A stretch of DNA of 64,000 nt, taken from assembly GCA_902594915.1 (NCBI GenBank), contig CACJOA010000002.1, positions 1-64,000 on the forward strand. The letters are read 5' to 3'. Under the pieces are notes generated by a model. It was not told where the DNA came from. It was given only the letters and a program-made list of their open reading frames with translations, and made no database searches. Origin of the DNA: an uncultured Pelagibacteraceae bacterium (GTDB taxonomy: Bacteria; Pseudomonadota; Alphaproteobacteria; Pelagibacterales; Pelagibacteraceae). Made by a program: the position numbers and the translations under genes. Shown here piece by piece: positions 1-64,000 of this stretch (position 1 is the stretch's first letter; each line of letters begins with the position of its first letter).

Positions 1-303
1 TTTTCTATTCTTTTTTGGAATCGATTTAAGAGGATTATTACCATTAGCTGGCATAGGTATTAATTCATTTTCACCTAGAATTCTTGCTACTCTTGTTGTT
101 GGTTGTGCACCTTGACCCAACCAATATTTAATTCTATCTGCTTCTAATCCAATTCTTTCCTTTTTTTCTTTTGGTAATAATGGATTAAAAAAACCTACTT
201 TTTCTATAAATCTTCCGTCTCTTGCAAAACGACTGTCTGCAACAACAACTTTATAAACAGGTCTCTTTTTAGTACCACCTCGTGACAATCTTAGTTTTAA
301 CAT
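1..303 (-). CDS. rpsP: 30S ribosomal protein S16, C-terminal end outside window
   Basis: Minus-strand translation from ATG at 303: [42 protein letters not shown]...; adjacent to ffh. Confidence 0.93.
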
Positions 304-318
304 TTACTCTCCTTTTAT

Positions 319-1677
319 TTATTTTAATTGATTAAATAATTCTGGAGGTATCCCTTTATCAGACATACCTTTTAAATTACCTTTTGACATCTTTTTCATC
401 ATTTCAGACATCATCTTAAATTGTTTTAACAATTTATTGATAGTGGCTGGATCAGTTCCTGAACCATTAGCAATTCTCTTTTTTCTCGAACCATCGATAA
501 TTTTTGGATTCTCTCTTTCTTTTTTTGTCATTGATAAAATTATAGCTTCATTCTTTGTGATAACACTTTCATCTATTCCAGCTGCATCCATTTGTGATTT
601 GACTTTTGTAACACCAGGCATAAAGGACATAATACCCTCAATTCCTCCCATTTTTTTCATCTGTCTTAATTGAGTTAAATAGTCTTGCATTGAGAATTGT
701 CCTTTTTTTAAATTTTCTTCTGCCCTTTTAATATTTTCCTCTCCTAAGTCTTGAGATGCTTTTTCAACAAGTGATACAATATCCCCCATTCCAAGAATTC
801 TGTTCGCAATTCTATTAGGATGAAACACTTCAAGATTTTCAACTTTTTCTCCTACACCTAAAAACTTTATTGGAACTTGTGAAACAAATTTCATACTAAC
901 AGCAGCTCCTCCTCTAGCATCACCATCTGCTCTTGTAAGAATTATTCCAGATAGATTCACTGTATTTTTAAATTCTTTTGCTACAGCCGCTGCAACTTGT
1001 CCAGTGAGTGAGTCGGCTACCAAAAAGGTCTCCACAGGTTTTATCATATTTTCAATTTGCTTAATTTCACTCATCATTTGTAAATCTATTTGTGTTCTAC
1101 CAGCGGTATCAAATAAAATAATGTCTGCACCATTTAAATTAGCAGCGCCAATAGCTCTTTGACAAATATCAGCTGGTTGTTGTCCTTCAATTATTGGAAG
1201 AGTTAGAATATTATTTTGTTCACCTAAAGATTTTAATTGTTCCTGTGCTGCCGGCCTATAGATATCCAAGCTAACCATCATTACTTTTTTTTTTTTTATA
1301 TTTTCTAAATATTTTGCAAGTTTAGCAGTAGTGGTAGTTTTACCAGAGCCTTGTAGTCCAACTAGCATCATTGGCACTGGTGGAACTGCATTAAGATTTA
1401 TATCATTATTTTTTTCACCCAAAAAATTAACTAATTCATCATACACAATTTTCACAACCATATCTCCTGGGGATGTCGATCTTATTATTTCTTGACCGAG
1501 AGCCTTTGGTTTAACTTTTTTGATAAAATCTTTAGCAACATCAAGAGAGACATCTGCCTCTAATAAAGCCTGCCTTATACCTCTTAATCCTTCATCGACT
1601 TGATTTTCATCAAGTGATGGTGCTTTTTTTAAAGAGGAAAAAACTTCCTCAAATTTATTTGTCAAATTTTCAAACAT
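319..1677 (-). CDS. ffh: Signal recognition particle protein Ffh (start trimmed to MFENL; ORF track begins at 1704)
   Basis: P-loop GLQGSGKTTT, DTAGR, C-terminal M domain MPGV...MKKMSKGN. Confidence 0.96.
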   Translation of the reverse strand: MFENLTNKFEEVFSSLKKAPSLDENQVDEGLRGIRQALLEADVSLDVAKDFIKKVKPKALGQEIIRSTSPGDMVVKIVYDELVNFLGEKNNDINLNAVPPVPMMLVGLQGSGKTTTTAKLAKYLENIKKKKVMMVSLDIYRPAAQEQLKSLGEQNNILTLPIIEGQQPADICQRAIGAANLNGADIILFDTAGRTQIDLQMMSEIKQIENMIKPVETFLVADSLTGQVAAAVAKEFKNTVNLSGIILTRADGDARGGAAVSMKFVSQVPIKFLGVGEKVENLEVFHPNRIANRILGMGDIVSLVEKASQDLGEENIKRAEENLKKGQFSMQDYLTQLRQMKKMGGIEGIMSFMPGVTKVKSQMDAAGIDESVITKNEAIILSMTKKERENPKIIDGSRKKRIANGSGTDPATINKLLKQFKMMSEMMKKMSKGNLKGMSDKGIPPELFNQLK

Positions 1678-1679
1678 AT

Positions 1680-1785
1680 TTATTTCACGCATTAGTAACG
1701 GCACTAGTGGGCGAACCCTCGCTGACTAGTGTCGATCTCTTTGTTTCCAAAGACACCACAAATTTAACGTTTTTGTGGAAACTGG
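1680..1785 (-). ncRNA. Candidate structured 5' leader of ffh
   Basis: On the minus strand: GUUUCC...GGAAAC and CCACAAA...UUUGUGG inverted repeats, then CACUAGU-CAGCGA-GGG-UUCG-CCC-ACUAGUG (UUCG-capped stem), ending just before the ffh ATG. Confidence 0.45.
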
Positions 1786-1798
1786 CACAAAATATAAT
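1771..1798 (+). promoter_or_regulatory. Putative sigma70-type promoter for dapF
   Basis: TATAAT at 1793-1798 with a T-rich TTTTGT -35-like element 16 bp upstream; dapF ATG at 1839. Confidence 0.35.
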
Positions 1799-1838
1799 AG
1801 AGGTTCAAAAAGTCAATAAATAAGTTAAATAACTATAT

Positions 1839-2663
1839 ATGGACATTAAAGCATTTAAAATGGATGGATTAGGTAATGATTTTGTTATCATCGATAATAG
1901 ACAAAAAATTACTAATTTAACTAAAGAACAAATAATCAAGATTTGTAATAGAAATTTTATAGGTTGTGATCAATTAATATTAATAGAAACAGACAAATCT
2001 ACTGATGCAAAGTTAAAATTTTATAACTCTGATGGTGGAGAGTCTGGAGCATGTGGTAATGGAACTAGATGTGTTGCTGACTTAATTTCAAAAGAGCTGA
2101 ATAACAAAAGTGTAATTTTAAAAACTCTATCTGGAAATCTAAAATCTGAAATATTGGGAAATAAAATTGTTACAACAGAAATCGGTAAAGCTAGGGTAGA
2201 GTGGAATGAAATACCTCTGTCAGAAAAATTAGATACAAAAAATTTAAATATTAAGATCAATGATAAAAATAACAAAGAATATTTAGGTGGTATAGCAGTC
2301 AATGTTGGTAATCCGCATATAATTTTTTTTGTAAATGAAATCGATGATTTTGATATTAAAGAAATTGGTCCTAATATTGAAAAACATAAAATTTTTCCAG
2401 AAAAATGTAACGTAACCATTGCTCAAGTTATTAATAAGAGTCTAATTAAAGTTAAAGTTTGGGAGAGGGGAGCCGGTTTGACCAAAGCATGTGGAACCGC
2501 AGCATGTGCAACTGCTTTTGCTGGTAAGTTAAAAAATCTTACTAATAATAAAACAGATATAGAATTTGAAAATGGAAAATTAACAATTTCAATTGATGAA
2601 CAAGACTCAATTCATATGAAAGGTCCTGTTTCAGATATAAAAGAAATTGACATAAAATTATAA
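1839..2663 (+). CDS. dapF: Diaminopimelate epimerase
   Basis: MDGLGNDFVIID, SGACGNGTRC and KACGTAACA active-site motifs. Confidence 0.95.
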   Translation: MDIKAFKMDGLGNDFVIIDNRQKITNLTKEQIIKICNRNFIGCDQLILIETDKSTDAKLKFYNSDGGESGACGNGTRCVADLISKELNNKSVILKTLSGNLKSEILGNKIVTTEIGKARVEWNEIPLSEKLDTKNLNIKINDKNNKEYLGGIAVNVGNPHIIFFVNEIDDFDIKEIGPNIEKHKIFPEKCNVTIAQVINKSLIKVKVWERGAGLTKACGTAACATAFAGKLKNLTNNKTDIEFENGKLTISIDEQDSIHMKGPVSDIKEIDIKL

Positions 2664-3580
2664 TGAGAATTTTAGATAAATTTAAAATTGGTTTTAAAAA
2701 AAGTGCTTCAGCTCTAACTTCAGGGATTAAAGAAATAATAATAAAGAAAGAAATAGATGATGAAAATTTAGATAAGATAGAAGAATTTTTAATTCAATCA
2801 GATGTTGGTGTAGAGGCAGCATCCGAAATAAAAGAAATTATTTCAACTAAAAAAATTGATCCAAACAAAGAACTTTCAACTGAAATAAATATTATTTTAA
2901 AAGAATATATTATCTCTTTAATGAAACCTTTGGAAAATAATTCTTTTTTTGAAAAAAAAGAAAAACTTAATGCAACTTTAATCTCTGGAGTCAACGGTGT
3001 GGGTAAAACAACTACTATTGGTAAAATTGGTAAAATTTTAAAAACTAACGGAAATAAAGTAATGTTTGCAGCTTCAGATACCTTTAGGGCTGCAGCGATC
3101 GACCAGTTAGAAAATTGGGCAAATAAAGTAGATGCTCAGATTATTAAATCATCTCAAGGTTCTGACCCAGCATCTGTTACCTATAAAGCGATTGATGAAG
3201 CAATAAAAAACAAATTTCATCATGTTTTGATTGATACAGCAGGAAGGCTTCAAAATAAAAAAAATTTAATGGAAGAATACAGAAAAATTGCAAAAGTAAT
3301 CAAAAAAATTGATCCAGATGCGCCACATAATGTTATTCTTGTTTTGGATGCAACCTCAGGACAAAATGTAATAAATCAAGTTGAGGAATTTAATAAAATT
3401 ATTCCTGTAACGGGAATAGTGATGACAAAATTAGATGGAACAGCAAAAGGCGGCATTCTTTTAGCTTTAGCGAAAAAATATAAACTTTCTATAATCGCTT
3501 TAGGTCTAGGTGAAAAAGAGGATGACCTACAATTATTTAATGCAGAAAAGTTTGCTGAAGCTTTTACTCAAATTAATTAA
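2663..3580 (+). CDS. ftsY: Signal recognition particle receptor FtsY
   Basis: SRP GTPase motifs GVNGVGKTTTIGK, DTFRAAA, DTAGR, TKLDGTAKGG; short N-terminus. Confidence 0.96.
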   Translation: MRILDKFKIGFKKSASALTSGIKEIIIKKEIDDENLDKIEEFLIQSDVGVEAASEIKEIISTKKIDPNKELSTEINIILKEYIISLMKPLENNSFFEKKEKLNATLISGVNGVGKTTTIGKIGKILKTNGNKVMFAASDTFRAAAIDQLENWANKVDAQIIKSSQGSDPASVTYKAIDEAIKNKFHHVLIDTAGRLQNKKNLMEEYRKIAKVIKKIDPDAPHNVILVLDATSGQNVINQVEEFNKIIPVTGIVMTKLDGTAKGGILLALAKKYKLSIIALGLGEKEDDLQLFNAEKFAEAFTQIN

Positions 3581-4136
3581 TTAAATTACTTGAAATCAAG
3601 GGTTTATAAATTTTACACTTATAGTTATCTTTAAACATATAATATCCACAATCTCTTGAAAATGATGATATTATAAAATCAAACTTACCAGTAGTAGGAT
3701 AAAGTTCTAATTTTTTATTGACTATATCATATTTAAAATTTGCATTTAAACTTTTTACTGCACTGATCATCACTAATGTTTTATCGTCTTTTAATAAGTA
3801 GTATGCGAAATCATCAGGAAATACTGGAAAATCATATTCTTGTAAAAAATATCTTGCTTGCTTAGGAAACCAATCATATGAAATTAAAGGAGAAGATGAC
3901 TTGGTCAAATAATTATATATATAAAGATCTTTTGGATAATCATTTATATAATTGCTTTCTTCACCTCTGGCTAAAATAGAATTTTCTCTAACTTTAAAAT
4001 ACAGTGCAAATTTTTTGTTATGAGATTCCATATGATCAATATGAAATAATTCATCTGGTAAAAAAGATTTATCTTTTGAGAAAACAAAATTTGTAGAGAT
4101 TAAAAATAGATTTAATATAAAAAAAATTATCTTCAT
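3573..4136 (-). CDS. Hypothetical secreted protein
   Basis: 187 aa ORF with N-terminal signal peptide-like segment; tail-to-tail overlap with ftsY. Confidence 0.6.
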   Translation of the reverse strand: MKIIFFILNLFLISTNFVFSKDKSFLPDELFHIDHMESHNKKFALYFKVRENSILARGEESNYINDYPKDLYIYNYLTKSSSPLISYDWFPKQARYFLQEYDFPVFPDDFAYYLLKDDKTLVMISAVKSLNANFKYDIVNKKLELYPTTGKFDFIISSFSRDCGYYMFKDNYKCKIYKPLISSNLIN

Positions 4137-4187
4137 ATTTTTTTAAGATAATTAAGAATTTTGTAGTTAAATTGTTTAGATTGTGGC

Positions 4188-5006
4188 CTAATTTAATCTA
4201 TTTAAAAAAGATTTTAATGCACTAACCAAATTTTCATCATATTCCATCATATGATCGTCATATTCTGTAAAATAAGAATATTTTGGCTCATTTGCAATAT
4301 CATAAATTTTATTACCCATTGAAAAAGGAACAATCTGATCTGCTTTACCATGCATTATCAAAATTGGTGAATTAATATTCTTTATTTTTTTTTCATTTTC
4401 AAATTTGTCTTTTAGTAAAATTTGAACTGGAACATAAGGATAAAATTTTTTGGCAGCATCTACCATCGATGTAAAAGGAGTTTCAAGTATTACACCTGCA
4501 AATTTTTTATTTTGAGATAAATGAGTTGCAACACCCGTTCCCAAAGATTCCCCATAAACTACAATATTTTCTTCTTTCACACCTTTTTCAAACAACCATT
4601 TAATCGCACTATTTCCGTCCTCGTAAAGCCCCATTTCCGATGGTTTACCCTTGTTTCCACTAAAACCTCTCCATGCAATTATTAAAAAATTAACATTCAT
4701 ATCATTGAAATGATTCAATTTGTGGATTCTGTTTTCTAGTGAACCGGCATTGCCATGAAAATATAATATTGTTTTAAAATTTTTTAAATTTTTCTCATGA
4801 TACCAGCCTACTAACTCAATATTGTCTTTAGTGATAATCTTTACCCTCTCTATATTAACTAGTAGTTTGTCATTAGAATAATTATTTTCATTTGGATGAT
4901 ATAATAAATTTCTCTGATAAAAAAATAATACTGACAAGATTGAAAAGTAAGCCACTATAAAAAGTATAATTATGTTTAACAAAAAATACCTAAATCTTTT
5001 TATCAT
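4188..5006 (-). CDS. Alpha/beta hydrolase
   Basis: YFHGNAGS, GESLGTGVA nucleophile elbow, HGKADQIVP, N-terminal TM anchor. Confidence 0.85.
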   Translation of the reverse strand: MIKRFRYFLLNIIILFIVAYFSILSVLFFYQRNLLYHPNENNYSNDKLLVNIERVKIITKDNIELVGWYHEKNLKNFKTILYFHGNAGSLENRIHKLNHFNDMNVNFLIIAWRGFSGNKGKPSEMGLYEDGNSAIKWLFEKGVKEENIVVYGESLGTGVATHLSQNKKFAGVILETPFTSMVDAAKKFYPYVPVQILLKDKFENEKKIKNINSPILIMHGKADQIVPFSMGNKIYDIANEPKYSYFTEYDDHMMEYDENLVSALKSFLNRLN

Positions 5007-5892
5007 TTCTTTTAACTAAAAAAATTCCCATAAAAACCATTATTGTTCCAACTAAATGGTAGAACTCCAATTTCTCATCAAAAAAAATAAAGCCATATAA
5101 TGCTCCATAAACAGTATACAAGTATAAAACTGAACCTGTAATAGATGCACCAAGCTTATTATTTACAAAATTAAAAAGTAAAAAGGCAATTATACTTGGA
5201 GATAATGCTGCAAACAAAACCCAAAAAAAGAAATTTAAGTCATAATTCGTTTTCAAAATCATAATATTCTCTACTAAAAAAAAAGGGAATAAACTTAATG
5301 CCCCAAACATTGATATTAAAGTAAATCTTTGTAATAAAGGTAATTCTGATTTCCAGTAATAAAGATAAATTGTATATAAAGCCCATCCAATTGATGCACC
5401 TAACATCCATAAATCTCCAACTGTGAATTTTAAGTCTACTAGTAATCTCAAATTAGCTTTTATAATGATAAGAATTACTCCTATTAAGCAAATTAAAATT
5501 CCAAGATATTGACCATTGGTTAATTTATCTTTAAAAAAAAATGAAGATATTAAGATTATAAATATTGGTGACGATGAATAAATAATTCCCATATTAACTA
5601 TTGTAGTTGTTTTTCCTGCTATAAAAGGGAAAGCACCACAGATACCACATCCGAGAAAACCTAAAATAAATAATTTAAATATCTCTTTTCTAAATTGATT
5701 AAAATTTTTTTTTAAATAAATAAAGGTAAAAGGTAACAAAAATAAAAAACAAAATGTCCATCTCCAGAATGCCAGTGATATCGGGGGAATAAATTCTGTA
5801 CCTCCCCTTGCTATAACAAGATTACTAGCCATAAAAATTGGCTGAATAAATAATAGAATGTAAGGAATTAAAGTTTTATTATTACTTTTCAA
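4990..5892 (-). CDS. EamA/DMT-family transporter
   Basis: Ten hydrophobic segments, EamA-like repeats. Confidence 0.85.
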   Translation of the reverse strand: MKSNNKTLIPYILLFIQPIFMASNLVIARGGTEFIPPISLAFWRWTFCFLFLLPFTFIYLKKNFNQFRKEIFKLFILGFLGCGICGAFPFIAGKTTTIVNMGIIYSSSPIFIILISSFFFKDKLTNGQYLGILICLIGVILIIIKANLRLLVDLKFTVGDLWMLGASIGWALYTIYLYYWKSELPLLQRFTLISMFGALSLFPFFLVENIMILKTNYDLNFFFWVLFAALSPSIIAFLLFNFVNNKLGASITGSVLYLYTVYGALYGFIFFDEKLEFYHLVGTIMVFMGIFLVKRNDKKI

Positions 5893-5906
5893 ACAAATTA
5901 AATTAT

Positions 5907-6083
5907 CTAATTTTGATCAAAAAATGCTTCGTAAATCATCATGACAATAGCTGCTCCCATTAACAAATATACGGGAATCACATCTAAAAAACCAATCATC
6001 ATTGATCTAGTAAGTGTTGTCGCTAATCCTATAAGAAAAAAAATTGCAAAAGATAGTCCAACTATTGTTGTTATTTTATTCAT
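5907..6083 (-). CDS. Small membrane protein (58 aa), not in the ORF track
   Basis: Minus strand ATG at 6083: MNKITTIVGLSFAIFFLIGLATTLTRSMMIGFLDVIPVYLLMGAAIVMMIYEAFFDQN*; one nt gap to the amidase stop. Confidence 0.65.
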   Translation of the reverse strand: MNKITTIVGLSFAIFFLIGLATTLTRSMMIGFLDVIPVYLLMGAAIVMMIYEAFFDQN

Positions 6084-6084
6084 C

Positions 6085-7413
6085 TTACTCCTTACACTCC
6101 TTTTCTAACCAATTCGCGACACCTAAAAATCTATGATCGTCGTATTTATCACCAATCAACTGCACTCCTAATGGTAATTTATTTTCGCCCTCAAGTAAAG
6201 GTAGCGAAATACATGGAGTTCCTAAATAAGACCAAACTTTATTAAATTCTGCAGTGCCAGTGCTTTTTAAGCCCTTAGGAGCAACCCCTGGGCTTGATGG
6301 AGATAATACACCATGATAATCCTCAAAAACCTCTTGGTATGATTCATAACTTCTTTTCATAAAATCAATCGCCTCAGCATACTCTTTTGCAGAATATTTA
6401 TTGCCATTTTTTATTGCAGTTAACATAAACTTTGATAATTTTTTTTTATATTTCTTAAAGTAAACAGAAAAATTATTAGCCAAATCTGTTTCATGTATGA
6501 TTTGGTGATATTTATGAATATCATTAAAATATGATGGAGTATCAAAGATTTCAATATTTTTTGAAAAAGACTTAATAAAATACTCAAATGCTTCTCTTGA
6601 TTTTTTATCTATAATTTTCCAAAAGTCAGTTTTGTAAAATATAAATTTAGGGTTAAATAAGGGACCTTTTTTGGTTTCCTCCAAAATATTTTCAGCTGAA
6701 AAATAAATTGTAGCAGAATCATACTTATCTTTCTTAATCAAAACTTTTGCCATCAAAGCAACATCCTCAACATTTCTTGCGAATATTCCGACGTGATCTA
6801 AACTATATGATGTTCTTAAAATATTATTTCTTGATATAAGTCCGTAGCTAGGCTTATAACCAACAACTCCACAATATGATGCTGGTCTAATTACTGAACC
6901 ACCTGTTTGTGAGCCAAGAGATGCAGGTGCCATAAATGACGCCACGACTGCTGCAGAACCACTTGATGAACCACCTGGGGTCCTTGAATAGTCATGTGGA
7001 TTTTTAGTTTCTGGCGGACTTAAATAAGCCAATTCAGAAGTAGTCGTTTTACCCATAATGATAGCACCAGCTGCATGCAATAGATCAACTACTTCCGCAT
7101 TTTGGGAATAAGATTTTCCTTTTCTAATAACAGTTCCGCATTCAGTTGGCATGTCAACAGTACCAAAAATATCTTTAATAGCTATTGGAACTCCATGAAG
7201 AGGGCCTACTGGCTTTCCTGACTTTCTATGTTCATCAGCCTCCGATGCCTTCTCCAATAAAATTTTTTTATCAAAATGTGCCCAGGCTTTTACTTCTTTT
7301 TCAAATTTTACTATTCTATCAATATATTGTTCGCAAATCTCAACAGATGTTATTTCAGCATTTCTAATTTTTGAGGCTAATTCTTCTATCTTTAAAGAAA
7401 ATACTTCTGTCAT
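6085..7413 (-). CDS. Amidase (amidase signature/GatA-like); start trimmed to MTEVF
   Basis: PGGSSSGSAAVVAS and KDIFGT amidase signature motifs. Confidence 0.88.
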   Translation of the reverse strand: MTEVFSLKIEELASKIRNAEITSVEICEQYIDRIVKFEKEVKAWAHFDKKILLEKASEADEHRKSGKPVGPLHGVPIAIKDIFGTVDMPTECGTVIRKGKSYSQNAEVVDLLHAAGAIIMGKTTTSELAYLSPPETKNPHDYSRTPGGSSSGSAAVVASFMAPASLGSQTGGSVIRPASYCGVVGYKPSYGLISRNNILRTSYSLDHVGIFARNVEDVALMAKVLIKKDKYDSATIYFSAENILEETKKGPLFNPKFIFYKTDFWKIIDKKSREAFEYFIKSFSKNIEIFDTPSYFNDIHKYHQIIHETDLANNFSVYFKKYKKKLSKFMLTAIKNGNKYSAKEYAEAIDFMKRSYESYQEVFEDYHGVLSPSSPGVAPKGLKSTGTAEFNKVWSYLGTPCISLPLLEGENKLPLGVQLIGDKYDDHRFLGVANWLEKECKE

Positions 7414-7418
7414 TTTAA

Positions 7419-8780
7419 TTAGATAGCGAATAATTTTTCCGGTAACCACAGAGCGATACCAGGAAATAAATACATTAATACCATTGCTAGTATCACTATT
7501 GCTAAAAATGGCATAATCCCGCTAAAGATTTGCATCAACTCAACATTTTTGGATTGAACACCTTTTAAGTAATAAGCTGACATTGCCATAGGTGGGGTCA
7601 GGAAAGATGTTTGTAAATTTAAAGCTATTAACATTGCAAAAAAATATGGATTAACTCCAAAAAATTCAACTAATGGTAAAAAAATTGGAACAAAAATTAT
7701 TAATATCTCTGTCCACTCAAGTGGCCAGCCTAATAAAAATATTATTATTTGAGTTATTATTAAAAATTGCCATGGTTTTAGGTCAAGAGATTTAAAAAAA
7801 TGTTCAAATACCTCATGACCACCTAAATACGAAAAAACTGAGGCAAATGTCCAAGATCCAATAAATAACCACATTATCATGGCTGTAGTCTTTGCTGTTA
7901 AAAACACAGACTCCTTAAAATTTTTCCATTTTAAGGTTTTATAAAAATATGAGAGCACTAAAGCACCGAAAGCTCCAACTGCTGCTGCCTCTGCTGGTGT
8001 TGCAATTCCTGCTAGTATTGTTCCAAGAACTAAAATTATTAATGAAAATAATGGTAAAAAAGATACCAATACTTCTTTCATAATTACTGAGGGTGGAGGT
8101 ATTTCCTCTGCTGCAGGTTTTGGAGCAATTGATGGATTTAACCATGCCCTGAAAATTGCATATCCTATATATAAACCAGCTAACATCAATCCAGGAAAGA
8201 TTGCAGCTGCAAATAATCTTAATGGTGAAAGTTGTGCTATTACCGAATATACAATTAACATTATACTCGGGGGAATTAAAATTCCTAGGCAGCCTCCAGA
8301 ACATATTATTCCTGAGGCAAATTTTTTATCATAACCAGCCTTCACCATTGCAGGCCAGGCCAATAGTCCCATTAAGGTCACTACTGCACCTATGATACCA
8401 GTTGCAGTTGAAAATAATGTACAAGTTATTAACGCAGCTACAGCCATAGATGCTGGTAGTTTGTGAGATGCTAACCTAATAGCAAAAAATAATTTTGCAA
8501 CTATTCCAGCCCTTTCGACTAAATATCCCATAAACAAAAACAAAGGGACAGCTGTTAAGACATTATTATCCATTACTGTGTAAGTATTTTGAACAAATAA
8601 TTGAAATATTCTATTATCTAATAGATGCTCCATTTTAGTTGGATCAAAGTAAGCGTAATATCCAAAACCAAGACCCATCGCCATTAACGTAAATGCAATT
8701 GGAAAACCTAATAAAACTGCAAATAGAAATATCCCCATCATCAAAATAGCTATTTCAGGATTTGTAAGGCTAAATAACAT
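7419..8780 (-). CDS. dctM: TRAP transporter large permease (DctM family)
   Basis: Polytopic, GIICSGGCLGILIPPSIMLIVY, downstream of DctQ. Confidence 0.92.
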   Translation of the reverse strand: MLFSLTNPEIAILMMGIFLFAVLLGFPIAFTLMAMGLGFGYYAYFDPTKMEHLLDNRIFQLFVQNTYTVMDNNVLTAVPLFLFMGYLVERAGIVAKLFFAIRLASHKLPASMAVAALITCTLFSTATGIIGAVVTLMGLLAWPAMVKAGYDKKFASGIICSGGCLGILIPPSIMLIVYSVIAQLSPLRLFAAAIFPGLMLAGLYIGYAIFRAWLNPSIAPKPAAEEIPPPSVIMKEVLVSFLPLFSLIILVLGTILAGIATPAEAAAVGAFGALVLSYFYKTLKWKNFKESVFLTAKTTAMIMWLFIGSWTFASVFSYLGGHEVFEHFFKSLDLKPWQFLIITQIIIFLLGWPLEWTEILIIFVPIFLPLVEFFGVNPYFFAMLIALNLQTSFLTPPMAMSAYYLKGVQSKNVELMQIFSGIMPFLAIVILAMVLMYLFPGIALWLPEKLFAI

Positions 8781-9360
8781 CTTCTTTTTTTTCCTCTTGT
8801 GCGGCTCTCATCAGCACTTTTTCAGTTTCTTCTGCATCTGAAGGTCCCCTCTTTGGCCAACTACTTGTTTGAATGCATATAATACATCTAAAGACTTCAC
8901 TTATACCCTGAATTGTCAAAAGGGCACCAGATAAAGGTATTAGAGATTTCGCCATATAAATTTGAATCTGGGCAGGACTATTCCAACTTGTTTCTTTAAT
9001 CTTCCATGCCAACGCAGCATATTCATAACCATAAAACGCTAATGCCAAAACCCCTGGAAAGAAGAAAATAAAGTATAAAACTAAATCTATATAAGCTTGT
9101 GTTTTTTGAGAAAATAACCTGTATATTACATCACCTCTAACATGAGCTTCAGTACATAATGTATAGGCGCCTGCCATCATGAATATAGCTCCGTACATTT
9201 GTAAACTAAAATCAAAGTTCCATAAAGTTGGTGCATTTAAAGCATAAGCCATAAAAACTTCATAACAAGTACCTCCCATTAAAATTACTATGCACCACGA
9301 AAACGCTTTTCCCATAGATATACTCAAACGGTCAGCAAATTTTATATATGATCTCATCAT
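8770..9360 (-). CDS. dctQ: TRAP transporter small permease (DctQ family)
   Basis: Four-TM protein with HVRGDVIYR motif, overlaps dctM. Confidence 0.9.
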   Translation of the reverse strand: MMRSYIKFADRLSISMGKAFSWCIVILMGGTCYEVFMAYALNAPTLWNFDFSLQMYGAIFMMAGAYTLCTEAHVRGDVIYRLFSQKTQAYIDLVLYFIFFFPGVLALAFYGYEYAALAWKIKETSWNSPAQIQIYMAKSLIPLSGALLTIQGISEVFRCIICIQTSSWPKRGPSDAEETEKVLMRAAQEEKKEDVI

Positions 9361-9400
9361 AGATATTTACTTCTATTGAATTGTCATGAAAATATCAAAT

Positions 9401-9424
9401 AAAAAGGGGGCACTGGGCCCCCTT
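9401..9424 (-). terminator. Hairpin with U-tract between dctP and dctQM (terminator/attenuator)
   Basis: Minus strand AAGGGGGC-CCAGT-GCCCCCTTTTTATT. Confidence 0.75.
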
Positions 9425-9445
9425 AATAAAATTTATAAAAGTTAA

Positions 9446-10600
9446 TTATATCTTAACTTTTGCAATTGGACCAAACTCATTTTCATAAGCAAGTTTGTAA
9501 TTTGGCTGATTCATCAGCAAGTACTTCATTACTCTCTTAGCATATGCTTTTTGAGAATCCACGACTTTCTTAAAGAATGGATCTTTCTTATTAAAGTCAC
9601 CAATTACCTTATCCCAACCTTTTAATTGTTGAGCTAAGATTTCGTCCGAAGTTTGATAAACATTTACTTTATGCTCATTCATCAACTTAGCTAAGTCAGC
9701 AGAGTATCTTACTAAAGCTTTAAAGTAATTATCACTATTCGCAGCATAAGCAGCATTTTTCAATATTGCTTGATGTGCTGGTGATAAACTGTTGTATGTT
9801 TTTTTGTTAACAGGTATTTCAAACATCTCTTGAGACTGATGAAAACTTCCTAAGTGATAGTGCTTTGAAACGTCCTGCATACCAAATTGAGAGTCTGAAG
9901 TAGGGTTATTAAACTCCGCTGCTTCAATCAAACCAGTTTTCATAGCTGGTTGGATTTCACCACCTGGTAATTGTCTTACTACCATTCCCATTGCAGTTAG
10001 AACGTTTGTCGCAAGACCAACTGTTCTATACTTCATACCTTTAACATCAGATACTTTGGTTACGTTTTTTTTGAACCAACCGAAAGGTTGAGCTGGCATT
10101 GGCATATGGAAAAAACCTATATAATCAAAACCTACTTTTGCAAGAGTTTCATCATATAATTTTCTTCCTCCACCATATTCCATCCATCCCATTACTTCCT
10201 GTGATGACATACCATATGAAGGTCCTGTTCCAAATAAAGACGCAGCAGGATTTTTTCCATACCAATATGCAGTCACCCAGTGACCCATATCTAATACTCC
10301 AGAACTTACTGCTTGTCCTATTTCAGATGTCTTTACAACTGCACCAACTGGCTGAAGATCAATTTTTAATGATCCTCCAGACATATCGCTAACCATTTTA
10401 GCGTAATCACCTGCCATTTCAAAAAAGATGTTTGCACCACTTGGCCATGCAGCTTGCATCTTTAAAGTTTTTGCAGCATGTGCCTTTACATATGGCATTG
10501 CAACAGCAGCTGCAGCCACAGCACTTGCTTTAGCAGCAGTCTTAAAGAACTTACGTCTTGAAGATGTTTTTATCTTCAATGATTTATTTTCTTTTGTCAT
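9446..10600 (-). CDS. dctP: TRAP transporter substrate-binding protein (DctP/TakP-like)
   Basis: Tat-like SSRRKFFKTAAKASAVAAAAVA leader; GLIEAAEFNNPTSDSQFGMQDVSKHYHLGSFHQSQEMFEI block. Confidence 0.9.
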   Translation of the reverse strand: MTKENKSLKIKTSSRRKFFKTAAKASAVAAAAVAMPYVKAHAAKTLKMQAAWPSGANIFFEMAGDYAKMVSDMSGGSLKIDLQPVGAVVKTSEIGQAVSSGVLDMGHWVTAYWYGKNPAASLFGTGPSYGMSSQEVMGWMEYGGGRKLYDETLAKVGFDYIGFFHMPMPAQPFGWFKKNVTKVSDVKGMKYRTVGLATNVLTAMGMVVRQLPGGEIQPAMKTGLIEAAEFNNPTSDSQFGMQDVSKHYHLGSFHQSQEMFEIPVNKKTYNSLSPAHQAILKNAAYAANSDNYFKALVRYSADLAKLMNEHKVNVYQTSDEILAQQLKGWDKVIGDFNKKDPFFKKVVDSQKAYAKRVMKYLLMNQPNYKLAYENEFGPIAKVKI

Positions 10601-10721
10601 TATTACTCCTATTAAAGTTAATTAACTGACGAAATTAAGCACAAAAGATGAATAGAGTCTTTCTAAAAAGTGACACATTTTAACAAAAATACAATCTGGA
10701 ATTGATTCTTTAGCTGATTTT

Positions 10722-11675
10722 TTAGTTTACTTTATTAATACAATTTCCTGTTCGAAAGAATTCATCTAAGTTATCAATAGCAAGATTAGCCATTGCAGTT
10801 CTGGTTTCTTTAGTGGCACTGCCAACATGAGGAAGAATAAATGCGCTTGGATGATTGAGATACCCAGGATTTAAATTTGGCTCATTTTTATATACATCTA
10901 GACCAACCGCATAAACTTTTCTTCTATTTAATGCGTCAATCATTGCTTCATCCTCAACTATATCTCCTCTAGCAACATTTGTTACCACAGCACCTTTGGG
11001 AAGATATTCTATCGTATCTTTATTAATCATATTGATTGTCTCTTTAGAAGCTGGACAACAAATAGATAAAACATCTGAGACTTTCATTAAATCTTTAAGA
11101 TTATCATGATAATTTGCTCCTTGTTCTTTTTCCTGAATCAATCGGGATCTATTATGATAATGAATTACCATACCTAAAGATTTTGCGACCTTTGCTATTT
11201 TTTGACCAATTCTACCCATACCTAAAATTCCTAACCTCGCTCCAGTTAATTGCTTTCCAATTAAAAGATCTGCAGACCAAATCCAACCTCCTTTTCTGGC
11301 TCTTTCAATTCCTTCTGCTGCCCTTCTGCATGCTCCAAGAATTAGTAGAACACCTATTTCTGCAGTAGCATCGGTTAACACTTCAGGCGTATTAGTAACT
11401 ACAATACCTTTTTGTTTTGCTGCTTCTAGGTCTATATTTCCAAATCCAACCGCAAAATTAGAAATTATTTTAACAGTATCTGGTAATTGGTTAATTGTTT
11501 TTGCATCTAACTTATCAGTCAAAGCCGATAATATTCCATCATGTTTTTTACTTAATTCAATTAATCTTTTTTGTGAGTAAAGCTCATCATTAAGATTAAG
11601 GCTTGCATCAAAAGTTTTTTTTGCTTTATCTTCACAAGAACTTAACAATTTTCTGGTTATAAGTATTTTTTTCAT
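10722..11675 (-). CDS. D-2-hydroxyacid dehydrogenase (NAD(P)-dependent, glyoxylate/hydroxypyruvate reductase-like)
   Basis: GxGxxGQ motif LGILGMGRIGQ, VTNVARGDIVEDEAM, catalytic HVGSAT. Confidence 0.9.
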   Translation of the reverse strand: MKKILITRKLLSSCEDKAKKTFDASLNLNDELYSQKRLIELSKKHDGILSALTDKLDAKTINQLPDTVKIISNFAVGFGNIDLEAAKQKGIVVTNTPEVLTDATAEIGVLLILGACRRAAEGIERARKGGWIWSADLLIGKQLTGARLGILGMGRIGQKIAKVAKSLGMVIHYHNRSRLIQEKEQGANYHDNLKDLMKVSDVLSICCPASKETINMINKDTIEYLPKGAVVTNVARGDIVEDEAMIDALNRRKVYAVGLDVYKNEPNLNPGYLNHPSAFILPHVGSATKETRTAMANLAIDNLDEFFRTGNCINKVN

Positions 11676-11685
11676 AAATTTATTA

Positions 11686-13059
11686 CTAATTTAGATCAAA
11701 TATTTTTCCAGGGTTCATAATATTATTTTGATCAATACTTCTTTTAATTATTTTCATTAGAGGAATGTTATCACCATGTTCTTTTAATAAATATTCTTTT
11801 TTATGAAGACCGACCCCATGTTCCCCTGTAATAGTTCCATTTAAATCTAAAGTCTTTTGAATCAATAAATCACTAAAATCTCTAATTTTATGATAAGTCT
11901 TCTTTTTTGTTGGATCATAAGGTAAAAGTACATGAAAATTGCCATCACCCAAATGACCCACCATGGGAGCTCTTAGACCAAGTTTTTTTGTTTGTTCCTC
12001 GGCAAAATTTACACATTCGGTAATTTTTGATATTGGAAGACACACATCTGTTGAGTAAACTCTACCATTATTTATCAAAGCTTTTACTGAATAATAAACA
12101 TCCCATCTCGCTTTCCAAAGCTTATTTCTTTCCTCTAAATCCTTTGCCCACTTAAATGAGCTACCATTGTTATCATTTGAAATTTCCTCAACAATTTTGA
12201 TATTTTCTTTGTTTGATACTTCTGACCCATGAAATTCAAAAAAAAGAGTTGGTACAGCTTTAACATCTTGAAGTTTTGAGTAATTAATACTAATTTCCAT
12301 TTGATCTTTATTAAGCATTTCAATTCTTGCAATAGGAACTCCATATTGAATTACTTGTTGAGCGGTTTGTACCGCCATTTTTAACGATGGAAAATGGCAT
12401 ACAGCGCTCATAATACTTTCTGGTATTGGGGATAGCCTTAATTGAATTTCTGTTATTATTCCTAATGTGCCCTCAGACCCAATGAAAAGGTTCGTTAGGT
12501 TATATCCAGATGAAGTTTTTTTAGTTCTACCTCCAGTTTTAATTATATCTCCATTTGGAAGAACAACTGTTAGACCGGTTATAACAGTTTTCATTGTTCC
12601 ATATTTTACGGCCATTGTTCCTGATGCAGAAGTTGAGGCCATACCTCCAATAGCTGCATTAGCGCCTGGATCAATTGGGAAAAAAACCCCATCCTCTCTT
12701 AAGTAATCATTTAGTTGTTCTTTAGTTACGCAAGCTTGAACTCTACAATCAAAATCTTCAACGTTTACATTTAAAATTTTATTCATTTTTTCCAAACATA
12801 CAGTGATACCTTTCTCATTTCCTACAACATTTCCTTCTAGAGATGTTCCAGTACCAAAAGGTACAACTGGTACTTTATGCTGATTACATAATTTAAGTAC
12901 TTTTGAAACTTCCTCATTTGTTTCAGGAAAAACTACAGCCTTAGACAAAACTGGATCAAAAGTATCCTCGCCTCGGGCATAGTTTGCTCTTGTCGACTCT
13001 GATGTAGAAAATCTTCCATTTAAGATTCTTTTTAATTCTTTTTGAACTTGGTCATTCAT
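11686..13059 (-). CDS. FAD-linked oxidase, D-lactate/glycolate dehydrogenase-like (GlcD family)
   Basis: PFGTGTSLEGN, IDPGANAAIGGM, GSEGTLGIITE, GHLGDGNFH, TGEHGVG. Confidence 0.9.
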   Translation of the reverse strand: MNDQVQKELKRILNGRFSTSESTRANYARGEDTFDPVLSKAVVFPETNEEVSKVLKLCNQHKVPVVPFGTGTSLEGNVVGNEKGITVCLEKMNKILNVNVEDFDCRVQACVTKEQLNDYLREDGVFFPIDPGANAAIGGMASTSASGTMAVKYGTMKTVITGLTVVLPNGDIIKTGGRTKKTSSGYNLTNLFIGSEGTLGIITEIQLRLSPIPESIMSAVCHFPSLKMAVQTAQQVIQYGVPIARIEMLNKDQMEISINYSKLQDVKAVPTLFFEFHGSEVSNKENIKIVEEISNDNNGSSFKWAKDLEERNKLWKARWDVYYSVKALINNGRVYSTDVCLPISKITECVNFAEEQTKKLGLRAPMVGHLGDGNFHVLLPYDPTKKKTYHKIRDFSDLLIQKTLDLNGTITGEHGVGLHKKEYLLKEHGDNIPLMKIIKRSIDQNNIMNPGKIFDLN

Positions 13060-13097
13060 TTAAAGAATATTAATAAAAAATAAAACAAAAATACAGC

Positions 13098-14264
13098 TTA
13101 TTTCGTTAGCATTTTTTTTATGTTTTCTAAAGCTTGAGAAATATTATCTCTTGAAGCTGCAAAACTAAATCTAACGTAATTTTGGCAAGTTTCACCAAAT
13201 GCTGTTCCTGGAACTATTGCAACACCAGCTTCATGCATAGCCTTCCTAGCAAATTCAGCACCATTCATTCCAGTTCCAATTACTTTTGGAAATGCATAAA
13301 AAGCTCCTCCGGGTAAACTACATTCTACACCTGGTAAATCATTTAGTCCCTTATAAATTAAATCTCTTCTTTGGGTGAATTTTTCCATCATTTCATTAAT
13401 TGAGTCATCTGGTCCATCTAAAGCAGCAATACCAGCAAACTGGGCTGCAGCGTTAACGCAAGAAACACTATTGATTAGTAATTTATTTACATGTTCAACT
13501 AAGTGCTGTGGCCAAAAGCTCCAACCAAGTCTCCAGCCTGTCATTGAATAAGCTTTACTCCATCCTTCTAACACTATTAATCTTTCTCTTAACTCTGGGT
13601 AATTGAAAAATGAAGGCATTTCTTTATTATCAAAAATTTGCCTACTATAAATTTCATCGCTTAATATTGTGACATGCGGATGTTTTTTTAGGCCATCAGC
13701 TAAAAAATCAATATCTTTTTTCTCAACGAAACTACCTGTGGGGTTATTTGGATTTATTAAAATTAACAATCGAGTCTTATCTGTAATTAAAGATAATATC
13801 TTATCTGGATTAAACCTTAGATCCTTATCTTCTGTCAAATCATATGTTACAGAAGTGGAGCCAGTGTAATTTATCATCGACTCATAAATAGGAAATGCGG
13901 GTGTTGGGTGTATTATTTCTGCGCCAGGTTCTCCAAAGCATTGAATAGCATATGTCATCGTAGGTTTTCCGCCTGGCATTATTAAAATTCTCTCAAAATC
14001 TATATCAACACTATAACGTTTTTTTATCCATCTAATCACTGCCTGTCTACATTCTGGGATTCCATTAGACATAACGTAACCATGATGCCCATCATCTAAT
14101 GCTTTTTTTGCAGCCTCTACTACATGTTTTGGTGTTTTAAAGTCCGGCTGGCCTAAACCCAAATGAATCATTGGTTTTCCTTGTGCCTCTAATTTTTTTG
14201 CTTCAGCCAAAACTGAAAACGCTGTTTCAGTGCCTAGTCTATTTAAACTTTGTGCTAATTTCAT
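13098..14264 (-). CDS. Class I/II PLP-dependent aminotransferase
   Basis: NPNNPTG, SDEIYSRQIF, GWSKAYSMTGWRLGW. Confidence 0.92.
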   Translation of the reverse strand: MKLAQSLNRLGTETAFSVLAEAKKLEAQGKPMIHLGLGQPDFKTPKHVVEAAKKALDDGHHGYVMSNGIPECRQAVIRWIKKRYSVDIDFERILIMPGGKPTMTYAIQCFGEPGAEIIHPTPAFPIYESMINYTGSTSVTYDLTEDKDLRFNPDKILSLITDKTRLLILINPNNPTGSFVEKKDIDFLADGLKKHPHVTILSDEIYSRQIFDNKEMPSFFNYPELRERLIVLEGWSKAYSMTGWRLGWSFWPQHLVEHVNKLLINSVSCVNAAAQFAGIAALDGPDDSINEMMEKFTQRRDLIYKGLNDLPGVECSLPGGAFYAFPKVIGTGMNGAEFARKAMHEAGVAIVPGTAFGETCQNYVRFSFAASRDNISQALENIKKMLTK

Positions 14265-14279
14265 TATTTATCCTTTTTT

Positions 14280-15437
14280 TTAATTTCCATTTCTATAAAT
14301 TAATTTTGAACTATTCAACTCTTTTAAATTTTTACAGCCCATAAGCACCATATTTCTATTTATTTCATCGTGCATATTTTTTAGTAAATGTTCTACACCT
14401 TTTTGTCCACCTGCGGCTAAAGAGAACAAAAACATTTTACCAAAACTACATGCTTTTGCACCAGCAGCAATCGCTTTTAAGACATGAGTACCTCTTCTTA
14501 CCCCTCCATCTAAAATTATTTCCAATTTATCACCCACAGCATCAGAAATTGCTTTAACTTGATCAAAAGGTGAGCGTGATCCATCAAGTTGTCGTCCACC
14601 ATGATTAGAAACCATAATAGCTGTACACCCTATATCAATAGCCCTTTTTGCATCTTCTACAGACATAACTCCTTTTAGTGCAAAAGGACCATTCCACTTT
14701 TTTGCACAATACTCTGCATCTTTCCAGCCCATCAATGGATCATACTGCTCATTTATATACTCAATTACCGACTTTGAAATATTTGTTCCTTTATCTGTCT
14801 TTTTTTTTACATTTGAAAGTTCAAATTTTTTTCCAGTTAGATAATTAAACACCCAGTATGGTCTTGCAGCAAAACTTATTAGACTTTGAAGTGTAAGTTT
14901 TGGTGGTGTTGTAAATCCTGTTCTGTGGTCTTTTTCTCTGTTACCTGCAACTAATGTGTCTACAGTTAGACACATTGCATCAAATCCTGATCTTCTTGAT
15001 CTGTCAATCAAATCATCAGTTATGGATTTGTCTTTATGAACATAAAGTTGAAATAATTTTGGTCCACTTGAAATATTAGATATTTCCTCAATAGAGTTAT
15101 TGCTCATGGATGACATGCTGTAAAAGGTTCCAAATTTTTCTGCTGCTCTTGCTGAAGCTTTATCACCATCAGAATGATAAAGTCTTTGCATCGCGGCTGG
15201 GGAAAGAAAAATTGGCATATCTATTTTTCTTCCAAACAAAGTTGTAGATAAATCTGGCTCTCCTACGTTAGCAAGCACATTTGGAACTAAATCACACTCA
15301 TTAAATGACTCAGTGTTTCTTCTTAAAGTAGACTCATCATCAGCTCCTCCATCTATATAATGGAAAATTGGTGAGGGTAATTTTTTTTTAGCTAATTTTC
15401 TAAAATCTTCGAAATTTTGACAATTTTTTAAACTCAC
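14280..15437 (-). CDS. FMN-dependent alpha-hydroxy-acid oxidase/dehydrogenase, paralog 2
   Basis: FHYIDGGADDE N-terminus, ALKGVMSVEDA, VSNHGGRQLDGSRSPFD active-site block. Confidence 0.9.
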   Translation of the reverse strand: MSLKNCQNFEDFRKLAKKKLPSPIFHYIDGGADDESTLRRNTESFNECDLVPNVLANVGEPDLSTTLFGRKIDMPIFLSPAAMQRLYHSDGDKASARAAEKFGTFYSMSSMSNNSIEEISNISSGPKLFQLYVHKDKSITDDLIDRSRRSGFDAMCLTVDTLVAGNREKDHRTGFTTPPKLTLQSLISFAARPYWVFNYLTGKKFELSNVKKKTDKGTNISKSVIEYINEQYDPLMGWKDAEYCAKKWNGPFALKGVMSVEDAKRAIDIGCTAIMVSNHGGRQLDGSRSPFDQVKAISDAVGDKLEIILDGGVRRGTHVLKAIAAGAKACSFGKMFLFSLAAGGQKGVEHLLKNMHDEINRNMVLMGCKNLKELNSSKLIYRNGN

Positions 15438-16588
15438 TATCTTCTAAATCTTAAATTACTTCTATTTAAATCACTTATTTTTGTGCAACCCATTAGTTTC
15501 ATGTCCCTAACTAACTCAGCCTTATATTTATCTATAGCTCTTTCTACACCTGCCTGACCTCCTGCTGCTAAAGCATAAAGATATAATCTTCCTCCAGAGC
15601 AAGCCTTAGCTCCTAATGATAGTGCTTTAAGCATATGAGTACCTCTATGAATTCCACCTTCACAAATCACATCTAGTTTATCACCAACCGCATCTACAAT
15701 TTCTGCAAGTTGATCAAATGGAGACCTAGATCCATCAAGTTGTCGTCCGCCATGATTTGAAACCATTATACCTGTGCATCCAATGTCTACGGCTTTCTTT
15801 GCATCTTCAACACTCATTATTCCTTTAAGAGCAAAGTGGCCACCCCACTTAGAACATAGTTTTTCAGCATCTTTCCAATTCATAGATTGATCTAACATAG
15901 TAGAAAAATAGTTACCAATTGAGGAATTAGTGCTAGTTCCCTCTTTAACAAAATCTTGGAGATGAGGCAATTCAAACTTACCTTTCGTCAAATAATTTAT
16001 TCCCCACATTGGTTTAACAGCAAAACTTATTAAACTTGATAAAGTTAATCTTGGAGGAGATGTAAAACCAGTTCTTAAATCTCTTTCACGATTACCACCT
16101 GTTATTGTATCAACTGTTAGAGCCATAACATCAAACTTGGCTGCTTTAGCTCTCTCTAAACAAGAATCATTAAGACCTCTGTCTTTATGGAAATAAAACT
16201 GAAACATTTTAGGTGTGTCTATCATTGAGGAAATCTCCTCTACACTTACCGTGGCTAAAGCTGAAACGCCAAACATGGTATTAAATTTTTGCGCAGCCCT
16301 TCCTACAGCTCTTTCCCCATCGTAATGAAAAAGTCTCTGAAGTGCAGTCGGTGAAAGATAAAAGGGTAAATCTAATTTTTTCCCAAAAATTGTAGTTGAT
16401 AAATCCACATTCTCAACTCCTCTTAAAACATTGGGAACTAGATCAACGTCATCAAATGCGCTTGTGTTTCTTTTATAAGTTATTTCATCATCAGCAGCAC
16501 CATCAATATAATGAAAAATTGGTGAAGGTAATCTTTTTTTAGCTAATTTTCTAAAATCACTAAAATTGTGGCAATCTTTTAAATTCAT
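15437..16588 (-). CDS. FMN-dependent alpha-hydroxy-acid oxidase/dehydrogenase, paralog 1
   Basis: Same architecture as the neighbouring paralog; VSNHGGRQLDGSRSPFD. Confidence 0.9.
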   Translation of the reverse strand: MNLKDCHNFSDFRKLAKKRLPSPIFHYIDGAADDEITYKRNTSAFDDVDLVPNVLRGVENVDLSTTIFGKKLDLPFYLSPTALQRLFHYDGERAVGRAAQKFNTMFGVSALATVSVEEISSMIDTPKMFQFYFHKDRGLNDSCLERAKAAKFDVMALTVDTITGGNRERDLRTGFTSPPRLTLSSLISFAVKPMWGINYLTKGKFELPHLQDFVKEGTSTNSSIGNYFSTMLDQSMNWKDAEKLCSKWGGHFALKGIMSVEDAKKAVDIGCTGIMVSNHGGRQLDGSRSPFDQLAEIVDAVGDKLDVICEGGIHRGTHMLKALSLGAKACSGGRLYLYALAAGGQAGVERAIDKYKAELVRDMKLMGCTKISDLNRSNLRFRR

Positions 16589-16597
16589 GAGAAACTC

Positions 16598-17119
16598 TTA
16601 AAACTTTTTGAAAAAATTAAACATATAACTATTTGCCCCAGGATTCTTGGACCCTAAGCTTGCATTTGATAAATGATTATATGAAAAACCTAGTTGACTT
16701 TCTTTTGGTAATTCAAGTGAAAATTGTAATTCACTCTTAAATTCTAGTTCATGACCAAGATCTTTGCCATCTCCTTGATTATAATATCCTGGAGTAAAGC
16801 TAGGCGTAAAATTTAATTCACCTATCTTATATTGGGCCTGCACTCCAGTATAAAAATACGTTGCATTATCAGCGGTTATCATAGCTCCAGTTATGGGAGA
16901 TAGATTTCCAAAAAAAGTATTTCTATTTAAATCCTCATTTTGATGTTGTATTCCAATTAGAGTCGATTTTTTTCCATCATCACTAAAATCAAACATTCCA
17001 GTGTAAATACTAAATTCAGTGTTTTTGTTTTTCAAATTCGTCTCCTCTGCATTAACAACAGAAAAAGTAAAAAAAACAGCAACAACAGTAAGTAATTTAA
17101 AAGAATTCATTTTTAGCAA
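16598..17119 (-). CDS. PagL-like lipid A 3-O-deacylase/acyloxyacyl hydrolase
   Basis: Signal peptide, beta-barrel-like; YNHLSNASLGSKNPGANSYMFNFFKKF resembles the PagL HxS motif and terminal barrel strand. Confidence 0.7.
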   Translation of the reverse strand: MLKMNSFKLLTVVAVFFTFSVVNAEETNLKNKNTEFSIYTGMFDFSDDGKKSTLIGIQHQNEDLNRNTFFGNLSPITGAMITADNATYFYTGVQAQYKIGELNFTPSFTPGYYNQGDGKDLGHELEFKSELQFSLELPKESQLGFSYNHLSNASLGSKNPGANSYMFNFFKKF

Positions 17120-17124
17120 TATAC

Positions 17125-17490
17125 TCAGTTTTTTTTAATAATAAATAACTTAAATAATATTGCACCCCCAAATATAAATAACAATATAGGTAATATCCAT
17201 AAAAAATAGGTATTTTCATTAAATTCTGGATCATATAAAATCCATTCACCATATTTTTCTTTTAAAAAATCATAAATATCTTTTTCAGAATTTCCTTCTT
17301 GTAATTTTTTTTCAACTAATGTCTTTAAACTATTGGCAAATTCAGAATCAGAGTCGTATACAGATTGACCCTGACAAATAAGACAGCGTAAATTTTTAGT
17401 TATTTTATTTTTTAAATCTATATTTTGAGCATTTAATAATGAAGAATTAAGTATTAAAAAAAGAATTATAAAGTATCTTAAAAATTTCAT
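17125..17490 (-). CDS. ccmH: Cytochrome c maturation protein CcmH
   Basis: LRCLICQGQS motif. Confidence 0.93.
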   Translation of the reverse strand: MKFLRYFIILFLILNSSLLNAQNIDLKNKITKNLRCLICQGQSVYDSDSEFANSLKTLVEKKLQEGNSEKDIYDFLKEKYGEWILYDPEFNENTYFLWILPILLFIFGGAILFKLFIIKKN

Positions 17491-18005
17491 TTTAATAACC
17501 TTTTAATTTCTAGGGTTGAATCTTTATTTAATGGACCAATTATTCTTTTTATAATTTTTTTTTTATAAATTAAAAACGTTTCTGGAACTCCATATGCTCC
17601 CCATTCAATAGCAACTGTACCATCTGTATCGGCAAGAATTGTTTTGTATGGATTATCAAATTCTTTCAAAAAATTTTTTGCACCAGCTGAATTATCTTTA
17701 TAGTTGAGGCCAACCATCTCTAAATTTTTATATTCACTCAAACTCATCAAAAAAGGATGCTCTTCTTTACAAGGTATGCACCATGAAGCCCATATATTCA
17801 CAATATAAAATTTATCTGTTTCGAAAATTTTATCAGAATTTATCATCTTGTCTGTATCAAATATCTTTATCTCAAAATAAGGAACATCTACTTCTAATTT
17901 TATGTTTGGTGTATAGATATTTGAATTTTGTAGACCTTTATAGAATATAAAGAATATTATAAAAAATAATAATATTAAAAAAAATGGAAAAAATTTAATT
18001 CTCAT
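17487..18005 (-). CDS. ccmG: Cytochrome c maturation thiol oxidoreductase CcmG/DsbE
   Basis: WASWCIPCKEEHP thioredoxin motif, GVPETFLI. Confidence 0.92.
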   Translation of the reverse strand: MRIKFFPFFLILLFFIIFFIFYKGLQNSNIYTPNIKLEVDVPYFEIKIFDTDKMINSDKIFETDKFYIVNIWASWCIPCKEEHPFLMSLSEYKNLEMVGLNYKDNSAGAKNFLKEFDNPYKTILADTDGTVAIEWGAYGVPETFLIYKKKIIKRIIGPLNKDSTLEIKRLLK

Positions 18006-19872
18006 ATTTTCTTTTTAAGAGACTTATAAATCCCCCTAAACTTATTAGTATGACTGAAAACCATATCCAAACCATAAAAGGTTTAATCTGATATCTTATA
18101 TTAAAATATTCCTGATTTTGTACTAAATTCATTGTAATAAATTTGTCAGTGAATATATCAGTTTTAATGTCAGCCTCACTTGTCACTACGTTTGGTTGAT
18201 TATAAATTCTTAGCTCAGGATTTAAGATGTCAAATTCACCATTTTCATTTTCTATCTCAAATTTACCAATTAGAGCATCATAATTTTTTATATTCTTTTT
18301 AACAAGACTATCAAAATTAATTTGAATTTTTTCTGATACAAAAGTTTCGCCAACTTTCATATTAGTTATTATTTCTTTTGAAAAAATGTTATTTAATAAA
18401 ATACTCAAAATCAAAAGACTAAAACCAAAGTGAGCTAAGTTTTGAGATAAATTGGCAAAACTTTTAGAAATAAAATCTTTTAAAGTAATCAAAAAAAGAT
18501 ACAAACCAGAACTTACCAAAATTGTGTTAATAAGAAAACTTACACTTAGATTTTTAATTATAAAAGCAGATAAAAGAATTGAAAGTATAAGAAATAAAAT
18601 TAAGTTTAATTTATTTTTAATATCTGATTTAATCCATTTAAGCTTTGGTCCTATCGCCATCACAAACAAAAAAGGAATTAAAAACGGAGTCATTAATTTA
18701 TTGTAGAATGGTGGTCCTACAGAAATTTTATTTGCATTTATAACTTCGAGAAAAATTGGATAGGTAGTTCCAATTAAAATTACAGCTAGAAAATACATCA
18801 TGAACCAATTGTTGATCAAAATTGCTGTTTCTTTACTTAACCAAAAAAATTCATAATTCTTCTTATCATTTGTCTGATGAAAGAAAAAAAAAATAAATAA
18901 AGATAAAAAAATCAAACAAAACAAAAATATTAATATAAAAAAACCTCTTCCAGGATCATTGGCGAATGTATGTACTGAATTTAGAATGCCTGATCTAACT
19001 AAAAAAGTACCACACATACTTAATGAAAAAGTTGATATAGATAAAATAATTACCCAGGATTTAAGTATTAATCTTTTTTCTAAAATTAAAATGCAATGTA
19101 AAAGTGTAGTCAATGCTAACCAAGGCATTAATGAAACATTTTCAACTGGATCCCAAAACCAAAAACCACCCCAGCCCAACTCATAGTATGCCCAAATTGA
19201 ACCTAATAAAATTCCTATAGTTAAAAAAATCCAAGATATTAAAATCCATCCTTTAATGTGACTCGCCCATTTTTGAGAAATATAATTTAAAGTCATAGCA
19301 GAAAGGGTTGAAGAGAAAATTATTGATGATCCAACGTAACCTAAATATAAGATAGGTGGATGAATAGCTAAAGCAGGATCTTGTAGAATTGGATTTAAGC
19401 CTAATCCTTCACTTGGAATAGGATAAATATAATTAAATGGATTAGAAGTCTTTAGTATAAAAATAAAAAAACCAATGATAATAATTTGCTGAAATAACAA
19501 GGTTAATATTCTGTATTTTTTATTTTGCTGTTTCGATTTTAATAAAAATAAAAATAAAAAAAGTGTTAGCACCATTAACCAGAGCAATAAACTCCCCTCG
19601 TGATTACCCCAAGTACCTGAAATTTTGTAAAAAAGAGGTTTAGTTGTATGAGAATGATTAAATACAGTTTCATTACTAAAGTCTGAATTTACAAAAGAAA
19701 TAATTAGTCCAATAAAACTTAGAATTACAAAAAATAACTGAAGAAATGAAAAAGATATTATTTTATTATCAAAAATTAGAGAATTCCTAAAATTTTTTAT
19801 TGAAAAAAAAATAATTAATATAGATAAAAAAAGTCCAAAGATTAGTGAGTAGTGTCCAATCAAACTTGCCAA
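17995..19872 (-). CDS. ccmF: Heme lyase CcmF
   Basis: WGGFWFWDPVENVSLMPW tryptophan-rich motif; polytopic. Confidence 0.96.
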   Translation of the reverse strand: MASLIGHYSLIFGLFLSILIIFFSIKNFRNSLIFDNKIISFSFLQLFFVILSFIGLIISFVNSDFSNETVFNHSHTTKPLFYKISGTWGNHEGSLLLWLMVLTLFLFLFLLKSKQQNKKYRILTLLFQQIIIIGFFIFILKTSNPFNYIYPIPSEGLGLNPILQDPALAIHPPILYLGYVGSSIIFSSTLSAMTLNYISQKWASHIKGWILISWIFLTIGILLGSIWAYYELGWGGFWFWDPVENVSLMPWLALTTLLHCILILEKRLILKSWVIILSISTFSLSMCGTFLVRSGILNSVHTFANDPGRGFFILIFLFCLIFLSLFIFFFFHQTNDKKNYEFFWLSKETAILINNWFMMYFLAVILIGTTYPIFLEVINANKISVGPPFYNKLMTPFLIPFLFVMAIGPKLKWIKSDIKNKLNLILFLILSILLSAFIIKNLSVSFLINTILVSSGLYLFLITLKDFISKSFANLSQNLAHFGFSLLILSILLNNIFSKEIITNMKVGETFVSEKIQINFDSLVKKNIKNYDALIGKFEIENENGEFDILNPELRIYNQPNVVTSEADIKTDIFTDKFITMNLVQNQEYFNIRYQIKPFMVWIWFSVILISLGGFISLLKRKYEN

Positions 19873-19874
19873 AA

Positions 19875-20294
19875 CTATTTCCCCTCTAGTGCTTTTTTTA
19901 CTTCCGGTGGCATATAATTTTCATCATGCTTTGCTAAAATTTTCGTAGCTAAAAATAAATTTTCATCTTTTAAAAAACCTTCAGCAACAACACCTTTACC
20001 TTCAGCGAAAAGGTTGGGTATTACACCAGAGTAAATTACATTTATTTCATTCTTATAATCCGTCACAATGAATTTAACTTCTTTTTCCTTTATTAAAATT
20101 GATTCAATTTTTACCATTCCTCCAATTCTAATTTTTTTTTTTTCAATTTCAGCTGCAGTTTTTAAATCAGAAGGAGATTTGAAATAAATCACATTATCTT
20201 CGAGTGATTTAATGATAAGAAATACCGAAAGTGATAAAATAATAAATATTAAGAAAACAAAAAAAAATCTCAATTTAACTTTACGACCATACAT
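19875..20294 (-). CDS. ccmE: Heme chaperone CcmE
   Basis: Single TM, OB-fold, [11 protein letters not shown] heme-binding motif. Confidence 0.94.
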
Positions 20295-20303
20295 GGTTAA
20301 AAG

Positions 20304-20531
20304 CTAGATACTTGTGGTGTTAGACAAGATTTCCTTATTAATACTTTGAGATCTCGCAAAAACTGCTCTTTCTGAATTTAGACTGCCAAACTTCGCTACA
20401 AATTTTTTTCTTTCTTTAATATATTGAAATTTTATAACAAGATAAAGTGAAACGAAACATGTTAAAGTAAATGCAAATGCTGACCACACATAAATTCCGT
20501 ATCCTTTCATTATAAAAAATTCACTTATCAT
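20304..20531 (-). CDS. ccmD: CcmD-like protein (start probably MKGYG at 20510)
   Basis: Small single-TM protein, GYGIYVWSAFAFT, between ccmC and ccmE. Confidence 0.8.
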   Translation of the reverse strand: MISEFFIMKGYGIYVWSAFAFTLTCFVSLYLVIKFQYIKERKKFVAKFGSLNSERAVFARSQSINKEILSNTTSI

Positions 20532-21235
20532 AGTCTGTCTAAACCTTTATTTTTTATTTTTATCAGTTCTGTATTATATTTCATTAAAAAAATTAATAAT
20601 GAAAATAGAGCAAATGCCGCAGTCATTATTAATAATGGATACAACATGGATATATGGATTGATGACTCTGATAGAATATTAATTGAAGCTGGCTGATGTA
20701 AAGTGTTCCACCAATCAACAGAATATTTGATTATTGGAACATTAATTATTCCTAGAATTGAAATAACAGAAGTTATCTTAAAAATTTTTTCATTATTGTC
20801 ATACAATCTCCATGCAACCAAATAAATCAGATAAAACAGAGCCAAAATTAACATAGACGTTATTCTAGCATCCCATACCCACCAAGTTCCCCAAGTTGGT
20901 TTTCCCCAAATTGAACCTGTAACTAAAGCAACAATATTAAATACAAATCCGGAGGGTGCTAAACTTTTTGCAATTAAAAAAAAATTTCTAACCTTAAAAA
21001 TATATCCAACTGTGGATAAAAATGTAATTAAAGAAAAAACTCCAAGACTAATCCAAGCCGCTGGTACATGGACATACATAATCCTGACAGAGTGACTTTG
21101 TTTATAGTCCTCGGGGGATAAAATTAATGCCTCAGTTAACCCAATTGTAAGAATAACAATAAATAATAACAAAACATATTTTGGAGCCTTTGAAGTAATC
21201 GAAAAAATTTTATGAGGACTAAAATATTTAAACAT
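20528..21235 (-). CDS. ccmC: Heme exporter protein CcmC
   Basis: WGTWWVWDARITSML motif. Confidence 0.95.
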   Translation of the reverse strand: MFKYFSPHKIFSITSKAPKYVLLLFIVILTIGLTEALILSPEDYKQSHSVRIMYVHVPAAWISLGVFSLITFLSTVGYIFKVRNFFLIAKSLAPSGFVFNIVALVTGSIWGKPTWGTWWVWDARITSMLILALFYLIYLVAWRLYDNNEKIFKITSVISILGIINVPIIKYSVDWWNTLHQPASINILSESSIHISMLYPLLIMTAAFALFSLLIFLMKYNTELIKIKNKGLDRL

Positions 21236-21413
21236 TTTGAGGAGTATCTTAATTGAATTTATAGATTTTTATTAGGGAATAATTGTCTGATCAAGAATGC
21301 AGAGGGAGATAATAACGAAGGGTAAATATTTACATCCTTGACCAGAATATCATGAGTGTAACCTTTCCCTGTGACGAAGATTTGAACTAAATGTGTTTAA
21401 AAGATGATATTTT

Positions 21414-21734
21414 CTAATTTGAAGGCTTAAAGTAGCTTGATCCCTTTTTTCCAGAAAAAATTTCTTCTATTAAAGGATGTTTGACTGGCTCATCAGAATC
21501 ATCACTCAGTAAATTTTGCTCTGAAACATACGCCTCGTAGGTGATTTCATCATTCTCAGCTAGGAGATGATAAAAAGGCTGATCTTTTCTGGGTCTTACA
21601 TTTTTTGGTATTGATTGATACCATTCTTCGGAATTGTTAAATTCAAAATCAACATCATATATCACACCTCTAAACTCAAAATGTTTATGTTTAACAATAT
21701 CTCCTATTGAAAATTTAGCTTTTTGTATTGGCAT
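21414..21734 (-). CDS. hspQ: Heat shock protein HspQ (YccV-like)
   Basis: FSIGDIVKHKHFEFRGVIYDVDFEF...QPFYHLLAEND...YVSEQNLL. Confidence 0.92.
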   Translation of the reverse strand: MPIQKAKFSIGDIVKHKHFEFRGVIYDVDFEFNNSEEWYQSIPKNVRPRKDQPFYHLLAENDEITYEAYVSEQNLLSDDSDEPVKHPLIEEIFSGKKGSSYFKPSN

Positions 21735-21821
21735 TAACTTTAGTATGGGTATTTAAAAATAAAAATCAATAAGAAAAATTATAGTTTTAAGGAAAATTTT
21801 ATTTGTGCTAATAATGTTCCT

Positions 21822-22373
21822 GTGAATAAATCTTTTTTAAAATTTCTCACCGATTTTGGACCCCTAGTTATTTTTTTTTATTATTATTATAACGGTGGGA
21901 AAGATCTAAAAGTTGCAATACCTCCATTTATAATTGCGACAATAATAGCATTAATCATAATGTGGATTTTGGAAAAAAAAATACCTAAGGTTCCACTAAT
22001 AAGTTGTATTTTGATAACTTCCTTTGGAAGCTTAACTATATATTTTAATAATCCCATGTTTATTTTTATTAAACCAACTATAATAAACGTTTTATTTGGT
22101 TTAGCTTTAATATTTGGAAAATATTTTACTAAAGAACCGGTTCTCAAAAGATTAATGGGAAAATCAATTTCCTTAACTAATGAAGGATGGGATCTTCTTA
22201 ATAAAAGATGGATTTATTTTTTCTTTAGCTTGGCTATATTAAATGAATTTATTTGGAGAACGCAATCAGAGGAGTTTTGGGTAAATTTTAAAGTTTGGGG
22301 ATTGCTACCCATAACGTTTATTTTTACAGCTTTTCAAATTGGATTAATTAATAAATATAAAATTAATGAATAA
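21822..22373 (+). CDS. Intracellular septation protein A family (YciB), GTG start
   Basis: FLTDFGPLVIFFYYY, polytopic, NEFIWR motif. Confidence 0.88.
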   Translation: MNKSFLKFLTDFGPLVIFFYYYYNGGKDLKVAIPPFIIATIIALIIMWILEKKIPKVPLISCILITSFGSLTIYFNNPMFIFIKPTIINVLFGLALIFGKYFTKEPVLKRLMGKSISLTNEGWDLLNKRWIYFFFSLAILNEFIWRTQSEEFWVNFKVWGLLPITFIFTAFQIGLINKYKINE

Positions 22374-22713
22374 GAACTTACGATTAATTGTAAATAATAA
22401 TAATTTCAAAAATAACAAACTTGAGAATAGACATTTTTTTGAAAGAGATGAATTAAAAACTATTTTAGACCTTTACGCTAAAATGGTTTCAGAAGGATCT
22501 TGGAAAGATTATGGATTAAGTATTTCCAGTAAACAGGTCAATTTTTGTGTTTTCAAAAATGCAACGGAGAATGAACTTTATAAAATTTGTAAAAATTTTA
22601 AACCGAAAAATAAAAATCTTAAATATTTAATTACAGACACAAAGGGTAAAATAATAAAAAATTCTTTTGATCTTAATGATTTGATTAAAAATACTAACTG
22701 GAAAAAATTATAA
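22366..22713 (+). CDS. DUF2794 family protein
   Basis: FFERDELKTILDLYAKMVSEGSWKDYGLSISSKQVNFCVFKNA pattern. Confidence 0.8.
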   Translation: MNKNLRLIVNNNNFKNNKLENRHFFERDELKTILDLYAKMVSEGSWKDYGLSISSKQVNFCVFKNATENELYKICKNFKPKNKNLKYLITDTKGKIIKNSFDLNDLIKNTNWKKL

Positions 22714-22721
22714 AACCTAAA

Positions 22722-23486
22722 TTATCTTCTTTGACCAAATAATCTTAAAAGCATTATGAATAAATTTATAAAGTCTAGATAAAGTGTTAAAGCTCCCATT
22801 ACTGCTTTTTTTCCTATCAACTCACCTGTATCGCTAGCTGTGTACATATTCTTAATTTTTTGTGTATCGTAAGCAGTAAGTCCAACAAAAATTAAAACTC
22901 CAAGAACAGAGATCACAAAGTACATCATTGATGATTTCATAAATATGTTTACTAAAGAAGCAATTATAATTCCTATTAATCCCATCATTAAAAAAGATCC
23001 TAACTTTGTTAAGTCTCTTTTTGTTGTATAACCATAAATACTCATTGCCCCAAATGTAGCAGAGCAGATAAAAAATACCCTTGTCACACTCATTCCTGTA
23101 TAAACTAATAATATCGATGATAATGACAGTCCCATAAGAGATGCAAAAATCCAGAATGTGGTTTGTGCTTTTGATGCACTCATTTTATTAATACCAAAAC
23201 TCATATAAAAAACTACTCCGAGCGGAGCGAGCATTACTAACCACTTAAGTCCTGACATAAAAATTGCGTTTCCAACCTGTGTCAGACCAATAATTGCCCC
23301 CGACTCACTTGTTACAACTGACATTTTAAATGTTAAGAGCGCAATTATTCCAGTTAATAATATACCTGTAGCCATGTAATTATAAACTTTGAGCATGTAT
23401 GCTCTTAAACCTTCATCTGTAACGACTGTTGATTGTTGAGCAGCTTCTCTTGCTCTAGCTAAAATTCCTTTTTTATTAGATTCCAT
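22722..23486 (-). CDS. Bax inhibitor-1/YccA family protein
   Basis: Seven TM segments, GLTAYDTQKIKNMY. Confidence 0.92.
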   Translation of the reverse strand: MESNKKGILARAREAAQQSTVVTDEGLRAYMLKVYNYMATGILLTGIIALLTFKMSVVTSESGAIIGLTQVGNAIFMSGLKWLVMLAPLGVVFYMSFGINKMSASKAQTTFWIFASLMGLSLSSILLVYTGMSVTRVFFICSATFGAMSIYGYTTKRDLTKLGSFLMMGLIGIIIASLVNIFMKSSMMYFVISVLGVLIFVGLTAYDTQKIKNMYTASDTGELIGKKAVMGALTLYLDFINLFIMLLRLFGQRR

Positions 23487-23563
23487 AGGACAATATATAT
23501 AATCTTTTACTAATTATTCAAGATACCTTAAAAGATAAATAAAATTTAATTCAAAAAACCTAA

Positions 23564-24604
23564 ATGAATTATAAAAAATTAGGAAATACAGATCTTAATG
23601 TGAGTACAATTTGTCTCGGTACAATGACGTGGGGTGAGCAAAATACGCAAGAAGAAGGTTTTCAACAAATGGATTATGCTTTAGATAATGGTGTAAATTT
23701 TTGGGATACTGCTGAAATATATTCAATTCCTATGAGAGAAGAAACTTATGGTGAAACGGAAAGAATTATTGGGAATTGGTTTCAAAGGACAAAAAAAAGA
23801 AGTAAAGTTGTAATAGCTACTAAAGTGTGTGGTAATACTTCAAACAAATATATAAGAGGTGGTGGATATAATTTTGGGAAAAAAAAAATTTCTCAAGCGA
23901 TAGACGAAAGTCTGAAAAGGCTTAAGACCGATTACATCGATTTGTATCAACTTCACTGGCCGGAACGAAATACAAATTTTTTTGGTGTCCATGGATATGA
24001 ACATGATGAAAATGATAACAATTGGACACCTTTTCAAGAAATACTTGAAAGTTTAGATAAATTTATAGGCGAGGGTAAAATTAGATATATAGGGTTATCT
24101 AATGAAACCGCATGGGGATTAGCAAAATTTCTTGAACTTTCAAAACTGAAAAAACTTCCCAAAATGATGTCAGTTCAAAATCCATATAATTTACTTAATA
24201 GAACATATGAAGTTGGATTAGCCGAAATATCTGTGAGAGAAAAGAGTGGGTTGTTGGCATACTCGCCATTAGCATTTGGTTACCTAACAGGAAAATATAG
24301 AAAAAATAATCTTCCTGAAAAATCAAGAATGAAACTGTTTAAAGATTTCACAAGGTATAAAAATGAGAATGGTCAGAAAGCTATTGAAGAATACTACAAA
24401 ATATCAAAAAAATTTAACTTAAACTTCGCTCAAATGTCTTTAAAATTTTGTGAAATTCAACCTTTTATGACCAGTGTAATTATTGGGGCAACGACAATGG
24501 AACAGTTGAAAACAAATATAGAAAGTGTAAATGTTAGTTTAACAAATGAAATTATTAATGAAATCAACCAAATTCAGAAAAAATATCCAAATCCATGTCC
24601 ATAA
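23564..24604 (+). CDS. Aldo/keto reductase (Tas-like)
   Basis: MNYKKLGNTDLNVSTICLGTMTWGEQN, DYIDLYQLHWPER. Confidence 0.92.
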   Translation: MNYKKLGNTDLNVSTICLGTMTWGEQNTQEEGFQQMDYALDNGVNFWDTAEIYSIPMREETYGETERIIGNWFQRTKKRSKVVIATKVCGNTSNKYIRGGGYNFGKKKISQAIDESLKRLKTDYIDLYQLHWPERNTNFFGVHGYEHDENDNNWTPFQEILESLDKFIGEGKIRYIGLSNETAWGLAKFLELSKLKKLPKMMSVQNPYNLLNRTYEVGLAEISVREKSGLLAYSPLAFGYLTGKYRKNNLPEKSRMKLFKDFTRYKNENGQKAIEEYYKISKKFNLNFAQMSLKFCEIQPFMTSVIIGATTMEQLKTNIESVNVSLTNEIINEINQIQKKYPNPCP

Positions 24605-25113
24605 CAATTACTAAAAAAACACTTTTAATATCTTTTATTTTTTACATAATTTCTTTTTCAAATGTTTTAAGCGATGATTTAAAAAAAGTTGGAAAATATA
24701 AAGATTGGGAAGTCATTGTAATGTCAGAAACTGCTGGTAAAGTTTGTTTCGCTCAATCAACTCCAGTATTACAAGCACCAAAAAAAAATAAAAGAGATGC
24801 AAGATTATTTGTAACATTCAGGCCAAATGAAAAAATTTCAAATGAAATAAGTGCAACTGCAGGATATGAATTTAATAAAAATAATTCTGTTTTAGCAACT
24901 TCTGGTAACAATAAATTCAAATTTGATATCAAACAACAAGGATTCGCTTGGATGACTAGCTCTAAAAAAGAGCAAACAATGATAAAAATTATGAAAAAGG
25001 GTTCAAGAATTATGCTGACAGGTTATAATGAAAAAGGATCTCAAACTATTGACCATTACTCACTATTAGGATTTACAAAAGCTTATAATACTGCAAAAAA
25101 AGCTTGCAGTTAA
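24595..25113 (+). CDS. Invasion-associated locus B (IalB)-like secreted protein
   Basis: Signal peptide, YKDWEV, ARLFVTFRP, C-terminal ACS pattern. Confidence 0.75.
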   Translation: MSITITKKTLLISFIFYIISFSNVLSDDLKKVGKYKDWEVIVMSETAGKVCFAQSTPVLQAPKKNKRDARLFVTFRPNEKISNEISATAGYEFNKNNSVLATSGNNKFKFDIKQQGFAWMTSSKKEQTMIKIMKKGSRIMLTGYNEKGSQTIDHYSLLGFTKAYNTAKKACS

Positions 25114-25116
25114 CCA

Positions 25117-26304
25117 ATGAAATCAAAAAAAAGAATTGTCCTCGCTTATTCAGGTGGTTTAGATACATCGATAATTCTTAAATGGCTTCAAGAAAATTAC
25201 GACGCTGAAGTAATTTGTTACACTGCTGATATAGGTCAAAAAATAGATCGAAAAAAAATTTTATCAAATGCCAAGAAATTTGGCGTAAAAAAAATTATCA
25301 TAAAAGACCTTAAGGATATTTTTGTAAAAGATTATGTTTTTCCGATGTTGCGGGGTCATGCAATTTATGAGGGAGTCTATTTACTAGGGACATCAATAGC
25401 CAGACCATTAATTGCAAAAGATCAAATAAGAATTGCAAAAAAATATAAAGCGTATGCAGTATCTCACGGTGCAACAGGGAAAGGAAACGATCAAGTGAGA
25501 TTTGAACTTGGTTATCATTATTTTGATCCAAAAATTGATGTCATAGCGCCTTGGAGAATTTGGAAACTAAAATCTAGGACAGATTTAATTAACTATGCGA
25601 AAAAACATGGTATTCCTATTCCAAAAGATAAAAAAGGTGAGCCTCCCTTTTCAGTAGATGATAATTTATTTCACACCTCGACGGAAGGAAAGATATTAGA
25701 AAATCCAAAAAATTCTGCACCAGAATTCATTTTTCAAAGAACAATTTCACCTGAAAGGGCTTCTAGAAAAGCAAAGAATATATCTATTGATTTTAAAAAT
25801 GGTGACCCTGTAGCACTAGATGGAAAAAAATTCAGACCAGCAAAATTATTAGAAAAATTGAATCAATTAGCTGGAGATAACGGTATTGGAAGAGTTGATC
25901 TCGTAGAAAATAGATTTTTAGGAATAAAATCCAGGGGGGTATATGAAACTCCAGGAGGAACATTGCTTATCAATGCTCATAGAGCGATAGAATCTGTCAC
26001 TTTAGATAAAAATACAATGCACCAAAAAGATAGTGTCATGCCAAGATATGCGGAACTGATATATAATGGCTACTGGTATTCAAAAGAAAGATTTAAAATC
26101 CAAAAAATTATCGACATGAACCGAAATAAAGTAAATGGGACAGTTAAGCTTAAACTTTATAAGGGAAATATTACAATTCAATCAAGAGTAACCAAAAGCA
26201 AGGCTTACTCAATGCAAAAAGTTTCTTTTGAGGAAAATAAATCTTTTAATAAATCAAATGTTGAAAAATTTATAGATATTCATAAAAAAAAGTTAAGAAA
26301 CTAG
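25117..26304 (+). CDS. argG: Argininosuccinate synthase
   Basis: VLAYSGGLDTSIIL, SHGATGKGNDQVRFE. Confidence 0.97.
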   Translation: MKSKKRIVLAYSGGLDTSIILKWLQENYDAEVICYTADIGQKIDRKKILSNAKKFGVKKIIIKDLKDIFVKDYVFPMLRGHAIYEGVYLLGTSIARPLIAKDQIRIAKKYKAYAVSHGATGKGNDQVRFELGYHYFDPKIDVIAPWRIWKLKSRTDLINYAKKHGIPIPKDKKGEPPFSVDDNLFHTSTEGKILENPKNSAPEFIFQRTISPERASRKAKNISIDFKNGDPVALDGKKFRPAKLLEKLNQLAGDNGIGRVDLVENRFLGIKSRGVYETPGGTLLINAHRAIESVTLDKNTMHQKDSVMPRYAELIYNGYWYSKERFKIQKIIDMNRNKVNGTVKLKLYKGNITIQSRVTKSKAYSMQKVSFEENKSFNKSNVEKFIDIHKKKLRN

Positions 26305-26364
26305 CTAATAATTCAACATCAATTTAAATATTGTCAATTGTGAAAAAAAACATAATTTAGTTCT

Positions 26365-26817
26365 ATGGAAAGTTTAAAAAAATGGATGCAAGATTCAGCT
26401 AATATTCTATTTGACGATAGTAAGAATGATCTAAGATCATTGCCAAAAGCAGTCAGATTACAAATCTTACTTGTTTTAAGTTTTATTTGGACAACTGTTT
26501 TTAGTTTATATGTTTTCTCTTATACCACTTTTGCTTTTGGATGGGCTGGCACATACATAGCTCACATTGGGCTAATATTTGCAGTTTATACAACATTTAA
26601 ACAATTTCATAAAGCAGAGGAAAAATCGAGCAGCGTTTTTCAAACGAGAAATTTTGACCCTTTCAAGATTATGGTGATAGTTTTTGTAATTGTATTCATT
26701 TTTGTTTTTTCAAAAGGAATTGAAGTTTTAACAAATACCAATTCATACACTATTCCTTATGAAGGCCCATCTAAATCAGTATTTGAAAAATGGCTACCGT
26801 TTAGTAAAGATAAATAA
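26365..26817 (+). CDS. Hypothetical membrane protein
   Basis: 150 aa ORF with three TM-like segments. Confidence 0.65.
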   Translation: MESLKKWMQDSANILFDDSKNDLRSLPKAVRLQILLVLSFIWTTVFSLYVFSYTTFAFGWAGTYIAHIGLIFAVYTTFKQFHKAEEKSSSVFQTRNFDPFKIMVIVFVIVFIFVFSKGIEVLTNTNSYTIPYEGPSKSVFEKWLPFSKDK

Positions 26818-27197
26818 TGGAAAAAATAACGAAAAATTTACAACTCCTTTTAATGTGTATTATTTTAATAAGCACTGTAATTGCAGTAGGAATAGAAATG
26901 TATAAAATGTTTCAAAATCGATCAGTTACATTAGCTGACCTACTTTTAATGTTTCTTTATTTAGAAGTTCTGGCAATGGTAAGAGTTTTTTGGAATCAAC
27001 AGTCAATAAGTATTACATTACCTCTTTTAATAGCGATTACAGCGTTAGCGCGATTTATTATTCTTCAAGGAAAGGAAATGGATCCAAGTGCATTGGTCTA
27101 TGAAGCAGTCGCAATAGTTCTAATTGCTGCAGCAATAGTAATCTTAAGACTAAGACATAGTGATAAATTAGGTCTTAAGAAAAAAAAATCAAAATAA
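26817..27197 (+). CDS. PsiE-like membrane protein
   Basis: Four-TM pattern; LLLMFLYLEVLAMVRVFW resembles the phosphate-starvation-inducible PsiE family. Confidence 0.7.
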   Translation: MEKITKNLQLLLMCIILISTVIAVGIEMYKMFQNRSVTLADLLLMFLYLEVLAMVRVFWNQQSISITLPLLIAITALARFIILQGKEMDPSALVYEAVAIVLIAAAIVILRLRHSDKLGLKKKKSK

Positions 27198-27203
27198 TTT
27201 TTA

Positions 27204-28337
27204 ATGAATTTTGAACCCTCAAGGTCCAAGGCCTTAAATCGACTAGAAAGTTTTGTTGAAAATAATCTTGCAGAATATTCAAAGCTTAGAAATTTTGATT
27301 TTGGTCCAAAAAAAAGATCAAATGTTTCTTGTTTATCTCCGTATATCACTCATGGAATTATTAATGAACAAGAGATTATTAAAAAATCTCTTGGTAAATT
27401 TTCTTTTTCAAAAAATGAAAAATTTATACAAGAAGTCTTATGGCGTACATATTGGAAGGGCTGGCTGGAATTAAGACCAAATGTTTGGTCAGATTATTTG
27501 ATAGAATTAAATAAAATCAGTGGAGATTTTCAAAACAATCAGAATTACATTAATGCTTTAGAGGGAAAAACTAACATTGAATGCTTTAATACATGGGTAA
27601 ATGAGCTAAAGGAAAACAACTATTTACATAATCACACAAGAATGTGGTTTGCTAGTATTTGGATTTTTACCTTAGAATTACCTTGGCAATTAGGTGCAGA
27701 ATTTTTTATGCAACATCTTTATGACGGCGATGCTGCATCCAATACTCTTGGATGGAGATGGGTTGCTGGAGTCCAAACACAAGGAAAACATTATTTAGCA
27801 AGTGAATGGAATATAAAAAAATTTACTAATAATAGATTTAATAATGTTAAATTAAATGAAAATGCTCCTCCAAAAGTATCTGAAAAAACTTACCAAATCA
27901 TAAAAAAAGATTTTAATAATCCACAAAATATAGAAGATAAAAATCTATTAATTTTTGAAAATAATCTCTCTTTTGAAATCACTGATTTTCAAAAAAATAA
28001 ATTTAAAAAAATTTATTTAATTTTTAATAAAAATAGATCTATCAAAGTTAGTGAAAAGGTAGTGAAATTTAAATCCTTATTAGTCGAAGACCAAGAACAA
28101 AGGTTAAAAACTAATTCAATTGATTGTGAGGTCATAGACATAAGTGACATTAAAAAAATTGAAAATTGTTGTGCTTTATATCCAACAGTGGGTGAAAACT
28201 TAGATTATTTGAATTCAAATAATTTAAAAATAGACTTTTTATATAGAAAACTTGATCAATATTCTTGGCAATATTGTAATAAAGGTTTTTTTAATTTTAA
28301 AAGTTATATTCCTAAAATAATTTCAACCTTTAATTAA
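27204..28337 (+). CDS. Photolyase/cryptochrome FAD-binding-domain protein with unusual C-terminal domain
   Basis: CLSPYITHGIIN, VLWRTYWKGW, NNYLHNHTRMWFASIW, DGDAASNTLGWRWVAG; no N-terminal antenna domain. Confidence 0.85.
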   Translation: MNFEPSRSKALNRLESFVENNLAEYSKLRNFDFGPKKRSNVSCLSPYITHGIINEQEIIKKSLGKFSFSKNEKFIQEVLWRTYWKGWLELRPNVWSDYLIELNKISGDFQNNQNYINALEGKTNIECFNTWVNELKENNYLHNHTRMWFASIWIFTLELPWQLGAEFFMQHLYDGDAASNTLGWRWVAGVQTQGKHYLASEWNIKKFTNNRFNNVKLNENAPPKVSEKTYQIIKKDFNNPQNIEDKNLLIFENNLSFEITDFQKNKFKKIYLIFNKNRSIKVSEKVVKFKSLLVEDQEQRLKTNSIDCEVIDISDIKKIENCCALYPTVGENLDYLNSNNLKIDFLYRKLDQYSWQYCNKGFFNFKSYIPKIISTFN

Positions 28338-28555
28338 AACCACCTGAACATTCCAATAATACCAGCTGTTGCATAAAAGAATTGTAGAAATAATATTCCT
28401 CTATGACCACCCCTATAAGCCCAAATTCCAATTAAGATTGCAGATATAAGTAATAAACAAAAACCAAAAAACTCTATACCAATATTCATAGCTACAAATA
28501 ATGAATATAATATTGCTGTTATAACTCCTGCCCATTCAAAAATCTTATTATCCAT
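28334..28555 (-). CDS. Hypothetical small membrane protein
   Basis: 73 aa ORF, hydrophobic segments. Confidence 0.6.
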   Translation of the reverse strand: MDNKIFEWAGVITAILYSLFVAMNIGIEFFGFCLLLISAILIGIWAYRGGHRGILFLQFFYATAGIIGMFRWF

Positions 28556-28560
28556 AATTT

Positions 28561-29262
28561 TTATCTCGCAAGTTTAATAAAAATATCACCCATGCCTGCC
28601 TCTAAATTCTCTATGGGTGTGTTATTTCTAAATTCACAAAATCTACCAGTTATCTGATGACTTTTTACAAAATCTATCTCATCTTTTCTACAGCTTTTAC
28701 CGTTATGCAATAAACCAATTACTATTCGGCCATTTAGATCATAAACTTGTTTGTTATTTATTTTCTCTCCAACACAAAAATAATCTTTATTAACCCTATT
28801 TGGAAAATCTTCTTTGTTACATGGATTTTTGATTGTAAAAACAAAAAACTCCTTGATGCCGTCTTTAAATTTATATTTCATTCTTTCAACTTCAGAATAT
28901 TTCATAATATCACAAGAACACGGAATACAGCATTTATAGTAATTACCACAAATTTTATTTTTAGTTCCTCTCTCGCTGATAAATAAAAAATCAGGGTCAC
29001 TATTGGGATCAATCAAAGAACCAGAAACAGCACAATATAGTTTGTTGTATTCAATGAAATCTTCATAATTTATATCTTTATCAATTACATATTTGAAGAA
29101 TTTCGGACCAGCAGCATTTCTGTTGCTGTCAGGAAAGATTCTAGACCAATCAGTTATTAAATCTTTATAATAATTTTTTTCCACTGAATTTGAAATATTG
29201 AAAAAAGATAAAGTAAAGATAGAAATAATTACAAATTTAAATATAGCTTTTGAAAAATTCAT
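28561..29262 (-). CDS. Hypothetical secreted cysteine-rich protein
   Basis: Signal peptide; YKCCIPCSCD and multiple additional Cys. Confidence 0.65.
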   Translation of the reverse strand: MNFSKAIFKFVIISIFTLSFFNISNSVEKNYYKDLITDWSRIFPDSNRNAAGPKFFKYVIDKDINYEDFIEYNKLYCAVSGSLIDPNSDPDFLFISERGTKNKICGNYYKCCIPCSCDIMKYSEVERMKYKFKDGIKEFFVFTIKNPCNKEDFPNRVNKDYFCVGEKINNKQVYDLNGRIVIGLLHNGKSCRKDEIDFVKSHQITGRFCEFRNNTPIENLEAGMGDIFIKLAR

Positions 29263-29345
29263 AGATTTAATTAATTTAAAAAATTTTTATTATTTGTCGC
29301 ACTTAATTTACTTCCAAATTATAAATTTAAAGTTATTAAAGTCCA

Positions 29346-29819
29346 ATGAAAAAATTTCACATAATATTTTTAACACTTACAATGATGATTTTCCCATCGA
29401 TAACATTTGGAAATGTAATTGATAAATTAAACGAAACCGGTAAGTTTACAAAATTAAACGAAACTTTAATGAAATCAGGATTAAGTGAGAATTTAAAAGG
29501 TGAAGGACCATTTACTGTTTTTGCACCTTTAGATGACGCATTTGCGGCAATTAGTGCAAAAACGTATTATGGTCTGTTAAGAGAGGAAAACAAAGATAAA
29601 CTTGTAAATATTTTAGGACGACACGTTTTTCTAAAAAAAATTCCTTCTTCAGAAATTTCAGGTGAAATTAAACTCAAAGCAATTAATGGTGAGGAAATAA
29701 CTATAAAAAAAGTTAATGGTATAGTTTATATAAATGAAGCTGAAGTCGTAACTGCTGATGTTGAAACTTCTAATGGTATAATCCATTTTATAAATAGAGT
29801 TCTTCAGCCCTTAAACTAG
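29346..29819 (+). CDS. Fasciclin-domain secreted protein
   Basis: GPFTVFAPLDDAFAAI, LGRHVF, TSNGIIHFINRVLQP. Confidence 0.92.
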   Translation: MKKFHIIFLTLTMMIFPSITFGNVIDKLNETGKFTKLNETLMKSGLSENLKGEGPFTVFAPLDDAFAAISAKTYYGLLREENKDKLVNILGRHVFLKKIPSSEISGEIKLKAINGEEITIKKVNGIVYINEAEVVTADVETSNGIIHFINRVLQPLN

Positions 29820-31262
29820 TTATTTTTGTTTTAAAGTAATTGTTTGGTTTAGATTTTTTACTGTGATCATTTTGGTTTTTCCATTAGTCCATTTAATCTC
29901 AATTTTTATATTCATTTCATTTTTTCTAATACCATAATGAGCTACTGGTTCCATTTGGCATAGATACCCTGAACCAGAATCAATTGTTTTTGAATGTTTT
30001 CTTAAATTTGAAATCAATGTTACTGTTGCTCCTCTTGCGGGTGCCCCATATTTATTTAGCGGTTTTATCCTTAAATATTTGTGTTGAGGATCCACCTTTG
30101 CTTTATACAGAGACAATGGCTGATCTATGCTTTCTCCGTGGGAAACTAATAATTCTAATATGCCGTCGTTATCTATGTCAGCAACTGCTGCTCCAGTTCC
30201 AAATCCATCTGGTTCTAAACCAACATCTATGGGTATTTGTTTTATCAAACCATTCTCTAAAATTCTAAAAAGTTTGTTGGGTTCACCAATATTATTCAAG
30301 AATATTTCGTCGTAACCATCATTATCTAAATCAGCTGAAATAACAGTTCTTATTCTTGACGGCTCATCAAAAGGTGGCTTTGCTATATCCTCAAAAATAT
30401 CATTTTTAAGTACATATGCTCTGTGAAATCCTCCCCAATTTCCATTTAAAATATCAAGTCTTCCTCGATAATAAATATCTGACAAAGCTGTACCTCTCCC
30501 ATTTTGAAGGACGTCTTGAACTCTATATTCGTATGCAACATCTAAAAATTTACCCTCTTCATTTTTGTATAAAAAATTTGCTCCCCTCTCATTGGCTGCA
30601 AATACATCAATTTTATCAGAAATGATGTGTCCAGCCACTACAGCACGTCCACCTGTAACTTTCGCCAGATTCAATTGAACAGATTTATCGACTATTATGT
30701 CATCATTATATTCGTAGTATCTTGTGGGTCCTCCGTAATTAGCAACATATACACCATAATTGCCATCTCCTTTTCTATCAACACAAACAACTGACCTTCC
30801 AGCAGTTAAATTGAGATCTTTTTGATTTTTCTCAATTTCAAATAAATCAATAAAATTACTCTTCTCTAAATCTATCAGTCTATCTGAATATTTTTTTGTT
30901 CCGCTATACGTATCAGTGTTGAGAAAATATATTTCCTCATATCCATCTTTATCCATATCACATGCAGCGACACCAATTGTTCTTCTAAATTCATCCGAAA
31001 ATTTTTTTTGATTTACAATATTAATCAGTTTTCCATTCTCGTATGATAAAGCTAAATTCAGATAACCAAATCCAGTAACTATAAAATCAAATTTTCCATC
31101 TTGATTTACATCGGTGACGGAAACTCCATAGCTAAGTCTTTTAGGATTCTCAACAATTTGACTTGTTATGTCCTCAAAAAAATCAGCATTCAGATTATTT
31201 GGGATTAATAGAAAAAATAAAACTACTAATTTCTTTAAATAATTAATTATTTTAATTTTCAT
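29820..31262 (-). CDS. FG-GAP repeat/ASPIC-UnbV (CRTAC1-like) secreted protein
   Basis: Repeated DxNxDGxxD modules (DVNQDGKFDF, DLDNDGYDEIF, DIDNDGILELL), C-terminal PARGATVTL...GSGYLCQMEP...KWTNGK. Confidence 0.88.
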   Translation of the reverse strand: MKIKIINYLKKLVVLFFLLIPNNLNADFFEDITSQIVENPKRLSYGVSVTDVNQDGKFDFIVTGFGYLNLALSYENGKLINIVNQKKFSDEFRRTIGVAACDMDKDGYEEIYFLNTDTYSGTKKYSDRLIDLEKSNFIDLFEIEKNQKDLNLTAGRSVVCVDRKGDGNYGVYVANYGGPTRYYEYNDDIIVDKSVQLNLAKVTGGRAVVAGHIISDKIDVFAANERGANFLYKNEEGKFLDVAYEYRVQDVLQNGRGTALSDIYYRGRLDILNGNWGGFHRAYVLKNDIFEDIAKPPFDEPSRIRTVISADLDNDGYDEIFLNNIGEPNKLFRILENGLIKQIPIDVGLEPDGFGTGAAVADIDNDGILELLVSHGESIDQPLSLYKAKVDPQHKYLRIKPLNKYGAPARGATVTLISNLRKHSKTIDSGSGYLCQMEPVAHYGIRKNEMNIKIEIKWTNGKTKMITVKNLNQTITLKQK

Positions 31263-31785
31263 TCTTTTTACTTCTATACTTTTTCATCCAATCACCAAAT
31301 ATTTTTATAGCATCCTCCATATCCTTAGTTTTGTTAGGATGGTTCTTTGCTCTACCCAGCATAGTTGCGATAACATTTACCTGATACTTAATTGAACGAT
31401 TTTTAATAGTTTTAATTGTATAAATGGCCTTTTCCTTGTTTTTAAATCCTAACCCTTGAGTAGTAGTTTTAGGATTATAATCTGAATATAATGATAAATT
31501 TATAGGTTTAAATTTTTTACTTAGTGGCATTTTGTCTATAATTCTAAAAATTATTTTATGATCGAGATTATTCATCTTTTTCTTAGATTTTCCATCAAAA
31601 CCAATTAAATTAATAGATGATTTTTCCTGATTATTAATTTTACAAATTAATTTTATAAATCTTTTATGAAAATCTTTTATTTTAGATTGGTATATTTTTT
31701 TTGCCTCTAAATAAATTCTATCCTTATAACTTGGTGTAGAAACAAGTAAGATTCTACTTTTCCATTTGTATTTTCCTAAATTCAT
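31252..31785 (-). CDS. Hypothetical protein, N-terminal part DUF4174-like
   Basis: [26 protein letters not shown] pattern; C-terminal basic domain. Confidence 0.5.
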
Positions 31786-31913
31786 ATTTTTTTGCTAGAA
31801 CATCTTTTTGAGCAATACTTAACTCTTTCCCAATTTAACTTCCATTTTTTTCGCCATGTAAAAGGTCTTTTACAAATAATGCAGAATTTAATGGGAAGGT
31901 TTTCTTTTTTCAC
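31782..31913 (-). CDS. DUF2256-like small zinc-binding protein (43 aa, GTG start), not in the ORF track
   Basis: [43 protein letters not shown]; CxxC...CxxxC; shares boundaries with both neighbouring genes. Confidence 0.85.
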
Positions 31914-33403
31914 TAAAGTGTGTTTTGTTTAATAAATTTTTCCGCAGCAGGAAGAATTAATTTTTTTCTATCACTTTTCATTTTGTCGAAAATTCTAACC
32001 ATCATCGATAACCTAGGGTTTTTCAAAAAAAATTTTCTATTTCTATCAATGAATCTCCAATACAACCCATCCATTATATTACACCAATCACCTTTCTTAA
32101 AATCCATCATTTTCATAAAATAACTAGAGCCACAAATATATGGTTTCGTGGCAAATATTCCTCCATCACTAAATAAACCCATACCATAAACATTAGGTAC
32201 CATTACCCAATCTGAGGAGTCTACAAACATCTCCATAAACCATTTATAAACAATGGTAGGTTTTATTTCACAAAGATTCATAATATTAGATAAAATCATT
32301 AATCTCTCAATATGATGAGACCATCCATGATTTAAAGCATTTTTGACTGCATAATCTAGTGGGGGTAAACCAGTTGTACCTTCGTACCATGACTTTTTCA
32401 TTTTACGATTTTGTTTAAAAAAGTTTCCAATTTCCATTTCATTCGAATAATTTTGATAAATTCCTCTCATAAATTCTCTCCATCCTATAACCTGACGCAC
32501 ATAACCCTCTAAAGAATTTAATTTGATTTTTTTACTTTTATGGAAATCTAAAACTTTTTTTATAATAAATTCAGGCGTGATTAAACCTAAGTTAATATAA
32601 GGACTTAAAGCACTGTGAAATAAAATATTATCTTTTTGATCAACTGCGTCCTCATAGTCACCAAATAAATTAGATTTTTCTTTAATGAAAAAATTTAATA
32701 ATTTGACTACATCATTATATTCTGTAGCAAGCCAAAAGTTTTTGGTTGTTCCTGGATGATCTTTGAATAGTTTTTCAATAATAGGTTTTAATTTTTTAGT
32801 GTGATTAGTCTCATTAATTTTTGGAAACTTTGGAATAGAGATATTTTTTGGCAACTTATTTCTATTATCTTCATCAAAACTCCATTTACCTCCTATAGGA
32901 TTTCCATCAGAACCTATTAATATGCCGGATTTTTTTCTAACTTCTTTATAAAAAGTTGCCATGAAAGGTTTTTTTGATTTTGATAAATATTTTTTAAATT
33001 CATCTCTCGAATTTAAAAACATGGGAGTTTGTACAATATTCCATTTAATTTTTTCTTTTTTTATAAATTGATTAATTTTTTTTTCAAAAAATTTATCCTC
33101 AATTTCAAAACTCGAAATCTCTTTTATTTTCTTAGAATTAATAAATTTCTTTAATTTTTTTGTATAGTCGTCTTTAAATTCTTTATCCTCAATTCTAAAG
33201 TATTCTAGTTTGAACTTATCTTTTTTAAGAGTTTCAGCATGTGAACGCATCGATGATAAGAAGAGAAGGATTTTATTTTTATGATGTTTTTCATAAGTGC
33301 ATAATTCGTAATCTTCCGCCATAAAAAATAGGTGGTCTTTTTTGAAGCGGTCCAAGTATTTTGGTGGAAATAATTGATTTCCCAGTATAAAAAATAACTT
33401 CAT
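31913..33403 (-). CDS. Cryptochrome/photolyase-related protein (FeS-BCP/prokaryotic 6-4 photolyase family)
   Basis: [75 protein letters not shown]. Confidence 0.9.
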
Positions 33404-33430
33404 AATTAAATATAACTAATAAAATTTTTT

Positions 33431-34141
33431 ATGTCAGAAAAATATCTTATTTTTGGTGCGACAGGTTCAATCGGGTCCAGCTTAGCTGAACAATTAGTAA
33501 ACGCAGGAAACACAGTTCATTTAGTTGGTAGAAATGAAAATGAAACCAAAAATATATCTGAAAAACTTGGTTGTACTTTTACAATTGCCGATGTTTTAGA
33601 GGACGGATTTGTGGAAAAAGTTAAAAATGATATTTCAGACATAAAAGGAGTCGCTTATTGTGTCGGTTCGATAGATTTAAAACCTTTAAGAATGGTGAAT
33701 GAAAAAGATTTTAATAAATGTATGAAATTAAACCTCTATTCAGCAGTTGAAGCTATTAAAGGTTACCAAGAAAGTTTGAAAAAAAATAAAGGTTCAGTTG
33801 TTTTGTTTTCAACAGTTGCGGCACAACGAGGATTTACTAATCATGCAATAATTGCTTCAACTAAAGCTGCAGTTGAAGGATTAACTGTTTCATTGGCAGC
33901 AGAATTTGCTCCTAACATCAGAGTAAACTGTATAGCTCCTAGTTTAACTAATTCAAAAATTGCAGAACCAATGTTGAAAAATAAAGCATTAGCAGATGGG
34001 ATAGCAAAAGCTCATCCTTTGAAAAGATTAGGTGAGGGAAAAGACTCAGCTTCACTTGCAAAATTTCTAATTACTGATGATAGCTCTTGGGTTACAGGTC
34101 AGATTATAGCGGTTGATGGAGGAAGATCTAAGTTATCTTAA
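33431..34141 (+). CDS. SDR family oxidoreductase
   Basis: GATGSIGSSLAEQL, NHAIIASTKAAVEGL, C-terminal VDGGRSKL. Confidence 0.92.
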   Translation: MSEKYLIFGATGSIGSSLAEQLVNAGNTVHLVGRNENETKNISEKLGCTFTIADVLEDGFVEKVKNDISDIKGVAYCVGSIDLKPLRMVNEKDFNKCMKLNLYSAVEAIKGYQESLKKNKGSVVLFSTVAAQRGFTNHAIIASTKAAVEGLTVSLAAEFAPNIRVNCIAPSLTNSKIAEPMLKNKALADGIAKAHPLKRLGEGKDSASLAKFLITDDSSWVTGQIIAVDGGRSKLS

Positions 34142-34147
34142 TAAGTT

Positions 34148-34450
34148 ATGTATATTGCAATGAATAGATTTAAAATTGTTATTGGTAAAGAAAATGAGTT
34201 TGAAAATGTTTGGAAAAATAGAGACACACATCTTGAGGGTGTTAAGGGATTTAAAAATTTTAATTTAATCAAAGGCGATACTAACAAAGATTATTCTCTT
34301 TATTCCTCTCATAGCACGTGGGAGTCTAAAGAAGACTTTATAAATTGGACAAAATCTGAGGCTTTTAGACTAGCTCATAAAAATGCAGCTCAACATAGAG
34401 ATTTATATTTAGGTCCGCCAGACTTTGAGGGCTTTGAAGTAGTTTTTTAA
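34148..34450 (+). CDS. Antibiotic biosynthesis monooxygenase/HmoA-like protein
   Basis: MNRFKIVIGKENEFENVWKNRDTHLEGVKGFKNFNLIKG, WESKEDFINWTKSEAF. Confidence 0.85.
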   Translation: MYIAMNRFKIVIGKENEFENVWKNRDTHLEGVKGFKNFNLIKGDTNKDYSLYSSHSTWESKEDFINWTKSEAFRLAHKNAAQHRDLYLGPPDFEGFEVVF

Positions 34451-34454
34451 AAAT

Positions 34455-35513
34455 ATGAAAATTATTTTCATATTTTTAATTTTTATATTTTCAAACATAG
34501 CTAACGCACAAAATCTTAATTTTAAAAAAATTGTGGATTTAAAAAATCCTTGGGGATCAACTTTTATAGATCATAATAATATACTTATCACTGAAAAAGG
34601 AGGGGATATAAAATTAGTTAACATAGTTAATAAAGATATAAATTTAATAAATCATAATTTGAAATTTCTTGAATATGGTCAAGGTGGTCTTTTAGATATT
34701 CTTTTCAAGGATAGTTACGTCTACATTTCATACACTGAAAATAGGGGTAATTCGAAAACAAGTACTTCAATAGCAAAAGCAAAATTTAATAAAAAAGATC
34801 TAATCTTTAAAAATATTTTTCAAGCAAATCCTCCAATAGATTCTGGATATCATTTTGGATCTAGACTAGCGATAAAAGGTAATTATCTTTTTGCATCGGC
34901 CGGTGAGAGAGGGCAAGGAATGATTGCACAAGATCCCACAAGACATCCTGGAAGTATTATCAGAATAAATATTGACGGAAGTATTCCAAAAGATAATCCA
35001 AAATTTAAGGGTAAATCAGATTGGCTACCAGAAATTTATCAAATTGGGATTAGAAACCCTCAAGGTTTAACTTTATCTCCATTTGATGGAAAAATTTATA
35101 TGAGTAATCATGGAGCAAAAGGTGGTGATTGGTTTGGTGAAGTAAAAAAAGGAGAAAACTATGGATGGAAGATATTAGGATGGGGTGGAAAAAATTATTC
35201 AGGAATTCCTATTGGCCCTAAATGGAAACCAGGTTTTACAAAAGCAATACACTATTGGGTACCTTCTATCGCAACAAGTGCAATAGCTATCTATAAAGGA
35301 AAAGAATTTAACGAATGGAATGGACATGCATTAGTTACTTCACTTAAAGACCAATCTTTAAGAAAACTAATTTTCAATGACTTAGCAAATATTAAAGAGG
35401 ATATTATTTTTAAAAATGAAATAGGAAGAATTAGAGATATACAAGTGCATCCAAATAACGGAAAAATTTATTTTTTAACAGGAGATAGTTTGTGGGTAAT
35501 GGAAAAAAATTAG
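34455..35513 (+). CDS. PQQ-dependent sugar dehydrogenase-like (glucose/sorbosone dehydrogenase family)
   Basis: Signal peptide, NPWGSTFID, GGLLDILF, RNPQGLTLSPFDGKIYMSNHGAKGGD. Confidence 0.88.
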   Translation: MKIIFIFLIFIFSNIANAQNLNFKKIVDLKNPWGSTFIDHNNILITEKGGDIKLVNIVNKDINLINHNLKFLEYGQGGLLDILFKDSYVYISYTENRGNSKTSTSIAKAKFNKKDLIFKNIFQANPPIDSGYHFGSRLAIKGNYLFASAGERGQGMIAQDPTRHPGSIIRINIDGSIPKDNPKFKGKSDWLPEIYQIGIRNPQGLTLSPFDGKIYMSNHGAKGGDWFGEVKKGENYGWKILGWGGKNYSGIPIGPKWKPGFTKAIHYWVPSIATSAIAIYKGKEFNEWNGHALVTSLKDQSLRKLIFNDLANIKEDIIFKNEIGRIRDIQVHPNNGKIYFLTGDSLWVMEKN

Positions 35514-36565
35514 TAAATATTTTATTAATTTTTATTGGAATTATTTTTAATGATTGTTTAAGTATTGCAATGGAAAAACCATATCATCATTTGCCAGATG
35601 GAACTTTTAGAAATCCAGAAGGTTCACCAAAAAGGGATCCTAATGTGAAATGGTCTTATAAAATTTTTAATCAAGAAAAAAAAAAGCTTGATATGACAGT
35701 GCCAAAAGAACATGTTTTAGAAAAAAAAAAAGTTTTATTAAATCTTAAAAAATATAAAGAAGATGATTATATAGCCTGGATAGGCCATGCTACCTTTTTA
35801 ATAAAGTTAGGGGAAACCACAATAATTACTGACCCTGTATTCTCTAAAAATGCAGGTCCATTAATATTTGGACCTGATAGATTTACAGAACCAGCTTTAA
35901 CTCTGAACGAAATTCCAAAAATAGATTTGTTTTTACTTACTCATAATCATTATGACCATCAAGATATGTCTACAATTAGGAAATTTCCTTATAAAGATGC
36001 AAAAGTTTTGCTACCTTTAAAACTAGGTAAATATTTTAAAAGATATAAAGATGTTAATGAAATGGATTGGTATGATGAAATTAGTATTAATGATAATCTA
36101 AAGATAACGTTTTTACCTGCTGTTCACTGGTCTAAGAGGAGTTTAACAGATACAAATAAGACTTTGTGGGGAAACTTTTTAATCGAATATGATGGAAAAA
36201 AAATTTTATTTGGGTGTGACACCGGAATTGGAAACATTTATAAAGAAATTGGAAAAAAGTATGGTCCAATTGATCTTACATTTATCAACATAGGTGCATA
36301 CAATTTTTACCCTATAATGCCCTATAAAGATAAATCAGTTTATCATACTAATCCAGAGGAAGCTTTAGAGATCGCACAAAATTTAAGAAGTAAAAAAGTT
36401 ATTGGAATGCACTGGGGAACTTTTGTTCTTTCTCTTGAGCCAATTATGGAACCGCCAACTAGATTTAAAAACAATGCCGAAAAATATGGGTTTAAAAAAG
36501 AAGATGCTATCATTTATAAAATTGGTGAATTTGGATCACTAAAAAAATTACTTAATTACAATTAG
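35492..36565 (+). CDS. MBL-fold metal-dependent hydrolase (NAPE-PLD/UlaG-like)
   Basis: WIGHATFLIKL, LTHNHYDHQD, MHWGTF. Confidence 0.9.
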   Translation: MGNGKKLVNILLIFIGIIFNDCLSIAMEKPYHHLPDGTFRNPEGSPKRDPNVKWSYKIFNQEKKKLDMTVPKEHVLEKKKVLLNLKKYKEDDYIAWIGHATFLIKLGETTIITDPVFSKNAGPLIFGPDRFTEPALTLNEIPKIDLFLLTHNHYDHQDMSTIRKFPYKDAKVLLPLKLGKYFKRYKDVNEMDWYDEISINDNLKITFLPAVHWSKRSLTDTNKTLWGNFLIEYDGKKILFGCDTGIGNIYKEIGKKYGPIDLTFINIGAYNFYPIMPYKDKSVYHTNPEEALEIAQNLRSKKVIGMHWGTFVLSLEPIMEPPTRFKNNAEKYGFKKEDAIIYKIGEFGSLKKLLNYN

Positions 36566-36825
36566 TTATCTAATAATTTTTTTTTAGCTTTTTCAAATTC
36601 TTCTTGAGTTAAAACACCATCTTTCAAAAGATTATTTAATTTATTAAGTTCCTCACTCAAAATTTTTTTTTCATCAAAGGAATTTTCATTCTCATCATTT
36701 TTTAAATTTTCTTGCTCCTTAAGTGCATTTTTAGCCTCTGTCCCTTTCATTATCGCATTAATACCTAAATAAAATACGAATGCAAAAATTGGGATAACTA
36801 AACCAAAAAAAATTATTTTTTCCAT
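36562..36825 (-). CDS. SHOCT-domain small membrane protein
   Basis: N-terminal TM; C-terminal LNNLLKDGVLTQEEFEKAKKKLL. Confidence 0.8.
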   Translation of the reverse strand: MEKIIFFGLVIPIFAFVFYLGINAIMKGTEAKNALKEQENLKNDENENSFDEKKILSEELNKLNNLLKDGVLTQEEFEKAKKKLLDN

Positions 36826-36828
36826 AAA

Positions 36829-37032
36829 TTAATCTTCGTCCTCTTCTCTCCAGTTTTTTTCATACATTAACCAGGCAGCCAGTATAACTGAAAATGTTCC
36901 AATGATCATACCATAATCAAATCCAGTTTGCTGATCATAAAGGTACCAACCTAATTGTGTCGCTCCTATTGGAGGTATTGTAAGTATAGCCATGAGAATA
37001 GCTATTCTATATGGATATTTTGGTTTTTTCAT
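36829..37032 (-). CDS. Hypothetical small membrane protein
   Basis: 67 aa ORF, two TM segments. Confidence 0.6.
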   Translation of the reverse strand: MKKPKYPYRIAILMAILTIPPIGATQLGWYLYDQQTGFDYGMIIGTFSVILAAWLMYEKNWREEDED

Positions 37033-37069
37033 AACCTAATTTACCAAATATTTCTCATCGATTTAAATA

Positions 37070-37915
37070 TTAAATTTGCGTTCTTTTGAAACAGTCAATC
37101 GTATTTTTAAGCAAACAAGCAATTGTCATTGGTCCAACGCCACCAGGTACTGGGGTTAAAGCTTTTGCATTTTTTTTAACCTCATCAAAAGCAACATCTC
37201 CTACTATGCCCTTATCTGTTTTATTGATCCCAACATCAATTACAATTGTGTCTTTTTTAACCCAATCACCTTTGATTAGTTCAGGTATTCCAACTGCTGC
37301 AACGATAATATCAGCTTCAAGACATTCAGCTTTTAAATCTTTAGTTCTAGAGTGAGTAATTGTTACTGTGCAATTTTCTTTTAAAAGTAATTGTGTCATT
37401 GGTTTACCATTTAAATTTGATCTGCCAACTATAACAGCTTTTTTTCCATTTAAATTTGGCTCAATTTTTTTAATCAAAAGATAGCATCCTAAAGGTGTAC
37501 ATGGAACAGAGCTCTCATAACCCGAAGAAAGATTTCCAACATTCATTGGGTGAAACCCATCAACATCTTTTGAAGGATCAATAGCGTCAATAACTTTTTG
37601 CTTATCAATGTGTTTTGGAAGTGGTAACTGCACTAAAATGCCAGAGACAGTTTCATCTTTATTTAATTCTTCAATTTTATTTAAGACAACTTTTTCCTCT
37701 ACATTATCAGAATATTTTATAACCTCAGATTTAAGGCCAACTTCATTTGCTGATTTTTCTTTATTTCGAACATAAATTTGACTTGGTGTTAGATCACCAA
37801 TTAAAATTACAGTTAATCCTGGAACTTTATTATATTTTGCTTTTAGACTTGAAACTTCTTTTTTAAGTTCCTCTCTTAAAAGTGCGGCTTCTTTTTTTCC
37901 ATCAATCAAAATCAT
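37070..37915 (-). CDS. folD: Methylenetetrahydrofolate dehydrogenase/cyclohydrolase
   Basis: GILVQLPLPKHID, KDVDGFHPMNVG, VGRSNLNGKPM, TPVPGGVGPMT. Confidence 0.97.
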   Translation of the reverse strand: MILIDGKKEAALLREELKKEVSSLKAKYNKVPGLTVILIGDLTPSQIYVRNKEKSANEVGLKSEVIKYSDNVEEKVVLNKIEELNKDETVSGILVQLPLPKHIDKQKVIDAIDPSKDVDGFHPMNVGNLSSGYESSVPCTPLGCYLLIKKIEPNLNGKKAVIVGRSNLNGKPMTQLLLKENCTVTITHSRTKDLKAECLEADIIVAAVGIPELIKGDWVKKDTIVIDVGINKTDKGIVGDVAFDEVKKNAKALTPVPGGVGPMTIACLLKNTIDCFKRTQI

Positions 37916-37922
37916 AAAATAT

Positions 37923-38213
37923 TTAAAATATTATTGGTGCAATGTAGAGCTTCATACACATTTCTATGAACCAAATCAATAGAAGTAAGATTATGGGTGA
38001 AATATCTAAGGCTCCTAAATTAGGAAGAAATCGTCTAATTCTATTTAAAAAAGGATCAGTTAATCGATAAGTTAATTCTAAAATTGAGAAAACAAATCTA
38101 TTATTTGTATTTAAAATGTTAAAAGCAATCAACCAACTGATAACAACGTTTGCTATTACAACATAAGAATAAAGTTTTAATATTTGTAAAACTAAATAAA
38201 AAATAGCGATCAT
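37923..38213 (-). CDS. YggT family protein
   Basis: Two TM segments, LTDPFLNRIRRFLPNLGALDISPIILLLLI. Confidence 0.9.
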   Translation of the reverse strand: MIAIFYLVLQILKLYSYVVIANVVISWLIAFNILNTNNRFVFSILELTYRLTDPFLNRIRRFLPNLGALDISPIILLLLIWFIEMCMKLYIAPIIF

Positions 38214-39301
38214 TTTTTTTCAATGTAAATTGACTGACTTGGAAAAGCAAAAGAAGCTTTATTATTTTCTACAATTTTTTTAATTTCTATTGCTAAACGT
38301 TCTTTTACTGATAACCATTCATTCCAACTATCTGTTTTCGTAAAACAACGAACATACATATCTATTGAACTATCTGAAAACTTATCTATTCTAACTGCAA
38401 CTCCAACGCTTGTATTAAAATCATCACTCTTATTGATATGATCTTCGATCTGATTTCTTATGGTTTTTAATTGATCAACGGTAGTGTCATACTGGAGAGT
38501 AATTATCCAACTAATAAGCCAATTTGAAGTTTCACTTATGTTGACAACAGCATTTTCTGCAAATTGAAAATTTGGAATTATAGCTAGAGATTTATCGAAT
38601 TTTCTTATTGTAGTAGATCTAAAGCCTATTTTTTCAACAATGCCCTCTATTATTCCATCCACTAAAATCCAATCTCCAATTCTAAATCTTTTTTCTACAA
38701 GAACTAAAATTCCTGAAATCAAATTTTTAAATAAATCCTGAGCTCCTAAAGCCACTGCTACACCAAATAAACCAAGTCCGGCTATAATTGGTCCAATTTT
38801 TATTCCCCATAATTCTAAAACAGCTGCTAACCCCAAAATAAAAATGAGTATCTTTAATGATTTAATTATCCAGCCAATTAGTTCCCTAGTTAAAAGTTTG
38901 TCAAGACCACTTAAAATATATGAAACCGGTTCTATAACCTGATGTATTATCCAAAAAATTAATATGGTAATCAAGGTTCTATTAATAGTATCAACAATCT
39001 CTCTTCCTTCGGTTGAAAATGTCATATAATAACTAGCAATAAAAAAGCCTATAACTATTGGTAAAAATCTTGCTGGTCCAATTAAAGAATTTACAAAAGT
39101 ATCGTCTAATTTGTTTGTAGTTCTTTTAGAAATAATTTCTAATTTTTTAATTATAAGTTTGCTTATTAAGCCTCTAAAAATTAAAAAAATTAGAAAAATT
39201 CCAATCCCAATTAATATTTGAAAAATATCAACACCAAGAATTCCTTTGTTCCATACTGATAAAAATATTTCTGAAAAATTTTTTATTAATTCCATAATCA
39301 A
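38210..39301 (-). CDS. Mechanosensitive ion channel (MscS family)
   Basis: GLGLFGVAVALGAQDLFKNLISGILVLVEKRFRIGDWILVDGIIEGIVEKIGFRSTTIR. Confidence 0.93.
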   Translation of the reverse strand: MIMELIKNFSEIFLSVWNKGILGVDIFQILIGIGIFLIFLIFRGLISKLIIKKLEIISKRTTNKLDDTFVNSLIGPARFLPIVIGFFIASYYMTFSTEGREIVDTINRTLITILIFWIIHQVIEPVSYILSGLDKLLTRELIGWIIKSLKILIFILGLAAVLELWGIKIGPIIAGLGLFGVAVALGAQDLFKNLISGILVLVEKRFRIGDWILVDGIIEGIVEKIGFRSTTIRKFDKSLAIIPNFQFAENAVVNISETSNWLISWIITLQYDTTVDQLKTIRNQIEDHINKSDDFNTSVGVAVRIDKFSDSSIDMYVRCFTKTDSWNEWLSVKERLAIEIKKIVENNKASFAFPSQSIYIEKK

Positions 39302-39996
39302 ATTTTATATAGCAAATACTCCTCTTCTCCAGGATTAAAAAGAAATATTTTTTTCCATTTAATTTCATTCAATATAGTTGAAGTTTTTTCACCTATACAC
39401 ATTAAATTGGTATCCATCCATATGTTTTCTGTTCGGTAGATCTTTATAAAATTTAAGAAACTAGAGGCACTATTTTGAGAATAAACATAAACTATATCTG
39501 GCACATTAATTTTCAATTCCTTAATAAAGTTTTCATCGAATTTTTGATTATGTCTTACTTCGTAATTAATGATTCTTTTTACATTGTAACCTTCATTCAA
39601 AAGCTGCCTATCTAAGTCAACTGAGATCGTTTCCCCACTAACATAAAGTAATGGTTTATCTTTAATTTCATAATTCTGTAAAATTAATTCCTTTAAATTC
39701 GAAACATTTCCCTCTGCAGAAATTGTATTTTGAAATCCAACAATTCTCGCTTTTTTTTCAGTCATATCTCCAACGCAAAAGCATAAGGTATTTTTATCCA
39801 ATTTATTTAAATCTAAAAATTTTATTGCATTAGCACTTGTAAAAATAATTCCACCATAGTCAGAAAATTTAATTTTTTCATAATTCTTTTTTCCTACAGT
39901 TAGTAATGGGAGATGAGAAACTTGATGACCTAATAATTTAAATTTCAAAATTATTTCTGAACAATCCTCCAAAGGTCTAGTTAGTAAAATATGCAT
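39298..39996 (-). CDS. hemD: Uroporphyrinogen-III synthase
   Basis: ILLTRPLEDC, GGIIFTSANAI, YVYSQNSASSFL; next to hemC. Confidence 0.88.
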   Translation of the reverse strand: MHILLTRPLEDCSEIILKFKLLGHQVSHLPLLTVGKKNYEKIKFSDYGGIIFTSANAIKFLDLNKLDKNTLCFCVGDMTEKKARIVGFQNTISAEGNVSNLKELILQNYEIKDKPLLYVSGETISVDLDRQLLNEGYNVKRIINYEVRHNQKFDENFIKELKINVPDIVYVYSQNSASSFLNFIKIYRTENIWMDTNLMCIGEKTSTILNEIKWKKIFLFNPGEEEYLLYKI

Positions 39997-39997
39997 A

Positions 39998-40954
39998 TTA
40001 TCTCTTATATGAATTGTTTGATTTAGTTTTTAAAATTTGACCAATTTCTTTTCCTATCTCTCTAAATTTTTCAGTTTTTTCAATTTTTTTTTCATAAAAT
40101 CTTTTTGAGCCATCTAAAGAAAAGAGTTCTGCTTCAACAACAATATTCTCTCCATGAATTACCGAATGTGCCCCTATGGCCGTTTCACAATCACCTTCTA
40201 AAACTTTTAAAATATTTCTTTCTGCATGAGCTCTTTTATAGGTTTCATCATGATTAACTTTTTTTAAAAGAGAAATTGTTTCTTGATCATTTTTTCTACA
40301 TTGCAATGCAATAATACCCTGGCCTGCGCTAGGAATTATTTCCTCAGTTTTAAAACTTTCGGTAATTTCATTTTCAAGTTGTAAATATTTTATTCCTGCA
40401 TATGATAAAACTATTGCATCATACAAACCATCTCTCAATTTTTTAATTCTCGTATCAACATTGCCTCTTATAAGTTTACACTTGATATCGGGTCTAATTT
40501 TCTTTATTTGAAATTCTCTTCTATATGAAGATGTCCCCACAATTGATTTTATATCTAATTCTTTTAATTTTTTTTTGTTATTAGAAATTAAAATCTCTTT
40601 TGGATCATTTCGCTCTAAAAACGCATCTGTAACTAATCCATCAGTTTCGATTGCTGGTAAATCTTTTAGTGCATGAACAGCTATATCAATATTTTTATCA
40701 TTAAGTTCTTTTTCTATGCAGCTAGAAAATAAACCCTTTCCTCCAAATTCAGATAATCTTGCATCTTTAACTTGATCACCTTTTGTAGTTATTGTCTTTA
40801 TAAAAATATTCTCATCTTTAAAGTCTGAATTTTGTATAATAGTCTCTTTAGCTTTTTGTGCATAGAGTAATGCTAATTTACTTCCCCTGGAACCAATTAT
40901 TATTTTTTTAGTCATTAATAAATTTATTTCTTTTTTTTTATTGAGATTGTACAA
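39998..40954 (-). CDS. hemC: Hydroxymethylbilane synthase
   Basis: IGSRGSKLALLYA, DIAVHALKDLP, GQGIIALQCR, GDCETAIGAH. Confidence 0.96.
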   Translation of the reverse strand: MYNLNKKKEINLLMTKKIIIGSRGSKLALLYAQKAKETIIQNSDFKDENIFIKTITTKGDQVKDARLSEFGGKGLFSSCIEKELNDKNIDIAVHALKDLPAIETDGLVTDAFLERNDPKEILISNNKKKLKELDIKSIVGTSSYRREFQIKKIRPDIKCKLIRGNVDTRIKKLRDGLYDAIVLSYAGIKYLQLENEITESFKTEEIIPSAGQGIIALQCRKNDQETISLLKKVNHDETYKRAHAERNILKVLEGDCETAIGAHSVIHGENIVVEAELFSLDGSKRFYEKKIEKTEKFREIGKEIGQILKTKSNNSYKR

Positions 40955-40972
40955 TTAATAAAAACTATTTGA

Positions 40973-42049
40973 ATGAGTAAAAAACCCTTAATTCTCGGAA
41001 TAGAGTCTAGTTGTGACGAAACGGCTGCATCAATAATATCTGAAAATGACGAGGGAAGTCCTGTCATCTTATCAAATATTGTATCAAGCCAAGTGGACAT
41101 TCATAAAGAATTTGGTGGGGTTGTGCCTGAACTTGCTGCTAGATCACATATAGATAAAATTGATTGGATTGTTAAAAAAGCAATTGATGAAAGTGGAATA
41201 AACATAAGAGAAATAGATGCTGTTGCATCAACAGCTGGGCCAGGTTTGATTGTTTGTCTTTCAGTTGGATTAAGTTTTGGAAAAGCTTTATCTGTTTCTT
41301 TAAATAAACCATTTATAGCAGTTAATCACTTAGAGGGTCACGCTTTGAGTCCTAAATTGACTACAAAATTAAATTACCCATATTTACTTTTACTAATTTC
41401 GGGAGGACATTCACAATATTTAAGTGTTAAAAATTTAAATGAATACAAAAGACTTGGAACAACTATTGATGATGCTATTGGAGAAGCATTCGATAAAACT
41501 GCAAAACTTTTAGGTATAGAATTTCCTGGTGGTCCACAAATAGAGATTCTAGCAAAAAAAGGTAATCCAAACAAATATGATCTTCCTAAACCAATTTTAA
41601 ATAAAGGTGGTTGTAATTTATCTTTTTCTGGCCTTAAAACAGCAGTATTAAAGATAACAAAAGAAATAAAAACTGATCAAGAAAAATTTGATCTTGCTGC
41701 ATCTTTTCAAAAAACCATAATTGAAATTTTAGAAAAAAAAACAAAAATAGCCTTTTTAGAATTTGAAAAACAAATTAAACCGCAAGAAAAAAAATTTGTT
41801 GTAGCAGGTGGTGTTGCAGCAAATAAAGAAATTAGAAATATGCTAATTAACATTTGTGAACAAAAAAACTATGATCCTATTTTCCCTCCAATAGAATTAT
41901 GTGGAGATAATGCGGCAATGATCGCAATGGTAGGATTAGAAAAATTTAAATTAAAAGAATTTGATAAACTAGATCATCCTGCAAAACCAAGATGGCCTTT
42001 AGATGAAAGTGCAGCATTTTTAAAAGGAGCTGGCGTAGTATTAAAATGA
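40973..42049 (+). CDS. tsaD: tRNA N6-threonylcarbamoyladenosine transferase subunit TsaD
   Basis: LGIESSCDETAASI, NHLEGHALS, GGVAANKEIR. Confidence 0.97.
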   Translation: MSKKPLILGIESSCDETAASIISENDEGSPVILSNIVSSQVDIHKEFGGVVPELAARSHIDKIDWIVKKAIDESGINIREIDAVASTAGPGLIVCLSVGLSFGKALSVSLNKPFIAVNHLEGHALSPKLTTKLNYPYLLLLISGGHSQYLSVKNLNEYKRLGTTIDDAIGEAFDKTAKLLGIEFPGGPQIEILAKKGNPNKYDLPKPILNKGGCNLSFSGLKTAVLKITKEIKTDQEKFDLAASFQKTIIEILEKKTKIAFLEFEKQIKPQEKKFVVAGGVAANKEIRNMLINICEQKNYDPIFPPIELCGDNAAMIAMVGLEKFKLKEFDKLDHPAKPRWPLDESAAFLKGAGVVLK

Positions 42050-42459
42050 ATTATTGGTTACTTAAATCTGAGCCTGATGTTTGGTCAATCGATCAACAAA
42101 AAAAATCTGGAGCCAAAGGGTCTCCATGGGATGGTGTTAGAAATTATCAAGCAGCCAAGAACTTAAAATTAATGAAGAAGGGTGATCAATGTTTTTTTTA
42201 CCACTCGAATATTGGAAAGGAGATAGTGGGTATAGTAACGGTTATAAAAGAGTATTACTCAGATAAAACAGACAAATCTGGTCGTTTTGTAGCTGTAACA
42301 GTAAAATTTCTTAAAAAATTTAAAAAACCCGTAACATTAAAAGAAATTAAAAAAAACAAGGAATTAAGCCATTTATCACTCATAAGGCAAAGCAGGCTTT
42401 CTGTTATGTCGATTGACTCTAAAAGCTGGAAAATTTTAGTTAAGATGGGTAAGATTTAA
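42046..42459 (+). CDS. EVE domain-containing protein
   Basis: YWLLKSEPDVWSIDQQ, WDGVRNYQAAKNL, FFYHSN. Confidence 0.93.
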   Translation: MNYWLLKSEPDVWSIDQQKKSGAKGSPWDGVRNYQAAKNLKLMKKGDQCFFYHSNIGKEIVGIVTVIKEYYSDKTDKSGRFVAVTVKFLKKFKKPVTLKEIKKNKELSHLSLIRQSRLSVMSIDSKSWKILVKMGKI

Positions 42460-42471
42460 ATAAATAAATTT

Positions 42472-44565
42472 ATGCCAAAAAAAAAGAAAAAAACAAAAAA
42501 AAAATATTACAAGAAAAATAAGAAGAAAAAACTTAAGCCAAGAAAAAAATTTAGAGCAAATAAAAAAACCTCAAAAAAATTAAAAAGAAAAAAAACAAAA
42601 AAAATTAGTAAAAATAACGACTCATCAACTCAAGAACTAATTTTTAAGACTCGCCCAGAATGGGTAAAAAGTGGTTTAGCTAATAAATCCCAATATCAAA
42701 ATAAATATAATGAGTCGATCAAAAACGGTAATTCCTTTTGGAAAAAGGAAGGAAAAAGAATAACTTGGATAAAACCCTACAAAAAAATAAAAGATGTAAA
42801 ATTTAGTAAGACAGAGGTAAAAATTAAATGGTTTGAAGATGGAACTCTAAATGCTTCAGCAAATTGTATTGATAGGCACTTAAAGGACAAGAAAGATAAA
42901 ACTGCAATAATTTGGGTTGGAGATGATCCAAACGATGTTCAGAAAATTTCTTACAAACAACTTCATCAAAAAGTATCAAAAGCAGCTAATGGTTTAAAAA
43001 GATTAGGAATTAAAAAAGGTGACAGAGTGACAATTTATTTAACTATGATACCAGAGCTTGCAATTTTAATGCTTGCTTGTGCAAGGATAGGAGCTGTACA
43101 TTCAATAATTTTTGGAGGTTTTTCAGCAGAATCTATATCTGGTAGAGTTAATGACTGTAAGTCAGAGTATATTATAACTGCAGATGAAGGGGTTCGAGGA
43201 GGAAAGATTATCCCATTGAAATCAACTACTGATGAAGCTTTAACAAATTGTCCTAATGTAAAAAAATGTATCGTTGTTAAACGAACTGGAAATTATGTTT
43301 ATTGGAATAATGATAGAGATATTTGGTATGATGATTTGATTAAAGATGTATCAAATTATTGTGAGCCTGAAGAAATGAATGCTGAAGATCCCCTTTTTAT
43401 TCTGTATACATCTGGATCAACCGGAAAACCAAAAGGTGTTCTACACACAACAGGGGGATACATGGTGTATGCCTCAATGACACATCAATACATCTTTAAT
43501 TATAAACCTAAAGATATTTATTGGTGTACTGCAGATATCGGTTGGGTAACTGGTCATAGTTATATTATCTATGGACCTTTATCTAATGGAGCAACAACAA
43601 TAATGTTTGAAGGAGTTCCAAACTATCCAGACAGTTCAAGATGGTGGCAAATTGTAGATAAGTTTAAAGTTAATACTTTTTACACTGCTCCTACAGCAAT
43701 TCGAGCTCTAATGCGAGAAGGTGAAGGTCCTGTAAACAAAACTTCAAGAAAATCCTTAAAATTGTTAGGAACTGTTGGTGAGCCTATCAATCCCGAAGCT
43801 TGGATGTGGTACTACAAGACCGTAGGAAATTCAAAATGCCCAATAGTTGACACTTGGTGGCAAACTGAAACAGGTGGAATTCTAATAGCTCCACAAACAG
43901 GTGCTATACCTCTTAAACCTGGGTCAGCCACAAAACCATTTTATGGAATAAAGCCGGCAATAGTAGACAAAGATGGTAAAGAAATAAAAGGAGCAGGAGA
44001 GGGAAGACTTTGTATTTCACAGTCTTGGCCTGGTCAAATGAGAACTGTTTTTGGAGACCATCAAAGATTCATCGATACTTATTTTTCACAATTTGACGGT
44101 AAATATTTTACTGGTGATGGATGCCGAAGAGATAAAGATGGTTACTATTGGATTACTGGTCGAGTAGATGATGTTATAATTGTGTCAGGTCATAATTTGG
44201 GTACAGCAGAAATTGAAAGTGCTTTTGTAGCACATCCAAAGGTTGCTGAAGCTGCAGTTGTTGGATACCCTCACGATATTAAAGGCAATGGACTATATTG
44301 CTACGTCACTTTAAATGCAGGTGAAAATGAAACTGGAGATTTAGATAGAGAGTTAAAACTTTGGGTAAGAAAACAAATTGGTCCTTTAGCAACCCCAGAT
44401 CTAATTCACTTTACTCCTGGTCTTCCTAAAACAAGGTCTGGTAAAATTATGAGAAGAATTTTAAGAAAAATTGCTGCTAATGAGCACGAACAACTTGGAG
44501 ATACAACAACATTAGCTGATCCAAGTGTTGTTGAAAGTTTAGTCGAAAATAGGAAAAATAATTAA
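42472..44565 (+). CDS. acs: Acetyl-CoA synthetase with lysine-rich N-terminal extension
   Basis: [76 protein letters not shown]. Confidence 0.95.
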
Positions 44566-45185
44566 AATCTCAAACGATCACTGAATTCTTTTTTTACTAC
44601 ATTCCATTTTAAAATTACAGAGTTAAGAACAATTTTTCTATCGAGAGTTTTTAATTCTTCCGCGATAGGAGCCCACTTATATAATGATAAAGCGCTAGAG
44701 TTAAAGGGTAAATCTCTATAATAAGTTTCCCAATTAATATTGTTGAGTCTTTCCAGAAAATTCTTTTTTGAAATTTCAACTATTTCTAAAGGCATTTTAT
44801 TCGAAATTTCATCATCTAAAATTTTAAAAAAAATATCTTTCGATTTATTTAAATCTTTATAATTAAAATTCACTTTCAAGTACGAAAAGGTAAAGAAAGT
44901 TAGGTCCTGGAGTGCTACAGAGTAGATATTCCATTTAGCTAAATTTACAGAATTCATAAACTGATCATTTTCAAAATGTAAAACATATCTAGTACCCATT
45001 CTTGTTTTGAGATATCCATAGAGGGTTACTTGAGCAACCCATGCTGATTTTGTTTGTATAAAATTTTCGAGATCATCAAGACTGCTGATTTTACTTTTTG
45101 GAAGAAAAGCTTTAAACATTGCAAAAAGGTAAATCTTAAAATCTTTCCAAGATAGGTCTTTCCATGTTAATTTGTATTTCGCCAT
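44562..45185 (-). CDS. Conserved-looking hypothetical protein
   Basis: 207 aa ORF with no motif I can name confidently. Confidence 0.65.
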
Positions 45186-45309
45186 AAAATTACTAATTTT
45201 CGAAATTATACCTCAAAAAACCATATTTTTTGTACAATTTTAACACTTTAAATCTCTTTCATAATGGTTATGGTTTTCGCCAGTTATAACTAAAAGAGAG
45301 AGGTATATA

Positions 45310-45570
45310 ATGTCAAAACAAGAACAACACTGGGAAAAAACCAGAGGATTGTTAATAGTTACATTAGCAATTTGGTTTGTATTCTCAATTGGCATCTTTC
45401 TTTTCGGAGCTGAAATGAATGAAGTAACAGGACCATTTGGTTATCCTTTAACTTATTGGTTCACATGTCAAGGTTCTCTTGGAGCTTTCGTAATCCTAAT
45501 TTTCTGGTTTGCGAATAGACAAGAGAAGATTGATGAACAGTTCGGCTTTAGCGAAAGAGGAGATGACTAA
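45310..45570 (+). CDS. DUF4212 sodium/substrate symporter small subunit
   Basis: WEKTRGLLIVTLAIWFVFSIG, FPLTYWFTCQGSLGAFVILIFWFA; overlaps the large symporter. Confidence 0.93.
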   Translation: MSKQEQHWEKTRGLLIVTLAIWFVFSIGIFLFGAEMNEVTGPFGYPLTYWFTCQGSLGAFVILIFWFANRQEKIDEQFGFSERGDD

Positions 45571-47384
45571 TGATTAAAGGTAATTTTATAGACAATTTGC
45601 CTAAAGTTTATGGAATATATACAGGAGGTTTCCTGGCTTTCATAATCATTATGGCAATTGGAGAGCAGATGGGTATGACATCGAAAACAATTGGTATTTG
45701 TTTCGTTGCCTTCACAGTAGCCATCTATGCTATAATTGGTTATCTATCACGTACAGCACAAGCTGACGCGTATTACGTAGCTGGAAGACAAGTACCAACC
45801 GTGTTTAACGGAATGGCGACAGCAGCAGATTGGATGTCTGGTGCATCATTCGTTGCAATGGCAGGTGGTATTTACTTTAAGGGTTACGGTTACATGGCGC
45901 TTCTTGTAGGTTGGACTGGTGGATATGTGTTAGTTGCATCTTTATTAGCACCTTACCTAAGAAAATTTGGCTGTTACACAGTTCCAGATTTTATTGGTAC
46001 AAGATATGGTGGTAATTTGAGTAGATTCATGGCGGTAGTAGTTTTAACTGTTGCTTCATTTACTTATGTGACTGCACAAATTAACGCTACAGGTACAATT
46101 GCATCTGTTGCACTTGATATTCCATTCCAATACGCAGTTTACGTTGGATTAGTAAGTATCTTACTATGCTCAATGTTAGGTGGTATGAGGGGAGTAACTT
46201 GGACACAGGTAGCGCAATATATCGTACTAATCATAGCTTACTTATTACCAGTATTCTGGATCAGTAACAAAATGGGTGCAGGTTTTTTCCCACACTTTAT
46301 GTTAGCTGATGAAGTAGCTAGAATTGGTGAACTAGAACAACAGTTTGGTTTTGTTAAAAACGCAGCTGCTGATCTAAAATCAGTTCCAAAGGGATTAGCT
46401 GGAATAACTAAAGCTCACTCAGCAGTAAACGCTTCACCTTGGGCATTTATTTCATTAGCACTAGCAATGATGATGGGAACAGCTTCATTGCCTCATGTTA
46501 TGATGAGATATTTCACTACTCCAAGTGTAAAAGCAGCTAGAAAATCAGTAGGTTGGTCATTATTTTTTATCTTCCTACTTTATTCTTCAGCTCCAATGCT
46601 AGCGACACTGTCTAAGTTATCATTGATAGATCCAACATTACCTACTGGTATTATTGGAAAATCAATAGCAGAAGTTCAAGCTATAGATTGGTATCAAAAC
46701 TGGAACCAAGCAAACCTTATGTTTGTAAGCGACTTTAACGGAAATGGAACTCTTGAGTTAAATGAGTTTTTCATGGGTGGTAAAGCCGTAGTGTTAGCAA
46801 CACCAGAGATTGCTGGATTACCATATGTAATTTCAGGTCTGGTTGCTGCTGGAGGTATGGCTGCTGCCATGTCGACAGCTGATGGTTTAATTCTAGCAAT
46901 TGCAAACGCAATCTCACACGATGTTTACTATAAAATCATCGATCCAAAAGCTGAGACTGCTAAAAGACTAGTTGTTGCAAGGGTATTACTTGTAGTAATT
47001 GGTTTTGCTGGAGCGACAATCGCAGCGCTTGAGATCCAAGGTATTTTAGGTTCAGTAATCTGGGCTTTTGACTTTGCGATGTCAGGATTATTCTTCCCAC
47101 TCGTACTTGGTGTATGGTGGAAGAGAGCTAACAAAGAAGGTGCTGTTGCTGGTATGTTCTTAGGATTAGTTTCTGGTGCTGCTTACCTAATTTGGGTAAG
47201 AAACGGCGGAAGCGGATTCTTAGGAATTACTCAGTTAACGTTTGGTATCTTCGGTTCATTCGTAAGTTTAGTTTCAATGGTTGTTGTAAGTTTAATGACT
47301 TCAGAACCAAATGCAGCTACTCAGAGAATGGTTGATGAGGTTCGAGTACCTTCAGGTAAATCGATCCTTGGCAAACAACACTAA
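45570..47384 (+). CDS. Sodium:solute symporter (ActP-like/VC_2705 family)
   Basis: YYVAGRQVPTVFNGMATAADWMSGASFV, LPHVMMRYFTTP, AAAMSTADGLILAIANAISHD. Confidence 0.93.
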   Translation: MIKGNFIDNLPKVYGIYTGGFLAFIIIMAIGEQMGMTSKTIGICFVAFTVAIYAIIGYLSRTAQADAYYVAGRQVPTVFNGMATAADWMSGASFVAMAGGIYFKGYGYMALLVGWTGGYVLVASLLAPYLRKFGCYTVPDFIGTRYGGNLSRFMAVVVLTVASFTYVTAQINATGTIASVALDIPFQYAVYVGLVSILLCSMLGGMRGVTWTQVAQYIVLIIAYLLPVFWISNKMGAGFFPHFMLADEVARIGELEQQFGFVKNAAADLKSVPKGLAGITKAHSAVNASPWAFISLALAMMMGTASLPHVMMRYFTTPSVKAARKSVGWSLFFIFLLYSSAPMLATLSKLSLIDPTLPTGIIGKSIAEVQAIDWYQNWNQANLMFVSDFNGNGTLELNEFFMGGKAVVLATPEIAGLPYVISGLVAAGGMAAAMSTADGLILAIANAISHDVYYKIIDPKAETAKRLVVARVLLVVIGFAGATIAALEIQGILGSVIWAFDFAMSGLFFPLVLGVWWKRANKEGAVAGMFLGLVSGAAYLIWVRNGGSGFLGITQLTFGIFGSFVSLVSMVVVSLMTSEPNAATQRMVDEVRVPSGKSILGKQH

Positions 47385-47397
47385 ATAATATTAATTG

Positions 47398-47427
47398 AAG
47401 GGGCGATAAATTTCGCCCCTTTTATTT
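47398..47427 (+). terminator. Rho-independent terminator of the symporter operon
   Basis: AAGGGGCGA-TAAATT-TCGCCCCTTTTATTT. Confidence 0.9.
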
Positions 47428-47455
47428 AAATATAATTACCAATATAAATTCATAA

Positions 47456-47800
47456 ATGTCTGCAAATTTTCACCCTCTAGTTTATATAATTGATTATGTG
47501 TTAGGTGTAATAATGTGGACTTTAATTGGAAGAGTAGCGATGAACATTTTTCAAAGGGAGGACTCTCATTTTTTTTTTATGAAAGTTTTTGTTAAATTTA
47601 CCAACCCTTTAATAAAAATATTTAAGCCTCTCACTCCAGCATTCATAATTCAACCTCTAGTCCCATTATATGTAGCTTGGTTTTTCTTCATGGTAAGATT
47701 TTATTTAATGCCATGGATTTTAGGATATTCAGTAATGGGGATGTTATCTTTTCCTCTTGAAAGCGAAATTTCTAGACAAATTTATCAATTTTTTAATTAA
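47456..47800 (+). CDS. Hypothetical membrane protein, YggT-like
   Basis: Two TM segments; FTNPLIKIFKPLTPAFIIQPLVPLYVAWFFFMVR. Confidence 0.65.
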   Translation: MSANFHPLVYIIDYVLGVIMWTLIGRVAMNIFQREDSHFFFMKVFVKFTNPLIKIFKPLTPAFIIQPLVPLYVAWFFFMVRFYLMPWILGYSVMGMLSFPLESEISRQIYQFFN

Positions 47801-47838
47801 ATAAAATTTTAAAAATTGATACAAGTAAATAAGTATCA

Positions 47839-48498
47839 ATGAAAAAAATACAAATATCACCCTCAATATTATCGGCTGACTTTAGCCAATTAGGTAACGA
47901 GATAAAACGGTTAGAGGATGCTGGTGCAGATATGATTCATGTAGATGTAATGGATGGTCATTTTGTTCCAAATTTGACAATTGGTCCTCCAGTAATTAAA
48001 GCCTTAAAAAAAAACTCCTCAATAATTTTTGATGTTCATTTGATGATCTCACCAGTTCACAAATACATTGAGTCTTTTGCTGATGCTGGAGCTGATATAA
48101 TCACTATTCATCCTGAAGCTACTGAAGATCTTGCCTCGTCAATTCTTAAAATTAAGAAATTTAAAAAAAAAGTTGGAATTTCTCTCAACCCAGAGACCAA
48201 AATTGATGTGATTTTAAAATTTTTAGATCAAATAGATTTAATACTTATTATGAGTGTTAATCCAGGTTTTGGTGGGCAAAAATTTATGCCAGAAGTTTTA
48301 AATAAAATAAAAGATTTAAAAAAAATTCAATTAGAGAATAATCTTGATTTTGACATAGAAATCGACGGTGGAATTAATTTTGATAATTATAAAGAAGTTA
48401 TAGAGGCAGGTGCAAACATAATTGTTTCTGGTACAACAATTTTTAAAAGTAATAATGGAGATATTAAAAAAAATATTGAATTACTGAAATCAAAATAA
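47839..48498 (+). CDS. rpe: Ribulose-phosphate 3-epimerase
   Basis: SPSILSADF, HVDVMDGHFVPN, MSVNPGFGGQKF. Confidence 0.97.
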   Translation: MKKIQISPSILSADFSQLGNEIKRLEDAGADMIHVDVMDGHFVPNLTIGPPVIKALKKNSSIIFDVHLMISPVHKYIESFADAGADIITIHPEATEDLASSILKIKKFKKKVGISLNPETKIDVILKFLDQIDLILIMSVNPGFGGQKFMPEVLNKIKDLKKIQLENNLDFDIEIDGGINFDNYKEVIEAGANIIVSGTTIFKSNNGDIKKNIELLKSK

Positions 48499-48502
48499 TT
48501 AA

Positions 48503-50113
48503 ATGATTTACATAAGTCGATTTTTTTTAAATATCCAAAATAATCTTAGAGAATTTTATTTAAATTCAAGTATTTATGATAAAAAAATTTCACGATCAAA
48601 TAATAAGAATTTAATTTATAAACCAAGCCCTTATTTACTTTCGTCAATAATAAAGTATTCAAAAAAAAAATTAAAGGTTGAAGATTTTATTTTAGAAGAT
48701 ATTTGGATAAAAAATAATATAAGTGATAAAGATTTTAAGAATTTAAATAATTTTTATTGGTTTTTTAGTTTAGATTTAAAATCATCAAAAAAAACAATTC
48801 AAACTGTGATATCAAATTGGATTAATTACAACTCTAAATATAATAGTAAAAGCTGGAATTTTGATATAACAGCAAAAAGAATTATTGCATGGTTATCTAG
48901 TCACAATCTCTCCTATGAGGAAAGCAACCAAAGATATAGAAATCAATTTAATACAATTATTCAAAAACAAACAAATCATTTAATTAATGAGATTAGTAAA
49001 TCGAAACTCATCGAAGACAAAATAATTGGATGTGCATCTATAATTTTAGTAGGCCTTTGTTATCAAGATACCAAAAATTATCTAAACTTTGGTTTGAATC
49101 TTTTAAAGAAAATTTCAAAACTTTCTCTTGATAATTATGGATTTCCAAAATCAAGAAGTATTAGTCAATTAGTATTTTATTTAAAATATTTCATCTTAAT
49201 AAGAGAGTGGTTTAAGGAATCTCAAATGGCTATGCCTGAATATATTAATGAAAGTATTTATTATATGGGTCAAGGATACGCTTTTTTTTCAAAAAATTCA
49301 GAGTCTAATTTTTTATTTAATGGTAATAATGTTTCTAATAATCAGGAATTTGATCATTACTTAAAAAGATTGGGATATAAATTTAAAAATGAAGGTCATG
49401 AGCTTGGTGGTTATGTTTTGTTAAAAAATAAAAAAGTTTGTCTAATTATGGACACTGGATCTACTCCAAATCAAAATTTTACAAAAGATTATCAGTCTGG
49501 AGCACTTTCTTTTGAAATTATCACTAATGGGAAAAAATTAATTAGTAATTGTGGATATTATAGGAAAAATAACATTCAACTCAATCGTTTATCAAAATCT
49601 ACCGCTGCTCACAGTACATTAGCTATTGATGACAATTCATCTTGTAAATTTACAAGAGCAAAAAATGAATGGTTAGTTAATAAAGGAACAAAAGTTTTAA
49701 AAAAAAACCTCATCTTTCAGACAAATTATTGGAAAATAAACGCTTCACATGATGGGTATTTAAAAAAATATAATTCTATCCATGAGAGAGAAATTGAATT
49801 TTATCCAGATAAAATGATATTTGTTGGTCTTGATAAGATCATAAAAAGAAAAGCAAATCATAACCTCAAGTTCGATATTAGATTTCATCTAGAACCAAAT
49901 GTGAGATTGATGAAAACTCAAGATAATAAAACTATTCTAATCGAATTAGATGGAGAAGGATGGAAATTCACATGTGATAATTATGATATAAATATTGATA
50001 AAGGATTATATTTCGGTAAAAAAAATTCATACACAGAAAATCTAAATATTTTTATTACTGGTATTTCAAATAATCAGACTGAAAATATCGAATGGAAAAT
50101 TGAGAAAATATAA
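48503..50113 (+). CDS. Heparinase II/III family protein
   Basis: Alpha-helical N-terminus; LGGYVLLKNKKVCLIMDTGSTPN, GALSFEIITNGKKLISNCGYY, TAAHSTLAIDDNSS. Confidence 0.88.
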   Translation: MIYISRFFLNIQNNLREFYLNSSIYDKKISRSNNKNLIYKPSPYLLSSIIKYSKKKLKVEDFILEDIWIKNNISDKDFKNLNNFYWFFSLDLKSSKKTIQTVISNWINYNSKYNSKSWNFDITAKRIIAWLSSHNLSYEESNQRYRNQFNTIIQKQTNHLINEISKSKLIEDKIIGCASIILVGLCYQDTKNYLNFGLNLLKKISKLSLDNYGFPKSRSISQLVFYLKYFILIREWFKESQMAMPEYINESIYYMGQGYAFFSKNSESNFLFNGNNVSNNQEFDHYLKRLGYKFKNEGHELGGYVLLKNKKVCLIMDTGSTPNQNFTKDYQSGALSFEIITNGKKLISNCGYYRKNNIQLNRLSKSTAAHSTLAIDDNSSCKFTRAKNEWLVNKGTKVLKKNLIFQTNYWKINASHDGYLKKYNSIHEREIEFYPDKMIFVGLDKIIKRKANHNLKFDIRFHLEPNVRLMKTQDNKTILIELDGEGWKFTCDNYDINIDKGLYFGKKNSYTENLNIFITGISNNQTENIEWKIEKI

Positions 50114-51648
50114 TGAGAAAAATTAGAACAGCCCTAATCTCAGTTTCAAATAAAAAAGATTTATTTCCACTTTTAAAAGTTCTTAAAAATTACAATATAA
50201 AACTAATTAGTTCTGGTGGTACATATAAAAAAATTAAATCACTAAAATTTAAATGTTTAGAAGTTTCAGATTTTACAAATTCTGATGAGATTCTCGATGG
50301 AAGAGTAAAAACACTACATCCAAAAATTCATGCCGGTATACTTAACATAAGAAATAATGATTCTCATATTAAAGATATGAAAAAAAATAAATTTGAAAAT
50401 ATTGACTTAGTTATTGTTAATTTTTACCCTTTTGCGGAAACTCTTAATAAAACTAGAAATCATCATGAAATAATAGAAAATATAGATATTGGTGGACCTA
50501 GCTTGATAAGATCGGCGGCTAAAAATTACAATGATGTGACTGTAATATCATCAATTGATTTATATCCTGATTTAATCAATCAACTTAATGAAAACAACGG
50601 ATCAACTTCTTTAAGTTTTAGAAAAAAAATGTCGCAAAAAGCTTTTTCAAAAACTGCTTATTACGACACACTTATTTCAAATTATTTCAACAAAGATTCG
50701 AATATTAAATTTCCCGAGAAAAAAATTATCTATGGAAATTTGATTGAAAAATTAAGATATGGTGAAAATCCTCATCAAGAAAGTGCAATCTATTCAAAAA
50801 ACAAGAATATTGGAATAAATAAATTACATGGAAAACAACTAAGTTATAATAATTATAACGATATTTTTTCTGCTTTAAATATTTCTAAATCTTTACCTAA
50901 AAATATTGGAACAGTAATTGTAAAACACGCTAACCCCTGTGGAGTTTCAATCCTTAAAGATAAAATAGATAGTTATAAATCTGCCTTAGCATGTGATCCA
51001 ATCAGCGCTTTTGGCGGAATAGTCTCATGTAATTTTAAAGTAAGTAAGTCTTTAGCTATTGAGCTTAACAAAATTTTCTTTGAAGTAATTATCGCCGATG
51101 GATTTGATAAAGAAGCTCTTAAATTACTCAAGTCAAAGAAAAATATTAGAATAATTGATGCTAAAAATTATTCTTTAAATGGTACAATGAGATTAAGCTC
51201 CTGGAATGACATAATATTAATCCAGTCAGAGGATAAAAAAAAAATTTCTGTAAAAGATTTTAAAGTTGTATCAAAGAAGAAACCAAGCAAAACACAATTA
51301 GCAAATTTAATTTTTGCTTTTAATGTTTGCCGATATGTAAAATCTAACGCAATAGTTATCGTTGACAATCATTCTACCGTAGGTATCGGATCAGGACAGC
51401 CTAGTAGGGTTGATAGTTGCAATATAGCTATAAATAAAATGATTAAATTTAGAAAATCAGAAAATGAAATTGTTGCAGCCTCTGACGCTTTTTTTCCATT
51501 TGTTGATGGTGTGGAAAAATTAGTTCAATCAGGTGTAACAGCAATTATTCAACCTTCTGGATCAATAAGAGACAAAGAAATAATTAAGTTTGCTGATGCA
51601 ACGGAAACCGTTTTAGTATTCTCGAAAACTAGACATTTTAAACATTAG
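50113..51648 (+). CDS. purH: Bifunctional AICAR transformylase/IMP cyclohydrolase
   Basis: ALISVSNKKDL, LISSGGT, DGRVKTLHPKIHAGIL, KHANPCGVS, GQPSRVDS. Confidence 0.97.
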   Translation: MRKIRTALISVSNKKDLFPLLKVLKNYNIKLISSGGTYKKIKSLKFKCLEVSDFTNSDEILDGRVKTLHPKIHAGILNIRNNDSHIKDMKKNKFENIDLVIVNFYPFAETLNKTRNHHEIIENIDIGGPSLIRSAAKNYNDVTVISSIDLYPDLINQLNENNGSTSLSFRKKMSQKAFSKTAYYDTLISNYFNKDSNIKFPEKKIIYGNLIEKLRYGENPHQESAIYSKNKNIGINKLHGKQLSYNNYNDIFSALNISKSLPKNIGTVIVKHANPCGVSILKDKIDSYKSALACDPISAFGGIVSCNFKVSKSLAIELNKIFFEVIIADGFDKEALKLLKSKKNIRIIDAKNYSLNGTMRLSSWNDIILIQSEDKKKISVKDFKVVSKKKPSKTQLANLIFAFNVCRYVKSNAIVIVDNHSTVGIGSGQPSRVDSCNIAINKMIKFRKSENEIVAASDAFFPFVDGVEKLVQSGVTAIIQPSGSIRDKEIIKFADATETVLVFSKTRHFKH

Positions 51649-51982
51649 TTATCTTGTCAATTTTTGCTGCCAATATAAAATCATTTTCAGACAAACCACT
51701 TATTGCATGAGTAGTTATATTTATTTTTGAATAACCCCAGCCAAATGAAATTTCGGGATGATGCCCTTCTTCTTCAGATATTTTTCCTACTTCGTTCACA
51801 AAGCTTTGGCTATCTAGAAAATTTTTAAAACTGAATTTTTTCTCTAAGAAGTAAATATTTTTTTCATTTTTTACTATATTCCAACCATCAACTTTTTTTT
51901 GATATTTATGTATTTCCGAAATATCAAACGGAGTTACTCCACCTTCACAAGGTAAACATTTTTTATTTAATAGATCACTCAT
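51638..51982 (-). CDS. phhB: Pterin-4a-carbinolamine dehydratase (start corrected to MSDLL)
   Basis: EEEGHHPEISFGWGYSKINITTHAISGLSENDFILAAKID. Confidence 0.92.
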   Translation of the reverse strand: MSDLLNKKCLPCEGGVTPFDISEIHKYQKKVDGWNIVKNEKNIYFLEKKFSFKNFLDSQSFVNEVGKISEEEGHHPEISFGWGYSKINITTHAISGLSENDFILAAKIDKITNV

Positions 51983-51988
51983 AATATA

Positions 51989-52063
51989 TGGAGCGGGCAA
52001 AGGGGGTCGAACCCTCGACCTTCTCGTTGGCAACGAGACGCTCTACCACTGAGCTATACCCGC
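51989..52063 (-). tRNA. tRNA-Gly (anticodon GCC), CCA encoded
   Basis: GCGGGTATAGCTCAGTGGTAGAGCGTCTCGTTGCCAACGAGAAGGTCGAGGGTTCGACCCCCTTTGCCCGCTCCA; complete cloverleaf. Confidence 0.97.
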
Positions 52064-52131
52064 TTTAAAAAACATTATAGTTAGACATTTTTGCCAATTC
52101 AAGCAATTTTAAATATGGTGTATCTTAATGT

Positions 52132-52779
52132 ATGAAAAAAGATAATTTGCCAAAAAAAATACCTGTTTTTCCACTTAGTAATTTTATTATTTTCCCAAAA
52201 ACTTCTGTACCGTTAAATATTTTTGAACCAAGATATATTGAAATGATCAATGATTGTATGAAGTCAAATAAATTACTTGGCATGATACAGCCAAGAGATA
52301 CTGAAAAAAATAATAGGGCAAACCCTACCTTGCATGAAGTCGGATGCTTAGGAAAAATAATTAGCTTCACTGAAAGTGATGATGGAAGATTTTTAATTGA
52401 GTTGAAAGGTATGATAAGATTTAATTTAGTAAGCGAAGTTTTTACAAAGAAAAAATATAGAAATTTTATTGTGAATTATGATGATTTCTATGAAGATTTA
52501 ATAAACCAAAAAGAGGAAATTAATTTTTCTGATTTAGAGTTAATTTTTAAAGATTTAAAAACACTCTTTGAAAGAAAAGGATTTATAATAAATTGGAAAA
52601 ATCTTCAAAGACAAAGTTTAGATGAAGCAATCAATGCACTTGCAATGGCTTCACCATTTACCCTCGAAGAAAAACAAATTTTATTGGAAGCAAAAAATTT
52701 AAATGCTAGGAAAATAAAGATATCAGAAATTTTAACTACCTATACTTTAGATCAATACAATAACACAACTATACAATAG
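52132..52779 (+). CDS. LON N-terminal (substrate-binding) domain protein
   Basis: IPVFPLSNFIIFPKTSVPLNIFEPRYIEMINDCM, GCLGKIISF. Confidence 0.92.
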   Translation: MKKDNLPKKIPVFPLSNFIIFPKTSVPLNIFEPRYIEMINDCMKSNKLLGMIQPRDTEKNNRANPTLHEVGCLGKIISFTESDDGRFLIELKGMIRFNLVSEVFTKKKYRNFIVNYDDFYEDLINQKEEINFSDLELIFKDLKTLFERKGFIINWKNLQRQSLDEAINALAMASPFTLEEKQILLEAKNLNARKIKISEILTTYTLDQYNNTTIQ

Positions 52780-52780
52780 C

Positions 52781-53854
52781 CTAAATTATAATACCACTGT
52801 CAGCAATTTTTTTAAAAAAATTGTTTACTATTTTATTTTTTCCTAAAAGTTGAACTGATTTTCCAAAAATATTATTATTGACTTTGCTTTCAAAATTAAA
52901 ATATTCATAGATAAAATCTATACCACTTGAAAAAATAAAATTTTTATGGCGTGTCTTTTTTTCAAATTCAATGCAAACATTTTCATCTAATTCTAGACCA
53001 TGATCAATCTTAAATTTAATCAAATCAATAATCACTTTAATATCTCTCAATGACATATTAAAACCTTGACCTGCTAAAGGATGTAATCTGTGTAATAAGT
53101 CTCCAAATGCGAGAATATTCTTAAAATAATATTTCCTTAAGTTTAATGATTTTAGTTCAAAGCAAATGGGTCTTTCTATTTTTAAAATTTCATATCTCCT
53201 ATTATATTTTTTAATCAAATTTTTTAAGTCCACCTCTTTTTTTCCCTTTATAGAATAAACAACAGAGGTCTCTTTTGGTGAGATTGGTAAAAAAGCAATT
53301 GGCCCAAGTTTTGTAAAAATTTGATAAGCAGTATTATTTTTGATTACTTTTTGATGTTTCAAAATTGTAGTATGGGCGTAACCTAAATAGTTTTTATCTA
53401 ACTTTTTGTAAAAGTATTTTTTTGTAATTAAATTATCGTGCTCACAATTTATTATTAATTTATATTTGAACTTATCTATATTATTGATATCTACTTTTTT
53501 TTTAAATTTAAGAAGTTTATTTTTTTTCAAACTTGACAATAGATATTTTATCATTTGATAGTTTTTGACAACTGAAAATAATCTTTTTCCGTTGTTATCG
53601 AAATTTAATATTTTCTCATTTTGTAATAATTCGTCATAAATTTCAATTTCATCGATATCCCATAAGTATTTTTTAATATGTAAAATATTTTTATTAAAAA
53701 AATCTGAGTTTGACTTTGAAATTCCTAAAGTTTGAACTTTATTAAAATTATATTTTTTTCTACTAGAGATGATATCTACATTTAAACCTTGATTTACCAA
53801 AGCCTTTGCTAATGTTAAGCTAATTAATCCATTTCCTAAAATGCAAACTTTCAT
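52781..53854 (-). CDS. FAD-dependent monooxygenase, ubiquinone biosynthesis UbiH/UbiF-like (start corrected to MKVCIL)
   Basis: MKVCILGNGLISLTLAKALVNQG Rossmann motif; AFGDLLHRLHPLAGQGFNMSLRD. Confidence 0.88.
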   Translation of the reverse strand: MKVCILGNGLISLTLAKALVNQGLNVDIISSRKKYNFNKVQTLGISKSNSDFFNKNILHIKKYLWDIDEIEIYDELLQNEKILNFDNNGKRLFSVVKNYQMIKYLLSSLKKNKLLKFKKKVDINNIDKFKYKLIINCEHDNLITKKYFYKKLDKNYLGYAHTTILKHQKVIKNNTAYQIFTKLGPIAFLPISPKETSVVYSIKGKKEVDLKNLIKKYNRRYEILKIERPICFELKSLNLRKYYFKNILAFGDLLHRLHPLAGQGFNMSLRDIKVIIDLIKFKIDHGLELDENVCIEFEKKTRHKNFIFSSGIDFIYEYFNFESKVNNNIFGKSVQLLGKNKIVNNFFKKIADSGIII

Positions 53855-53884
53855 AATAATTTTAATTTTAACAATAAAAATTAG

Positions 53885-56011
53885 ATGATACAAAGTGATA
53901 AAATTGATTCTTGTAGTATGGATATAAAAAAATACACAAATTTTTTACTTATTTTCGTAATAAAAAGATTGCTAGAGATAACTGGTATTTTTGTCTCCAT
54001 TATAGGTTTTTTATTAATGGTCACACTTTTTTCTTACTCACCAAGTGATCCGAACTTTATATTTCCTGATAATACCGAGATTAAAAATCTCTTAGGATTT
54101 CGTGGAAGCTACGTGTCAGATCTTTTTTTACAATCAATTGGAGTCATAGCATATCTAATACCTATAAGTTATATTTTAATTGGAATTAGTATTTTCAAAA
54201 AAAAAGAAATGCTAATATTTATAGAGAATACTTTTTTTGTCATTGTTTATTGTTTAATTGGTTCTCTATTTTTTGATTTTTATTATAAAACAACATTTAG
54301 TCTTTATATTAATGGAAATGGCGGATTTGTCGGTAATTATCTAAACGAGACATTATTTTTCAAGATAATAAATACCAATAAGAATATTTTTTATTATTTG
54401 CTCATTTTTTTAATCATCTTATTTTTCTCAATAAGTATCAATTTAAATTTAAGAAATCTTAAATTTCTTTTAATGAAAATTTCAACCGTTATGACTAAAA
54501 ATAATACTAAAAATTATACAAATAAAAATGAAGTGATTAATGAATACATACCACAGGAAGAAATTAAAAATTTAATCCAAGAGGATTTACCTTTTATTAA
54601 AGCAGAAAATAAACTTTCTAATTATAAAAAAAAATTTATATTACCTTCTCTAGATTTATTAAAAGAACCATCAAAGAGCGAACGTAATAATTCTAAAAAA
54701 AATGAGAATAATGACACTGAATTTCTTGAAAAGATACTTCTTGATTTTGGTGTTAATGGTAAAATTAAAAAAGTAAGTTACGGTCCTGTAGTAACTTTAA
54801 ATGAATTTGAACCAGCTGCAGGAGTAAAAGTATCAAAAATAATAAATCTTGCAGATGATATTGCAAGAAATACAAGCTCTGAGTCAGCTCGAATAGCGAC
54901 TATTCCTGGTAGAAATACGGTGGGTATTGAGCTTCCTAATATAAATAGAGAAAATGTTTATTTGAGCGAAATATTAAAAAATCAAGATTTTAAAAAGAGA
55001 GAAGTGAAACTACCGATTGCTCTAGGTAAAAATATTTCTGGAACAACATTAATCGGTGATTTGACTTCAATGCCTCATTTACTAATCGCTGGTACCACTG
55101 GTTCGGGTAAATCAGTATGTATTAATACAATTATACTCTCTCTTCTTTACAGACACTCCCCTGAAAAGTGTAAATTCATTTTGATCGATCCAAAGATGCT
55201 TGAATTATCCACTTATGAGGGCATACCTCACTTACTTTGTCCGGTCATAACGGAAGCTAAAAAGGCAGCATCTGTTTTAGGGTGGGTAGTTAAGGAGATG
55301 GAAAGCCGATACAGACTTATGACTAAAGAGGGTGTAAGAAATATTGAGGGATATAATAATAAACATAAATTACCAATGCCTTTCATAGTTGTTGTGGTCG
55401 ATGAAATGTCAGATCTAATGTTAGTTGCAGGAAAAGAAATTGAAAATTATATTCAAAAGTTATCTCAAATGGCAAGAGCTGCGGGAATACATATTATAAT
55501 GGCGACACAAAGACCAAGTGTTGATGTTATTACAGGCACAATCAAAGCAAATTTTCCTACAAGAATTTCTTTTCAGGTAACTTCAAAAATTGATAGTAGA
55601 ACAATCTTGGGGGAACAAGGGGCTGAACAACTTCTTGGCAAAGGTGATATGCTTTATATGTCCTCTGCAAATAAGATAGTTAGAATACACTCTCCTTTAG
55701 TTTCTGATGACGAAATTGAAAAAATTAATTCTTTTATAAGATCACAAGCCGAGCCAGATTATGTTGATGAAATATTAAATTTTGTTGATGAAAAAGAGAT
55801 CAATGAAAATTTTAAAAATCAAACTGATAAAGATAATTTATATGAAGAGGCATTAGAAATAATTAAATCAGAGGGAAAGGCATCAACATCATTTTTACAG
55901 AGAAAACTTCAAATTGGCTATAATCGAGCGGCAAGGATAATAGACATGATGGAAAATGAAGGGATAGTAAGTAAAGCAAACCATGTTGGTAAAAGGGAAG
56001 TTCTCAAATGA
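53885..56011 (+). CDS. ftsK: DNA translocase FtsK
   Basis: Four N-terminal TM segments, GTTGSGKSVCINT, VVVDEMSDLM, ATQRPSVDVITG, C-terminal gamma winged helix. Confidence 0.96.
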   Translation: MIQSDKIDSCSMDIKKYTNFLLIFVIKRLLEITGIFVSIIGFLLMVTLFSYSPSDPNFIFPDNTEIKNLLGFRGSYVSDLFLQSIGVIAYLIPISYILIGISIFKKKEMLIFIENTFFVIVYCLIGSLFFDFYYKTTFSLYINGNGGFVGNYLNETLFFKIINTNKNIFYYLLIFLIILFFSISINLNLRNLKFLLMKISTVMTKNNTKNYTNKNEVINEYIPQEEIKNLIQEDLPFIKAENKLSNYKKKFILPSLDLLKEPSKSERNNSKKNENNDTEFLEKILLDFGVNGKIKKVSYGPVVTLNEFEPAAGVKVSKIINLADDIARNTSSESARIATIPGRNTVGIELPNINRENVYLSEILKNQDFKKREVKLPIALGKNISGTTLIGDLTSMPHLLIAGTTGSGKSVCINTIILSLLYRHSPEKCKFILIDPKMLELSTYEGIPHLLCPVITEAKKAASVLGWVVKEMESRYRLMTKEGVRNIEGYNNKHKLPMPFIVVVVDEMSDLMLVAGKEIENYIQKLSQMARAAGIHIIMATQRPSVDVITGTIKANFPTRISFQVTSKIDSRTILGEQGAEQLLGKGDMLYMSSANKIVRIHSPLVSDDEIEKINSFIRSQAEPDYVDEILNFVDEKEINENFKNQTDKDNLYEEALEIIKSEGKASTSFLQRKLQIGYNRAARIIDMMENEGIVSKANHVGKREVLK

Positions 56012-56571
56012 AAAAATTTAATAAATTTGTTTTTTTATTATTTGTTTACATACTATTATTCCCCCCCAAAGTGTATTCCTCGGTTAAAGAAAAGATTATA
56101 AATAACCTTAAAGAAACAAATAATTTAAATTTTGATTTTAAACAAAATACAAATGGAAAAATTGAAACAGGAAATTGCACTCTTAAATTTCCAAAAAAGA
56201 TTTACTGTTTGTATAATAACAAAAATAAGAAAATTTTGGTATCAAATGGAAAATCTTTAGTAATTAAATCAAATAATAATTACAACCATTATCCTTTAGA
56301 TAAAACACCTCTAAATATAATTTTAGATAAAAAATTTTTGATCAATAATATTAAAAATTTTGATGAAGAAAATAAAAACAAAAAAAATGTAAATTTTAGA
56401 TTTACTAAAAATGAAATGAAAATAGATATTTTTTTTGATATTAAAAATTTCAACTTAATAGGTTGGCAAGTATTAGATATTTATCAAAATTTAAATACTA
56501 CTTACCTTACTTCTATAATTAAAAATCAAAATATAGAGGATGCAATATTTAAAATTCCTACTCAGGAATAG
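56008..56571 (+). CDS. lolA: Outer membrane lipoprotein carrier LolA-like
   Basis: Signal peptide, NLNFDFKQNTNGKIETGNCTLKFPKKIYCLY. Confidence 0.82.
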   Translation: MKKFNKFVFLLFVYILLFPPKVYSSVKEKIINNLKETNNLNFDFKQNTNGKIETGNCTLKFPKKIYCLYNNKNKKILVSNGKSLVIKSNNNYNHYPLDKTPLNIILDKKFLINNIKNFDEENKNKKNVNFRFTKNEMKIDIFFDIKNFNLIGWQVLDIYQNLNTTYLTSIIKNQNIEDAIFKIPTQE

Positions 56572-56572
56572 T

Positions 56573-57076
56573 TTACATAAAAACTGTCTCGCTTTTTATA
56601 ATTTTCATACCTCTTTTTAAATAATTGTTAAGTGCGTTTTTATGATCGTATGAGCAAGTATGAACCCAAACTCTCTTAATATTATTTTCAAAAGATTTCT
56701 TTATTGCAAAAGATAATAAATATGAACCTAATTTTTTGTTATGATATTCCTCTAAAATTCCAAAATAAGCAATTTCAATTTCCTTGTCATCATGATGATA
56801 TAAGCTCTCAAAATATCCTGCGATTTCATTTTGATAAATTAAGACAAATGTTTTTAAATTATTAGAATTCACATAATCCATCCATTGTTTTTCAGTCCAA
56901 TTTAATCTATCAACCCAGTTATGATTTTTACCAATATTTTTGTAAAAAAACTTATTCAACTGAAAATCAGGTTTGTGTAAAAAATTTATAAAACAATTGC
57001 GAGGGGGGTTTTTTGTTTCTCTTAGCTCTAATACAGATTTAATTTCAAGATAATTTCTAAAAATTTTTTTTGTCAC
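56573..57076 (-). CDS. GNAT family N-acetyltransferase
   Basis: AYFGILEEYHNKKLGSYLLSFAIKKSFENNIKRVWVHTCSYDHKNALNNYLKRGM. Confidence 0.88.
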   Translation of the reverse strand: MTKKIFRNYLEIKSVLELRETKNPPRNCFINFLHKPDFQLNKFFYKNIGKNHNWVDRLNWTEKQWMDYVNSNNLKTFVLIYQNEIAGYFESLYHHDDKEIEIAYFGILEEYHNKKLGSYLLSFAIKKSFENNIKRVWVHTCSYDHKNALNNYLKRGMKIIKSETVFM

Positions 57077-57438
57077 TGGACCATTCCTCCAACCTTTTCA
57101 CCACCAAATAGATGAAAGTGTAAGTGAGGAACTTCTTGACCTCCATGTTCACCAATGTTGACTAAAGCCCTATATCCTTTTCCAGTATCAACTGAGATTC
57201 TAAGTTTTTGCGCAACGATACTTATTCCTTTTAATAAACCCGTTATTTCATTAGAGGAAGCGTTGTGACTGAAGTCATCTAGATCAACATATTTTCCTTT
57301 AGGTATAACTAAAACATGAATTTTTTTTTGGGGATTGATATCATAAAAAGATAACACGTAATCATCCTCATAAATTTTTTCACAGGGAATTTCACCTCTC
57401 AAAATTTTAGCAAAGATATTGTTGTTGTCGTAAGTCAT
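57073..57438 (-). CDS. HIT family protein
   Basis: IFAKILRGEIPCEKIYEDDYVLSFYDINPQ, HLHFHLFGG. Confidence 0.95.
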   Translation of the reverse strand: MTYDNNNIFAKILRGEIPCEKIYEDDYVLSFYDINPQKKIHVLVIPKGKYVDLDDFSHNASSNEITGLLKGISIVAQKLRISVDTGKGYRALVNIGEHGGQEVPHLHFHLFGGEKVGGMVQ

Positions 57439-57468
57439 TATTAAATATCCTTAAGATAAAAAATAACA

Positions 57469-57684
57469 CTATTTTTCTTCAACTCCAAACTTAATGTATC
57501 TATACCAGGCTCTCTCATGAAAATAATATAAAAACATTTTAGTGATCACTTCCATCCCGGCTATTGCCCCAGCAAAATTCCACTCTCCGGTGATAAACCA
57601 AGCAATCAAAAAAGTATCTGTTGTAGCAAGAACTCGCCAAGTTAAAGTTTTAGCTATATGCCTTTTTTTTGTTACATGTTTCAT
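57469..57684 (-). CDS. DUF2061 family membrane protein
   Basis: RHIAKTLTWRVLATTDTFLIAWFITGEWNFAGAIAGMEVITKMFLYYFHERAW. Confidence 0.92.
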   Translation of the reverse strand: MKHVTKKRHIAKTLTWRVLATTDTFLIAWFITGEWNFAGAIAGMEVITKMFLYYFHERAWYRYIKFGVEEK

Positions 57685-57696
57685 GCGTCATCCTTT

Positions 57697-57969
57697 CTAT
57701 TTTCTCCTTTTTTTGAGTTCTTCCATGATATCCTCTATCTTGATGTTGTTTGCCTCCAGGTAAACAATAAGATGATAAAGAACGTCCGCACCCTCATGTA
57801 TAATGTTAGAATTTTTATCTACTGAATCTATAAGCTCATTTATTTCCTCCAAAACCTTAGATCTGCTAAATTGGACATCTTTAAGTAATTTATTTGTGTA
57901 TGAGTCTTTTACAGATTTTAACTTTCTTTCTCTAACAATCTTAATAAGATTTTCCAAATTGCCTAACAT
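57697..57969 (-). CDS. hisE: Phosphoribosyl-ATP pyrophosphatase
   Basis: DSYTNKLLKD, EINELIDSV, EGADVLYHLIVYLEANNI; adjacent to hisF. Confidence 0.88.
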   Translation of the reverse strand: MLGNLENLIKIVRERKLKSVKDSYTNKLLKDVQFSRSKVLEEINELIDSVDKNSNIIHEGADVLYHLIVYLEANNIKIEDIMEELKKRRK

Positions 57970-57970
57970 A

Positions 57971-58729
57971 TTAAATTCTAACAGGTATTCCTTTCAAGTC
58001 CAAATAATCCTTAGCCTCTTTAATTGAATATTTACCATAATGAAATATCGAAGCAGCAAGAACTGCACTTGCTTTACCTAATTTTATTCCATCTACTAAA
58101 TGATCTAAGTTGCCAACTCCACCTGATGCAATTATTGGAATATTAATTTCTGATGAAATTTTATACATTAAATCATTGTCATAACCTATCTGGGTTCCAT
58201 CTCTATCCATTGAAGTAACTAATAATTCACCTGCGCCGCTTTCTTCGATTTTTTTTGCATATTTAAGCACATCAACACCAGTATTTTTTCTTCCTCCGTG
58301 AGTAAAAACTTCCCATTTATTATTTTTTTTTTTTGCATCTATAGCAACAACAATACATTGTGAGCCAAATTTTTTTGCACTTTCTGTTACAACTTTTGGG
58401 TTTTCGACAGCTGCCGTATTTATTGAAACCTTATCTGCTCCACAATTAAGTAATTTACTTATATCCTCTAAATTTCTCACACCACCACCAACAGTTAAGG
58501 GTACAAAACATTTTTTTGATGTTTTTTGCACTACATCGAAAATTATATCCCTATTTTCGTTCGATGCAGTAATGTCTAAAAAACATATTTCGTCTGCACC
58601 ACTGTTGCTATAAATTTGCGCTTGTTCTACTGGATCGCCAGCATCTCTCAAATCAACAAAATTTATTCCTTTGACAACTCTTCCATTTTTAACATCCAGA
58701 CAAGGTATTATTCTTTTCTTTAACATCAA
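57971..58729 (-). CDS. hisF: Imidazole glycerol phosphate synthase subunit HisF
   Basis: [37 protein letters not shown]. Confidence 0.97.
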
Positions 58730-58731
58730 TA

Positions 58732-59598
58732 TTAAAATTTTAAAAAAACTCCCTGACCAGTTGGATAATTTATAAAATGACCTTTTTTATCTTTTATAAA
58801 GTCATCTATGATATTTCTAGTTTCATGAAAACCACCATAATCATCAAATAACATTACTCCTCCACTAGTTATTTTGTTATAAAAAAAATTGAGTGAAGAT
58901 TGAGTAGCCTCATTAGAATTTAAATCAACGTGTAACCAATTTATTCTATCAGGATTTTTTGCAGTATCAAAAACTTTTGGGATAAAACCCTTATTAAAAA
59001 CTAAATTTTCATAAAACATTTTAAGGTTTTTTTTTGTTACCTCTAAATCTAAATATGAATATTGAAACCTTAATTTATCATTTTTTAAGTTTTCCCAAGC
59101 ATCGTAAAGATAACCAGTATAAGATGATGATCTTTTCTCACAAGCTTTTAATGCAAAATATATTGTTAATCCATCACACACACCACATTCTACTAAATTA
59201 ATTTTATTAGAAGTTTTATCTTTTATTGCCAATAAAACTGAATTAAATACAACATAATGTCTCCAAGAAAGTTCGTCTATTATTTTATCATAATTAGTAT
59301 CTTTATACTCAAACTGAGTAAGTCTAAAAGTTTTTTGTTTTATTAAACTTTTTAATTTCTCCACAGAATTTTTAAAAAAAAACATTTCATCGTCATTTTT
59401 ATTTTCCCAAGGTGGAATTGTACCAGTGGTTGTTAGTCCCCATCCAGAAAATGTTTTTTTTCTTTTGTGAAATTCTTTGAAATCGTAATGTTTCGAAAAA
59501 ATTTTTAATAAAAAATTTTTAAAGGATAAATTTAGCTTACTTAATAAATTCTTGTTCTTTTTTTCTTTTAAATTCAATATTCTCTCAATTTCTGACAT
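58732..59598 (-). CDS. Class I SAM-dependent methyltransferase, TylF/macrocin-like
   Basis: [57 protein letters not shown]. Confidence 0.8.
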
Positions 59599-59599
59599 A

Positions 59600-60319
59600 T
59601 CAATTATTTAATTCTTTTATGAGATCTGAAAGTTTTATATCTCCATCATAAATTGCTTTACCAACAATTATACCCTCAATATTTTTTAGTTTTTTTGCTT
59701 TCTTAACATCATCAATTGAAGATACGCCTCCAGACATAACTACTGAAGAATTCGAAATTTGCGCAACTTTTTGTGTAACCTCAAAATTTGGACTTTGTTT
59801 CGTTCCATCTCTATTAATATCAGTATAAATTAATCTGCTAAATCCATAATCATTAACCTCTCTTAAAAAATCTAAAATTTTTATATTGGAATTCTTCATC
59901 CATCCAGAGACAGATAGATATTCGTTTCTAGCATCTAAACCCAAAGCAACTTTGTCAGGAAATTTTTTACAAGCTTTCATTAAAAAGTCTTTATTTTTTA
60001 TTGCTGCACTACCTAATATTACTTTTTCAACACCAACATCAATATATCTTTTAATACTATCAAAATTTCTTATTCCACCCCCAATTTCTACCTCTAAGTT
60101 ATATTTATTCACTATATCCTCAATAATCTCAAAGTTAATTGTTTCTCCTTTTAAAGCTCCATCTAAATCTACAATGTGTAAATTTTTAAAACCATAATCT
60201 TTATATTCTTCAGCTTGTTCAGATGGAGACATTTTATATTCAGTTTTATTATCAAAACGTCCTTTTATTAATCTCACACATTTTTTGTCTTTAATATCTA
60301 TTGCTGGAAATATTTTCAT
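59600..60319 (-). CDS. hisA: Phosphoribosylformimino-5-aminoimidazole carboxamide ribotide isomerase
   Basis: IFPAIDIKDKKCVRLIKG, EIGGGIRN, MSGGVSSIDD. Confidence 0.97.
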   Translation of the reverse strand: MKIFPAIDIKDKKCVRLIKGRFDNKTEYKMSPSEQAEEYKDYGFKNLHIVDLDGALKGETINFEIIEDIVNKYNLEVEIGGGIRNFDSIKRYIDVGVEKVILGSAAIKNKDFLMKACKKFPDKVALGLDARNEYLSVSGWMKNSNIKILDFLREVNDYGFSRLIYTDINRDGTKQSPNFEVTQKVAQISNSSVVMSGGVSSIDDVKKAKKLKNIEGIIVGKAIYDGDIKLSDLIKELNN

Positions 60320-60453
60320 TAATCTTTACTCACTTTGGCTTTACCAGACACATTATATTCGACCCCTATTACTTTTTTTTTACTTTTTATATCTGACAAA
60401 TTTTGTTGACATGCTGAAAATAAAAATATCATTAAAAAAATAAGAATTTTCAT
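60319..60453 (-). CDS. Tiny lipoprotein (44 aa), not in the ORF track
   Basis: MKILIFLMIFLFSACQQNLSDIKSKKKVIGVEYNVSGKAKVSKD*; LFSAC lipobox; TAATG overlap with the hisA start. Confidence 0.75.
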   Translation of the reverse strand: MKILIFLMIFLFSACQQNLSDIKSKKKVIGVEYNVSGKAKVSKD

Positions 60454-61079
60454 TATATTTCAATAAAATTTTTTATAATTTTTAATCCAATTGCATCACT
60501 TTTCTCAGGATGAAATTGTGTTCCAAAAATATTTTCCTTTTCAACAGAGCAAACGATTTTAGATGAATAGTCTGTTGTTGCTGAAATTGTATTTACATCA
60601 TTCGGGATAAATTCATAACTATGAACAAAATACATATGAGAATTATTTTTAATATCTTTAAAAATTTTACTATCTCTAATAATCTCAATTTGATTCCAAC
60701 CAATGTGAGGTAATTTGTATTTGCCTTTTTGGTTATCTATTTTTGTTACTTTCCCTGGTATCCAACCTAAACCTTTTGTTTCTATTTCCTCGAAACCAAT
60801 ATCTGCAAACATTTGTAATCCTACACAAATTCCAAGTAGAGGTTTTTTTTTATCAATTGCAAACTCATTTAAGGTATCGACTAGACCATTAATACTTTTT
60901 AAAGAATCCACACAACTTTTAAATGAACCTTGGCCTGGTAAAACTAATTTATCACTTGATTTAATTTTATTTAAATCAGAGGTTACAGAAATATTAACTT
61001 TTTCTTTTGCAACTGCCTCAAAAGAATTTATCACTGAACTTATATTGCCCGATTTATAATCAACAATTGTAACATTCAT
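60453..61079 (-). CDS. hisH: Imidazole glycerol phosphate synthase subunit HisH
   Basis: VDYKSGNISSV, LPGQGSFKSC, GICVGLQMFA, GTQFHPEKS. Confidence 0.96.
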   Translation of the reverse strand: MNVTIVDYKSGNISSVINSFEAVAKEKVNISVTSDLNKIKSSDKLVLPGQGSFKSCVDSLKSINGLVDTLNEFAIDKKKPLLGICVGLQMFADIGFEEIETKGLGWIPGKVTKIDNQKGKYKLPHIGWNQIEIIRDSKIFKDIKNNSHMYFVHSYEFIPNDVNTISATTDYSSKIVCSVEKENIFGTQFHPEKSDAIGLKIIKNFIEI

Positions 61080-61084
61080 TAAAC

Positions 61085-61675
61085 TTACAAAGAACCTTTG
61101 GTAGATGGAATAGATTTTTTATTTCTTGGATCCATTTCTAAAGCAGTTCTTAAAGATCTTGCCAATCCTTTATAACAAGACTCGATTATATGGTGACTAT
61201 TATCACCGTAAATATTTTCAATATGTAAAGTAATACCAGCAGATTGGGAAAATGCTTGAAACCATTCTTTAAAAAGTTCTGTATCCATTTCTCCAAGTTT
61301 TTCAACTTTAAGATTTACTTTCCAAATCAAATATGGTCTGTTTGAAACATCTATAGCTACGCGTGTCAATGTTTCGTCCATAGGAATAATTGAGTGCGCA
61401 TATCTTCTTATTCCAACAAATTTTTTCGATGCTTTTTTTAGTGCTTCTCCAATTGCAATTCCAGTATCTTCAGTCGTATGATGTAAGTCAATATTTGTAT
61501 CACCCTTAGCTTTAATATTCATATCTATTGAGGAGTGCTTAGAAAGCTGTTCTAACATATGATTTAAAAAACCTATGCCTGTATCAATTTTATATTTACC
61601 ATTACCATCAATATTTAGATCAACACTTATACTGGTCTCTTTGGTTTTCCTGCTTATTTTACCTTTACGTTTCAT
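61085..61675 (-). CDS. hisB: Imidazoleglycerol-phosphate dehydratase
   Basis: [41 protein letters not shown]. Confidence 0.97.
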
Positions 61676-61731
61676 TAGTTAAGAGAGGTATACATATATT
61701 ATTCAAATATGGCAATAATACTAAACTTGGC

Positions 61732-61759
61732 CTTGAAGTATCAATTTTAATATCCATTT
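61732..61759 (+). promoter_or_regulatory. Putative heat-shock (sigma32-like) promoter of hslVU
   Basis: CTTGAAG near 61732 and TCCATTT near 61753, about 15 nt apart, just upstream of hslV ATG. Confidence 0.35.
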
Positions 61760-61766
61760 AATACCT

Positions 61767-62282
61767 ATGACAACAATAGTCTTAGTTAGAAAAAATAATG
61801 ATGTAGTAGTAGCTGGTGATGGCCAAGTTAGTATGGGGAATACTGTCGTTAAAAGTACAGCTTCAAAAGTAAGAAGAATTGAAAAAAGAAATGTCGTTGC
61901 TGGTTTTGCTGGTTCCACCGCTGATGCTTTAACATTATTTGAAAGACTAGAGGCTAAAATTGAAAAACACGCAGGAAATTTATCAAGAGCAGCTGTAGAA
62001 TTAGCTAAAGATTGGAGAACGGACAAATATTTAAGAAGACTAGAGGCGCTTATGGCAATTGGTGATAAAGAAAATAGTTATATAATTTCTGGAACGGGTG
62101 ATGTCCTAGAGCCTGAAGGTGACATAATAGGAATTGGTTCAGGCGGAAATTATGCTTTGGCTGCTGGTAAAGTTTTAATGGATACTAATATGAGTGCAGA
62201 AGAGGTTGCTAAAAAAGCCATAAAGGTAGCCTCTGAGATTTGTGTGTTTACAAATGATAATATTAAAACAGAAAAAATATAA
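61767..62282 (+). CDS. hslV: ATP-dependent protease subunit HslV
   Basis: [37 protein letters not shown]. Confidence 0.97.
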
Positions 62283-63655
62283 TGAAAAAATCTAATGTAA
62301 CTCCTCTTGTACCAAAAGATAAAGATAATACAGAAACTAGTTCCTTGGTAAGCTCCTTGTCACCAAGAGAAATAGTTTCAGAGTTAGATCGATTTGTTGT
62401 AGGTCAAAATAAAGCAAAAAAAGCTGTAGCGGTAGCACTTAGAAATAGATGGAGAAGACAAGCTCTTAAAGGAGAAATGAAAAATGAAGTTTTACCAAAA
62501 AATATTCTTATGATTGGACCAACTGGAGTTGGAAAAACTGAAATATCTAGAAGATTATCAAAACTTGCTGAAGCACCATTTGTAAAAGTAGAGGCAACAA
62601 GATTCACAGAAGTTGGATATGTTGGAAGAGATGTTGAACAAATTGTTAGAGATTTAATAGAGATAGCAATTTCAATGGAAAAAGTTAAAAAAAGAAAAGA
62701 AGTTAGAGCACAAGCACAAAAACTTGCTGAAGAGAAAGTTTTAGATGCTTTAGTTGGAAAAAAAGCAAGCGCGGCAACTAGAGAAAGTTTTAGGCAAAGA
62801 CTAAGAAACGGTGATTTAGATGACAATGAAATCGAGATCGCAATAAGTAATACAGGAACTAATAGTACCTCCTTCGAAATACCAGGAATGCCTGGAGCAA
62901 ATGTTGGTATGATTAATATTGGAGAAATGCTTGGTAAATCAATGGGAAAGCAAGAGAAAAAGAAAAAAATGAGTGTAAAAGAATCTCATGAAATTTTATT
63001 AAATGATGAGTCAGATAAACTCATTGAACAAGACAAAATAATTAAAGCTGCAAAAATTTCTACAGAAAACAACGGTATTGTTTTTTTAGATGAAATAGAC
63101 AAAATTTCGGGAAGGACTGATAGAGTTGGTGGAGACGTTTCAAGAGAAGGTGTACAAAGAGATTTACTACCTTTGATAGAAGGAACTACAGTTAATACGA
63201 AATATGGACCAATAAAAACAGACCATATTTTATTTATAGCATCAGGCGCTTTTCAATTGGCAAAACCCTCAGACCTACTTCCTGAATTACAAGGGAGATT
63301 GCCTATAAGAGTAGAGTTAGAAGCATTGACTAGTGATGATTTTAAAAGAATTTTAAAAGAGCCAGATTTTAGTTTAATAAAGCAATACGTTGCTTTATTA
63401 AAAACTGAAAATGTAGATCTTGAATTTTCAGAAGATGGTATCGATGCAATTGCCAATATTGCTTCAGAGGTTAATTCTACAGTAGAAAATATTGGAGCAC
63501 GAAGATTGCACACAATAATAGAAAAAATTTTAGATGAGATAAGCTTTACTGCGACTGACAGATCTGGTGAAAAAGTAGTTATTAACAAGGAATATATTAA
63601 TAAAAATCTAGATAACTTGATAAAAGATTCGGATTTATCAAAATTTATTTTGTAA
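62282..63655 (+). CDS. hslU: ATP-dependent protease ATPase subunit HslU
   Basis: [50 protein letters not shown]. Confidence 0.97.
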
Positions 63656-63666
63656 TGCTACAAAAA

Positions 63667-64000
63667 TTACAAATACCCTAATTCTTTCATTTCTCTTGAA
63701 AAAACGATCTCAACTTCATCTTTAATACTTTTCTCAAGACTTTTCTCCCATTTGTTATCTGGACCCAAATTAAAAAAATTAATTTTATCACCATTTTTTT
63801 TTGTTTTAGCCTCTGAAAAACCAAATTCGTTTTCTAATTTTTTCAATCTTTCAAAACTTGTTGTTTCTATTGATTTTTTTATTTTACTTCTATTAATTTC
63901 AAATTCAGATTTGGATAACTTCTTGATAAAATTTAATACATTTTCAAAAACATTTTCAGTATTTTTGACAAGATCCTCATATTTTACCAATAAGTACTTA
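63667..64000 (-). CDS. Sulfotransferase-family C-terminal fragment, runs off the window edge
   Basis: Frame stays open to position 64000 (..KYLLVKYEDLVKNTENVFENVLNFI); FFNLGPDNKWEKSLEKSIKDEVEIVFSREMKELGY. Confidence 0.7.
   Translation of the reverse strand, partial: KYLLVKYEDLVKNTENVFENVLNFIKKLSKSEFEINRSKIKKSIETTSFERLKKLENEFGFSEAKTKKNGDKINFFNLGPDNKWEKSLEKSIKDEVEIVFSREMKELGYL

Follow-up and report, generated by a model that had tools for sequence, protein, structure and literature searches.

The gene at positions 27204..28337 on the forward strand of the window, by which we mean the whole stretch of 64,000 nucleotides analyzed here from an uncultured Pelagibacteraceae bacterium, most probably encodes a SAR11 member of the NewPHL class, a light-driven cyclobutane pyrimidine dimer (CPD) photolyase with an inverted domain order. 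We put the probability of this reading at roughly 0.88. The inverted order is real and well supported, and it is not new. We file the protein with the NewPHLs on the strength of its architecture, residues, taxonomy, and phylogeny, the assayed NewPHLs, such as those of Dinoroseobacter shibae and Methylobacterium mesophilicum, being known here by description; CPD repair and a preference for single-stranded DNA are predicted by analogy with the characterized members.

Results

The open reading frame starts at an ATG at 27204, its stop codon ends at 28337, and the product has 377 residues. It comprises an N-terminal FAD/catalytic domain (residues 3-209, 27210..27830, forward strand), an extended interdomain linker with a block pLDDT of 90 or more (residues 210-246, 27831..27941, forward strand), and a C-terminal antenna-like alpha/beta domain or "Z-domain" (residues 247-377, 27942..28334, forward strand). 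Pfam recognized only FAD_binding_7 in the 377-residue protein (E 7e-17, residues 74-198), and in comparisons with NCBIfam and PDB sequences, the counterpart of residues 3-209 was the stretch ~204-415 of classical photolyases and DASH cryptochromes. The photolyase signatures that the first-pass annotation had placed near the N terminus, namely LSPYITHG from L44, NNYLHNHTRMWFASIW, and DGDAASNTLGWRWVAG, are all present. The first residues of the chain thus already belong to what is the catalytic half of a photolyase; since residue 3 aligns with residue ~204 of the class I enzymes, there is no N-terminal alpha/beta antenna domain, which again agrees with that annotation.

Directly upstream, on the same strand, lies a gene for a PsiE-family membrane protein (26817..27197, forward strand), with 6 nt between its end at 27197 and the photolyase ATG, as had been noted. 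A psiE-family gene was seen in 80 of 100 SAR11 loci, and in 79 of those 80 it sat immediately before the photolyase gene in the same orientation. The two genes are probable operon neighbors in SAR11, any functional link between them being hypothetical.

An AlphaFold2 model of the full-length protein built with 41 sequences was confident (pLDDT 95.3, pTM 0.92). The alternating beta/alpha character suspected for the C-terminal region is borne out by this model, in which strands at residues 247-251, 269-274, 308-312, 322-325, and 344-346 are separated by helices. The region is ordered rather than unstructured (mean pLDDT 95.3), and the isolated domain was also modeled confidently (pLDDT 92). These ~130 C-terminal residues are conserved in full-length alphaproteobacterial relatives, which share a family motif near the end of the domain, R-x-x-D...KGFFxFKxxIPKI. 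In SAR11, the C-terminal domain is under purifying selection, with a median dN/dS of about 0.19 as compared to 0.10 for the FAD domain. One SAR11 genome (G044:C7:27154-28294) gave a match in two pieces, with the break within the C-terminal domain and a stop codon in the second piece.

In combination, profile comparison with controls, intermediate families, and Foldseek show a relationship between the C-terminal domain and the antenna domain, which in other photolyases comes before the FAD domain. The explanation that had to be weighed against this is that an unrelated Rossmann-like domain, for example of the universal-stress-protein type, was recruited independently and that its likeness to an antenna domain is convergent. 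Single-sequence searches join the domain to no family, HMMER against Pfam and the PDB giving nothing convincing, which counts in favor of independent recruitment. When the isolated domain was compared with the PDB by Foldseek, E-values were weak throughout and UspA-like entries ranked first, which also speaks for recruitment; we therefore judged these matches by TM-score and probability and took them as supporting evidence only. On those measures, the photolyase antenna domains are favored. Among the 50 matches listed, the highest TM-scores belonged to three antenna-bearing bacterial (6-4) photolyases, CryB (0.60), PhrB (0.57), and SePhrB (0.54), each with a probability of 0.98-0.99, in line with the comparison to antenna domains that the first-pass annotation had proposed; the best other match was a universal stress protein with a TM-score of 0.46.

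Profile comparison weighed further against recruitment. A profile of 57 C-terminal domains aligned collinearly with the N-terminal domain of the bacterial (6-4) photolyases (P 5e-5) with a score of 33.9, above the highest values reached by 300 column shuffles (22.2) and by 309 real protein families used as decoys (23.8). The C-terminal domain also matched the separate small subunit encoded beside genes of the short photolyase-like (SPL) type (P 8e-6 to 1e-4), and the small-subunit profile in turn matched the class I antenna domain from end to end (P 1e-9 to 7e-11; scores 61-68, with a shuffled maximum of 23). The C-terminal domain is thereby tied to the class I antenna through intermediates, the SPL small subunits, with the (6-4) photolyase domain as a further link. 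Compared directly by hhalign, the domain and the class I antenna domains gave no significant alignment, and the register was partly off; this negative result means little, because accepted homologs, the class I and (6-4) antenna domains, also miss each other in that test (P 0.08-0.12 only). Given these links, and given that the related SPLs carry an antenna-type domain in the same place, we regard independent recruitment as very improbable.

In fold as well as in sequence, the FAD domain matches class I photolyases. It retains the equivalents of Escherichia coli photolyase residues Y222, E274, W277, N341, M345, W359, N378, W382, and W384, whose roles in that enzyme are well established. Across 45 relatives, the positions corresponding to Y222, E274, W277, N341, R344, M345, D372, D374, N378, and W384 (E. 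coli literature numbering) showed little or no variation. Two members of the electron-transfer triad, W359 and W382, have counterparts here, and the third, W306, has none; W161 and W184 of the SAR11 protein are invariant, while the W306 position is occupied by D108, and tryptophan is not among the commonest residues there in the 45 relatives. From this pattern of residues, the protein is predicted to be a CPD photolyase with a tryptophan dyad.

Some members of the photolyase family are receptors, and the evolution of the C-terminal domain is quicker than that of the FAD domain; a blue-light signaling cryptochrome, with the FAD domain as light sensor and an effector or partner-binding module at the C terminus, would fit both facts. 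Against such a receptor, the class I CPD-contact residues examined are all conserved (the equivalents of M345 and W384 among them), the C-terminal domain resembles an antenna rather than a known output domain, and no signaling gene was found among the SAR11 neighbors checked. We consider a signaling role very unlikely, and the earlier suggestion of a new effector domain on a light or FAD sensor is not supported.

In a tree of FAD domains, the SAR11-type family was monophyletic (100/99) and lay outside class I. It shared one clade with the SPLs (92/100), in a tree whose bootstrap is not fully settled and in which two rows have long branches. Full-length relatives (E below 1e-100) occurred in 91 of the 147 sampled genomes of the order: 70 of 76 in the same genus, 15 of 18 in the other genera of the family, and 6 of 53 in the order's other family, so that about 85 of 94 sampled genomes of the organism's own SAR11 family have one. 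This spread, together with the full-length relatives in many other alphaproteobacteria, argues that the open reading frame is not a chance one. In a sample of 299 Pseudomonadota genomes, every full-length match listed came from Alphaproteobacteria, and relatives from Ruegeria, Novosphingobium, and Niveispirillum aligned over nearly the whole length. No relatives were found in a scan of viral contigs, a phage collection gave no match covering over 80% of the query, and the good matches in BFVD were viral photolyases only. On plasmids of Ruegeria, Peteryoungia, and Asticcacaulis (L203, L204, L206), the inverted photolyase gene adjoins or lies near a gene of the AarF/UbiB kinase family. Relatives on plasmids carry no annotation beyond "FAD-binding domain-containing protein".

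The first-pass annotation had presented the architecture as possibly novel. It belongs to an already characterized class, the NewPHLs, which includes Phr7 of Prochlorococcus (PMC13274461, PMC9426592, PMC8948257), and by that annotation's own criterion the published class rules out novelty. As PMC13274461 relates the work of Emmerich et al. (2020, NAR 48:12845), NewPHLs have an inverted topology and repair CPDs in single-stranded DNA. The papers that cite this work describe them as CPD photolyases that act specifically on single strands and combine an N-terminal FAD domain with a C-terminal "Z-domain" and a tryptophan dyad; members are characterized in alphaproteobacteria. Phr7 likewise consists of an N-terminal FAD domain and a C-terminal Z-domain (PMC9426592), and a "mere Trp dyad" is reported for the NewPHL of Dinoroseobacter (D. 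shibae) (PMC8948257).

Every NewPHL feature that was tested is present in the SAR11 protein. It shares with NewPHL and Phr7 an N-terminal FAD domain without an N-terminal antenna, a C-terminal Z-domain, a tryptophan dyad, and alphaproteobacterial affiliation; it differs in being an uncharacterized homolog, and no difference in architecture was found. The Fe-S cysteines are absent, as is stated for Phr7: the CxxC...C motif of SPL group B is missing from the SAR11 protein. Its PDB sequence matches named no NewPHL, the best of them reaching only about 60 bits.

The other classes fit less well. Class I CPD photolyases share the FAD-domain residues for FAD and CPD binding but have an N-terminal antenna domain, a full tryptophan triad, and a longer C-terminal helical part, and the SAR11 protein does not have their order of antenna followed by FAD domain. 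A class I CPD photolyase is also encoded in this genome (G000:C10, L081). The prokaryotic (6-4) photolyases (FeS-BCP, such as CryB and PhrB) supply in their N-terminal domain the nearest solved fold by TM-score among the 50 matches listed, but in these enzymes the antenna domain comes first, the lesions are (6-4) lesions, and an Fe-S cluster is mostly present. The SPL class of Xu et al. (2021), as outlined in PMC9178010 and PMC9649867, is short and lacks an antenna domain. The SAR11 protein, having a C-terminal alpha/beta domain, is not a strict SPL. SPL FAD genes encode about 224-289 residues, several with the cysteine motif, and their alpha/beta domain is a separate gene or part of a Deinococcus-type fusion; once the adjacent antenna-type gene is counted, the domain order is the same. 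We group Phr4/Phr5 of Synechococcus and Phr6 of Cyanobium (PMC9426592) with the SPLs, which share a clade with the SAR11-type family in the FAD-domain tree.

All eight SPL-type genes found in alphaproteobacteria had a small separate open reading frame for an alpha/beta domain directly behind them. Separate antenna-domain frames in this position behind SPL-type genes lie at L180:4699-5118, L181:4639-5100, L139:2105-2536, L141:975-1406, L179:3531-3926, L135:1028-1423, and L268:2666-3187. Among the weak Pfam matches of these separate frames, DNA_photolyase was the only recurring family. In Deinococcus sp. QL22, the SPL gene and the small gene overlap, the second being annotated as "hypothetical protein", and in Deinococcus sp. 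AJ005 and D. wulumuqiensis, both parts form one protein. Searched alone, the C-terminal part of the AJ005 fusion matched Pfam DNA_photolyase with an E-value of 4e-5, just under Pfam's cut-off. A fused form is found in Persicobacter too. In marine Synechococcus, the adjacent genes phr4 and phr5 encode the two domains in reversed order, and in two strains of Cyanobium they are joined into a single gene, phr6 (PMC9426592).

Gene order in these split relatives suggests that the inverted arrangement arose by fusion of adjacent genes, FAD then alpha/beta, rather than by strict circular permutation. Of the earlier proposal of a circularly permuted or re-fused photolyase, an antenna-related domain following the FAD domain is what stands; a strict permutation is the less likely route.

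On the strand opposite to the NewPHL gene and about 3.6 kb from it, the window carries a gene for a prokaryotic (6-4) photolyase family protein with a DPRP domain (31913-33403, reverse strand). Four cysteine columns, conserved in 24 of 29 aligned homologs, are missing from this protein, which, judged from its sequence, is probably without an Fe-S cluster, an absence that is reported for PromaPL of Prochlorococcus as well. A relative of the (6-4)-type gene was present within the fetched flanks in 81 of 100 SAR11 loci. As in SAR11, the inverted photolyase gene has a (6-4) photolyase family gene nearby in two alphaproteobacteria from outside that group, within about 2 kb in one (G181:C1) and 7 kb in the other (G249:C4).

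Discussion

As a NewPHL, the SAR11 protein would hold FAD in its N-terminal domain. Blue or UV-A light would excite the reduced flavin, an electron would pass to the cyclobutane pyrimidine dimer, and the dimer would split, with E77, W80, N143, M147, and W186 taking the active-site places of the class I enzymes. Re-reduction of FAD could proceed via a two-tryptophan chain, W184 and W161. The C-terminal domain is probably packed on its N-terminal partner and closes off the flavin pocket, whether or not a second chromophore is bound; the abstract of the original NewPHL study reportedly describes the FAD site as sealed by the C-terminal domain.

The SPLs seen here, in Alphaproteobacteria and Deinococcus, do not lack an antenna domain but are split, a result that in part widens the published phr4/phr5 case. 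We lean, if only a little, toward a wider reading, in which SPLs are one subunit of two-gene photolyases and the gene behind them, overlapping or abutting theirs, supplies the antenna-type domain, the NewPHLs and the Deinococcus fusions being the joined form. The phr4/phr5 split is already published, and in the literature that we searched, a link from it to the SPLs was not found; if the wider reading is true, the extension to SPLs in general would be new. These split genes bear on the published view that SPLs preserve the form of the first photolyase and are primitive antenna-less ancestors of the photolyase/cryptochrome family. If SPLs are indeed subunits, the antenna-less state would be an effect of gene boundaries, and a tree rooted on SPLs would lose its main argument.

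For SAR11, the value of the finding is mostly one of annotation. The gene is widespread in Pelagibacteraceae, which are among the most numerous cells of sunlit seawater. By analogy, naming it a NewPHL suggests that SAR11 bacteria may carry out CPD photorepair in single-stranded DNA beside a class I enzyme and a (6-4)-type enzyme, probably free of an Fe-S cluster, encoded in the same genome.
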